From a virus: a stretch of DNA of 37,428 bases. The translations under genes and the position numbers were made by a program. The stretch covers positions 1 through 37,428 of the IMG/VR virus record IMGVR_UViG_3300008448_000265; one strand, written 5' to 3'. Below, piece after piece: positions 1-37,428 of this stretch. Numbering within the stretch: the stretch's first letter is position 1; each line of letters begins with the position of its first letter. The notes beneath the pieces were generated by a model. The model searched no databases, was not told where the DNA came from, and was given only the letters and a program-made list of their open reading frames with translations.

Positions 1-315
1 ATCTTCTTGTGGTTGAGGTTCTGGTAATTTGATATCATTCATATCAACTATCTTAGCATCAATTTTGATGTTTGCGTAGTCAATAATTGGATAAGCGTCA
101 GTTACCATTTGAGCGGCTACCATTTCAAGTTCATCACGATATCCATCTTCAGCAGCAACAATTTCTTGTAATAATGCCGATGAACGCATCATTGATTGCA
201 TCAATGATTTATTACCAAGCATTGAACGCAAAGATTCACCTGACTTGCCTTTTAAGGAAGCCATTGTTTTAGGTGAAAATATCTTGTCGTATTCTACTTC
301 AGTTAAACGTCCCAT
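1..315 (-). CDS. Hypothetical phage protein, 3' end outside the window
   Basis: Partial gene. The minus-strand frame opens with ATG at 315-313 and runs through the left edge without a stop, giving 105 visible residues that begin MGRLTEVEYDKIFSPKTM. The visible part is rich in Met, Ser and Leu in a helical stretch (about residues 30-60, with MQSMMRSSALLQEIVAAE), then more acidic and hydrophobic. The ATG directly abuts the TAA stop of the upstream gene (TAAATG), which points to translational coupling and supports this start. It is the last visible gene of the putative virion-cargo operon, so a head or prohead role is possible. I do not recognise the family. Confidence 0.75.
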   Translation of the reverse strand, partial: MGRLTEVEYDKIFSPKTMASLKGKSGESLRSMLGNKSLMQSMMRSSALLQEIVAAEDGYRDELEMVAAQMVTDAYPIIDYANIKIDAKIVDMNDIKLPEPQPQED

Positions 316-567
316 TTATTTTTTAGATTGAAATCTTTTAACAATTCTGTCAAGCATTTCTTCCTCATTTAAACCTTCTGCCTTTGGTTTTGGTTTAACT
401 TCAGGATTGCCTAATGGACGACGTGGCTTTGGTTTTTCACCTGGTTTGCCTGGTGCCACTGCTGGTCCTGGTTTTTCAGATGGTTTACTAGGAGCTGTTG
501 CAGGTCCTTCTGCAAGTACCTTTTCTATAGCTTCACGAATTGCTTGTTTTAATTCAGTATGTGTCAT
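316..567 (-). CDS. Small Pro/Lys-rich phage protein with candidate prohead-protease sites
   Basis: An 83-aa protein. The N-terminus is a short amphipathic helix (MTHTELKQAIREAIEKVLAE) ending in L-A-E followed by Gly at residues 18-21. A low-complexity linker of PSKPSEKPG-type repeats follows (about residues 24-62), then an acidic/basic tail with a second L-N-E at about residues 66-69. The N-terminal helix resembles the start of the 120-aa protein at 28360-28722. A helix ending in LxE|small residue fits T4-like capsid-targeting or scaffold peptides cut by gp21-type proteases; that role is inferred. The gene sits between the 878-aa protein and the partial gene at the window edge, with spacing of 0-2 bp. 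No enzymatic motif is visible. Confidence 0.7.
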   Translation of the reverse strand: MTHTELKQAIREAIEKVLAEGPATAPSKPSEKPGPAVAPGKPGEKPKPRRPLGNPEVKPKPKAEGLNEEEMLDRIVKRFQSKK

Positions 568-568
568 A

Positions 569-3205
569 CTATTTATTTAAATGTTGTCTTAATAATTTTT
601 TAAATTCAACTACGTGTTGAGGATAAGATTCAAAATATTCATTTACAAGGTAACGATGAACCTCTGCCAAATTACGTTGTTGTAACGCTTGTAGTAAATC
701 AGATGGTGAATTAAGTGGTAACATCACATTACCATTTTCATTTCCTGTAAGTAAATAGTTTCTATTACCTGGTTGTACATTAATAGATGCTACAATTTGT
801 TGATTTGCTAATCGGATGATGTAAATTTTACTGCCGCTTGGGAGTGAAACTACTTGTCCTACTCTACCTCTATTACCTAATTGGTTATTACGACGAGCAG
901 CACCTCTATCACCATTTGGATCAACACGAGAAGCATTTTGCACAGATAATCTTCTATAATCAGCTCTTGGTAAACGCATAAATGCTGTTTCTAATCCTGT
1001 TTCTCTCATTCTTTCAAACACGTTAATATCACCACCACCACCTGCTGCTGGTTGATCTGCTGCTGGTCTATTAGCTACACCTGCTGGTCTTCCTCTTCTA
1101 CCTGCTGTAGGGGCTGCTATTGCTGCCGCTGCTTGTCCACCTAACAATTGTCTTGCTAATGATGAAGGTACATTTGCTTTAACTAATTTACCTGATTGAT
1201 CAGATATTTTAAAGCTTTCTCTTGGATTAGCTGTATTAATAAGTAATGCTGTTTGGCCATTCATAGCAGGTTTTAATCTACTACTATTATCAATCGGAGG
1301 ATTTGATTGAATAAATCCTACTTTAGATTGACCATTCATTGAATATCCTTGATTACCTAATAATGTTCTTAAATCAGATTCAGTAAACACTTTATTAACT
1401 GCTCTTAAATAAGCAAAATATGATGCCCATTGAGTAGCATCTAAGTTATTACTAGTATCTCTACTTCTCCAATCATCTCTTCTACCATACCCGTAATCAA
1501 CAATTGATCTTTGTTGACGAGGATTAACATCAGCTGGCATTAAGAAAAATGAAGGTGATGATGTTCCTTCAGTAGCTGTAGTTAATACTACTGCTGTTGA
1601 ATCTCCTGCTGATATTGTTCTTTGACTATAAGGAATAGCATTTATAACAGATTTTAGAGCATCTTTATCTATAGTTGAAGGGATATTATCATTTACTTTA
1701 AATAAATTTAAAGCGTTTTGTTGGAATGATTCATTATCTTTAGCACCAGCAAATACTTGCTGTACTTCTTCATTATCGAAAGGTATAGGAACTATACCAC
1801 CATTTTTATCTACTTTGTATGAAGAAAATGAATTTGAATCTAATATTACTTCTCCATCTTCTACAGTTTTAACTATTAATGCAGAATCAGAATTATTTTT
1901 AGCACCGTCAATTACAGTAGTAATTACACTTCTATCAATTACTTCATCACCAGCTAATTTAACTAAATTTCTTAAAGGAATTTTATCTAATTCTGGGTAA
2001 TCAAGTAAATATTTTGATGTACGTTTGTTTAGTTTAATGTTAGGGAAATCATCATCAGCTTGGTATAAACCAACTTCTATATTATCTCCTAATTTTATTT
2101 TAACTATAGTACTACCGTCTTTAGTGATGTATAATCTTTCAACATTTCTAGTATCCCATTTATCCAATTGTACTAAAAGTTTTTTTACATCAAATGAAAA
2201 AGTTTCAGTTGAAAGATATTTTGTATTAATCTTTTCTTGAATATTTGCTGTAATAGATCTTCTAACTTGATTTGGAAATTTATCTAAATGTTTTAGTAAA
2301 ACTATATTATCAATTATACCAGGAGTTTCAGCTACAAATTTAGCTAATTCTGGGAATTTAGGTAAGTATTTTTCTACAAACTCTTCTTGATCAACATCTG
2401 AGAATGTTCCGCTACTTTTTCTAACAACTAAATATTGTTGTTTAGCTGAGAAAGGTAATTTAGACCATTCTCTATATGATATAGCACTTCCTCTATACTG
2501 CTGAGTAAATTTTTCTGCTGTTGATAACGGAATATATTTTAAAATAGATTTAATGTTTGGTACTTCTCTTAACCAAGGAATTTCACTCATCAAATCTTCA
2601 AAACTCATTGAATTAGATTCGTATGGGGAGTTTTGTCTATTTGTATAAACGTATCTACTATTTTCACGAGTTTTTTGAGGATCTCTAACTTGAATAGCAA
2701 CAAAACTTAATTTATCACTATCTGATATATTGCTGTTTTTTGCTAAGTAGAATGTTGGATATCCTTTACTTTCACTGTAACGATAACTAGAAAATGATGA
2801 TCTAGTAATACACCATTTTTCTCCACTACCGTATCTAATACAGTTATCTTCTTTACTACCATTATAAATAACAATAGTATTATTTTCATTATGATATACT
2901 ACATCAGGTGTAATATCTATTTCTTCAGCAGCTTCATCACCTTTAGTTGAAGTAACTAATTTAATAAATTTAGATAAAGTCCATTTACTTAAATCTCTTT
3001 GATCATTAGGTAATTTTTCCTTAATGCGATCAAAGGTCTTAATATAAGCTCTTAACTGATCGTCTGTAATATTGATATTAAGATCATCAGCTTCTTCTTT
3101 GAATTTTTTAATAAAACCTTGTACAGCTTTTTCACTATAGGCTTCATTAAGTTCATTTTTCCAATTATGGACAACGTGTAATATAAATTTATCTATCGCT
3201 CTCAT
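569..3205 (-). CDS. Large putative capsid-packaged phage protein with WCI motif
   Basis: An 878-aa protein from the start at 3205. A longer frame reaches an ATG at 3313, but that start overlaps the upstream gene by about 107 bp, whereas ATG 3205 lies 1 bp after that gene's TAG stop. From this start residues 1-22 form an amphipathic segment ending ELNE|A, which matches the (L/I)xE|A prohead-protease pattern seen in the neighbours. At about residues 125-155 is a YGSGEKWCITRS...PTFYLAKN block; I recall similar 'KWCI' blocks in large T4-like phage proteins of unknown function. A long middle region lacks recognisable motifs. An Ala/Gly/Pro-rich linker (about 680-735) separates a basic C-terminal domain. 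Function unknown; an internal virion or ejected protein is inferred. Confidence 0.75.
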   Translation of the reverse strand: MRAIDKFILHVVHNWKNELNEAYSEKAVQGFIKKFKEEADDLNINITDDQLRAYIKTFDRIKEKLPNDQRDLSKWTLSKFIKLVTSTKGDEAAEEIDITPDVVYHNENNTIVIYNGSKEDNCIRYGSGEKWCITRSSFSSYRYSESKGYPTFYLAKNSNISDSDKLSFVAIQVRDPQKTRENSRYVYTNRQNSPYESNSMSFEDLMSEIPWLREVPNIKSILKYIPLSTAEKFTQQYRGSAISYREWSKLPFSAKQQYLVVRKSSGTFSDVDQEEFVEKYLPKFPELAKFVAETPGIIDNIVLLKHLDKFPNQVRRSITANIQEKINTKYLSTETFSFDVKKLLVQLDKWDTRNVERLYITKDGSTIVKIKLGDNIEVGLYQADDDFPNIKLNKRTSKYLLDYPELDKIPLRNLVKLAGDEVIDRSVITTVIDGAKNNSDSALIVKTVEDGEVILDSNSFSSYKVDKNGGIVPIPFDNEEVQQVFAGAKDNESFQQNALNLFKVNDNIPSTIDKDALKSVINAIPYSQRTISAGDSTAVVLTTATEGTSSPSFFLMPADVNPRQQRSIVDYGYGRRDDWRSRDTSNNLDATQWASYFAYLRAVNKVFTESDLRTLLGNQGYSMNGQSKVGFIQSNPPIDNSSRLKPAMNGQTALLINTANPRESFKISDQSGKLVKANVPSSLARQLLGGQAAAAIAAPTAGRRGRPAGVANRPAADQPAAGGGGDINVFERMRETGLETAFMRLPRADYRRLSVQNASRVDPNGDRGAARRNNQLGNRGRVGQVVSLPSGSKIYIIRLANQQIVASINVQPGNRNYLLTGNENGNVMLPLNSPSDLLQALQQRNLAEVHRYLVNEYFESYPQHVVEFKKLLRQHLNK

Positions 3206-3206
3206 A

Positions 3207-4019
3207 CTATTTTGTTTTACCCCATGATTTGCCTTTACCTGGGTCTGAACATTGTGAAGGTGTTGGGCGGCAAGAAGGATATTTTGCCCTTGTTTCGCCT
3301 TTTTTACGGCCACAAGGCTTACATTTTTTCTTACCGTCTACCTCGCGACATGTATTACAATCAACCCATCCTCCTGTTTTACCAGGTGCACCTTTGCGTT
3401 TAAACCAGGTGCGGAGGGTTTCTTTTTTTGCTTCGTTCAATACATATTCTTTAAATAAACTATCAGCAAAATCATCAAAAGATGAAAGTCCACCTATTGG
3501 TATACCTGTTTGAGATAGGTTTTGATCTTCAAAACTTTTATATATATTTTTATCTACTATTTCAACATTATTTAATAATTCTTTAGGTATCATAACTTCT
3601 TCACCCTTAACTCCTCCAGGTACAGTATATTTATCAACATTTTCTTGAGGGATATCTATATAAGTTAAAACAGCATTTTGTCCATCTTCATAATATCCAT
3701 AGTAAAAAGGTAAAGCTATTCCTTCTAGTGATGTAGTATAACTTGGATTTTTTTTAACCTCATTAGGTCTATTACCTCTCCACAATCTAATAAATCCCGG
3801 TTTAACTTTTGGTAGTTTTTGAATTATCAAATCAGATAATTGTTTATAATAATTTACAGGTGTTAATTCCTCTTTAATACTTTTCCAAATATTGCCTTTA
3901 CGACAACGTACAATAGCACCTGACTTATAGGCAGATGGCTTATCGTATTTGCGATCAGCAATTCGTTTACAACGATCTTCGTTAAGAATTTCTTTTGCTA
4001 TATCTAATAATTTGATCAT
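3207..4019 (-). CDS. ADP-ribosyltransferase-like phage protein with capsid-targeting peptide and Cys-rich tail
   Basis: A 270-aa multidomain protein. Residues 1-14 (MIKLLDIAKEILNE) resemble a T4-type capsid-targeting peptide ending in L-N-E. Residues 16-46 are a small basic segment (KPSAYKSGAIVRCRKG) of a kind I recall in T4-like marine phages. Residues 74-146 show an R-S-E ADP-ribosyltransferase pattern: RLWRG (Arg81), YTTS (94-97), and GEEVMIP (Glu140/141). After a second L-N-E|A at 194-197 comes a Cys/Lys-rich domain (CNTC...CKPCG...YPSC...C, residues 221-257) that probably binds zinc. T4 Alt is a packaged, gp21-processed, injected ADP-ribosyltransferase, so the combination is coherent. 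The ART assignment rests on short motifs and could be wrong; a structure prediction would decide. Confidence 0.65.
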   Translation of the reverse strand: MIKLLDIAKEILNEDRCKRIADRKYDKPSAYKSGAIVRCRKGNIWKSIKEELTPVNYYKQLSDLIIQKLPKVKPGFIRLWRGNRPNEVKKNPSYTTSLEGIALPFYYGYYEDGQNAVLTYIDIPQENVDKYTVPGGVKGEEVMIPKELLNNVEIVDKNIYKSFEDQNLSQTGIPIGGLSSFDDFADSLFKEYVLNEAKKETLRTWFKRKGAPGKTGGWVDCNTCREVDGKKKCKPCGRKKGETRAKYPSCRPTPSQCSDPGKGKSWGKTK

Positions 4020-4020
4020 A

Positions 4021-4404
4021 TTACCATTTTCTACAAGACCAGTATCTTGCTTTAGTACGTGGTCCTGGGTTAGCGCAATTATGTCTTGCTCTAAAGGCGG
4101 CGCGACGTTTAGGATTATTTTTCTTAATATTCATTCCCTTAGCACCAAAGTTAACCTTTACAACTTTACCTGTTTTAGGATTTTTAACATATACCTTAAA
4201 CTTCTTACTATCACCACGCATTGGTTTACCTAAAGGTACTGTACGGCCTTGGTATTTGGCTTCTAACATGCAATCGCAATCAGCTTCATTTAATTCCTGC
4301 TGATACTCTTCCATAAATTGAACAAACTCTAGAATGTCTTGTTCATTCTCGACGTCATATTCATCAATTTCGTCTTCGTTTAATAATTCAATTAATTTAA
4401 TCAT
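4021..4404 (-). CDS. Small basic phage protein with capsid-targeting-like N-terminus
   Basis: A 127-aa protein. The start MIKLIELLNE|DE resembles the T4 Alt leader and ends in L-N-E at residues 8-10. An acidic segment follows, then L-N-E|A at 38-41 and M-L-E|A at 46-49. The C-terminal 75 residues are strongly basic: KKFKVYVKNPKTGKVVKVNFG, then RRAAFRARHNC and KARYWSCRKW with two cysteines. I recall this basic C-terminal block as a recurrent domain in T4-like marine phages, without a defined function. The acidic propeptide and basic core suggest a protein that binds DNA once the propeptide is removed by the prohead protease, as with T4 internal proteins. That role is inferred. The 2-bp gap to the next gene suggests co-translation. 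Confidence 0.72.
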   Translation of the reverse strand: MIKLIELLNEDEIDEYDVENEQDILEFVQFMEEYQQELNEADCDCMLEAKYQGRTVPLGKPMRGDSKKFKVYVKNPKTGKVVKVNFGAKGMNIKKNNPKRRAAFRARHNCANPGPRTKARYWSCRKW

Positions 4405-4411
4405 AGTTTAT

Positions 4412-4642
4412 TTATTTTTCGTGCCACCAATTGCAGCAATATTCATCAGCAGGATAAGGAATTTCTTCAACTCCATCATGCCATTTTAACCAATATTTGT
4501 TATTACATTTATTACCATCAGCAACCCAATATTCACAATTAGCACACATTGAACCGCCTTTAGTTACGCGCATTCCTGGTTTATGATCAGCTGAGTATTC
4601 TGCTGGTCCTTCTTTAAGAATAAGTTCTGATAACTTTATCAT
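4412..4642 (-). CDS. Small Cys/Trp-rich metal-binding-like protein with capsid-targeting-like N-terminus
   Basis: A 76-aa protein. It begins MIKLSELILKE|GPAEYS, so L-K-E|G occurs at residues 9-12, parallel to the neighbouring cargo candidates. The rest carries five cysteines: MCANCEYW (C-x2-C), a single C in NKCNN, and YCCNWW near the end, plus several Trp and His residues. The pattern suggests a small Zn- or Fe-S-binding fold; a high-potential iron-sulfur-like domain is one possibility, but I cannot decide which metal is bound. The start overlaps the stop of the upstream gene by 4 bp (ATGA type), so the two are translationally coupled. Confidence 0.7.
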   Translation of the reverse strand: MIKLSELILKEGPAEYSADHKPGMRVTKGGSMCANCEYWVADGNKCNNKYWLKWHDGVEEIPYPADEYCCNWWHEK

Positions 4643-4920
4643 AAACTAGCACGATTAGTTAGGTATTTAATTTCGGTTCTTAGAGATGCTACCTCAGATA
4701 CTAATTCAAGTATTTGTGCACGCATTTCATCTTTTTCTTTACCAGCTTCAGCTAATAAAGCTTCTAATTTTGAAATACGATCTTTACAATCGTGGCGAAT
4801 AAACTCTTCATCACGTTCTTTGCGCATTGACTTTTTTTCATAAAATCTAAACGCAGCAGCACTACCAAGAACGGTGATAGCAGTCATTACAACTGTGTAT
4901 ATATTGTCTGTAGTATTCAT
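4639..4920 (-). CDS. Small single-span membrane protein with coiled coil
   Basis: A 93-aa protein with one hydrophobic segment near the N-terminus (about residues 7-27, YTVVMTAITVLGSAAAFRFY), then a charged heptad-rich region (about 30-90) that should form a coiled coil. The layout would suit an inner-membrane spanin-like or holin-accessory protein, or a small virion membrane protein; nothing in the sequence settles this. It lies between the zinc-ribbon protein and the Cys/Trp-rich protein, with a 4-bp overlap downstream. It lacks the MIKL leader of its neighbours, although LLAE|A occurs in the coiled coil, which may be chance. Function unassigned. Confidence 0.68.
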   Translation of the reverse strand: MNTTDNIYTVVMTAITVLGSAAAFRFYEKKSMRKERDEEFIRHDCKDRISKLEALLAEAGKEKDEMRAQILELVSEVASLRTEIKYLTNRASL

Positions 4921-4931
4921 AATAATAAATA

Positions 4932-5516
4932 TCAGAATTGGGTTATGTTCTTCACCTTTTCAATATATTCTTTAAATTCCTGAACCATTGTTTTATCGTC
5001 TCCTCCACTCCATACTTCTGTTTCACCATTTTCATTTACGATATGTTCTGAAGTGGTATCATTGATCATGTCTTCTAATATTTGTTCTAGATCATTAACA
5101 TAACTAGACGCGTTTCGTTGTACCATGTTTTTAACATAGTCTTCATATTTACCTTCAAGACGTAATTTAGTCTCCATTTTAATAACACAATCAAAACACT
5201 GTTTGTGGATTGAGTACATTTTGGAATCTAAATTCTTTTTCTTCATTGCTTTACCACAATTAGGGCATGTTAATGGAATTTGTAGTGATTTTTTAACTAA
5301 ATCAAGTTTTGAAATAGTCATTTTAATACCATTCTTTATAGTCCACTGCTTACCATTTTCTTCCCAAACATCACCTTCTTTATGATCAATGAATTCTTTA
5401 GTATAACCTACCTGGGTGGTGGTTTTATCACCGTATTTTTTATTAACTATATTTCTTATTCGTTGTACATCTCTTTCTCGAAACTCTTTTTTCAAAACAC
5501 TTTCGTTACCTGTCAT
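4932..5516 (-). CDS. Zinc-ribbon phage protein of unknown function
   Basis: A 194-aa protein. The N-terminal part (FRERDVQRIRNIVNKKYGD, residues 12-30, then EGDVWEENGKQWTIKNG) is followed by a four-cysteine zinc ribbon: CPNC at 84-87 and CFDC at 107-110. A helical acidic C-terminus completes it. I recall proteins with this arrangement as conserved in T4-like marine phages, without a known function. No capsid-targeting leader is visible, unlike most neighbours. Its ATG overlaps the TGA of... the upstream fusion gene, with a shared 4-bp ATGA (5513-5516), so it is probably co-expressed with that gene. A nucleic-acid-binding or assembly role is possible but not shown by the sequence. Confidence 0.72.
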   Translation of the reverse strand: MTGNESVLKKEFRERDVQRIRNIVNKKYGDKTTTQVGYTKEFIDHKEGDVWEENGKQWTIKNGIKMTISKLDLVKKSLQIPLTCPNCGKAMKKKNLDSKMYSIHKQCFDCVIKMETKLRLEGKYEDYVKNMVQRNASSYVNDLEQILEDMINDTTSEHIVNENGETEVWSGGDDKTMVQEFKEYIEKVKNITQF

Positions 5517-6910
5517 AAACCTAGTTCTTTTAGTTTTTCGATAGTGTTTGAAGCTGATGTATGATGTATTCCAATACCACCTGCTTCATTCCATCTTTGA
5601 ATATTATCTTTTCTATCATCAATTAAAATTGATTTAGGAGAAGCGTATAATTGTTTTTGGTCTGCTGATTTTAAAATTAAAGGTACATTAGGTAAATTTT
5701 GTTCTACCCATTTTTCCTTACCAGTTCTAGATGATTTTTCTCTTGAAGGTGCAGATAATAACTTTGGAGAATATGATTCAATGTAGCTCCATAATTCTTT
5801 TCCATCAGGCATCCATTCTAAATTAACCCAAAAACTTTCACCAGCATCAGAAAGTGGTTGCCAAAAATCAGCATCACCTTTAATGTGTTGTCCTCTAATA
5901 CTTTTACCAGTTAAATCTTCATATCCTTTTTCAAAATCAACTAGTACACCATCCATATCACAATAAATTTTATATTGTGGTTGATTTTCTTTAGCTTCAA
6001 AAATCATTGGATTTATTTGTGCAAATTTTCTCATTATTTGTCCTGCCTTAGCATTTGCTTCATTCTCAGTATCTGAACCTGTGGTTCCGTCTAAAGGTTG
6101 ACCGTTTTGTTTTTGTTTTAAATGTACTAATTCGTGTGAAACAGTTCGGCAGACATCAGCCATGTTGCGGTTACCAACATATATCCATATCTTATCGTCT
6201 TGTGGGTTATACAATCCCATCGACTTCATTTCCCTCGCTTTCTCCGTATCCCTACTTATCACTATCCTACCCCCCATTCCCTTAATCCCTAACTCTCGTA
6301 GGGTGAATTTAATGAATTCTTTTAATAAATCCAAGTTTTCTTTACCTTCTTTTAAAGGTTCTTCTTCTACCGTATCTTCCATTTCATATCCCGCTGCGTT
6401 CATGAAGTCTTTTACATCAATCCCGTTTGGTAGAAACTGTTGAATTAAATCAGCCTTTTTTGATTTTATAGCAATTCTAAATTGTGTAGCATTCACACCA
6501 CTAAAATTACCAGCATCAAATAATTCAGCATTTTTGTATTTTTCATTTTTTAAAATAGCTGAAAAACGAGTAAATTCATCTTTACCAAATGCAGCAACAA
6601 TTTTAGCGTCTGGATTTGAAGTAATTAGGTCATATGTTTCACGTACAGGATTTTCATCTACTACTAAGAAATTAACATTCCCTGGTAATAATGTTTTATA
6701 TAATTCCCATACTTTATAACTTTCATCAGCAGTAATTCCCTCACGTGTTTTAGGTGAGATAAATACTTGCACCTCATCACATATATCAGCAAGTCTTCTG
6801 ACTACATCAAAGTGTCCTTTGTGTGGTGGTTTGAATGCACCTGGAAATACACCAATCGTGTATTGTTCTGCTTCTAATATTTGGTGTGCTATGTATTGAC
6901 CTAAATTCAT
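5513..6910 (-). CDS. Nucleotidyltransferase / HExxH peptidase-like / HAD nucleotidase fusion, putative polyprotein
   Basis: A 465-aa three-domain fusion. Residues 16-175 are a cytidylyltransferase-like/NMN adenylyltransferase-like domain: FPGAFKPPHKGH (HxGH at 30-33) and SGVNATQFR (137-145, the ISxTxxR position). Residues 195-300 hold HELVH (259-263) with ENEANAKAG (282-290) supplying a likely third zinc ligand, as in phage zinc metallopeptidase-like domains. Residues 312-465 are a HAD-type 5'-nucleotidase-like domain: DMDGVLVDF (Asp318/320), LLSAPS, and ILIDDRKDN (Asp431/432). The N-terminus ends I-L-E|A (13/14), and L-K-E|G (188/189) and I-F-E|A (305/306) fall in the two linkers, suggesting cleavage into three proteins. 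Substrates are unknown; NAD or nucleotide metabolism is inferred. Four-base overlaps with both neighbours indicate tight coupling. Confidence 0.8.
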   Translation of the reverse strand: MNLGQYIAHQILEAEQYTIGVFPGAFKPPHKGHFDVVRRLADICDEVQVFISPKTREGITADESYKVWELYKTLLPGNVNFLVVDENPVRETYDLITSNPDAKIVAAFGKDEFTRFSAILKNEKYKNAELFDAGNFSGVNATQFRIAIKSKKADLIQQFLPNGIDVKDFMNAAGYEMEDTVEEEPLKEGKENLDLLKEFIKFTLRELGIKGMGGRIVISRDTEKAREMKSMGLYNPQDDKIWIYVGNRNMADVCRTVSHELVHLKQKQNGQPLDGTTGSDTENEANAKAGQIMRKFAQINPMIFEAKENQPQYKIYCDMDGVLVDFEKGYEDLTGKSIRGQHIKGDADFWQPLSDAGESFWVNLEWMPDGKELWSYIESYSPKLLSAPSREKSSRTGKEKWVEQNLPNVPLILKSADQKQLYASPKSILIDDRKDNIQRWNEAGGIGIHHTSASNTIEKLKELGL

Positions 6911-7743
6911 TTTGATGTAAATTCTTTAACTTTTGAAATAACTTCTTGCTCAGATAAAGCAGATTCTTTAATTTTAGAATCTATATTAATAAATTCTCGT
7001 TCTAATTGAGAAATTAGTTGTTTAAATTGTTCTCTTGATTTTTCTGCGGCTTTAGCTTTTTTAGCTTGCTCATCAGGTGATAAAGGTGTATCTGATGTTT
7101 TACGGAACGTTGATGAAAACTGCTCAGGGTTACTTTTAGTCAATTCGTCTAACCATTCATATAGTTTTCCTTGTTGAACAGCTTGATTAAATCCATCAAT
7201 TTCCTTTTGATATTCTTCATCTGGAGCTTGATATAACACAAAATTATCTCCCAATTTATTTTTATAAGTATCTATATTACCATATACACTATTCCACGTT
7301 GATATAACACCTATTTTAGGTACTTTACGTTCACGTTTAAAATTACGTAAAAATGACACAATAGGGTGGGCATAAACCATTATCATCATTTTATCATAAC
7401 CTTCTATATTCAAAATACCAGGAGTTTCTTTGCGCTTATAAACGCCTCCTACCATTTTAGCTGCGTTAGATGCTGTTGTATCCCAAATAAATGCTCTACC
7501 TTGTGATATAGCTTGAGGAACATCAACATCATCAACCTGCATTGAAGCCTGAGTTAAACTATTGTACATTGGACTATCCTTATCCTCAACATATTTGTCT
7601 GGATTTATAATCTCAAAACCAGGTGCAGCACTTTTAATTTTATTAATTAATGTGCTTTTACCAGCCCCGGCGCCTCCTGCCATGATTATCATTTTATTTT
7701 TAGGAGTGGCTACTTCTAGTAACAAGTCTATTAGTTTAATCAT
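6907..7743 (-). CDS. P-loop kinase (zeta-toxin/polynucleotide-kinase-like) with capsid-targeting-like N-terminus
   Basis: A 278-aa protein from ATG 7743. An in-frame ATG at 7782 exists, but it would place the start inside the hairpin at 7757-7785 and add 13 residues ahead of MIKLIDLLLE|VATP; the shorter start gives the same leader as the neighbouring cargo genes. The Walker A motif GGAGAGKST is at 23-31, followed by INPDKYVED (46-54) and AFIWDTTASN (84-93), an arrangement typical of zeta-toxin-like and polynucleotide-kinase-like P-loop phosphotransferases. The C-terminus is a charged helical tail with a further L-S-E site. It probably phosphorylates a nucleotide, nucleic acid or sugar nucleotide; the substrate cannot be read from the sequence. 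A 4-bp overlap couples it to the fusion gene. Confidence 0.78.
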   Translation of the reverse strand: MIKLIDLLLEVATPKNKMIIMAGGAGAGKSTLINKIKSAAPGFEIINPDKYVEDKDSPMYNSLTQASMQVDDVDVPQAISQGRAFIWDTTASNAAKMVGGVYKRKETPGILNIEGYDKMMIMVYAHPIVSFLRNFKRERKVPKIGVISTWNSVYGNIDTYKNKLGDNFVLYQAPDEEYQKEIDGFNQAVQQGKLYEWLDELTKSNPEQFSSTFRKTSDTPLSPDEQAKKAKAAEKSREQFKQLISQLEREFINIDSKIKESALSEQEVISKVKEFTSK

Positions 7744-7756
7744 ATCTAAATGTAAA

Positions 7757-7785
7757 TAGGTGACCTGGATAGACCAAGTCACCTA
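7757..7785 (-). terminator. Hairpin downstream of the TonB-dependent receptor gene
   Basis: Inverted repeat TAGGTGAC / GTCACCTA (7757-7764 and 7778-7785) with an inner TGG/CCA pair, one mismatch and a 5-nt loop. It lies 21 bp after the receptor's stop. On the minus strand it is followed by ATTTACATTTAG, only moderately T-rich, so termination may be weak. It could instead be an RNA processing or stability element. Confidence 0.5.
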
Positions 7786-7806
7786 TAAATATTTGGAATT
7801 ATAATA

Positions 7807-10800
7807 TTATCTACCGAAGGTATAGCGAATACCTAACTGAGCTGTCCATACATCAAATACTGATGAATTGTATTGGTATGTATCTTTTGCTAAGTAAGTA
7901 CCACTAGCATCACGTTGAGTAGCTAATCTATATGTTGGAACACCTGCAGCATCTCTGCTAACAAAGTTCAACAATTGAGGAGCTGTTGCGCGTTGTGAAA
8001 CACCCCACTCATTATTCAACATATTACCAAAGTTTAAGATATCTGCTCTGATTTGGAAAGCATTGCGTTTACCTTTAATTTTGATAAATACATCTTGTGC
8101 TACTGAGAAATCAAATCTATGTAGCATAGGAAGTGCTAAAGCGTTTCTTTCAGCATATTGACCTCTACGAGTTGATAAATAAGGATCTTGATCAATAAAG
8201 GCATCAAATGCAGCTTGTTGTTGAGCCTCAGTATAAACTGTAGTACCAACTGTTAAAGATGCAAAACGAATATCTGTAGCTTTATTTGGTACAAATACTA
8301 AATCATTATTTGATACTCTATCACCATTTAAGTCACCGGCTACGATATAAGAGAATGGATTGTTTTGTGAACCTACATATCCTAATGTAAATGTAGTAGC
8401 ACCACCATATTTCTTACCATAGTCTAAACGGTATCCTAATAAACCTACGATACGATTTCTAACTAAGAATGATGAAGTAGTTAAACCTAAATTATTATTA
8501 CCATTAACTGATAACGCTGACTGCCAAGAACCACTAGCAATTGAACCGGCGTCCATAAAATCTTGTGCGTTTGCAGCTGTATAAGCTACATAACCCCAAA
8601 TACCTTTAGATGCTGGTTTTTCTAGTTTGAATGTTGCTGAACGATTAAAGGCACCATTTTTATTTGTTAAAACAGCAGCCATTGAAACGTTGTTATTTAC
8701 TCTTACAGTAGCATCAGTACCACCATAAAGATCTCTATTATCAACACCACCTAATTTACCAACTGGTGATTTTAAGTTAGCATTGTAATAATGAACTGCG
8801 TTAAGTGTTTTGTTGTACAATAATTCAACACTAGCAATTAAACCTAACCAAGGTAATTTTTGATCAACAGCAATGTTATTTTTCCAAACTTGTGGAAACT
8901 TATAATTAGGGTCTGTTAATGCTAAATCAAATGTAGATGGTAAGGTTGGAGTTGATGGGATAAAGTATTGATTTGGATTAGCAGTAAAACCATAAGCGGC
9001 GGCTGCAGCACCTGATACATCAATAAATCCTGACAACACACCAGTATTCCCAATTTGGTTAGATAAGAATACATAAGGAGGACGACCTGTAAAAATACCT
9101 GTACCACCTCTAACTTGTGTTTTGCTTTCACCTTTATGGTTGTAATTAAATCCGAAACGAGGTTCGAATAATAATTGGCTTTCTGGCATTACACCTGTAT
9201 TCCATTTTTCACCATTAGCAAAAGTCATAGCAGTAACTGCTTGGTTTTCTAATGCTGTATTAGCGATTGAAATAATATTTGCTCTAATACCTGCTGTTAA
9301 TTTTAAATTCTTACTTACGCTATATTCATCTTGTAAATATAAATCTGTTCTATAAGATTCTAAAGTTTGCATTGGAGCAACTCCACCTGGTAATGCTGAA
9401 TATCTTAATTGAAAGCGAGCAGGAGCAAATGTAGATGGTTTACTACCATTAGCTAATGATTGATTTGCTGCTGTGTAAAAATCTGCTAGGCTATTAAAGA
9501 TATAAACACCGTTTGATGCAGGGAAGAATAAGTTGTTAGATTGATATTGTTGGAAATTAAATCCACCAACTAATGTATGTTTACCTAAATACTTAGTTAA
9601 GTTATTGGTAACGTTAAATGTCCAATAATTTAATTTGTTATCTGGAGTAAATGGATCGAAACCTACAGAAGTGTAAGTTGCTGAACCATCTCTGATGTCA
9701 ATAGTAGGGAACATATTACTCATATAAGCTCTATCTTCAATTTGCTTATCGTAAGAAACGATTAAGTTATTGTATAAAGTGTTAGAGATTTTAGAGTTTA
9801 ATTCTAATACTGCTGAACGAGTGTTATCCATAATAATATAACCACTATTTTGGAATGACATAGCATTAAACTGAGTTGTTCTATTACCCGCCCCTGCTGA
9901 TTGAGAGTTTGAAATATTAATTTCTGCAGATGAGTTGTGATGAACATAACGAGCAGTTAATTTATTCTTGTCGTTGATATTCCAGTCAGCGCGAATCAAA
10001 AATTTCTTTGATGAATTTTGATTTGAATAACCTTCCCAAGGACCAGTTGTATAATCAAATTTTTCTTTCATAAACTTAGATAAAGCTTCCATATCGGAAT
10101 ACTTTACACGAGATATTTGAGTACCTGTAAGTGGAGATCCTGCTGAAATCCAAGTTGTACCTGGTTCTGTTCTAACAATACCTTCGTAGTTACCAAATAA
10201 AAATAATTTGTTTTTAACAACAGGTAAGCCTAATCTAAAACCTTGTACTTTTTCATCAAATTTAGCTGCAGTAACTGTAGTACCACGTGCATTATCACCT
10301 ACATAACGAGATGAATTATCACGTTGTGTTTGATAAACACTACCTTCAATTTCATTTGTACCTGATCTTGTAACAGCGTTAATACCAGCACCTGTAAATC
10401 CAGATTGACGAATGTCAAATGGTGCTACGTTAACCTGTAATTGATCAATCGCGTCAAGTGAAATTGCTGAAGCGCCTGTACGGCCACCTGCTGCTGCTGA
10501 AGAGCCTAAACCGAAGTTGTTGTTGAACTGAGATCCATCGATTGTAAAATTGTTCAAACGAGAATCTTGTGCACCAAAAGAACTACCATTACCAAATGGA
10601 TTGTACTTAGTAATTCCATCGATTGTTCTTGCACCTGTGATTGGAATAGAAGTTAATTCTCTTCTTCCAAACTGTTGTGCAGCACCAGTTTTTCCTTTAG
10701 AAAAGATGTTGTTGCGAGTACCATTAACAACTACTTCTTTAAGAGCTGTTGCTTCATCTACTAAAACGAAATCAACATTAGATGTAATACCTAATTGTGT

Positions 10801-11079
10801 GTTGATTTCACTTGCTTCACTTTTCTTATATCCAACATAGGAAACGTGAATTGTGTACGGACCACCTACTCTAATAGCAGGAAATACGAATACACCTGTC
10901 TTACTTGTCTGGGCCTTGTACTCAGTGCCCGTCGGAACGTGGATAGCATGGATCGTTGCTCCAGCTAACACTTCTTGCTTCTCATTCTTAACAACACCCG
11001 AAATAGAGGAAGTGGTAATCTGACCAAATCCAACCAAGGCGAATGCAGAAAGAAGTAACGATAAAATCGCTTTTTTCAT
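7807..11079 (-). CDS. Oar-like TonB-dependent outer-membrane receptor
   Basis: A 1090-aa protein of the usual size for Bacteroidetes Oar/TonB-dependent receptors with an N-terminal carboxypeptidase-regulatory-like domain. Residues 1-19 are a signal peptide (MKKAILSLLLSAFALVGFG). About 25-105 is the beta-sandwich domain (SISGVVKNEKQEVLAGATI...). ALKEVVVNGTRN (about 110) leads into the plug (about 115-235). The remainder is a long beta-barrel ending LGIRYTFGR, a typical outer-membrane C-terminus. It would sit in the host outer membrane and, with TonB, transport or bind an unknown ligand; Myxococcus Oar is linked to protease export. It appears intact. It is embedded between phage genes in the same orientation and bounded by hairpins, which suggests a moron acquired from a host. 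Confidence 0.9.
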   Translation of the reverse strand: MKKAILSLLLSAFALVGFGQITTSSISGVVKNEKQEVLAGATIHAIHVPTGTEYKAQTSKTGVFVFPAIRVGGPYTIHVSYVGYKKSEASEINTQLGITSNVDFVLVDEATALKEVVVNGTRNNIFSKGKTGAAQQFGRRELTSIPITGARTIDGITKYNPFGNGSSFGAQDSRLNNFTIDGSQFNNNFGLGSSAAAGGRTGASAISLDAIDQLQVNVAPFDIRQSGFTGAGINAVTRSGTNEIEGSVYQTQRDNSSRYVGDNARGTTVTAAKFDEKVQGFRLGLPVVKNKLFLFGNYEGIVRTEPGTTWISAGSPLTGTQISRVKYSDMEALSKFMKEKFDYTTGPWEGYSNQNSSKKFLIRADWNINDKNKLTARYVHHNSSAEINISNSQSAGAGNRTTQFNAMSFQNSGYIIMDNTRSAVLELNSKISNTLYNNLIVSYDKQIEDRAYMSNMFPTIDIRDGSATYTSVGFDPFTPDNKLNYWTFNVTNNLTKYLGKHTLVGGFNFQQYQSNNLFFPASNGVYIFNSLADFYTAANQSLANGSKPSTFAPARFQLRYSALPGGVAPMQTLESYRTDLYLQDEYSVSKNLKLTAGIRANIISIANTALENQAVTAMTFANGEKWNTGVMPESQLLFEPRFGFNYNHKGESKTQVRGGTGIFTGRPPYVFLSNQIGNTGVLSGFIDVSGAAAAAYGFTANPNQYFIPSTPTLPSTFDLALTDPNYKFPQVWKNNIAVDQKLPWLGLIASVELLYNKTLNAVHYYNANLKSPVGKLGGVDNRDLYGGTDATVRVNNNVSMAAVLTNKNGAFNRSATFKLEKPASKGIWGYVAYTAANAQDFMDAGSIASGSWQSALSVNGNNNLGLTTSSFLVRNRIVGLLGYRLDYGKKYGGATTFTLGYVGSQNNPFSYIVAGDLNGDRVSNNDLVFVPNKATDIRFASLTVGTTVYTEAQQQAAFDAFIDQDPYLSTRRGQYAERNALALPMLHRFDFSVAQDVFIKIKGKRNAFQIRADILNFGNMLNNEWGVSQRATAPQLLNFVSRDAAGVPTYRLATQRDASGTYLAKDTYQYNSSVFDVWTAQLGIRYTFGR

Positions 11080-11099
11080 CTGTGTTTTGTTTTAGTTAA

Positions 11100-11131
11100 A
11101 AAATAAAAAAAGCGGAGACATAGTCCCCGCT
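11100..11131 (-). terminator. Rho-independent terminator between nuclease and receptor genes
   Basis: Minus-strand stem AGCGGGGAC / GTCTCCGCT (9 bp with one G-U pair, loop TAT) followed by TTTTTTTATTTTTT. It should end transcription arriving from the nuclease/primase genes. Only about 15-20 bp separate the T-run from the receptor ATG at 11079, so the element sits either in the receptor's own leader (attenuation) or leaves it dependent on read-through. Confidence 0.82.
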
Positions 11132-11170
11132 AAATAGTTGCGTACAATATTGTAATATGTTTGTAACAAG

Positions 11171-11190
11171 TTGAAATTTTTTGATTTCAA
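11171..11190. promoter_or_regulatory. Inverted repeat in the leader region of the receptor gene
   Basis: A TTGAAAT / ATTTCAA inverted repeat (7-bp arms, 6-bp spacer) lies just after the stop of the nuclease gene and upstream of the strong terminator. It could be an operator or a weak RNA hairpin. A TTGTTAC segment just downstream on the minus strand is the only hint of a -33 element, and no convincing TAnnTTTG box follows it. Confidence 0.3.
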
Positions 11191-11201
11191 GCATAAATAT
11201 A

Positions 11202-11984
11202 TTAAGAAATTTTGACCGATGTAGGTAATAATTCAGTCATAGGCTTGAAGTCTGGGTTTTCTAATTGATATATTTCATATATATTCATAAACATTTTGAA
11301 GTTCTTTTCAATATCTCCAATTTGTCTAAATTCCCATCCTTTACCTTGAATTTTATTTCCTTTTCCTTCACCACGAGTAGATGCTTTTAACCATAAAATA
11401 GCTGTGTCATCTACTTTTTGATCATGAGTTTCATTCCATGCTGTTGCATAGGCTGCAGTTTGTAGGTCATATGATGTATGTAGTGAATTAGATGTTTTAA
11501 TATCAACTAACCAAATCTTATCTAGAAATTTTAATACTAAGTCAGCTGTACCAGCAAATTTATGTTCATCTGAAAATAGATGATACTCTGCTGTCACTAA
11601 TTCTGGTTTGTGAGTATTCCAAAAATCAGCAAATTTAAGGATCATTCTCCAAACATCTAAATTATACTTAGCATTTCCATATTCATCTAACCACTGTATT
11701 TCTTTACCTTGTAAAAATTCTTCAATTGCAGTGTGTACTTGAGTACCTTCGTTTGCTGCTTTAGAAGCAATAATATCTGAATTATGTCCTACGTCTTTTA
11801 ACCATGAGTGGAAGAATTGGTTTTTAGGGAAGTAGTTTAAAATAGATGTTACTGAAGGATAGTATTCACCATTACGTCTGTAAAAGCGTGAATCTAAAAC
11901 ATTAATTTGCTTATCCCCTTCAGAATATTCAACGATACGTTTGATCTTTGGATCACGTATAACGTTTGCATTTTTTTCAATCAT
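11202..11984 (-). CDS. PD-(D/E)XK (RecB/Cas4-like) nuclease
   Basis: A 260-aa protein. The motif series fits the RecB/Cas4-like PD-(D/E)XK exonuclease superfamily: GTQVHTAIEEF (residues 80-90, the motif I His), GTADLV (145-150, Asp148), LVDIKTS (159-165, Asp161 and Lys163), and YDLQTAAYATAW (172-183, the downstream Gln/Tyr motif). Such phage enzymes process DNA ends during recombination or replication, or degrade host DNA. Its ATG overlaps the primase stop by 4 bp, which ties it to replication. A terminator lies downstream at 11100-11131, so it ends this transcription unit. The precise in vivo role is not shown. Confidence 0.83.
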   Translation of the reverse strand: MIEKNANVIRDPKIKRIVEYSEGDKQINVLDSRFYRRNGEYYPSVTSILNYFPKNQFFHSWLKDVGHNSDIIASKAANEGTQVHTAIEEFLQGKEIQWLDEYGNAKYNLDVWRMILKFADFWNTHKPELVTAEYHLFSDEHKFAGTADLVLKFLDKIWLVDIKTSNSLHTSYDLQTAAYATAWNETHDQKVDDTAILWLKASTRGEGKGNKIQGKGWEFRQIGDIEKNFKMFMNIYEIYQLENPDFKPMTELLPTSVKIS

Positions 11985-12934
11985 ATTAATTGTAATTTTT
12001 TCTCAAGCAGAGTCTGTAAAGTCAGAGGTTGTGTTTGCTCGAGAGTGTTTAAGAATGCTTCGAAGCCAATTTCATTTGCATCTTTACCTTCTAACTCAAC
12101 CATATAAACTTCCTTTCCATATGACATAAGTTTTTCAGCATGTTTAAGAGCATCTTTTTTAGCATCATTGTCTAATGCAATGTATATTTTGTCTACTGAG
12201 GATTTAACTAATTTTTCCATCAATTTATCATGTAGTACCTTTCCTAGTAGTGGAATACAATTGCGTTTAATTGTTACAGCATCAAACATACCTTCACAAA
12301 GTATGATTGGTGCATCCCAATTAATATATAATTCAAAACCAATAATATCTTTAGATGATACTGGTGGATTTTTGTATTTACGTAATGATGGTTCCTTATA
12401 ATCTCTAGCTATAAAATAATTAAGTTGTCCGTTTGCTCCATAGGATGGGATTATTATCCTACCTTCGTATTTTCCGTCCTTACAAAAGCCGATATTATAT
12501 TTTAAAATATCATCGGGTGTAATACCTCTTTTCTTTAAAAATTTAAGAGCATGTTTTGATTCGATTTGAGCCATTCTATCAGTCATAAACCTAGCATGGT
12601 TATCAAATGTAATAAATTCTTCTGGTAATGTAAGTGCTTCGTGAGATATATGTTCTTCCTTAGCTGCTGGTTTGATTAATAAATCTAAGTCTTTAAACCT
12701 GTCAGCTGTTGCTTTAGCACGTTTGAATAATGAACGTATGCTTTTACCCTTAGCATCACATACCCAACAATGCCAAAAATTTTCACGTTTTGACGTTGTG
12801 CGTAATGATACTTCTAGCTTGTTTTTGTGGTGTGAACAAAATGGACATTTAAAGGCATAATTGCCTTTACTTGTTATTTGTCCTTTACCTAAAACAGACT
12901 CTACTAATACTAGTAATGCTGCGTTTTCAATCAT
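11981..12934 (-). CDS. DNA primase, gp61/DnaG-type
   Basis: A 317-aa protein with an N-terminal CHC2-type zinc-binding domain (CPFC at 30-33, H36, CWVC at 56-59) and a C-terminal TOPRIM domain: ILCEGMFDA (Glu214, Asp218) and ALDNDA (Asp255, Asp257). This is the layout of DnaG-family primases, and the size is close to that of T4 gp61. It would synthesise RNA primers for lagging-strand synthesis together with a replicative helicase that is not in the window. The gene is followed by the PD-(D/E)XK nuclease with a 4-bp overlap and preceded by a GIY-YIG nuclease 20 bp upstream, forming a small DNA-metabolism block between tail genes and the receptor gene. Confidence 0.88.
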   Translation of the reverse strand: MIENAALLVLVESVLGKGQITSKGNYAFKCPFCSHHKNKLEVSLRTTSKRENFWHCWVCDAKGKSIRSLFKRAKATADRFKDLDLLIKPAAKEEHISHEALTLPEEFITFDNHARFMTDRMAQIESKHALKFLKKRGITPDDILKYNIGFCKDGKYEGRIIIPSYGANGQLNYFIARDYKEPSLRKYKNPPVSSKDIIGFELYINWDAPIILCEGMFDAVTIKRNCIPLLGKVLHDKLMEKLVKSSVDKIYIALDNDAKKDALKHAEKLMSYGKEVYMVELEGKDANEIGFEAFLNTLEQTQPLTLQTLLEKKLQLI

Positions 12935-12954
12935 ATAACCATTAATATACGAAC

Positions 12955-13410
12955 TTATTCTGCCTCAAACAAGTCTTTACGGAAGAATTTACCTAATATG
13001 TTATCATTTAGGTAACGGTCATCTTCCAACACGTTGTGTTGAAACAGATATTTTGTTTCCCAGTATGTTAATTGTTTACTGGTTTTGCATAGTTTATATA
13101 CGTAACGTTTTAAATTTTCTTTTGGTAATTTTTTAACCTCAGTTGATGAACCATAATATGTCTTCCAGTCACTTTCTGATATGACTAATTTTTTGCTTGG
13201 TTTTTTACCACGAGCCACAGGTAACGTTGCTAATTCTTTCTTACCTAATTTCTTATTTTGTTTATGAAAGAATGCTTTTTTACCAATATATTGTTTTCCT
13301 GTTGTTGTGTCAACAGTGCAATAAACATATCCATAATATTCAGAGGGGTCAAAATTGGGATCATTGATTAGATCCTCGACCTGTTGGACAGGTCCTACAA
13401 CTTGCATCAT
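12955..13410 (-). CDS. GIY-YIG-like endonuclease
   Basis: A 151-aa protein. GYVYCTVDTTTGKQYIGKK (residues 27-45) gives the GIY...YIG signature as GYV...YIG. WETKYLF (about 117-123) supplies a plausible catalytic Glu, and YLNDNI (about 133-138) a late Asn. These match small phage GIY-YIG proteins, a family that includes homing endonucleases such as T4 Seg proteins. No separate DNA-recognition domain is obvious, so it could be a DNA-repair or host-DNA-degrading nuclease rather than a homing enzyme. It lies between tail-fibre genes and the primase. The family call is good; the specific role is open. Confidence 0.72.
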   Translation of the reverse strand: MMQVVGPVQQVEDLINDPNFDPSEYYGYVYCTVDTTTGKQYIGKKAFFHKQNKKLGKKELATLPVARGKKPSKKLVISESDWKTYYGSSTEVKKLPKENLKRYVYKLCKTSKQLTYWETKYLFQHNVLEDDRYLNDNILGKFFRKDLFEAE

Positions 13411-13425
13411 AACAATTTATTTATT

Positions 13426-13734
13426 TTAAATATCGTACTTAATCAAGAAAGTCATATCTGTTTCTGTTGAAACAGGGATTGGTTTTCCTAATTTTGCAAC
13501 CATTAATAATTCATTCTGTTCATTATATAAACCAATAGTAGTTACATAAGGTCTAAATTCTGAACCAGTAGCAAATCCTACTAACGATGATGATATGTTA
13601 GTTCTTTCAGATAACAAACTAGGATTGTAAGTTAAGTTGTATTCACTTTCCTCAACACTACATTTTACAAAGTTTTCATAAACTGTGTGTTCGTTTCTAA
13701 AATTAATATTAAATGATCCTGTATAAGCTGGCAT
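13426..13734 (-). CDS. Small tail-associated protein sharing a C-terminal domain with the 318-aa protein
   Basis: A 102-aa protein. Residues 28-102 (EESEYNLTYNPSLL...YVTTIGLYNEQNELLMVAKLGKP...LIKYDI) are clearly similar to the last 80 residues of the 318-aa protein at 17856-18812 (SEYNYTSNPSII...YITTVGLYNDNNELLAVAKLSKP). The short N-terminus (MPAYTGSFNINFRNEHTVYE) differs. The shared module may be a docking or oligomerisation domain that attaches fibres or adhesins to the baseplate. The gene ends the tail-fibre cluster. Function inferred from context only. Confidence 0.72.
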   Translation of the reverse strand: MPAYTGSFNINFRNEHTVYENFVKCSVEESEYNLTYNPSLLSERTNISSSLVGFATGSEFRPYVTTIGLYNEQNELLMVAKLGKPIPVSTETDMTFLIKYDI

Positions 13735-13748
13735 AATTTATAAGTATT

Positions 13749-14600
13749 TTATACTGGGCATAATATTGGGTATGTACTCACTCCAGAGGTTAATTGAACT
13801 GATGCTTGTAGAGGTGTAGGGTTAACAAGATAAGGCACACTACCAGCCATATTATCTATATCTCCACTATAGAACAATTCTCCTGAAGATGTTATATTAA
13901 TATCACATACTCTGTAACGAACAATATTACCTGATCCAGCACTCCAAGATCCAGTTATTGAGTATGGAACTTCAGATGGGGTAAAATAAAGTGTTCCACT
14001 CTTAGAAGTAGCTGTTGTTGATTCATTTAATACTTGAGTTCCATTAGCATTTTGTACTTGTAATATACCTGATCCCCCATTTCCTGGACTCATACTCCAG
14101 TTAAGCATAATTGTAGTAGATCCTGTAACACAAGAACCACTAGCAATAATAGTACCTGCATTATATCCATTAATATTTCCTGTTCCTACTTGATACCAAG
14201 TACCACTAGAAACATAATAACCATCTGGTGCTAATTCTAAACTAGAAGATAAGTATAATCTAGATCCTGTATATAATGTAACGTTAGAAGTTTCATCTAA
14301 CATAACACCAGTATAATCTATATTAATTGTTGATGTATCTAAATAAAATTGATCACAATCACCACTTGCACAAGCACTACCAGAAGTTGAACCAGAACAG
14401 AAAGTAAAAGGACCGTATAAGCAATCTCTCCATTTTCCATTAGCTAAACTGCTAGTATAGCGCTCTTCATAATAAAAGTTAGTTCCACAAAAACTTTCAG
14501 TTGGTGAAGTAAGGGAATGACTATACCCTACAGGTGAATTATTATCTGTAAAATATTGTGTTACCTTTGTATAAATCTTATTTCCTGATCTTCTTATCAT
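13749..14600 (-). CDS. Putative tail-fibre/adhesin protein
   Basis: A 283-aa protein rich in Ser, Thr, Gly and Tyr, with a cysteine-rich stretch near residues 67-85 (FCSGSTSGSACASGDC) and predicted beta-structure throughout. There is no signal peptide or membrane segment. The composition, including recurrent TGS triplets, matches the 1072-aa fibre just upstream and the other tail genes of this cluster. It is probably a distal fibre or receptor-binding component. The ATG at 14600 follows a minus-strand ATATATTTATAAT segment. No enzymatic motif is visible and I do not recognise a named family. Confidence 0.65.
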   Translation of the reverse strand: MIRRSGNKIYTKVTQYFTDNNSPVGYSHSLTSPTESFCGTNFYYEERYTSSLANGKWRDCLYGPFTFCSGSTSGSACASGDCDQFYLDTSTINIDYTGVMLDETSNVTLYTGSRLYLSSSLELAPDGYYVSSGTWYQVGTGNINGYNAGTIIASGSCVTGSTTIMLNWSMSPGNGGSGILQVQNANGTQVLNESTTATSKSGTLYFTPSEVPYSITGSWSAGSGNIVRYRVCDINITSSGELFYSGDIDNMAGSVPYLVNPTPLQASVQLTSGVSTYPILCPV

Positions 14601-14616
14601 CTATTATAAATATATT

Positions 14617-17600
14617 TTAACATGAGGTATAATTAGTTACCATACCAGATGAATTAGTAACAACAGCATATAAAGCTACTCCGTTAAATGATAGTGGTTT
14701 CCATTGTCCTCCAGTATTTAACGGAGTTGTTAAACCTGTATCCTCATAAATGTAAGTTACATTTGACTGGAAGAAGTTAACATTAGAATAATAAGCTCTA
14801 GAACTAAAGTAGTTAGCGCAAGCACCACCAGATGTACCTGACAATCCACTTACAGGACCTAATATGCTGTAATAATTAGTACAAGTTCCCATATTAGAAG
14901 ATAAAGTAGGATTAGCAACTGTGCTTTGATTCCAACTTAATCTTACTTCATTTCCACTTGTTAAGTTATCTGTTTTAACTAAAGTATAACCATAAGTTCC
15001 TGGTGTTAGTGTTATATATCCATTACTTGTACCTTGAGTATCAGAATAGAATGTTTGACCTACGCTTGTTATAACAAAGGTACCTGTAGCAATTACACCA
15101 TTAATAGTTAAACTAAAATCAGCATTTCCAGAGCTTGAACCTCCAGAATTATACTTAGCCCAAACATTTACATTACCTCCTGTTACTACAATACTACCTG
15201 TAGCATATGATCCACCACCACCAGTAACTGGTACTGTACCAAATACTGTTGTATAACATACAGATCCTGAAGGTGGAGGAGGAGTTGAGCCTGTTGCTAA
15301 ATTACTTTCAACTTTTACTAAGTAGTATTTACTTGATTCAGCTGTAAAGCTAGAATAAGGCCAGTAAGCACTTCCTGTTTCAATACTAGAGGTTGTATAT
15401 GTTAACGAACCTGTAGCATAAACGGACATTGTGTGAGATGCTGATGGGTAACTACCAGACCATCCATTATCACCCACATATATAGGAGCTTCAAATGAAT
15501 ATAAAGTTCCACTATGTAGTTGGATGTATTTAGTATCTGTTGTAAATAGTGTAACTACATCTTGGCTATTTGCTTTAACTTTAAGATTAGTACCAACTCC
15601 CGAAGATTCATCTACTAAAATAACAGCATTTAATTCTTGACATGCTGGATCTGAGTATCTGTATTCACGAGCTCTTACATTTACACTTCCAGAAGCTACA
15701 CATCCATTAGCATCAGCTACTGTTATATTCCAAGTACCACCATTTAATCCATCATTTAGATTAATAGATATTGGGTTTGTTGCTGTAGGGCCTTGAGAAA
15801 GCGTTGTTCCACCTTTTTGTACCACGTAAGTATAAGGAGAAGTTCCACCTGTAACACCAATATTAACGCTAGTATCACATTCATTATATGTTAAAGATGA
15901 GCTTAAGTTAGTGAATCCAGCAGAAGATGATAATGAAGCACTAGCTGCAAAAGTACATCCTGTGCCTAAATCGGTTACTGTTAAAGTATATGTACCTACA
16001 CTTCCTGTAATTATACTTCCTGTAGCTCCTGTATTCCATAAGTAGCTAAATCCAGTTCCGCTACCACCACTAACAGATGATGAAATCTGTCCACTACCAC
16101 TACATGAACCATTAGTTGTAGTTAAATTAACTGATATTGGGCTTACACTATTAATAGTTGCACTACCTGTAACAGTACAAGAACTAGCATCTGTTACAGT
16201 TACCACGTAAGTTCCAGCAGGTAACCCTGTTGGATCTTCTGTTGTACGAACAACTGTTGATCCTGTAGTCCAAGAGTAAGTATAAGGTGCAGTACCTCCA
16301 GAAACAGTTATATTAATTGCTCCAACATCTTGTCCTACTTCAGGACAGTCAGATGAAGTTGAATTAATTACTACTGAAAGTGCTGTTGGTTGAGTAATAG
16401 TAACTAATGAAGATGTTGTACAAATGTTATCTTTAACAGTTACTGTATAAGTTGCTGGTGTTAAGTTTGAGAATAATGTATTGGTTGTGAATCCTTGCCA
16501 TGTGCTTCCACCATTAATAGAAGCAGAGTAAGGGGCTCCAAAACTAGAAGACCCAGTAACTGCTATTTTTCCATTACCACTACCACCGCAAGACACATTA
16601 ATTGAACTTATGTTAACAGTAAATACATCAGTAGTTATATTTAATGATTGAGAAACTATAGTTCCTTCACTATCTCTAACATATAAAACATCCCCAGTAA
16701 CAGCTGAAGTTGATGCTGTTGGTTGATACCATTCACAGTTATTTAAATTATTCCATGTGCTTCCACCAATAGAATATTGGTAAGGAGGAATGCCATAATT
16801 TATAGAAAAAGTAACATTGGCTACCCCACCAGGACAAACATAGCTTTGAGAAGATAAAGTATTTAATACAAGAGGTAATTTATATAGTTCTAAATCAATA
16901 GAAGCAGTATTACTTCTTAAACAAGTATCATCATTTACTGTATAGTATAATTTATAATTTCCTGGTGTAACTCCTAGAGTTTCACATTCGTCAATATATA
17001 ATGAACCTGTTATTATTGTAAATAAAGGAAAACTATAGTTAGGATAACTATAAGTTGCTATTGAGCCAGTATTAATATTAGTTGAAATACAATCAATATA
17101 GTCATTAGACAGAACATTTAATTGTTTAACACGTTGTACGTTTAATATTCTAAAATAATCATTTACTGCATTAGGAGGAGTAGGTAGAAAACATTTGTAA
17201 TTAGGATTAGTAATTACAACAATTCCTTGAGAGTAAAAAATATTTCCTACAAATACCTTGTTATTTAAATCAGCAATATATCCTGGAGGTGCGTAATATC
17301 CTTGTTGTACGTAATATCCTGTAAAATATATATCGTATACGTTACCATATCCATCATCAACTAATTGAAAAGAATTAGGGGCTGTTAAAACAAAACAGTT
17401 TGGTTTAATTTGTTCACCATAAATGTTTTGGTTAAATTTCATTACCCTAACAAAATCATTAGATCCTGTTGGGAAATCACTTATAAATTCAGGATCTTCA
17501 TTAAAATTAAAGTAGGAACCAGTTAAAATAGTTCCAGACTCTGTAGGAGCTGAATTATAGTAAAGTGAATCTTGTAAAGAATGAGAATTTAATGTGCTTG

Positions 17601-17835
17601 ATGAAGCATATTGATAATACAAATGGTTTATATTTCTATAAACTAGACTTTCATATTGTCCTTCAGTAACAGGTCCGTTAACTAAATCAATACTTCCTGT
17701 TAAATTTTTTCCTTTGTATATAGTAAAGTATGCACCATCCTGAGGGACGCAATTAAAATCAAGATTCCATTTTTTGTTGGCTACGTAAGGAACAACAAAT
17801 ACGTCTTGAGTACTCAGTTTTTTGAATGATGCCAT
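14617..17835 (-). CDS. Large tail fibre/adhesin with SprB-like repeats
   Basis: A 1072-aa protein. Residues 1-320 form a specific N-terminal region, probably for attachment to the tail. About 325-720 hold five Ig-like repeats, roughly 75-80 residues each, with the pattern GG-xxPYxYxW...aGTYxVTVTD...C (for example TAPYTYSWTTGS and GTYVVTVTDASSCTV). This is the SprB/PKD-like repeat common in gliding adhesins of Bacteroidetes. After a short VRAREYRY segment, the C-terminal 350 residues are Ser/Thr/Gly-rich beta-structure, likely to carry receptor binding. The position among baseplate and fibre genes supports a host-recognition role. The repeats suggest gene flow from, or mimicry of, host surface adhesins. 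Confidence 0.8.
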   Translation of the reverse strand: MASFKKLSTQDVFVVPYVANKKWNLDFNCVPQDGAYFTIYKGKNLTGSIDLVNGPVTEGQYESLVYRNINHLYYQYASSSTLNSHSLQDSLYYNSAPTESGTILTGSYFNFNEDPEFISDFPTGSNDFVRVMKFNQNIYGEQIKPNCFVLTAPNSFQLVDDGYGNVYDIYFTGYYVQQGYYAPPGYIADLNNKVFVGNIFYSQGIVVITNPNYKCFLPTPPNAVNDYFRILNVQRVKQLNVLSNDYIDCISTNINTGSIATYSYPNYSFPLFTIITGSLYIDECETLGVTPGNYKLYYTVNDDTCLRSNTASIDLELYKLPLVLNTLSSQSYVCPGGVANVTFSINYGIPPYQYSIGGSTWNNLNNCEWYQPTASTSAVTGDVLYVRDSEGTIVSQSLNITTDVFTVNISSINVSCGGSGNGKIAVTGSSSFGAPYSASINGGSTWQGFTTNTLFSNLTPATYTVTVKDNICTTSSLVTITQPTALSVVINSTSSDCPEVGQDVGAINITVSGGTAPYTYSWTTGSTVVRTTEDPTGLPAGTYVVTVTDASSCTVTGSATINSVSPISVNLTTTNGSCSGSGQISSSVSGGSGTGFSYLWNTGATGSIITGSVGTYTLTVTDLGTGCTFAASASLSSSAGFTNLSSSLTYNECDTSVNIGVTGGTSPYTYVVQKGGTTLSQGPTATNPISINLNDGLNGGTWNITVADANGCVASGSVNVRAREYRYSDPACQELNAVILVDESSGVGTNLKVKANSQDVVTLFTTDTKYIQLHSGTLYSFEAPIYVGDNGWSGSYPSASHTMSVYATGSLTYTTSSIETGSAYWPYSSFTAESSKYYLVKVESNLATGSTPPPPSGSVCYTTVFGTVPVTGGGGSYATGSIVVTGGNVNVWAKYNSGGSSSGNADFSLTINGVIATGTFVITSVGQTFYSDTQGTSNGYITLTPGTYGYTLVKTDNLTSGNEVRLSWNQSTVANPTLSSNMGTCTNYYSILGPVSGLSGTSGGACANYFSSRAYYSNVNFFQSNVTYIYEDTGLTTPLNTGGQWKPLSFNGVALYAVVTNSSGMVTNYTSC

Positions 17836-17855
17836 TTAATAACATTTTCTTTATA

Positions 17856-18812
17856 TTAGTAGTCTAACTTGATACGAACTAATGCTTCCTTAGTAAAGTC
17901 TTTTACTAATGGTTTGCTTAATTTAGCAACAGCTAATAATTCGTTATTGTCGTTATATAACCCTACAGTTGTGATATAAGTTTGTGGATTATCAATTAAT
18001 GTAGTATAAAGGATATTACCTGTATTATCAATAATTGATGGATTTGAAGTATAATTATATTCACTGTTTTTAATTCTTGTAAAGAAGAAACGTGATGAAA
18101 TTGTTTCTTGAGATTGTAATCTAAAGTTACGACCCGCTGCTAATGCACCTGCTATAGAGGTATATAATTTAGCATTATTGTTATCATAAGTATTAGTACT
18201 AGTTGATGGGGCTGTCATATATCCTACTAATGCAGTTGGATTTAAAACAATTAATCCTAAATCTGGGAACATATGTCCATAAATTGTAGTATTAGCTGTA
18301 GTACCTGCTGATCCACTAACAATATTAAAGTATCTATTACTATCAATAAACTGACTAGTAGTTAAAACTTGGCTATTATCTGTTAATGAAATTACACCAT
18401 TACTTCCACTTAAAGCTAAAGTTAAAGATCCTGGATGTAATGTTTCTTTATAACGAGATCTTGAAACATTAATCACATAAAACTGAGTAACATCACTTCC
18501 ACCAATTTGGAAATTTGTAGCTTCAGTTCCGTAAATTAAGTTTCTATATTGTCCATATACTACTTTAGTAGGAGTAGAACTAGTTACATTTGAGTTAAAA
18601 TAAACTGATCCTGAACCTGAAATGTGAGCATATTCAATAGAGAAAGCTACTTCACCAGCATTATATACATCTAAATAGAATTGAGATGCTGATGCTTGAA
18701 CTGAAGATGTAGATATAGAAGTTAAAGAAGCGTTATCACCACTCCATAAACCTCTAACAACTACTTCTGAGCTGATTACTGAGTCTTCTGTGTTATATCT
18801 AGTAAATGACAT
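17856..18812 (-). CDS. Tail-associated structural protein
   Basis: A 318-aa protein beginning MSFTRYNTEDSVISSEVVVRGLWSG and ending with the module shared with the 102-aa protein at 13426-13734 (NSEYNYTSNPSII...VGLYNDNNELLAVAKLSKP). The composition is Ser/Thr/Gly-rich with mostly beta-structure, and there are no cysteines or membrane spans. Its N-terminal region recalls proteins found next to baseplate genes in T4-like marine phages, but I cannot name a family. It lies between the 218-aa and 1072-aa proteins with short gaps (11 and 20 bp). Probably a baseplate-to-fibre connector or short tail fibre. Confidence 0.7.
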   Translation of the reverse strand: MSFTRYNTEDSVISSEVVVRGLWSGDNASLTSISTSSVQASASQFYLDVYNAGEVAFSIEYAHISGSGSVYFNSNVTSSTPTKVVYGQYRNLIYGTEATNFQIGGSDVTQFYVINVSRSRYKETLHPGSLTLALSGSNGVISLTDNSQVLTTSQFIDSNRYFNIVSGSAGTTANTTIYGHMFPDLGLIVLNPTALVGYMTAPSTSTNTYDNNNAKLYTSIAGALAAGRNFRLQSQETISSRFFFTRIKNSEYNYTSNPSIIDNTGNILYTTLIDNPQTYITTVGLYNDNNELLAVAKLSKPLVKDFTKEALVRIKLDY

Positions 18813-18823
18813 ATATTAGTTAA

Positions 18824-19480
18824 TTAGGCTTTTTGAATAATTAAAGGAACAGTAATTCTAGCACCACTATCTCTACCAGTTACAGTAACAGTTGTTGTTA
18901 ATGTAGTAGCTGTAGTTCCGAATAATGTATTAATTGTAGTTCCAGTTAAGGTAAATGAAGTACCAATTTCTGCTTTAGATAATTTAGTACCGCTAGTTGT
19001 GTTTAATGTGTTATTACCAACATTAGCACCTTGAATACCTGCACCAGTAAACGTAGATAATAAACGAATATCTGCAACACTCATTACATATCCATTAGTT
19101 TCAAATGTACTTGTAGCACCTAAATAATTAAGTGTTTGTGGAGTAATGCTTAAAGAAGCACCTTGTTTTAAGATTATTGAAGAATAACCTAAAGAAACAA
19201 CAGGCAATCTGCTTGTACCTCTTGGTAAAGTTACTAACTTGTAACGCATGATTTGAGCTTCGTCTGGGAACGCCTCAATTACTGGCATAGCTTCAATAGC
19301 CTCGCCGTAAAATGCAGAACCTGATGGGTGGGTTGGGTTATATAGTGTATAATCAATTTCATCATCAGCTAATGCGAATTGTGTAATTTGAAATGAACCG
19401 TCGTTGCGAGCCAATAGTTCGCGGCCTTTTTTGGTTAAAACCGCATCAACAGTTACATAAGAAGGATTAAGTATTGCCAT
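18824..19480 (-). CDS. Conserved T4-like phage tail structural protein
   Basis: A 218-aa protein. The N-terminal half (MAILNPSYVTVDAVLTKKGR, then FQITQFALADDEIDYTLYN) is a pattern I recall from structural proteins of T4-like marine and Bacteroidetes phages. The C-terminal half is Thr/Gly-rich and beta-like (TTTVTVTGRDSGARITVPL). It follows the 1490-aa protein after a 46-bp gap that contains a TATATTTATATA segment, so a new transcript could start here. It is probably a baseplate or fibre-attachment component; no function can be assigned from motifs. Confidence 0.72.
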   Translation of the reverse strand: MAILNPSYVTVDAVLTKKGRELLARNDGSFQITQFALADDEIDYTLYNPTHPSGSAFYGEAIEAMPVIEAFPDEAQIMRYKLVTLPRGTSRLPVVSLGYSSIILKQGASLSITPQTLNYLGATSTFETNGYVMSVADIRLLSTFTGAGIQGANVGNNTLNTTSGTKLSKAEIGTSFTLTGTTINTLFGTTATTLTTTVTVTGRDSGARITVPLIIQKA

Positions 19481-19526
19481 AGTTTATTAATTACTGTATA
19501 TAAATATACAAATTTTTAAATTTTTA

Positions 19527-22500
19527 TTATAATGTGCCACCGTCTAACCCACCAGCCTCAAGTAATTTAGTTTTTACTTCACGAGTAATTGTGTCAATGT
19601 TTGCAAATACTTCTGGGTGAATGTTTTCTGGTATTATAAACCCGTATGATGTTTTACCATCACGTTTAATAAAGTTTATTATTGTATTAGTTTCGTCTTT
19701 TAATCTTTTTAAGAATAATATTTTTTCAAGAGATCCTCTAAAAGCAATAGCTTTAGCACTAGTATCAAAAGCAGGAAATATATCTAACACTAAGTTACTT
19801 CCAACAGTTTTAACGTTAACAATTCTGTATTCGTTTACCTGCCCACTGTTGTTATGATGTACTATTAAATCAAAATATCCTGGGTTGAATTTATAGTCTA
19901 CATCCCCATAAGTAGGGTATAAAGCACTATCAGGGGCACCAGATCCTGTTGGAGGATTTGGTATGAAAGTATACCCTACAAAGCTTGATAGTTGTTGGTT
20001 AAGTGTTATGCTACTTGTAGGACTATTAGCAACAAATGAAGTAGCTTCTATAAACCCAGTTCCACCAGGAATAGCTACAGGAAGTTGGTTTACTTGGTTG
20101 GAAATTGATGCTATTCTTAAAAATCCAGGGGATTTAAAGGTAGCTATATAGTTTCCAACCCCATTTATACTCAAATTATTTTGTTTTAATTTAATTTCGT
20201 ATTGATTTCCTGATGTTAAACTTTGTTGAGTTGTAACGGATAAAGTAACAGAAGTACTTTCAGCGACATTATAAATTCCTGGAATTTCGTAATATTGTCC
20301 TGCTAAGTATCCTTCTCCATAGCTATAATAACCACAAACTTGGTAAAAACTGCCTCCAAATCCTCCACTAACACTACATTGCCCACCAGTAGTCCAGAAC
20401 GTTAATGTTGAACTAGTCGACCATATTGTTTTATGATTTGATAGAGTAGCATTACAATTACATGAATTGCAATCAAAACAGCTGGTGTTAGGGATACTAA
20501 CATTAGTATAAATGTCATAACTGTATATTGTTTGTCCTCTACTGAATATTACTCCTCCAGAAGAATTTACAATATCTGTTGATAAAACATGAAATTGTCC
20601 ATTAATATTTATAGGAGTTCCAAAACTTGGAGTGTTATATCCATAATTTCCTTCATAATCCTCAGTATAGGCATTTCCGTTATATACAGATCCTGTTACT
20701 TGATCTACAATAGAAACAACTTGTTGAGATGAAGCTAATACAGTTGATCCACTTACAATTTCTAAACTCCAAGTAACATTACCACCATCAGACATAGTTA
20801 TATCCATAGCAACACTAGCGGTAATATTATATAATCCAGTTTCAGGAACTGAGTAGGATGGAAATGTTTGAGATCCTGTACTTCCTATATTATAATAAAG
20901 GGATGAATTAATATCTTTAGTTATATTTGTAAATACATTATAAATAACTTTACTAGATCCGCTTGTGTATAATGGGAAATCTGGTGTTGTTCCTAATGAA
21001 CTTGTTATTAATCCTATTGAGTGGTTGGCTTCTAATTCACGAGAAGTATTACCTGATGGAGCTTCAAAATACATATAAGTTTCACTTCCACTAAAATATA
21101 ATATAGGTGAGTAAGAATATCCACTTTCAAATATTACTTTATCTCCATCTAAACTCTTTTGATTACTATACTTCTGATTATCAAATAAAGAAACATTTAA
21201 ATAATCATCAGCCTTAAAGGTTCTTTGAACCTCTTCCCAGTTTTTGTTACGTTGGTTTAATTCAGTTAAATTTCCTTCTTCATCTACCAAATACTTAGTA
21301 ACAACATCGTTTCTATTAGGTAAAAATCTACTTTTAACTATTTCTGAGAATAATCCTAATTTTCTAACTTGTCTATCAATAGATGTTGTTTTACCATAAG
21401 ATTTATCTCCTCCATAACTTAAAGAAGCTGAAGTATAAGTATTATACTTTAAACTTGTTGTCTTTGCTCCTGCATATCTAGAAGATATAAATGATTGTGA
21501 TCCTAAAGTACTTTCTTGTACATCTGTTTGTACTTGAGCTTCACCTGTTTTTAATAAAGATCCACTTACATATGAATATATTGGTACTAATTTTTGAACT
21601 TTAATAGCAGGACGACTTGTCAATGCATTATTTAAAGTCACATTAAAATCAGTATGCTCAAACTGATATGAGCTAGAAGTTGTTGTAACTAAAAACGGAT
21701 TAGGATTAGTTCTTTCAAAATCCTCATTAATATCAGGCCAACTACCACTTAATTCACCAGTATAAAATGCTGCTCTGTTGCTTGGCAATAAACTATAAAG
21801 ATAATCATTATCTTCACTGATTATAGGGCCATTAAATTCAGCATCATATATTGTTTGATTATTAAAGTCTGGTCTAAGTCTTTTTATTTTTATTCTTTCT
21901 AAATGTTGAGGACGTATAGTAGTGCCTGTTAATAGATTAGATCTACCAGGTACATAGTCTTTTAACATTTTAAATAAAGAATTATCAAAAAACTTTATTA
22001 ATTCTATAAACCCACTGTAATCAAACTCTTCAGTAAAGTTAGAATCAATATGTGATTTTCTTAAAGTTTCTAATGTTGGGTAACTCCCACTATATTCAAA
22101 TCTAGGATCTCCAACATAACTATCTATTTCAAAATTAGATATAACACTAGATATAGATGATGATAAAACACTATCTATTTCATTTTGAGGTGAAAAAGAA
22201 ATATCAATTTTATGGTAGTCTGCTGATCTAACCTCTGTTATATCAATAGAATCTTTTTCTAATCTTACATACGGAGATAAAACACTACCTGTTATTTGTG
22301 TATCAACAACACGAATTTTATCTGTATTATAGTCAATTAATGTATTTGATTTTTTATTACCACCAAATTCTTTAATAGGTAATATACTTCCTGTAATACC
22401 AAATATATTAACAATATGGTCTAATCCTTTATTGCTTCCTTTAGATTTGAATAATAACGGTATATTATGGTATATTCTTTTATATACTTCTGCTACTAAA

Positions 22501-23999
22501 TCTTTTTTAGGTATATTATTTAAGTCACCTATACTACCACTATTAGCACCTAATAATGCTAAATCTAAATCAACATCCGCTTTGTTATTATATAGGTGAA
22601 CTCCTAAAGACTGTAAAGCATGAAACACTACATCCTTTGAAATACCTTTATTAAGGTTATTTTCGTTTTTATATAAATCTGTAATTGATTTTAAGTAAAT
22701 CCATATATTATCAAAATACTGCCCTATCATATTAACAAACGTTAAGTATGGAGTATTGCTATCATCTTCGATAATATAGTCAGGAATTAAACGTATTAAA
22801 TGATCTTGATTGTCTAAATCATAATTTTGGGCATCTTCTATTCTATCATTATACCAGTTAACAACAATTGATGAAGTTACTGGTTGTAATATAAATGGTC
22901 TAGTACTGGTTGTTTTAGGGTAAGCATATGAACTTGATTCAAAGTACATATACTTTTCATATTCGTCAAATCCAGTAATAATAGAATTAATACTAGACGA
23001 ATAATAGGCTAATTCTGTTGCTTGAGTTGCTAAGTTAATGGCTTGTATGATTGAAGAAGTTGCTTCATATTTTTGTATTAATTCAACTTTATCTTTAAAA
23101 TTAGCAATTCTGGCTTCAGCAGAACTAAATCTAACAAAATCATCAAAACTAGTATAATCAACATTAATATCAACAGACCCACTTAAATAACTAGTAATAA
23201 AATTATAATTAGAACCTGTTAATTGGTTTACTAAACTATTATAGTTGTGGTAAGGAGTACTTATATTATTAAAATCTACTTTAACACTAAAGTTAGGACC
23301 TTTAATTCTTGGAGCTTCATCTAATATTAGTAGTCTATCTAAATTAATATCAAAAACATAACTATCAATAATCTCTTCTACAATCCAAAAAGTATCTTTT
23401 ATGAATACATTAGGTGGAAGGGGTTTATAAAGTTTAGCTAAAATATAGTAAGTATCTTCTGTTGTATCTAACGCTATATTTACAATTACTGAAGTATTGT
23501 TACCTCCAAAATTAGCTAAATAATATTTTAAATAAGGTGTTTTATTAATTTCATCAACTAAACTTAAGGCTTGTTGGCTAATTAAGTCATTATTTAATGA
23601 AACTGAACCTATTTTTAATTCGGTTCTATCATCTGATATATCTTTGATGTATAAAGGAGAAACAGGCGTTCCTAGTTTATTTCTAAAGAAGTTATATGTT
23701 GTTTTAAATTCTCCATTACTGTATTGCTTTTTTAAATCTTCAACAGGATCTATTTCTAAAAAAGAATAGGTACCATCAATATTTAAAGCAACGTCTGAAG
23801 GAGATTTGTATGATAAGTAAGAGTATGATTGAATTAAAGGATTCCCTACTATATCATATATGTGGTATTCTACGTAATCTTTTGTTGTTCCAAAATTATT
23901 TATTATTCTGTTTTGCCCCAACAAAGCAACGTCTTTCTCATCAAACCTATTAAGTTGAACGGTATTATTTATATCTCCTATAATTCTTATTTCAGCCAT
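19527..23999 (-). CDS. Very large baseplate/tail structural protein (gp7-like position)
   Basis: A 1490-aa protein, the largest in the window. The N-terminal 800 residues are mixed alpha/beta, with long helical sections (for example DFVRFSSAEARIANFKDKVELIQKYE, around residue 285-310). The C-terminal third is Ser/Thr/Gly-rich beta-structure and includes a Cys-rich insert (CFDCNSCNCNA, about 1180-1190, then further Cys). It then returns to a mixed domain ending IHPEVFANIDTITREVK. It follows the gp25/gp6-like genes and the small proteins, where T4-like phages encode a large wedge protein such as gp7, so a wedge or fibre-anchoring role is inferred from position and size. I do not see a diagnostic motif. 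Confidence 0.75.
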   Translation of the reverse strand: MAEIRIIGDINNTVQLNRFDEKDVALLGQNRIINNFGTTKDYVEYHIYDIVGNPLIQSYSYLSYKSPSDVALNIDGTYSFLEIDPVEDLKKQYSNGEFKTTYNFFRNKLGTPVSPLYIKDISDDRTELKIGSVSLNNDLISQQALSLVDEINKTPYLKYYLANFGGNNTSVIVNIALDTTEDTYYILAKLYKPLPPNVFIKDTFWIVEEIIDSYVFDINLDRLLILDEAPRIKGPNFSVKVDFNNISTPYHNYNSLVNQLTGSNYNFITSYLSGSVDINVDYTSFDDFVRFSSAEARIANFKDKVELIQKYEATSSIIQAINLATQATELAYYSSSINSIITGFDEYEKYMYFESSSYAYPKTTSTRPFILQPVTSSIVVNWYNDRIEDAQNYDLDNQDHLIRLIPDYIIEDDSNTPYLTFVNMIGQYFDNIWIYLKSITDLYKNENNLNKGISKDVVFHALQSLGVHLYNNKADVDLDLALLGANSGSIGDLNNIPKKDLVAEVYKRIYHNIPLLFKSKGSNKGLDHIVNIFGITGSILPIKEFGGNKKSNTLIDYNTDKIRVVDTQITGSVLSPYVRLEKDSIDITEVRSADYHKIDISFSPQNEIDSVLSSSISSVISNFEIDSYVGDPRFEYSGSYPTLETLRKSHIDSNFTEEFDYSGFIELIKFFDNSLFKMLKDYVPGRSNLLTGTTIRPQHLERIKIKRLRPDFNNQTIYDAEFNGPIISEDNDYLYSLLPSNRAAFYTGELSGSWPDINEDFERTNPNPFLVTTTSSSYQFEHTDFNVTLNNALTSRPAIKVQKLVPIYSYVSGSLLKTGEAQVQTDVQESTLGSQSFISSRYAGAKTTSLKYNTYTSASLSYGGDKSYGKTTSIDRQVRKLGLFSEIVKSRFLPNRNDVVTKYLVDEEGNLTELNQRNKNWEEVQRTFKADDYLNVSLFDNQKYSNQKSLDGDKVIFESGYSYSPILYFSGSETYMYFEAPSGNTSRELEANHSIGLITSSLGTTPDFPLYTSGSSKVIYNVFTNITKDINSSLYYNIGSTGSQTFPSYSVPETGLYNITASVAMDITMSDGGNVTWSLEIVSGSTVLASSQQVVSIVDQVTGSVYNGNAYTEDYEGNYGYNTPSFGTPININGQFHVLSTDIVNSSGGVIFSRGQTIYSYDIYTNVSIPNTSCFDCNSCNCNATLSNHKTIWSTSSTLTFWTTGGQCSVSGGFGGSFYQVCGYYSYGEGYLAGQYYEIPGIYNVAESTSVTLSVTTQQSLTSGNQYEIKLKQNNLSINGVGNYIATFKSPGFLRIASISNQVNQLPVAIPGGTGFIEATSFVANSPTSSITLNQQLSSFVGYTFIPNPPTGSGAPDSALYPTYGDVDYKFNPGYFDLIVHHNNSGQVNEYRIVNVKTVGSNLVLDIFPAFDTSAKAIAFRGSLEKILFLKRLKDETNTIINFIKRDGKTSYGFIIPENIHPEVFANIDTITREVKTKLLEAGGLDGGTL

Positions 24000-24328
24000 T
24001 ATTTCTTAGTCTTTGTATAGTCTGTAATAATTTGTTTAGACTCTAATAACTGTTGTCTTAGAGAAGTAATTTCATCAAGTAAAGCTTGAATATCAACATC
24101 ACTAGCTAATCTAATTCCCAAATATTCTGCTTCTTTGTTTAGAATATAAGTATGAGATTCAACATCGCCTTCTTTAGGAATTTGATAAAACAATTCTTCA
24201 TACAGTTGAAAGAAATCCTCAATAGTAAATTCAGGAACGTTATTTTCTTTCAAAAAGAAAGAAAAATTTGTATCCACAATACTATCATTTCTACCTAAAA
24301 TAGTTTTATCAACCTTTATATTAGCCAT
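23999..24328 (-). CDS. Small helical tail-region protein
   Basis: A 109-aa acidic protein. The N-terminus (MANIKVDKTILGRNDSIVDTNFSFFL) is followed by a helical region, and the last 35 residues form a probable coiled coil (IQALLDEITSLRQQLLESKQ). It is wedged between the 370-aa and 1490-aa genes with single-base TAATG-type overlaps at both ends, so the three are translated as a coupled set. It may be a baseplate linker or a chaperone for its large neighbour; neither is shown directly. Confidence 0.7.
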   Translation of the reverse strand: MANIKVDKTILGRNDSIVDTNFSFFLKENNVPEFTIEDFFQLYEELFYQIPKEGDVESHTYILNKEAEYLGIRLASDVDIQALLDEITSLRQQLLESKQIITDYTKTKK

Positions 24329-25440
24329 TATCTAATTACTTTAAAAATGTAATCTTCATCATACACAACTGTTGATCCATCAATTACAGACTTAATTAAT
24401 ATTTTATAAAATCTTTCTGGTTGTAATCCATTCATATGTACTGTAAAGAAACTTGAAGTTGGATCAGCACTGATTTTAGTGTAATTGGTGTCAAAATCAA
24501 CTATAAATTCCTCTGTATCTAAATCTTTAATAGCCCAGTATGATGAACTAGGTAATAATAAAGAACCAGTTAAATAATTATAATTAACCTGGAATGTACG
24601 TGGAGGAAATTGTTCTCTAACTCCTAGTCTAAATTTATTAATAGAATCTTGTTGAAATTCACCTTTATTATTTTTTAAAGAAACAACAACTTTGTGATTA
24701 TTAGCTACACTCAAACTACCAGTAACGAATGTACTATCATCCCATCTAATCTCCAAACAAGGAGGGTAAATAGTGTGGGTGTCTGCTGAGAAGTATTTTA
24801 ATTCAAACGGTGCGCTGCCTGTGTTAAATTCTATACTACTTGAATGTTTTAATATAAGTCCTTCGTTTTTAATTTTAGTAGCAGCGAATGGATTAGCTTC
24901 CCATGCATAAAATGCAGCAATGGCATTTGTTACGTTTAATTCAATATCTTTTTCATCATTATATGCAAATGATTGGGTAGCAGCTAAAGCTGATGATGTG
25001 TACCAATTACCACCACCTTGATTAGTAGAATAAGAAGCAGTAACACCAGATGTATATGACCCAACAGGCCAGATAGTGCTTAAAGTTTTGTTAGTCCAAC
25101 TTACACCATTTTCGGTTGTTGGGTAGTTTGCTAATCTACCAGTACCCATGTCCCAAGCACCTGATATAGGGTGAGCAAGGATAGTATAATCTGCAGGGAT
25201 TTCATTAGCAGATGCTAAGTATAATTTTAGGTAGGCTGCGTAGCTACCTGTTACTTTATTTTGAATTACACTTTTTATTTCGTCCGTAGAGAATTTAATA
25301 AGTGCTCTAGATACTTCACTAGTACCTTCAATACTACCGAATGTACTAATTTCTAGAATTTCGTCTATCCCTGTATTAGTTGCAGGGTAATAGGAATATA
25401 ATGTTGCGTCCTTTTCAGGGAATATTTTATATACGGCCAT
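24328..25440 (-). CDS. Baseplate-region protein with DNRLRE-like beta domain
   Basis: A 370-aa protein. The opening MAVYKIFPEKDATLYSYYPATNTG...ILEIS...SRALIKF resembles the start of DNRLRE-type beta-sandwich domains (xDxT-hxxx-P-xxNxG...L-x-h...RxLhxF), which often bind carbohydrate or form structural modules. The middle is Ser/Thr/Gly-rich, and the C-terminal 100 residues look like a separate beta domain (ERFYKILIKSVIDGSTVVYDEDYIF). It starts a new unit after the terminator at 25443-25487 and is coupled to the 109-aa gene. A wedge-periphery or host-surface-binding role is inferred; the domain call is tentative. Confidence 0.7.
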   Translation of the reverse strand: MAVYKIFPEKDATLYSYYPATNTGIDEILEISTFGSIEGTSEVSRALIKFSTDEIKSVIQNKVTGSYAAYLKLYLASANEIPADYTILAHPISGAWDMGTGRLANYPTTENGVSWTNKTLSTIWPVGSYTSGVTASYSTNQGGGNWYTSSALAATQSFAYNDEKDIELNVTNAIAAFYAWEANPFAATKIKNEGLILKHSSSIEFNTGSAPFELKYFSADTHTIYPPCLEIRWDDSTFVTGSLSVANNHKVVVSLKNNKGEFQQDSINKFRLGVREQFPPRTFQVNYNYLTGSLLLPSSSYWAIKDLDTEEFIVDFDTNYTKISADPTSSFFTVHMNGLQPERFYKILIKSVIDGSTVVYDEDYIFKVIR

Positions 25441-25442
25441 GT

Positions 25443-25487
25443 AAAAAAGTTTCCGGTTACTATATATAAATATTGCAACCGGAAACT
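25443..25487 (-). terminator. Strong Rho-independent terminator after the endolysin gene
   Basis: A perfect 11-bp inverted repeat AGTTTCCGGTT / AACCGGAAACT (25448-25458 and 25477-25487), with an 18-nt A/T-rich loop, is followed on the minus strand by TTTTTT. It lies about 20 bp after the endolysin stop and ends just upstream of the next gene's ATG at 25440. The loop contains TATTTATATATAG, which might also serve the next gene. Confidence 0.82.
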
Positions 25488-25507
25488 CCTAAATTAATTG
25501 CGTTTAA

Positions 25508-26107
25508 TTACGCAAGTAAATGATAATATTCTTTGAAGTGTTTGATACGATCAGCTAAACCAATAGTACCACCATTAACACGTTTAGTAATTTGTGTAAC
25601 AACGGCATCCGTTGCACCACCATCCGCTAATTTATGTAAACCATTTTTACTAAAGAACCATGCTGCTGATAATAAAGCATATTTGTCAGCTACTACTGTT
25701 GGATTAGAGGCAATATCTTCGTTAATTGATTTACCAAATGCGGTGTAGTTATCTTTACCGGTAAGCTGGATATAACCACGCCCACAATACTTGGCCCCAT
25801 CACCACTTGCTTCAGGACCATTACCCATTCTACCGCCATATACTTTATTAGCGATTTTTTCTGGTTTACGAGCATATTGATTAGCTAATGCTTCATTTGG
25901 GAAATATTTTTTAAATATACCCATTAAACCTTTAGCACTGTAATTTAAGTTTTCTTTTGTTAAACGGAAACCACCAGACTCATGACCACATTGAGCTAAA
26001 AAGTGTGCTAAACGTAGTGGAGTATTGATCTGGAATTTTTCCATAACACCAGGGATTTGTTCAATTACTTTGTCAGGAACGTGTCCTTTTAATTTTTCTA
26101 GGTTCAT
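25508..26107 (-). CDS. Endolysin, glycoside hydrolase family 19
   Basis: A 199-aa single-domain lysozyme/chitinase-type enzyme. AQCGHESGGF (Glu43) and TKENLNYSAKGL (Glu52) give the paired catalytic acid and base of GH19. GRGYIQLTGKDNY (about 109-121) is the conserved substrate-binding block. It has no signal peptide, so it would need a holin or local damage to reach peptidoglycan. It lies inside the baseplate gene run, between the gp6-like gene and the 370-aa protein, so it could be a virion-associated lytic enzyme as well as the lysis enzyme. A strong terminator follows. The length is typical of phage GH19 endolysins. Confidence 0.9.
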   Translation of the reverse strand: MNLEKLKGHVPDKVIEQIPGVMEKFQINTPLRLAHFLAQCGHESGGFRLTKENLNYSAKGLMGIFKKYFPNEALANQYARKPEKIANKVYGGRMGNGPEASGDGAKYCGRGYIQLTGKDNYTAFGKSINEDIASNPTVVADKYALLSAAWFFSKNGLHKLADGGATDAVVTQITKRVNGGTIGLADRIKHFKEYYHLLA

Positions 26108-26120
26108 AAATTTTTAATTT

Positions 26121-27950
26121 TTATAGAGTTACAATTCTTCCTTGTATATCAACATCTGGGAATCTAACTTCAAATATAGATACATCTAATGATGGATACA
26201 ACACATTATTTCTAGTTGCACCAGCAATATCATAGCTATATGGAGAATAATTACCTCCAGATTTATTTACAATTTCAACCTTAGATATTGATTGAACTCC
26301 TTTAATTTGTATTAAAGTTGAATTCACATCAGATATAACTAATGGTTTATTTATTTGCATGTTTTCAATACTAAATTTCTCTTTTAAAGCTTTTATACAA
26401 TTACTTAATACCTCTTTATTATTGAATGTTGGTAAAACTGATATATCAAAGTTAATACCTATATTAATATAGTAGGCATTTTTAATATTGATAGCATCAG
26501 TTGCCATTCTGTATTGTGATAAGTAGTTTTTAATATTATTTTTTAATACAGATGGAGGAGTAACTAATTGTTTACTAGCATTATAACCTAAAATATATAA
26601 ACTAATAGATAATGGGTTATTATCTAATAAACGATCATTTCCTGAATTTTGGGATAATGCAAAATCATTAATTGCATATACTTTAGCTACTGAACCAAAA
26701 TGGCTAGGCATGCTAAGTACTCTGTTAATATAATCTTCTTTAGTAACTACTCTATTTTGAGAAGAAAAAGAATAAAGAGTATTTTGTCTAATTTCTTCAA
26801 TAGTATCTTCATCTCTACCCCCAATAGCTGGTTCTGGGTTAGTTATAATCATACTATTGAAAATGTCAGTGTCTTGAGGAGAGGACACATTACCATTAAA
26901 AGTAATGTCATTTAAGTTAAACTTTCTATTTACAATTTCATTAGATGAAACGTTAGATGTAATACCACCTCCCACAAGATATTTTATAGTTAAAACACCT
27001 GTTGGAGCTAATCCATATTCTCTAGTAGTTACTACTGTTGCTTTATTAAATGAATTAGTTGGATCATATACGTTAGCATCTATACCAATATTTAAATTAT
27101 TTGGGTTTGGTAATATAGAAGAATCTGAAGATGCATTAGTACCTGCTCCAAACTGTAGTTCTAAATCACCATTTTCTTTAAATCTAGTAACAAATCTTTT
27201 AGGTGTTTCAATATAGCTTAATAAATAAGGAATTGAATCCGTATTGTATGTTGGATTAGCTGCTTTTTGTGGAATGCCTTGTTGAGCTAAATAAGGTACT
27301 TCATACCAAACATCATTAGTTGAGTCAGTTACTTGTAATACATTTAATATTCTGTTATCAGAAATAGTAGTACTTGTAAACTTTTGTGGTGTTTGACCAA
27401 AATCAATAGTAATTGTTTTGATTTCAGCAGAAATTGCTTTTACTGTTTTTGTAACTCTAGCAAATCCTGTATCTTCAAAAAGTATAGTTCTGTTTTCAGC
27501 TTTTGAAAAATCAACTAACTCAGTAGTTAAGAATTTAACACCAGTTATGCTTTCAACAACACTATTCTCAGGAATTATCATATAATAATTACTATCTGGA
27601 ATTTGTGTATTGTTTAATAAATTGGTAATTATAGGAACTCTTTGAGATATTCTTAAATCAACATATGAAGCATATGATACTTTAGGTCTATATCCTAAAG
27701 CATAAGCTAAAGATAAAGCATTACTTTTTTCTTTTGTATATAAAAGTAAATTTTCTTGGAATTGGGTATCTAAATAAAATGATAAAACGTCTCCTACATA
27801 AGAAGCCATTTCAATAAACATCATTCCTGGTGATGCATCTGAGAAATCGTTATGTACTGAAGGAAAATAAGTCTTAGCATGCTTGATTAAAGTAGCTTTA
27901 AAGTCACTAAAACTTTTATTTAAATACGATATGTTTTTTGTTTCAGACAT
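26121..27950 (-). CDS. Baseplate wedge protein, gp6-like (Baseplate J family)
   Basis: A 609-aa protein. The N-terminal block (FPSVHNDFSDASPGMMFIEMASYVGDVLSFYLDTQFQENLL, residues 29-69) and the following KSNALSLAYALGYRP are the hallmark of T4 gp6-like/Baseplate_J proteins. The later GGRDEDTIEEIRQNTLYSFSSQNRVVTKEDYINRVLSMP region (about residues 375-415) is also typical. In T4, gp6 dimers form the inner ring that joins the wedges and binds gp25 and gp53. Here the gene directly follows the gp25-like gene with a 1-bp overlap, matching the usual gp25-gp6 order. The length is close to T4 gp6. Confidence 0.9.
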   Translation of the reverse strand: MSETKNISYLNKSFSDFKATLIKHAKTYFPSVHNDFSDASPGMMFIEMASYVGDVLSFYLDTQFQENLLLYTKEKSNALSLAYALGYRPKVSYASYVDLRISQRVPIITNLLNNTQIPDSNYYMIIPENSVVESITGVKFLTTELVDFSKAENRTILFEDTGFARVTKTVKAISAEIKTITIDFGQTPQKFTSTTISDNRILNVLQVTDSTNDVWYEVPYLAQQGIPQKAANPTYNTDSIPYLLSYIETPKRFVTRFKENGDLELQFGAGTNASSDSSILPNPNNLNIGIDANVYDPTNSFNKATVVTTREYGLAPTGVLTIKYLVGGGITSNVSSNEIVNRKFNLNDITFNGNVSSPQDTDIFNSMIITNPEPAIGGRDEDTIEEIRQNTLYSFSSQNRVVTKEDYINRVLSMPSHFGSVAKVYAINDFALSQNSGNDRLLDNNPLSISLYILGYNASKQLVTPPSVLKNNIKNYLSQYRMATDAINIKNAYYINIGINFDISVLPTFNNKEVLSNCIKALKEKFSIENMQINKPLVISDVNSTLIQIKGVQSISKVEIVNKSGGNYSPYSYDIAGATRNNVLYPSLDVSIFEVRFPDVDIQGRIVTL

Positions 27951-28360
27951 TATTCAAAATTGATTTGTATTTCATCAGCTTCTCCTGATATTTTCATACT
28001 ATATTCAACTTTCACGTTTACATAGTTTTGATCTGGTTCAGGAGTAATAATTACATTTTCTAAATTTATTTCAGGTATAAATGTTTCTACCCCAACTCTT
28101 ATATTATTATTAATTTTACTAATATTATCTTCATTAATAAAATCAAATATAGATTTTTTTATATCACAACCAAACTCAGGATTTTCAACTCTTTCTCCTT
28201 TATTAGTTAATAAAAGATTAATTAAGTTATATTTAACCTGTTCTTTAGTACTATACGTACTTTTAAAAGCAGAAGGCTTACTGAAAGGAATGCTAAGACC
28301 AATTGCAATGTTTTTTTGCAAGTCTCTAGGATCTACACGATATATTCTGGGTGTAGGCAT
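27950..28360 (-). CDS. Baseplate wedge subunit, gp25-like
   Basis: A 136-aa protein of the gp25/lysozyme-like baseplate family. The core VKYNLINLLLTNKGERVENPEFGCDIKKSIFDF (about residues 42-74) carries the conserved 'L-l-TnkGER...PeFG' signature. The acidic C-terminus (VNVKVEYSMKISGEADEIQI) is the usual beta-strand end. gp25-type proteins sit in the wedge and contact the sheath; the family is shared by T4-like phages and type VI secretion (TssE). Single-base overlaps couple it to the upstream 120-aa gene and the downstream gp6-like gene. Confidence 0.92.
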   Translation of the reverse strand: MPTPRIYRVDPRDLQKNIAIGLSIPFSKPSAFKSTYSTKEQVKYNLINLLLTNKGERVENPEFGCDIKKSIFDFINEDNISKINNNIRVGVETFIPEINLENVIITPEPDQNYVNVKVEYSMKISGEADEIQINFE

Positions 28361-28722
28361 TACTCTCCACCTCCTGACATCATCTGTCTCATTTCAGATG
28401 GGCTTAAACTAGCAGCAGTATCATTGATAAATGCTGCAAATGGGTTATCACTTGTTGGGTTTACTTTTAAGGCTTGTTGGGGTTTTTGGCCACCAGGCAA
28501 ACCAAACATTTCAGCCATTCTATTACTCATTTGTGCTTTCATACCAACACTATGTACATCCCCACTATCAAATGATAATGTTCGACTTTCGTTTATTGGT
28601 TGTTGGTTTTGTGTAGCACTGTTACCACTTTTCAATTGTTCAAGCAACATTAAGCCGATTTCTTCACGAACGGCTTCACGTACTGCTTCTTTAATTAGTG
28701 TTTTAAATTGTTTTGCTTCCAT
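28360..28722 (-). CDS. Small virion-like protein with amphipathic N-terminal helix
   Basis: A 120-aa protein. The N-terminus (MEAKQFKTLIKEAVREAVRE) is a charged amphipathic helix like those at the start of the 83-aa protein at 316-567 and in the middle of the 203-aa protein at 33207-33818. It holds an I-K-E|A match at residues 10-13. The remainder is low in structure and rich in Gln, Ser and Gly, ending SPSEMRQMMSGGGE. It sits between the coiled-coil membrane protein and gp25-like genes. A role as a packaged peptide or baseplate accessory is possible; neither is demonstrated. Confidence 0.65.
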   Translation of the reverse strand: MEAKQFKTLIKEAVREAVREEIGLMLLEQLKSGNSATQNQQPINESRTLSFDSGDVHSVGMKAQMSNRMAEMFGLPGGQKPQQALKVNPTSDNPFAAFINDTAASLSPSEMRQMMSGGGE

Positions 28723-28733
28723 AACAATAAATA

Positions 28734-30017
28734 TTAAGCTTTAAGATTTCGTTGATCTATGATTAGTTTTAATTCTTCAATTAATATATCTGGGTCTAGG
28801 GTAAATGATCGTTGAGATTGTAATACTTCGTTTTTATCTTTATTCAAAGCAACGGCGTAACGGCGTTTATTACCAGCCACGACGAATCTTGAATCGTTTT
28901 CTTCTTTAATAGCGAATTTAAATCCTTTATAACCTGTATTTACTTCACCTAGATTGCCTGATGGTGATAATGTTGATATTAATTTATCTAAATCTGTTCT
29001 GTCAAATGCAGATAAATTTGAAGGACTATCAAAGAAACCATCAATTTCTTTAAGTCTTTCTTTTTGTTCTTCTAACTCTTCAATAATTCTATCTAATAAT
29101 AATCCTATAATAGCGATAGCAGCTAATAAACCACCTACAATTTCAACAGCCAATTCATATTTTTTTCTAAATCGTTCTTTAGCTGGTGTTACAACGTCAG
29201 GTACAGGACCTGGTGGTGTTGGGATTGGTAAAATTACATCGGCTAGTGCTATTATGATATCTAATACAGATAATATAAGTGAAATTCTTTCTAAAATATT
29301 TTTTATAGATTTAATTTTAGCTTCATTCTCATTTATAATTCTAATAGCATTATTTCTTAATAAAGTTGCTTTTTTAACATCTTCTTTAGACTGGATATTA
29401 TCAATAACTTCGTTAACACTATCAACTAGTTCTTCAATTTTTTTATTTCTTACTGATACTAACTGGCATGTTATAGTCAAAGCTGCCATGATTAAAGGGA
29501 CAGGATTCTTTTTAGCTGCTCTTGCAGCTCCTTTTAGTAAGTCTTTTACTATTTTAGCATTTTTTCTTTTAGCTCTTTTTTGACTTTTCTTTAATAAACT
29601 TTTTACTTTTTCATCAGCAGCTTTTAGTTTTTTTCTAACAGCTTCTTTACTGTTAGTAATTAACTTTTCGTACTTTTCTGTTTTTTCAGTAATAAAATCT
29701 TGTAAATCTTTTTCTTCTCTATCAAAATTTCCTTGAAGAGTTTCTTTAATTCTATCTGCTTCTTCTCTAGTAATTGATTTTTGTTCAATACGTTTATCTA
29801 AATCAGCAAACTTACTGAATGTATCTTTTTTTAGAGTTTCAATTTTATTTTTTGCTTCCTCAATATCGTTCAAAGCAAGTTGAACAGGACCTGCTATTAT
29901 TTGTTTTCCTTTATTTTTAGCTAATTCTCCTACATTTACATTTTTAAGAGATTCTAATTTACTTTTAGCGGCTGATGCATTAGATGCTAATCCTGATATG
30001 TTAGTTGTATTTGGCAT
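28734..30017 (-). CDS. Coiled-coil membrane-segment protein of the baseplate region
   Basis: A 427-aa protein. Residues 45-165 are Lys/Glu-rich coiled coil, ending in a very basic patch (KKSQKRAKRKNAK). Hydrophobic segments follow: about 173-190 (PVPLIMAALTITCQLVSV), 244-268 (ISLILSVLDIIIALADVILP) and 291-310 (VEIVGGLLAAIAIIGLLLD). The C-terminus is a small domain (YKGFKFAIKEENDSRFVVAGNKRRYAVAL). This arrangement would suit a hub-associated protein that inserts in the host membrane during DNA ejection. It is coupled by a 1-bp overlap to the spike-like gene upstream. No family is recognised; the membrane-insertion role is inferred. Confidence 0.72.
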   Translation of the reverse strand: MPNTTNISGLASNASAAKSKLESLKNVNVGELAKNKGKQIIAGPVQLALNDIEEAKNKIETLKKDTFSKFADLDKRIEQKSITREEADRIKETLQGNFDREEKDLQDFITEKTEKYEKLITNSKEAVRKKLKAADEKVKSLLKKSQKRAKRKNAKIVKDLLKGAARAAKKNPVPLIMAALTITCQLVSVRNKKIEELVDSVNEVIDNIQSKEDVKKATLLRNNAIRIINENEAKIKSIKNILERISLILSVLDIIIALADVILPIPTPPGPVPDVVTPAKERFRKKYELAVEIVGGLLAAIAIIGLLLDRIIEELEEQKERLKEIDGFFDSPSNLSAFDRTDLDKLISTLSPSGNLGEVNTGYKGFKFAIKEENDSRFVVAGNKRRYAVALNKDKNEVLQSQRSFTLDPDILIEELKLIIDQRNLKA

Positions 30018-31201
30018 TATTTAGCTACTCTTACTTTCTGTGATTTAATTTTTTCTAACTTAGGAATTAAATTATCTACTGATTCTTTTAATCCCCTAGC
30101 AGCGGTGTTAAGTTGAGTTATAGGACTACCCTTAGACCCATTTAGTGCTGAAGCACATATAGTGCTGAATGAGGATAGACTTGTAAGTAAGGAATTTAAT
30201 AATTTAATAGTTTCATTACCTAATAGCACGGGCTCTTCAGGTATTGAACTTCCGTTTAGTCCTAACAAAATAATAGGTGAATTTAATACTGTTTTATCAT
30301 CAGCATCTAAACTAATAGTATTTTTTGTATATAATTCAATATTGTTTTGAGCAAATATTAATACGTTTTCTTTTTTAGAATTTATAACAACTCTATCAGA
30401 TGTTAAAATTGCTTGAGAACCTACAAAATACTCGTTTGGTAAAGAAGTTGATGATAACGGGTTTAAATTAGTTTTAGTTACTTGTAAAGGGACCTTTTGG
30501 GTAGAGGTTAAATACAAACTAGAAGCATCTTCATTAATGTTTTCAACGTATAGTTTCTCACCATTAAATTTATGACCATTAGTTAATATAGTAATTGGAT
30601 CTCCGTTTTTTCCACTATTACTCCAAAAATTTTCTCCAGTATTGATTTTATTTGTAGAACCAAATCTTAAAGTATTTCCAAATCTTCCTTCAAGTATATA
30701 ATCTCCCTCAAATGGTAAAGTCGATTGTATGCTAGGATTTTCATCAAAACCAAAACCTAAAGGAGCTTCTGGGTCTGATGTTTGTGCATTTTGATGATTA
30801 TTACCCCATAAATTTATATTTGTGATATAATAATATACTGGGGTTGCATTTGATTTAGATACTTGAGACTTTACTGAAGGTAAAGAAAATACTAGAATTA
30901 GTTCTCCTTTTAAAGGAAGATATTTTTGATTTGGAAAAAGAGGTTTTGCAACAGAGTAATTTAATCTAGTTTCACTTGTTTGATTTTCCTCGTAATTATC
31001 TTTATTTTTACTGCTGTTGTAAGGTCTAAATAAAACACTCCCAATACCACTCCAACCACCACATTCATCAAATATTTTCTTAGAGGGTGTTTTTTCATCC
31101 ATAACAGTAGCAAACACTTTCCCAACTTTAAACCTAAAAGGAGGAGTTGAGGATAGCGGTGACGACTTTGTTAAGGATGATAAACCGAATTTAACTGGCA
31201 T
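30017..31201 (-). CDS. Putative baseplate central spike protein (gp5-like)
   Basis: A 394-aa protein. The N-terminal region (FRFKVGKVFATVMDEKTPSK, residues 22-41, then GIGSVLFRPYN) looks like the OB-fold start of gp5/VgrG-type hub proteins. About residues 265-320 carry short beta repeats (DRVVINSKKENVLIFAQNNIELYTKNTISLDADDKTVLNSPIILLG) like the trimeric beta-helix needle of such spikes. The last 70 residues are helical and basic. No lysozyme domain is present, unlike T4 gp5. It precedes the gp25/gp6-like genes. It overlaps the upstream gene by 11 bp. Call by pattern; moderate certainty. Confidence 0.68.
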   Translation of the reverse strand: MPVKFGLSSLTKSSPLSSTPPFRFKVGKVFATVMDEKTPSKKIFDECGGWSGIGSVLFRPYNSSKNKDNYEENQTSETRLNYSVAKPLFPNQKYLPLKGELILVFSLPSVKSQVSKSNATPVYYYITNINLWGNNHQNAQTSDPEAPLGFGFDENPSIQSTLPFEGDYILEGRFGNTLRFGSTNKINTGENFWSNSGKNGDPITILTNGHKFNGEKLYVENINEDASSLYLTSTQKVPLQVTKTNLNPLSSTSLPNEYFVGSQAILTSDRVVINSKKENVLIFAQNNIELYTKNTISLDADDKTVLNSPIILLGLNGSSIPEEPVLLGNETIKLLNSLLTSLSSFSTICASALNGSKGSPITQLNTAARGLKESVDNLIPKLEKIKSQKVRVAK

Positions 31202-31586
31202 TCTCTAATATTTTAGATGCGTTAACATCAATATTTTCTATTTGTTTGTTATCTTCACCCATGCGTTTTACTTCAAGTAGCAATTGTTCTTTTTCTTCAT
31301 CTGTAATAAGTAGATCATTACTACCCGCTGCTGCGCTATTAGTCATGGCTCTTTGCACTACCGCCGCCATTCTTACTAAATGTTCGTTATTTTTTACCTG
31401 AACGTCTAAATATTCTTTAATAAGTGGCACAATCATCACGGCATCTGCTGGGGAGGTGATGAAAGGTTTAAGAGCCATTATTAACTCTTCAATTCTATCT
31501 TCAGTTTTCTTGGTTGTCTTATATATATCTTGCAATAAGTCCGAGAATGTTTTTTTACCAAATATAACTTGGTTGAAATTTTCCAT
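31191..31586 (-). CDS. Conserved hypothetical phage protein, baseplate region
   Basis: A 131-aa, mainly helical, acidic protein (MENFNQVIFGKKTFSDLLQD... ending ENIDVNASKILENAS). The middle (ADAVMIVPLIKEYLDVQVKNNEHLVRMAAVVQR) suggests a helical bundle. Its stop lies inside the start of the spike-like gene (11-bp overlap), so it is probably co-translated with it and might assist spike assembly. Upstream of its ATG lies a TATTTAT/ATAAATA inverted repeat (31588-31616). No family is recognised. Confidence 0.68.
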   Translation of the reverse strand: MENFNQVIFGKKTFSDLLQDIYKTTKKTEDRIEELIMALKPFITSPADAVMIVPLIKEYLDVQVKNNEHLVRMAAVVQRAMTNSAAAGSNDLLITDEEKEQLLLEVKRMGEDNKQIENIDVNASKILENAS

Positions 31587-31587
31587 A

Positions 31588-31616
31588 ATATTTATGTATT
31601 ATTTACGTATAAATAT
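31588..31616. promoter_or_regulatory. Inverted ATATTTAT/ATAAATAT element upstream of the baseplate operon
   Basis: ATATTTAT (31588-31595) and ATAAATAT (31609-31616) form an 8-bp inverted repeat around a 13-bp spacer, in the 44-bp gap between the late sigma gene and the 131-aa gene. T4 late promoters have the core TATAAATA, and a gp55-like sigma gene is adjacent, so this is a candidate late promoter for the baseplate operon. The exact octamer TATAAATA here reads on the plus strand (31608-31615), away from the genes, which weakens the idea. Confidence 0.35.
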
Positions 31617-31630
31617 GAAAAAAGCCAAGG

Positions 31631-32425
31631 TTATATTTTGATATATCCATGCTCATAAAAATCATTATATAATTTGATGCGAATTGCGTCTAATTTTTTA
31701 ATAATTTTAGTGATTTGAGGTGTATCAACATCGGTAATTTCACGTATATAAATGTATAAAGCCTTTTTATTAAATATCTCTAAATTCTCACGTTTGCGGA
31801 ACAACTCAATAATAGCACCTGCTGTTTTAGTATCTTGAGTTTTTGGAAACAGTGTGTAGATGTGTTTATCTATATAAGCAACATATTGATCTAAAAACTG
31901 ATTAAGCTCATTCTTCTCCTCATCTGCCTCTATACTATTATCGACAAAGATATCGTTTTCGTCGTTTACTTCGTCCATATTTACTTTTTCTTGTAGTTTC
32001 TTATAGTTGTTTTGGTTATAAACTATTAAGTAACGTTTAGCAATGGTACCGAAATACGAATAAGCTTTACCTTTATTTTGGTTATATAAATGGAGTTTTT
32101 CAAGAAGAAACGCTACTACTTCATGTTTTAATTCTTCAATAGTGTCTGTATCAGTGTAGTAGAACTTAAACGTGTGGATGATATTTTCTGCTAATTTGTA
32201 GAAACCATAAGCAATACGTTCATTGTATATTCTATTACGAATATCTTGGTCTGTTTCAGCTAAATATTCTATAATAGCTTCTTCAGTGTCCGATGTAAAA
32301 TATACTCTTGGTTGTTTTGGTTTTCGTTTACGTACTCTTCCTTTTTTAGTTAGAGCGGGGCCTAACTCTTCATCTAAGTACTTAGAGGCATCAAAGTTGC
32401 CCCCGTCATAATATCCGTTATACAT
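31631..32425 (-). CDS. Late-transcription sigma factor, gp55-like
   Basis: A 264-aa protein. The N-terminus is basic and disordered (KKGRVRKRKPKQPRVYF). The central region NQNKGKAYSYFGTIAKRYLI (about residues 114-133) followed by NQNNYKKLQEKV is the sigma-region-2-like core shared by gp55-type late sigma factors of T4-like phages. The C-terminal ITDVDTPQITKIIKKLDAIRIKLYNDF could be a small helical DNA-binding or core-binding section. Such a protein redirects host RNA polymerase to late promoters, usually with a sliding-clamp coactivator. It overlaps the upstream small membrane protein gene by 8 bp and precedes the baseplate operon. Length is somewhat greater than T4 gp55 (185 aa). Confidence 0.78.
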   Translation of the reverse strand: MYNGYYDGGNFDASKYLDEELGPALTKKGRVRKRKPKQPRVYFTSDTEEAIIEYLAETDQDIRNRIYNERIAYGFYKLAENIIHTFKFYYTDTDTIEELKHEVVAFLLEKLHLYNQNKGKAYSYFGTIAKRYLIVYNQNNYKKLQEKVNMDEVNDENDIFVDNSIEADEEKNELNQFLDQYVAYIDKHIYTLFPKTQDTKTAGAIIELFRKRENLEIFNKKALYIYIREITDVDTPQITKIIKKLDAIRIKLYNDFYEHGYIKI

Positions 32426-32705
32426 TTGTTTCTTCTTGTTTTGCTAGATTATCCATTAATGTGTCTCTCATACTCTTAATCTGTTCAAAAAAGGTTCCAA
32501 TTTCATCATCGTTTTGGAAGGCACCTGATGTATCTAGAGCGGTAATGGTCTCGTCTATTTTGATAACACTTTTAGTTAATTTACTAATTAATTTTTGTTG
32601 TTCATCGGTGATATCTTCAAGTTTTTCATTCTTGGTTAATAAATTCCAAGTAGTAAAACCTAGGGTAATAACAATAGCCGATAGAATTATTAGTATTAAT
32701 TCCAT
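32418..32705 (-). CDS. Small single-span membrane protein
   Basis: A 95-aa protein. Residues 2-22 (ELILIILSAIVITLGFTTWNL) are a membrane span, followed by an acidic helical region that is probably coiled coil (DITDEQQKLISKLTKSVIKIDETI) and a flexible tail. It overlaps the sigma-factor start by 8 bp and follows the 75-aa gene by 2 bp. The topology (short N-terminal anchor, long cytoplasmic or periplasmic coil) resembles small phage inner-membrane proteins of unknown role. No lysis-specific motif is visible. Confidence 0.68.
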   Translation of the reverse strand: MELILIILSAIVITLGFTTWNLLTKNEKLEDITDEQQKLISKLTKSVIKIDETITALDTSGAFQNDDEIGTFFEQIKSMRDTLMDNLAKQEETNV

Positions 32706-32707
32706 AT

Positions 32708-32935
32708 TTAAAATTTTTTTAACACGTCTGCAAAACTTCCCGCGTGTGGGTTATCGGATATAAGTTTATTCTGTATATCCTTTTTAGAAGAACGTTTAAG
32801 TTTGTTTTGAGACTTATCTGGTGTTTTGATGTACTTATATAAAAAAGATATAAGTTGAGTGCTGCGGGGTTCTTCTATATTATTTTTAACACACTCTAGG
32901 ATTTCCATCCAATTGTTATAGGTTTGATCAACCAT
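32708..32935 (-). CDS. Small basic hypothetical protein
   Basis: A 75-aa protein, with an N-terminal helical half (NNWMEILECVKNNIEEPRST) and a basic C-terminal half (KSQNKLKRSSKKDIQNKLI) ending GSFADVLKKF. The ATG shares one base with the TAA stop of the upstream 55-aa gene (TAATG). It belongs to the small-gene run leading to the late sigma factor. No domain is recognised; the basic half could bind nucleic acid. Confidence 0.6.
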   Translation of the reverse strand: MVDQTYNNWMEILECVKNNIEEPRSTQLISFLYKYIKTPDKSQNKLKRSSKKDIQNKLISDNPHAGSFADVLKKF

Positions 32936-33102
32936 TAATCTTCATTTTCAAGTGAAATTTGATAACGAATTTCTTCAACTTGGTCTTTAAGTTGTTCAAA
33001 GTGTTGATCTGTGGCTTGTCCTTCTCTAACTAATAAGTTAAAGTTATTAAGCATAATGTCTAGTTGTTCTACTTTTTGTAGTAATAAATCTTTGTATCTC
33101 AT
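32935..33102 (-). CDS. Very small coiled-coil protein
   Basis: A 55-aa reading frame that starts MRYKDLLLQKVEQLDIMLNN and ends ISLENED. The hydrophobic spacing suggests a two-helix coiled coil joined around the REGQATDQ stretch. It is supported as a gene by its TAATG overlap with the next gene, an A/T-rich leader before the ATG, and coverage of an otherwise empty 170-bp gap in the operon. Function unknown. Confidence 0.62.
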   Translation of the reverse strand: MRYKDLLLQKVEQLDIMLNNFNLLVREGQATDQHFEQLKDQVEEIRYQISLENED

Positions 33103-33150
33103 TTTTAAAATATTTTTAACCTCAATATACGAACAGAAAATAACGAAGCC

Positions 33151-33181
33151 AAAGAAAGGGCAACTCTTTTTAGAGTTACCC
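33151..33181 (-). terminator. Rho-independent terminator after the 203-aa virion-like gene
   Basis: Minus-strand stem GGGTAACTCT / AGAGTTGCCC (10 bp with one G-U pair, loop AAAA) at 33158-33181, followed by TTTCTTT. It lies 26 bp after the stop of the gene at 33207-33818 and separates it from the small-gene/sigma operon. Confidence 0.78.
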
Positions 33182-33206
33182 TAATAATTGTATGTTGATT
33201 GACTAA

Positions 33207-33818
33207 TTAGATCTTAACGTCAGGAGTGTTAGCACCGTATCCAGCACCAGTAGCTCTGTCCATAGCACCTCTGAAAGATTGAGCAGCTAATTTTTCTAAT
33301 GTTTTAGGATCAGGAACTTCTTTACCAGCAGCTTTAAATTTAGCTATTAACTCTTTTTTAGCAGCGTTAATACCAGCTCTAGCAATACCGAATGCAGTAC
33401 CAACTAAAGCACTGAATCCACCAATTGCTTGAATAGCATCCATAACTGCAGGATCTACTTCATTTAATTGCTCAGACTCGTCAATTTTTTCTTTCTTATC
33501 TTCATCTTTTACTTTTTTCTTTTCAGCTAAGATGCTTTGTAATTCTTGACGAACCATTTCTTTTAATTCGTCTTTAGTCATTTTTTTCTTATTTTCCATG
33601 TCGCTTAATTGATTTATTGCGGGTGATTGGTTTAAAATTGAATCTATTTTTTCTATTAGATTAGGATCATCTGTATTTAACTCAAAATAGCTAACTACTT
33701 CTTCTCCTTTTAATTCGGTTTTGTTTTTCAAATCATTCGAACTAACTTTAACTCCTAACTTTTCTAATCGGTTTAGGAATGCTGCTTTGTCTTCAGATTT
33801 AATTTTATATATTGCCAT
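33207..33818 (-). CDS. Putative virion internal protein with LNE site and hydrophobic C-terminal segment
   Basis: A 203-aa protein. Residues 1-75 form a small domain (MAIYKIKSEDKAAFLNRLEKLGVKV). About 75-118 are Lys/Glu-rich with amphipathic helix (KKMTKDELKEMVRQELQSILAE) and then EQLNE|VDPAVMDAIQAIGG, where L-N-E occurs at 118-120. After that site comes a Gly/Ala-rich hydrophobic helix (GGFSALVGTAFGIARAGINAAKKEL, 133-157) that could insert into a membrane. Cleavage at LNE would release this hydrophobic basic C-terminal peptide, as expected for a capsid peptide ejected with DNA. It is a one-gene transcription unit with an upstream ATATTTAT segment and its own terminator. Confidence 0.7.
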   Translation of the reverse strand: MAIYKIKSEDKAAFLNRLEKLGVKVSSNDLKNKTELKGEEVVSYFELNTDDPNLIEKIDSILNQSPAINQLSDMENKKKMTKDELKEMVRQELQSILAEKKKVKDEDKKEKIDESEQLNEVDPAVMDAIQAIGGFSALVGTAFGIARAGINAAKKELIAKFKAAGKEVPDPKTLEKLAAQSFRGAMDRATGAGYGANTPDVKI

Positions 33819-33907
33819 TTGCTATCAATAAATATAAATAAGTTAAACAAAACATAGCTCTTACCTAGTGGTTTTGGCTACTATTTTACTACACCTATCC
33901 GTATATA

Positions 33908-34102
33908 CTATAAATATGGCCAAAGTTTAGAAGCGTGATGGAGAGACAAACGATAGTGAGCATAACCATGAAATACATTAACCAACAACACTTGAGAAAT
34001 AGTTTCAACAAATGCGTAAGAAAGTTTCAAATAAAGTAAATAAACTAAGCAATGGCCGACTAACCACATAAACGCAGTAAGTGTAATTTGTTTGTTATTC
34101 AT
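33908..34102 (-). CDS. Small membrane protein
   Basis: A 64-aa protein with two hydrophobic stretches (about 8-25 TLTAFMWLVGHCLVYLLYL and about 28-45 LSYAFVETISQVLLVNVF) and a His/Tyr-rich C-terminus (HGYAHYRLSLHHASKLWPYL). It overlaps the end of the T5orf172 gene by 8 bp, so translation is coupled. It could be a holin or a membrane exclusion factor; no motif decides. The 89-bp gap after it, to the next gene's start, holds A/T-rich promoter-like DNA. Confidence 0.6.
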   Translation of the reverse strand: MNNKQITLTAFMWLVGHCLVYLLYLKLSYAFVETISQVLLVNVFHGYAHYRLSLHHASKLWPYL

Positions 34103-34586
34103 TTGTTTTGTATTTTTTACCTAATTTTTCAATTAAAGCACGCGCGCTATCAGTATCGATAGTAAATCCTTCACGTCTGTTGTTAACACGTACACCCATT
34201 AATTCAAGTTCCTCATGTATTTCACGTTCTAGTGCGCGACCATCTGAACACTTATATGAAAATACTGGATCCCACGGTGTAATTACACCTGTAGCTCCAT
34301 TAATTTGCTTTACCCTATCATATACAGTTGTAGTAGTAAAACCAATCTTGCATATACCTGGGACAGATGGATTGACTAGAATGTAAATATAATGTGGTTT
34401 ATTTGGATTTGCATCAGTAAGTGGGTCAACATAGCGTTTACCATAGTAGGTAACTGCTTCCCAACCTGGTTCATCTGAAATAGATGTAAGGGTAAAAGCC
34501 GTTACGTGTCGCATACCATGGCGAGAAAGATAATCGTGGTCAAGCAAACGATATTGCTTGGTTTCTTCTTGAGTGATAAGTTTCAT
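34095..34586 (-). CDS. T5orf172/MUG113-type GIY-YIG domain protein
   Basis: A 163-aa protein. Residues 65-90 (HYIYILVNPSVPGICKIGFT) give the Y-I-Y...K-I-G version of the GIY-YIG signature seen in T5orf172/MUG113 proteins. Residues about 90-95 (TVYDRVKQIN) supply the conserved Arg, and LEREIHEEL (about 121-129) the Glu/His block. These domains are nuclease-like, but the T5 family's function is not well established. It follows the lipoprotein with a 1-bp overlap, so the two are coupled. The N-terminal 60 residues look specific to this protein. Confidence 0.75.
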   Translation of the reverse strand: MKLITQEETKQYRLLDHDYLSRHGMRHVTAFTLTSISDEPGWEAVTYYGKRYVDPLTDANPNKPHYIYILVNPSVPGICKIGFTTTTVYDRVKQINGATGVITPWDPVFSYKCSDGRALEREIHEELELMGVRVNNRREGFTIDTDSARALIEKLGKKYKTNE

Positions 34587-35233
34587 TAATCGATGATTAA
34601 ACTAAGTGAATCAATTTTTTCGGTACGTGAGGGGTATGTGAGTGAATAGTTACCACACTCCCAAAACACTTTAACGTATACTTTGATAGTGTCACCTCTA
34701 TAACTGGATGGAATGGGACCTACTAATTGTTTAGTCCACATCATACCCTCTTGAGGGCGATATTCATCCATGCGTGAATCGTACTTTTTAAAATATGTAC
34801 CATAGTTTTCAATTAAAGGCACCATAGTATTGGCAAACTGAGATAAAGTAACAGTTTTTGTACCAACAGGCAGTGGAGTATTCCAATAGGGTGAAGAATA
34901 TAGTGAGCGAAAAGGATTATATAATGGGATAGTGACGGTGAGAGTATCAAATAACCAGTAAGTGTCGGTGTCAAATCTACTTTCAATAACTGAAACGCCG
35001 TTGTATATATAACGTTCGTTGGTAACAGGGGTTGCTTCGGCATACACACTGGTATAGTTGAACGACTTAGTATTGTCAAATCGATAGTGATAATAACCAC
35101 GTGCGTCTCTTGGTGCATTCATGGTTAGTTTTGTTTTACCTTCTAATCCATTAGCGAATGGACTGGGGTATAACGATTCTTTACTACAACCAAATAATGT
35201 TAGTGCAATTAGTGCTAGTGTAATATTTTTCAT
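34586..35233 (-). CDS. Phage-encoded lipoprotein
   Basis: A 215-aa protein. The N-terminus MKNITLALIALTLFGC|SKES has a short basic n-region, hydrophobic core and an LFGC lipobox, with Cys16 as the lipidated residue. The mature part is Tyr/Thr/Pro-rich and beta-like, with no enzymatic motif. It is probably anchored in the host cell envelope; whether it reaches the outer surface is not clear. Phage lipoproteins are often superinfection-exclusion or receptor-blocking factors (for example T5 Llp), which is the most plausible role here. A TATATTTG box, matching the Bacteroidetes -7 consensus TAnnTTTG, lies just upstream of the ATG on the minus strand. Confidence 0.75.
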   Translation of the reverse strand: MKNITLALIALTLFGCSKESLYPSPFANGLEGKTKLTMNAPRDARGYYHYRFDNTKSFNYTSVYAEATPVTNERYIYNGVSVIESRFDTDTYWLFDTLTVTIPLYNPFRSLYSSPYWNTPLPVGTKTVTLSQFANTMVPLIENYGTYFKKYDSRMDEYRPQEGMMWTKQLVGPIPSSYRGDTIKVYVKVFWECGNYSLTYPSRTEKIDSLSLIID

Positions 35234-35554
35234 AACCTTTTGTTTGAATCAAATATAACGTATATATTTTGCCATTTGAAACCTTTCTCGTTTAAGATCT
35301 CTTTTTGAGGTTTTGCAAAGGTGGGACAAAGGGGTATTTTCGAAAACGATATATTCGTATATACCCATCGATGGTGGTTAGTAGTGCTTCTGTTGCGAAT
35401 TACCATCCTTTTTTTACGATGACCACACCCCGTCGATGGACCGCAATTAGCATGGGAGCGCTTCGCTATTGTATCGCTATCGTCCCGCTATCGTCTGCCG
35501 TCGATGCCAGAATGCCCGGTCACCCGGGCACTCGGTCATACGGTCACATGGGCA
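35234..35554. other. Gene-free, GC-rich intergenic region, candidate origin or regulatory locus
   Basis: A 321-bp stretch with no convincing gene on either strand. The part near 35234-35275 is A/T-rich and probably holds the lipoprotein promoter. The part from about 35400 is unusually GC-rich for this genome: my counts are 31/60 at 35401-35460, 34/60 at 35461-35520 and 37/60 at 35521-35580, against about 17-21/60 in sampled coding lines. It contains three tandem 11-bp repeats, a CCATCGATGG palindrome (35365-35374), a TGCCCGG/CCGGGCA hairpin (35513-35530) and three CGGTCA hexamers (35517, 35533, 35541). It may be a replication origin, a structured RNA or recently acquired DNA. Confidence 0.6.
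35464..35496. repeat. Three tandem 11-bp iteron-like repeats
   Basis: CGCTATTGTAT, CGCTATCGTCC and CGCTATCGTCT follow one another without a gap, with a period of exactly 11 bp, close to one helical turn. The second and third copies are identical over 10 bp and the first differs at two of these positions. The spacing suggests a protein-binding array, such as an origin or operator, but no partner protein can be named. Confidence 0.65.
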
Positions 35555-35812
35555 TTAAAGCGCCACGCTCGCTGGTATCGCGGGTATGAACTTCAATTTC
35601 TTACCGGCGCTCAACTCATGTATGGTAAGTTCACTAATGAATTCACGATCTTCAGCATCACCATCCTGAATATAATCTTCAAGCGCTTCCTTTACCTCAT
35701 CCCATTCACCTTGGCAGACGATGTCTTGATCTAGATCCATCACGATGTAATACTTTGCTTTACTTACTGTTGCTGTCTTGGTTGTCTTACTTGCTGATTT
35801 CTTTGTTGCCAT
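35555..35812 (-). CDS. Small acidic hypothetical protein
   Basis: An 85-aa protein with a Lys/Thr/Ser-rich basic start (MATKKSASKTTKTATVSKAK), then an acidic core (YYIVMDLDQDIVCQGEWDEVKEALEDYIQDGDAED) and a hydrophobic/basic end (GKKLKFIPAIPASVAL). The last codons fall in the GC-rich block, so the C-terminus may have been altered by whatever brought that block in. It has the common leader motif of this gene string. Function unknown. Confidence 0.68.
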   Translation of the reverse strand: MATKKSASKTTKTATVSKAKYYIVMDLDQDIVCQGEWDEVKEALEDYIQDGDAEDREFISELTIHELSAGKKLKFIPAIPASVAL

Positions 35813-35852
35813 AATTTTAATTTTTATTATTTGTGTGATATGAATATACGTG
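35813..35852 (-). promoter_or_regulatory. Recurring leader/promoter motif, copy 1
   Basis: On the minus strand CGTATATTCATATCACACAA is followed by an A/T-rich leader (AATAATAAAAATTAAAATT) and the ATG of the 85-aa gene. The same TATATTCA...TCACA(C)AATTAAAAATTAA arrangement recurs before several genes of this string, which suggests an early promoter with a short leader. Confidence 0.6.
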
Positions 35853-35868
35853 TTTTGTCTCGCCCAGC

Positions 35869-36042
35869 CTATATTTCATTAAATGCTTTAGGACGTGGCT
35901 TACGATTGAACATCCAGGGCTTAATGTCAATCACTATGCAGCCGAGGAATATAGCGTACGTGTCATCCGTCTTACCCACACCCAATACGAGTGCTTTAAC
36001 TAATATAATTTCAACGTAATTGGTTCTTAATAATGTCTTCAT
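35869..36042 (-). CDS. Small basic hypothetical protein
   Basis: A 57-aa reading frame starting MKTLLRTNYVEIILVKALVL and ending RKPRPKAFNEI. A hydrophobic stretch with GCIVIDI lies in the middle and the C-terminus is basic. It is supported by the recurring leader motif upstream, by sitting exactly between two such motifs, and by an ATG 4-5 bp after the A-rich leader. Function unknown; it is short enough that a membrane-associated role cannot be judged. Confidence 0.6.
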   Translation of the reverse strand: MKTLLRTNYVEIILVKALVLGVGKTDDTYAIFLGCIVIDIKPWMFNRKPRPKAFNEI

Positions 36043-36075
36043 GTTTTAATTTTTAATTGTGTGATCAATATATGA
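36043..36075 (-). promoter_or_regulatory. Recurring leader/promoter motif, copy 2
   Basis: Minus-strand TTCATATATTGATCACACAA then TTAAAAATTAAAAC and the ATG of the 57-aa gene. It differs from the other copies by G for C in TATATTGA. It directly follows the hairpin at 36076-36092. Confidence 0.6.
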
Positions 36076-36092
36076 ACGGGGCCTTGCCCCGT
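36076..36092 (-). terminator. Small GC-rich hairpin after the 70-aa gene
   Basis: ACGGGGC / GCCCCGT (7-bp stem, 3-nt loop) a few bases after the stop at 36097. No T-run follows, so it is not a classical terminator; it may end or process the RNA. Two related hairpins occupy the same position after neighbouring genes. Confidence 0.5.
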
Positions 36093-36096
36093 CACA

Positions 36097-36309
36097 TTAT
36101 ATTATACCCTTCATCTTTAATATTGTTTGCCTTAAGTTACTTATCTCATCATTACGTTCTTCCATTAACATGAATAACATGAAGATGATTGATGCCATCA
36201 GCACTACGAACCCACAGACGAACTCCATATCGGTTTTAGCCCTAATGAACATTAAATACAGTGAAGTTAATCCTAATAATACACTAATAATACCATTAAA
36301 TGCTTTCAT
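36097..36309 (-). CDS. Small two-span membrane protein
   Basis: A 70-aa protein. Two hydrophobic segments, about 5-22 (NGIISVLLGLTSLYLMFI) and about 28-49 (MEFVCGFVVLMASIIFMLFMLM), are joined by a short charged loop and followed by a charged helical tail (EERNDEISNLRQTILKMKGII). The topology would suit an early host-membrane modifier or exclusion protein, or a holin, but there is no diagnostic motif. It sits in the leader-motif gene string. Confidence 0.68.
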   Translation of the reverse strand: MKAFNGIISVLLGLTSLYLMFIRAKTDMEFVCGFVVLMASIIFMLFMLMEERNDEISNLRQTILKMKGII

Positions 36310-36344
36310 ATAATTAATTTTTAATTGTGACGTGAATATATGAA
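36310..36344 (-). promoter_or_regulatory. Recurring leader/promoter motif, copy 3
   Basis: Minus-strand TTCATATATTCACGTCACAA then TTAAAAATTAATTAT and the ATG of the 70-aa gene. It follows directly after the hairpin at 36345-36360. Confidence 0.6.
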
Positions 36345-36360
36345 GCGGGTCTTGACCCGC
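36345..36360 (-). terminator. Small GC-rich hairpin after the 106-aa gene
   Basis: GCGGGT / ACCCGC (6-bp stem, CAAG loop on the minus strand), six bases after the stop at 36366. The same design as the hairpins at 36076 and 36722, with compensating base changes in the stem (GGGGC in one, GGGTC here). Confidence 0.5.
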
Positions 36361-36365
36361 CTCGT

Positions 36366-36686
36366 TTAATCTCTAGTTGCTCTATGTTCGTCTATTGCTT
36401 CTTCATCTGGGGTGTTTTCATCAATCACTCTCTCAATAGCTCGTCTAATTGTGCTTTCACTTATGGTTACACTTGAAAGTTCCACTTCACGGTAATTCAT
36501 ATCCAAATCATAATCTTCAATTAGATCTAGTTCTTCACTTACAATTTCATCTGTAATTTGATCTACCAGTTCTTTCAAATCAATACCTGATTCTTTAATT
36601 CCATTAATAATATTGATTACTTGTTCTACACTGTAGAACCCAGGGAGTTGTTTCTGTAATAACTCGATTGTTTGTTGCTTAGTCAT
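36366..36686 (-). CDS. Acidic hypothetical early protein
   Basis: A 106-aa, strongly acidic, helical protein: MTKQQTIELLQKQLPGFYSVEQVINIINGI, then DLKELVDQITDEIVSEELDLIEDYDLDMN and a basic-tipped end (ESTIRRAIERVIDENTPDEEAIDEHRATRD). The first 40 residues recall small phage proteins in which a short helical domain precedes an acidic tail, but I cannot name a family. Acidic early phage proteins sometimes mimic DNA or bind host enzymes; that is only a possibility here. Confidence 0.65.
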   Translation of the reverse strand: MTKQQTIELLQKQLPGFYSVEQVINIINGIKESGIDLKELVDQITDEIVSEELDLIEDYDLDMNYREVELSSVTISESTIRRAIERVIDENTPDEEAIDEHRATRD

Positions 36687-36721
36687 AATATTTAATTTTT
36701 AATTGTGTGATGAATATATGA
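36687..36721 (-). promoter_or_regulatory. Recurring leader/promoter motif, copy 4
   Basis: Minus-strand TTCATATATTCATCACACAA then TTAAAAATTAAATATT and the ATG of the 106-aa gene. This is the copy closest to the consensus and follows the hairpin at 36722-36738. Confidence 0.62.
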
Positions 36722-36738
36722 ACGGGGTTTTGCCCCGT
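36722..36738 (-). terminator. Small GC-rich hairpin after the 65-aa gene
   Basis: ACGGGG / CCCCGT (6-bp stem, CAAAA loop on the minus strand), five bases after the stop at 36744. No T-run. Related to the hairpins at 36076 and 36345. Confidence 0.5.
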
Positions 36739-36743
36739 CACGT

Positions 36744-36941
36744 TTAATCTTCAATAAACTTACCATCTATAAAGCACACATTAGTACCATCGTCTAATAA
36801 TATATTATAGTACCCGTCATTATAGTCAGTTAATGTAACGTCTAACCATTCATATCCTACATTATTCTTATCCATCCATTTTTCGAATGTAATGGCATCC
36901 ATTTGTTTTGCTTGGTCTAATACTTGTGTTGTGGTAATCAT
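36744..36941 (-). CDS. Small acidic hypothetical protein
   Basis: A 65-aa protein from ATG 36941 (MITTTQVLDQAKQMDAITFE). An in-frame ATG at 37001 would extend the protein over the leader motif and into the stop of the upstream gene, so I prefer 36941. The sequence has helical and beta parts (NVGYEWLDVTLTDYNDGYYNILLDDGTNVCFIDGKFIED) with a compact acidic C-terminus. It may be a small globular early protein. No family is recognised. Confidence 0.66.
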   Translation of the reverse strand: MITTTQVLDQAKQMDAITFEKWMDKNNVGYEWLDVTLTDYNDGYYNILLDDGTNVCFIDGKFIED

Positions 36942-36975
36942 ATCATTTAATTTTATAACGTGAATATACGTGCAT
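36942..36975 (-). promoter_or_regulatory. Recurring leader/promoter motif, copy 5
   Basis: Minus-strand GCACGTATATTCACGTTATA then AAATTAAATGAT and the ATG at 36941. It shares CACGTATATTCA with copy 1, and both lie after a gene ending TAGGCTGG, forming a second subclass without the GC-rich hairpin. Confidence 0.55.
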
Positions 36976-36988
36976 ATCCCTGACCAGC

Positions 36989-37192
36989 CTAAGACATCCA
37001 ATCGATGTTTAGTTGGTACAGTAGATCCAGCGCTACTTCCTTAGTCACCCACCCACTACCGTCTACATCCACTATATCACCTATATAATACATGTCATCA
37101 TAACACATTAGGTCCTCTAGTTTAAGCAGGTTCTGGTGTTGTTCTATCACTTGTGCTTGTCGTTCCATTTCTCTTAATTGCTTAGTTAACAT
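36989..37192 (-). CDS. Small hypothetical early protein
   Basis: A 67-aa acidic protein: helical start (MLTKQLREMERQAQVIEQHQ), then DLMCYDDMYYIGDIVDVDGSGWVTKEVALDLLYQLNIDWMS. The ATG lies 10 bp after the stop of the next upstream gene, with an A-rich leader (TTAAATTAAAACGT) but no full copy of the leader motif, so it is probably co-transcribed with that gene. No family is recognised. Confidence 0.64.
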   Translation of the reverse strand: MLTKQLREMERQAQVIEQHQNLLKLEDLMCYDDMYYIGDIVDVDGSGWVTKEVALDLLYQLNIDWMS

Positions 37193-37202
37193 ACGTTTTA
37201 AT

Positions 37203-37428
37203 TTAATCCCAGAATTTACAATATATCATTACTACATCTTCATATTCACTATCTTCTTCATAAGTACCATCTTCAATTCTATCTTCCATTGATTCATAAT
37301 CATCATCAGTCAACGTTTTATCCCACCACTTATCTACATCAACTAAATCATTAGTTAATTCTACAGTGTAGGTCCAATCAGTGTGATCATCATGTCTTAA
37401 TACTACTTTCTTGTCTTGGGGAAGTGTT
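37203..37428 (-). CDS. Acidic hypothetical protein, 5' end outside the window
   Basis: Partial gene entering from the right edge, with 74 complete codons visible before the TAA at 37203-37205. The visible residues include KKVVLRHDDHTDWTYTVEL, VDVDKWWDKTLTDDDYESM and EDGTYEEDSEYEDVVMIYCK, ending FWD. It is highly acidic and rich in Asp, Glu, Trp and Tyr, like the other small genes of this string. Too little is seen to assign a family. Confidence 0.6.
   Translation of the reverse strand, partial: TLPQDKKVVLRHDDHTDWTYTVELTNDLVDVDKWWDKTLTDDDYESMEDRIEDGTYEEDSEYEDVVMIYCKFWD

Follow-up and report, generated by a model that had tools for sequence, protein, structure and literature searches.

The internal proteins IPI-III of phage T4 are unrelated to one another, and each opens with an N-terminal propeptide of about 10 residues that ends in (L/I)xE and is associated with a gp21-type protease (MKTYQEFIAE/A; slashes mark the end of the site) (PMC12373910, PMC9958956). 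This N-terminal leader is all that T4 Ip1-3 have in common, and the type IV restriction enzymes that they inhibit differ (PMC12373910). The leader signal has led to the discovery of many T-even ip genes (Repoila 1994, as cited in PMC12373910). T4 Alt, a packaged ADP-ribosyltransferase (ART), has a short propeptide as well (MELITELFDE). From T4 gp24 (MAKINELLRE/S), which is a shell protein and not cargo, gp21 removes exactly the first 10 residues, and T4 gp23 is cut after a 65-residue N-terminal region (PMC9958956). The ejection proteins of giant phages (SPN3US, phiKZ-like) are also head proteins with propeptides cut by the prohead protease, but in SPN3US these are mostly longer than 100 residues (PMC5694885), compared with 10-21 for the leaders described here. 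Phage-injected proteins encounter host defences before all others, and beyond a few such models they are mostly unknown.

Here we describe a leader, of MIKL type, that we think likely to be a capsid-targeting propeptide of the T4 internal-protein and Alt type, whose cargo would be packed in the head, trimmed by a gp21-type protease and injected. It differs from IPI-III in its consensus, in belonging to a distant lineage of Bacteroidota phages and in its far more diverse and often enzymatic cargo, the packaging of which is predicted here. The principle is known from T-even phages, including the discovery of cargo by its leader, whereas the consensus, the lineage and the breadth of cargo appear to be new. 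A literature search largely confined to non-subscription journals returned no account of a MIKL leader, no capsid targeting described for this lineage and no equal range of cargo.

A gene cluster with N-terminal leaders

The window, meaning the whole 37,428-nt stretch analysed, is the complete IMG/VR record IMGVR_UViG_3300008448_000265 and represents part of the genome of a T4-like myovirus of Bacteroidota. The minus strand carries nearly all genes, among them those for the baseplate wedge, an endolysin, a primase and an exonuclease, followed by the leader cluster. Between the window and Flavobacterium phage immuto, the baseplate wedge protein shows 43% identity along its entire length, and the gene order in immuto (primase, exonuclease, cargo-like genes, terminase, portal, prohead protease, core, capsid) matches that of the window. 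The cluster holds the following features.

6907-7743, minus: 278-aa P-loop kinase (Zeta_toxin/AAA_33-like); leader MIKLIDLLLE/V at 7714-7743
5513-6910, minus: 465-aa NMNAT-like nucleotidyltransferase + metallopeptidase-like + 5'-deoxyribonucleotidase (HAD); leader MNLGQYIAHQILE/A at 6872-6910
4932-5516, minus: 194-aa conserved protein, no leader; N-terminus MTGNESVLKKEF, kept in relatives, unlike a leader
4639-4920, minus: 93-aa predicted membrane/coiled-coil (holin-like) protein, no leader; phrog_2658 'hol-like', E 3e-8
4412-4642, minus: 76-aa Cys-rich small protein; leader MIKLSELILKE/G at 4610-4642
4021-4404, minus: 127-aa basic protein; leader MIKLIELLNE/D at 4375-4404; phrog_7595, E 1e-12
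3207-4019, minus: 270-aa DUF5872-like basic frame with ART-like insert; leader MIKLLDIAKEILNE/D at 3978-4019
569-3205, minus: 878-aa protein, fold without known match; leader MRAIDKFILHVVHNWKNELNE/A at 3143-3205
316-567, minus: 83-aa protein MTHTELKQAIREAIEKVLAE/G, unlikely to be a leader

An earlier note on this DNA had proposed that the cluster encodes a set of capsid-packaged proteins, four opening with a shared MIKL leader and three others reaching an (L/I)xE site within about 22 residues. All four MIKL leaders (MIKLLDIAKEILNE, MIKLIELLNE, MIKLSELILKE and MIKLIDLLLE) are there, on the minus strand, and the observation is confirmed as real and far above chance, with 4 of the 41 called proteins in the window starting in MIKL against 0.006 expected (P ~7e-11). 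The sites ELNE/A, VLAE/G and QILE/A are likewise present, ending at residue 21 of the 878-aa, residue 20 of the 83-aa and residue 13 of the 465-aa protein. These three cases need further support because an (L/I)xE within 22 residues is weak when taken alone; it occurs in 31% of 3,396 other proteins, and we rejected it as stand-alone evidence.

For the 878-aa and 465-aa proteins, that support came from leader swapping. In the homologue of the 878-aa protein at L140:4325, MYRLLDILLE replaces the N-terminus MRAIDKFILHVVHNWKNELNE/AYSEK, and the leader type MNLGQYIAHQILE of the 465-aa protein recurs as MSLGKYIAQFLLE on a different protein (L088:5541). Both proteins thus carry leaders related to the MIKL type. 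The 465-aa protein matches PHROG 2643 (E 3e-30) and, slightly under cut-off, CTP_transf_like (E 5e-4); leaderless homologues of its domains occur in L165, L187, L169 and L139, and the nucleotidyltransferase and HAD domains are found both with and without leaders. In an AlphaFold model of the 878-aa protein, confidence falls below 50 exactly over residues 1-21 and the chain is ordered from about residue 25 onward, which would fit a removable leader, weakly so because termini are often disordered. A fold search with this model gave no PDB match at E<=0.001, and the protein had no match in cultured phages.

The 83-aa protein fared differently. We rejected it as a leader protein, for its entire stretch is fused C-terminally to 878-like proteins in L247, L253 and L171, and its helix probably belongs to a domain. 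With the 93-aa and 194-aa proteins lacking a leader altogether, the reading of the whole cluster as one leader-bearing set is not supported. Helices like LKEMVRQELQSILAE (IKEAVREAVREEIGLMLLE), resembling the 83-aa protein, also occur in two proteins outside the cluster (28360-28722 and 33207-33818, minus strand), near the N-terminus in one and internally in the other, and are possibly a separate interaction helix.

Among the proteins with MIKL leaders, the 278-aa kinase scores 30.4 bits against Pfam Zeta_toxin (curated cut-off 22.3), its P-loop follows directly after the leader, and leaders also open its homologues in L191, L187, L137, L160 and others. Relatives of the 76-aa protein bear the leader variants MHSLLELLKLQE/G and MYSLLELLKLQE/G, and relatives of the 127-aa protein keep the basic domain while their N-termini vary. 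The frame of the 270-aa protein resembles DUF5872 below cut-off (E 4e-5), and its insert (about residues 49-196; window 3435-3887, minus) has ADP-ribosyltransferase-like motifs, RG, an STS-like TTS and GEEV, which are conserved in one homologue group, that of L281. For an R-STS-ExE ART fold, the insert gave no Pfam match and no PDB sequence match, nor did comparison with PDB sequences and cultured phages give a convincing one, and an AlphaFold model built from only two sequences was discarded (pLDDT 39); we call the insert ART-like from its motifs only. At the identical insertion site, the DUF5872-like frame holds a different domain in each phage (window 3435-3887, minus; L220:622-1383; L232:3603-4484), and one such insert is also a separate leader protein (L177:3046). 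In L281 (1345-3641), the ART-like protein stands alone, and it shares another leader with three neighbours (MKWIKLFNKM, MRRIKLFEDF, MKYLKKFNEE, MKYIKRFNEE), which may be a second import tag closer to T4 MKTYQEFIAE. The contigs with L281-type leaders, which are fragments, gave no S77 match.

Enrichment and conservation of the leader in related phages

To avoid circularity, we retrieved relatives through a neighbouring gene without a MIKL leader (window 1-312), which yielded a leader-independent sample of 79; long relatives (G001, 182,846 bases; G002, 173,246; G003, 87,908; G005, 161,982; and others) were also used. Genes in relatives are greedy ORF calls whose individual starts may be wrong, but the totals are robust to this because adjoining genes mostly abut or overlap by few bases. 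In the leader-independent sample, 124 of 1,313 proteins start with MIKL where 0.85 would be expected, and permuted tetrapeptides gave 0-3 at the same loci. An (L/I)xE falls at residues 7-14 in 121 of these 124 proteins, as against 8 of 124 at residues 21-28. The full leader pattern matched 22 times in 12 of the 15 longer leader-independent contigs, with no match for permuted and reversed patterns. The leader is strictly N-terminal: across eight phages, 26 copies of a leader heptapeptide motif stand at N-termini, compared with 5 among ~260,000 internal residues. A degenerate DNA pattern for MIKLxD/ExxxE found at least 120 stretches in IMG/VR, compared with 20 for a permuted pattern.

The consensus is M-I-K-L-x-[DE]-[IL]-L-x-E. 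Over 65 group representatives, M1, I2, K3, L4, L8 and E10 are the sole conserved positions, which are partly imposed by the search; outside the search pattern, an (L/I)xE ending is found in 83 of 89 cases. Where E10 is absent, another (L/I)xE mostly lies within a few residues, as would be expected if the site matters. The residue after the leader E is I or V in 58 of the 124 proteins, but A or S at the sites seen in T4 internal proteins and capsid. Since hydrophobic residues are common after E in the leaders, the true cut may fall at a different nearby E in some proteins.

Range of cargo behind the leader

Compared without their first 14 residues, 219 leader proteins split into 74 groups that show no similarity to one another. 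The claim that the leader opens otherwise unrelated proteins, made from four genes, thus extends to at least 74 dissimilar groups with just the leader in common. It is a modular N-terminal element that recombines with the protein bodies behind it. Kinases, HAD phosphatases, one ADP-ribosyltransferase and a possible nuclease are among the cargo. The ART, leader protein L154, matches Pfam ART-PolyVal above cut-off (E 2e-10); matches of others to PBECR3 nuclease, Acb1, zincin peptidase and abhydrolase are weak, below cut-off or unchecked. L154 and the ART-like motifs of the 270-aa insert recall T4 Alt, but leader ARTs have no detectable homology to Alt, and the window's assignment is by motif only.

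ART-PolyVal and several such domain types have been predicted to be injected as parts of the polyvalent proteins of phages and conjugative elements (PMC5512222). Leader cargo shares domain types with these (ART-PolyVal; weakly PBECR and zincin peptidase) but consists mostly of separate single-domain proteins with one leader each. T4 Ip1-3 are a direct precedent for counter-defence cargo. On balance we think it probable that a T4-like Bacteroidota phage lineage loads a large, fast-exchanged arsenal of enzymes and counter-defence proteins (at least 74 groups sampled) through one portable ten-residue tag, with the injected set readable from N-termini. A leader recognisable in sequence would give a named list of candidate injected proteins per genome, in a phage group that is abundant, aquatic and has hardly any cultured members, and might double as a natural tag for directing proteins of choice into the heads of phages.

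A gp21-type protease and likeness to T4 peptides

The prohead protease that packaging of the T4 kind calls for was sought on the window and in its relatives. The window fragment carries none, and by synteny with relatives its head genes lie outside the fragment; a T4 gp21-type protease (Peptidase_S77) is present in syntenic relatives, above cut-off in G001, G002, G003, G005 and G006 and as an annotated gene in immuto. Peptidase_S77 is encoded on 14 of the 24 contigs that bear the leader; in the leader-independent set of 15 relatives it was found in 13. Among the 14 leader contigs with a major capsid gene, 13 have it; in the exception, G029, the capsid gene is close to a contig end that also bears a second, inverted capsid piece (two oppositely oriented pieces, C1:1502-6238), probably a misassembly. 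On the 12 contigs with both leader and protease, every leader match is on the protease strand. Co-occurrence is partly phylogenetic, because protease and leader share a lineage. The capsid proteins of nine relatives have an [LV]xE site near residue 59, mostly followed by A, which matches the site class of the T4 gp23 cut.

We built a position matrix from 60 leaders, with zero T4 sequences in training, and ran it over 270 T4 proteins. T4 gp24 ranks first; alt, taken from its annotated start, is 13th, ipIII 20th, ipII 21st and ipI 126th. The five known N-terminally trimmed T4 proteins give an AUC of 0.87 (p 0.002), a value equalled by 167 of 2,000 column-shuffled matrices (8%); 20 of the 2,000 (1%) place gp24 first. 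The likeness of the leader to T4 peptides therefore seems real but is partly compositional. T4 gene 61.1 (NC_000866 18966-19130), which ranked 13th in a run of the leader matrix, has a start, MKTFKEFIKE/D, that looks like an internal-protein targeting peptide.

Proposed function and alternatives

The modular N-terminal leader, its (L/I)xE ending, its likeness to gp24 and its occurrence in phages with a gp21-type protease argue for packaging of the leader proteins, though not of the whole cluster as a set. We propose that leader proteins would bind the prohead core through a 10-14-residue helix and be enclosed at shell closure; the gp21-type S77 prohead protease would then remove the leader after (L/I)xE, and the mature proteins would stay in the head beside the DNA and enter the cell at infection. 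The leader itself is a portable module, attached to a wide variety of unrelated enzymes and small basic proteins. Points against the proposal are the leaderless homologues of some cargo domains, the frequent I or V after the leader E, the low rank of T4 ipI and the compositional share of the T4 likeness, the location of the protease outside the window, and the lineage common to protease and leader.

The leader might also target the head core on proteins that are structural or scaffold-associated and not injected, a reading that we hold to be unlikely but worth weighing. In G044 the gene of a MIKLLDIIEE protein lies directly between the protease and core genes, and gp24, the best T4 match, belongs to the shell; the recognisable cargo, however, is mostly enzymes (kinases, HAD phosphatases, an ART). 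Somewhat less likely still is docking to another phage or host structure, such as membrane, tail, or a replication or transcription complex. A short amphipathic helix could bind many partners, and some leader genes are distant from head genes (G002:4514, G005:105710), but such docking would leave unexplained the fixed place of the (L/I)xE, the gp21-type protease in the same genome, the match to gp24 and the cargo of types proposed to be injected.

Synonymous codons in the leader vary about as elsewhere and roughly follow genome usage; selection therefore acts on the peptide, and we rejected conservation at the DNA level. It is thus very improbable that the shared 5' end is a cassette for recombination or translation start that gene shuffling has spread and whose peptide has no function. 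Leader and body do recombine freely, and T-even internal-protein loci are described as genomic hotspots of diversity (PMC12373910), but residues are kept while synonymous codons vary freely, and an (L/I)xE persists in leaders where it has moved to another position.

A TonB-receptor-type gene beside the cluster

Next to the cluster (7807-11079, minus), the window encodes a full-length TonB-receptor-type outer-membrane protein inside the phage genome, with Pfam OMP_b-brl_4 (E 2e-46) and a carboxypeptidase-regulatory domain. Its closest bacterial homologues, several from Sediminibacterium/Chitinophagaceae, are 68-69% identical. The host-DNA contamination hinted at by this gene was rejected: phage genes stand on either side of it, and it recurs in the phage contigs L215 (92%; Peptidase_S77 on the same contig) and L200 (80%). 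A decoy receptor, a superinfection block or an uptake gene are possible roles.

Follow-up and report, generated by a model that had tools for sequence, protein, structure and literature searches.

Organization of the locus

The window analysed here is a 37,428-nt viral fragment without head genes (record IMGVR_UViG_3300008448_000265, positions 1-37,428). All window features described below lie on the minus strand, and a slash within a sequence marks a predicted cut. An ORF with an ATG start at 5513-6910 encodes a putative cargo polyprotein of 465 amino acids, in which a leader is followed by a nucleotidyltransferase, a metallopeptidase and a HAD phosphatase. A first-pass annotation, made from the sequence alone, had recognized these three domains by their HKGH, HELVH and DMDGVLVDF motifs and had placed protease sites between them; the motifs (residues 30-33, 259-263 and 318-326) and the sites are all present.

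The leader (residues 1-13; 6872-6910) reads MNLGQYIAHQILE13/A and resembles a capsid-targeting sequence (CTS): residues 3-13 form an amphipathic helix in an AlphaFold2 model, E13 is invariant, and similar leaders are found on stand-alone modules. The first predicted cut site, ILE13/A14 (6869-6880), is supported by motif match and conservation. The piece that follows (residues 14-188; 6347-6871) is a HIGH-superfamily nucleotidyltransferase of the NMNAT/PPAT-like kind, as its HxGH-type motif and a match to TIGR00125 (32.4 bits against a cutoff of 27.7) show. Pfam CTP_transf_like fell marginally under its cutoff (20.7 versus 21), and NadM, PPAT and NaMNAT were among the top fold matches; this assignment holds for the superfamily only, and no substrate is assigned. 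The second predicted site, LKE188/G189 (6344-6355), lies within a low-confidence linker (residues 178-191) and opens the metallopeptidase piece (residues 189-305; 5996-6346), identified by alignment and by profile matches to DUF6782 and phrog_87, both weak. Membership of DUF6782 (PF20573) was rejected, the score of 14.5 bits not meeting the gathering score of 27. With HExxH (HELVH) and a downstream ENEAN, the domain is likely to be a zinc peptidase outside DUF6782, its protease activity being inferred from motifs. The third predicted site, IFE305/A306 (5993-6004), falls within another low-confidence linker (residues 305-311) and is supported by motif, conservation, pLDDT and module context. 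The remainder (residues 306-465 and the stop codon; 5513-5995) belongs to the 5'(3')-deoxyribonucleotidase-like HAD phosphatases, as shown by the DxDG motif and by phrog_2643 (5'-3' deoxyribonucleotidase, E=2.6e-30); its activity is inferred. Profile and fold matches reach the superfamily level only, and exact enzyme substrates were not resolved. An Rfam search of the window gave no match.

The AlphaFold2 model, built from an alignment of nine sequences, has a mean pLDDT of 73.8, and values below 50 occur only at residues 1-17, 178-191 and 305-311, which are the leader and the two linkers. The domain borders thus lie where the first-pass annotation had placed them, and cuts at the three sites would yield pieces of 175, 117 and 160 amino acids, one whole domain each, as it had computed.

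Several neighboring genes carry similar leaders. The 3' end of a P-loop kinase/zeta-toxin-like gene (6907-7743; Zeta_toxin PF06414 above cutoff; leader MIKLIDLLLE/V, start as in relatives) overlaps the start of the polyprotein gene in the sequence ATGA. On the other side are genes for a 76-aa protein with the leader MIKLSELILKE/G (4412-4642, assigned by sequence), an 878-aa protein with the leader MRAIDKFILHVVHNWKNELNE/A (569-3205, start as in relatives), and an 83-aa protein with the leader-like sequence MTHTELKQAIREAIEKVLAE/G (316-567, also by sequence). Two more genes are of modular build. In one (4021-4404), a leader is joined to a basic AKYQGRTV module that starts directly after MLE48/A49. 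The other (3207-4019) encodes a second chain, without a peptidase, that runs from a leader ending ILNE14/D through a DUF5872-like module, the joint SIKE50/E, an ADP-ribosyltransferase-like (ART-like) module and the joint VLNE196/A to a basic module. The two end modules are fused directly or nearly so in relatives L038 and L055, are linked by a different insert in L007, and form two separate leader genes in L076; the ART-like module stands alone in L113, behind a leader ending MNE/N.

The name of the ART-like module (3435-3869) rests on LWRG, YTTSLEG and GEE motifs, which are reminiscent of R-S-E ADP-ribosyltransferases such as T4 Alt. The module matched no profile family, and its AlphaFold2 model was too poor to support the identity (pLDDT 44.6, two sequences), which remains a motif guess.

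Two further genes of the window were observed in passing. Between an exonuclease gene and the leader-bearing kinase gene lies an ORF for a 1090-aa TonB-dependent-receptor-like protein (7807-11079; PF25183 and CarboxypepD_reg above cutoff). Its place is empty in L003, is taken by other genes in L001 and L005, and holds a 28% identical gene in L009. Homologues with 66-91% identity occur at 78 further viral-contig loci, 11 of which have the neighbors of the window phage within 6 kb. An outer-membrane receptor carried by a phage would be unusual; it is a possibility only, the receptor identity coming from profile matches. A predicted tail-region protein of 1072 amino acids (14617-17835) matches the SprB repeat (PF13573, 30 bits against a cutoff of 28). 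The SprB repeat is known from Bacteroidota adhesins.

Predicted cleavage sites and module context

T4 gp21 cuts after L/I-x-E (PMC9026906), and all three predicted sites therefore meet the strict T4 rule. The first-pass annotation had cautioned that other LxE matches, such as LKE/F at 198, called for a control. The loose motif [LIVMF]xE has ten matches in the protein (13, 69, 86, 91, 183, 188, 198, 206, 305 and 462) and is thus unspecific by itself; we discarded it as the sole evidence for sites. When a small P1' residue is required ([LIVMF]xE[AGS]), exactly three matches remain, one at each border (13, 188 and 305). The chance of a match in every one of the three border segments is 0.0013 by shuffling of the whole protein and 0.0027 by shuffling within borders. 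Seven loose matches do lie beyond the three sites, and two of these (198 and 206) are LxE sequences in a folded helix, which counts against the proposal.

Conservation of the sites is shown by an alignment of nine fused homologues, 42-81% identical to the window protein, in which E13, E188 and E305 are invariant while neighboring residues vary. Homologues lacking the linker sites would have refuted the proposed processing; E188 and E305 are kept in all nine. One fused subfamily has an extra site 3-4 residues beyond the last joint (IFEKLTE/G, IFEVLNE/G, IFETLNE/D), as if a site is retained but free to shift slightly in position.

The viral contigs that were scanned yielded 77 relatives. In most of them HAD is a separate gene whose leader ends in hydrophobic-x-E right before the domain (MYKLTDLYKQLKE/E, MIKLLDILKE/A), and the protein upstream is a chain of about 320-1300 amino acids. 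Its modules, which vary in order and number, include the nucleotidyltransferase, the peptidase, a Zn-ribbon, a basic DPKKGTGKKP module, a hydrophobic module and others, and the joints are almost always [LIVMF]xE. Some joints resemble an entire leader that lacks only the initial Met; LARQFLKEALIE/T in L016 is one such case. Leader and joint sites are alike at P2 (K, N or E) and at P1' (small or acidic); [LIVMF]xE inside domain cores differs from them in usually being followed by L, K, N or W. P3 at the joints of the relatives is often V, compared with L/I in the published T4 motif, a point against the proposal.

Breakpoints in the chains, taken from local alignments, had [LIVMF]xE within 6 residues in 232 of 486 cases against 113 expected (z=12). 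The ratio of observed to expected was 0.8-1.0 for the variants [LIVMF]xK, xD and xQ and 1.3 for the reversed motif, and control proteins from the same contigs (tail, replication and TonB) showed no enrichment (7 of 57 breakpoints against 7.9 expected). A site was present at both ends of 37 of 128 clustered pure insertions, with 0.18 expected; the events overlap, and these numbers are indicative. Related sequences and overlapping events inflate the counts in general. A chance origin of the sites is ruled out by the shuffles, the control motifs and the control proteins.

The presence of a site depends on what adjoins the module. The peptidase module ends in NWEDSIKN or NPxIF. Where it is last in the chain, none of 15 distinct C-termini has a site; with a further module behind it, a site is present in 25 of 26, and only L035 differs, with VNK at this place (Fisher 2.5e-10, without correction for relatedness; short tails also offer scant room for a site). 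Shuffling of 22 distinct post-peptidase junctions gave 10.3 expected sites against 21 observed, and the reversed motif occurred 10 times against 10.1 expected. L119 and L179, which are close to the window type, have HAD as a separate ORF, and their peptidase ends in EEIYQ, without the glutamate. The HAD of these two lacks a leader, which counts against the proposal and indicates that packaging of HAD is not universal.

A site precedes the basic AKYQGRTV module in the window, as it does in four phages that have an S77 protease (C48C1, HTVC008M, Melnitz and immuto). Among 11 phages without a detected S77 protease, the module begins at its own initiator Met in nine; in CRP-2 it has an extension without a site, and in CRP-6 a 14-residue extension containing LEE. 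In Aegir and Kolga the module reads M-AKYQGRTV, and the predicted cut product is thus the natural protein after Met removal. In the Roseobacter phage CRP-6 (L197, 238-816), the part of the protein that comes after the basic AKYQG-like module (RMVYGWASVVTEKG...) may, judging by likeness alone, be another kind of prohead protease; this would fit a head role for the basic module.

The chains of immuto, L034, L065 and L077 have a polymerase-beta-like module first and no leader, and their leader-like helix is internal. A simple CTS model does not explain these chains. The L078 chain (12246-14969) likewise opens with a polymerase-beta-like module and has no leader in front. In L078, as in L034, L065 and L077, an internal leader-like helix ending in a site was observed before the HIGH nucleotidyltransferase.

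Head protease, virion evidence and proposed processing

Near relatives do encode the protease: L001 and L003, records of 161 and 171 kb, have both Peptidase_S77 (gp21) and gp23. Among eight long relatives, Peptidase_S77 was above the curated cutoff in six, and gp23 likewise in six. The gp23 N-terminal region and scaffold-like proteins of relatives bear the motif (LVVE/S and similar). The cultured Flavobacterium phage immuto, whose genome has an annotated prohead protease, shows the same gene order: primase, exonuclease, a 907-aa nucleotidyltransferase chain and HAD.

Mass spectrometry of CsCl-purified virions has detected nucleotidyltransferases of the same superfamily in three T4-like cyanophages, S-SCSM1 (PMC9602691), S-SZBM1 (PMC9146016) and S-CREM2 (PMC10665884). 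The S-SCSM1 protein starts MKSFLQFLKE/AAES and that of S-SZBM1 starts MRFRQFIIE/AVAA. Both leaders are of the T4 CTS type, and an S77 protease is encoded in each of the two genomes. These two cases likely tie the leader to the virion independently, with the reservation that the authors allow for carry-over from the lysate. The Baltic Flavobacterium phage paper contains no virion proteomics.

We propose that a T4-superfamily phage targets the 465-aa protein to its capsid as a cargo polyprotein and that the prohead protease cuts it there, inside the prohead. We consider this reading likely (probability about 0.8), with packaging and cleavage inferred. Like the CTS of T4 internal proteins, the amphipathic leader would bring the entire chain into the prohead core. 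During head maturation the gp21-type protease would cut after E13, E188 and E305, stripping the leader and parting the nucleotidyltransferase, the metallopeptidase and the HAD phosphatase. The freed enzymes would remain in the head with the DNA until ejection, when they would enter the host as three separate proteins. In T4, internal proteins of about 8-20 kDa remain in the head (PMC9026906), and the predicted pieces fall within this size range. There is precedent for a cut far from the N-terminus in T4 Alt, at LTE-619 (PMC5694885). The gp21-type processing of a packaged polyprotein that the first-pass annotation had suggested is thus supported; packaging in the window phage, the cuts themselves and ejection remain inferred, there being no proteomics for this phage. 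Its further suggestion, that three enzymes are delivered at a fixed ratio, follows from the model only, and the ratio is likewise inferred.

Three other explanations were weighed. It could be that only the leader is removed, the domains entering the host as one trifunctional enzyme with linkers of uncut, flexible acidic sequence. Among gp21 substrates, leaders are the best established; most cuts in T4 internal proteins lie close to the N-terminus (PMC9026906), and cleavage data are absent for the 465-aa protein. This alternative nevertheless appears unlikely: sites come and go with the adjoining modules, the linker glutamates are invariant amid varying neighbors, and these positions match the reversed motif and the K, D and Q variants at close to chance frequency.

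Processing of the chain by its own embedded metallopeptidase would accord with the HExxH domain and with the proposal of the PMC5512222 authors that embedded MPTase domains of polyvalent proteins free individual units. This is disfavored, since like joints are present in chains without a peptidase (3207-4019, 4021-4404, L038, L055 and Melnitz); the joints also match leader sites and the published gp21 motif, and we regard self-processing as very unlikely. Finally, the sites might be scars of fused leader-bearing genes, a leader end having been left at each joint without present use. Modules do exist as separate leader genes, and some joints resemble a whole leader without Met. Against this, the glutamate is kept where the remaining linker changes, sites are renewed at slightly shifted places, and any residual leader end would remain a protease substrate once the chain was in the prohead; little likelihood attaches to this explanation either.

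Under the cargo-polyprotein reading, the enzymes may act early in infection on NAD or nucleotide metabolism, because an NMNAT-like enzyme beside a leader-bearing P-loop kinase recalls NadR, which combines a kinase with an NMN adenylyltransferase (PMC9503650). This is a weak inference, made without assigned substrates. A bolder reading is that T4-superfamily phages with flavobacterial, Pelagibacter, Methylophilales and cyanobacterial hosts share exchangeable cargo cassettes, each an effector module with prohead-protease sites at its ends. Such modules would recombine at those sites, be loaded either as single genes with their own leader or strung together in long chains that share a leader, and be freed in the head. 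We favor this wider reading by a modest margin. If the proposal is true, hydrophobic-x-E at joints would be a simple sequence rule for injected effectors now annotated as hypothetical or metabolic, and the joint sites would show precisely where each mature product begins and ends. It would also help to explain the nucleotidyltransferases in cyanophage virion proteomes, and dsDNA phage heads would gain a polyprotein strategy otherwise tied to RNA viruses or to embedded peptidases.

Comparison with known systems

No published phage cargo polyprotein cut by a prohead protease was found in the open-access literature searched; most subscription journals were outside its scope, and an earlier description is not excluded. 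The closest systems each share part of the arrangement. The CTS-targeted, gp21-cut T4 proteins IPI-III and Alt (PMC9026906, PMC5694885) likewise have a short amphipathic leader ending in L/I-x-E, with an S77 protease in the same phages and ejected enzymes or small proteins as the cargo; Alt is also cut near its C-terminus. In T4, each cargo gene encodes a single functional unit, whereas here one leader serves several enzyme modules and every joint has a site. In the phiKZ-like phages, a gp21-related protease cuts after x-x-E and can cut a protein several times, as in SPN3US gp245, cut after A-x-E (PMC10052503, PMC5694885). Those cuts remove or fragment propeptides; separation of several enzymes is not described in the sections of those papers that bear on it.

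The NMNAT/cytidylyltransferase proteins of S-SCSM1, S-SZBM1 and S-CREM2 share the superfamily of the window domain and occur in virions, the first two with a CTS-like leader. Unlike the window protein, they are not fused to a peptidase and HAD, and the relevant sections of the cyanophage papers (PMC9602691, PMC9146016, PMC10665884) mention no leader, joint or processing. The polyvalent proteins of phages and conjugative elements (PMC5512222), already likened to polyproteins in that paper, are as here large and multidomain, include a metallopeptidase and are predicted to enter the host with the DNA. Their criterion of several unrelated domains per chain is met by three domains in the 465-aa protein and by more in its relatives. 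Release of the units has been proposed to depend on the embedded peptidase in polyvalent proteins, whereas the joints described here bear prohead-protease motifs, even in chains without a peptidase. The cargo chain thus likely combines traits of T4 internal proteins with those of polyvalent proteins, release apparently being left to the prohead protease, by a cleavage that is itself inferred.
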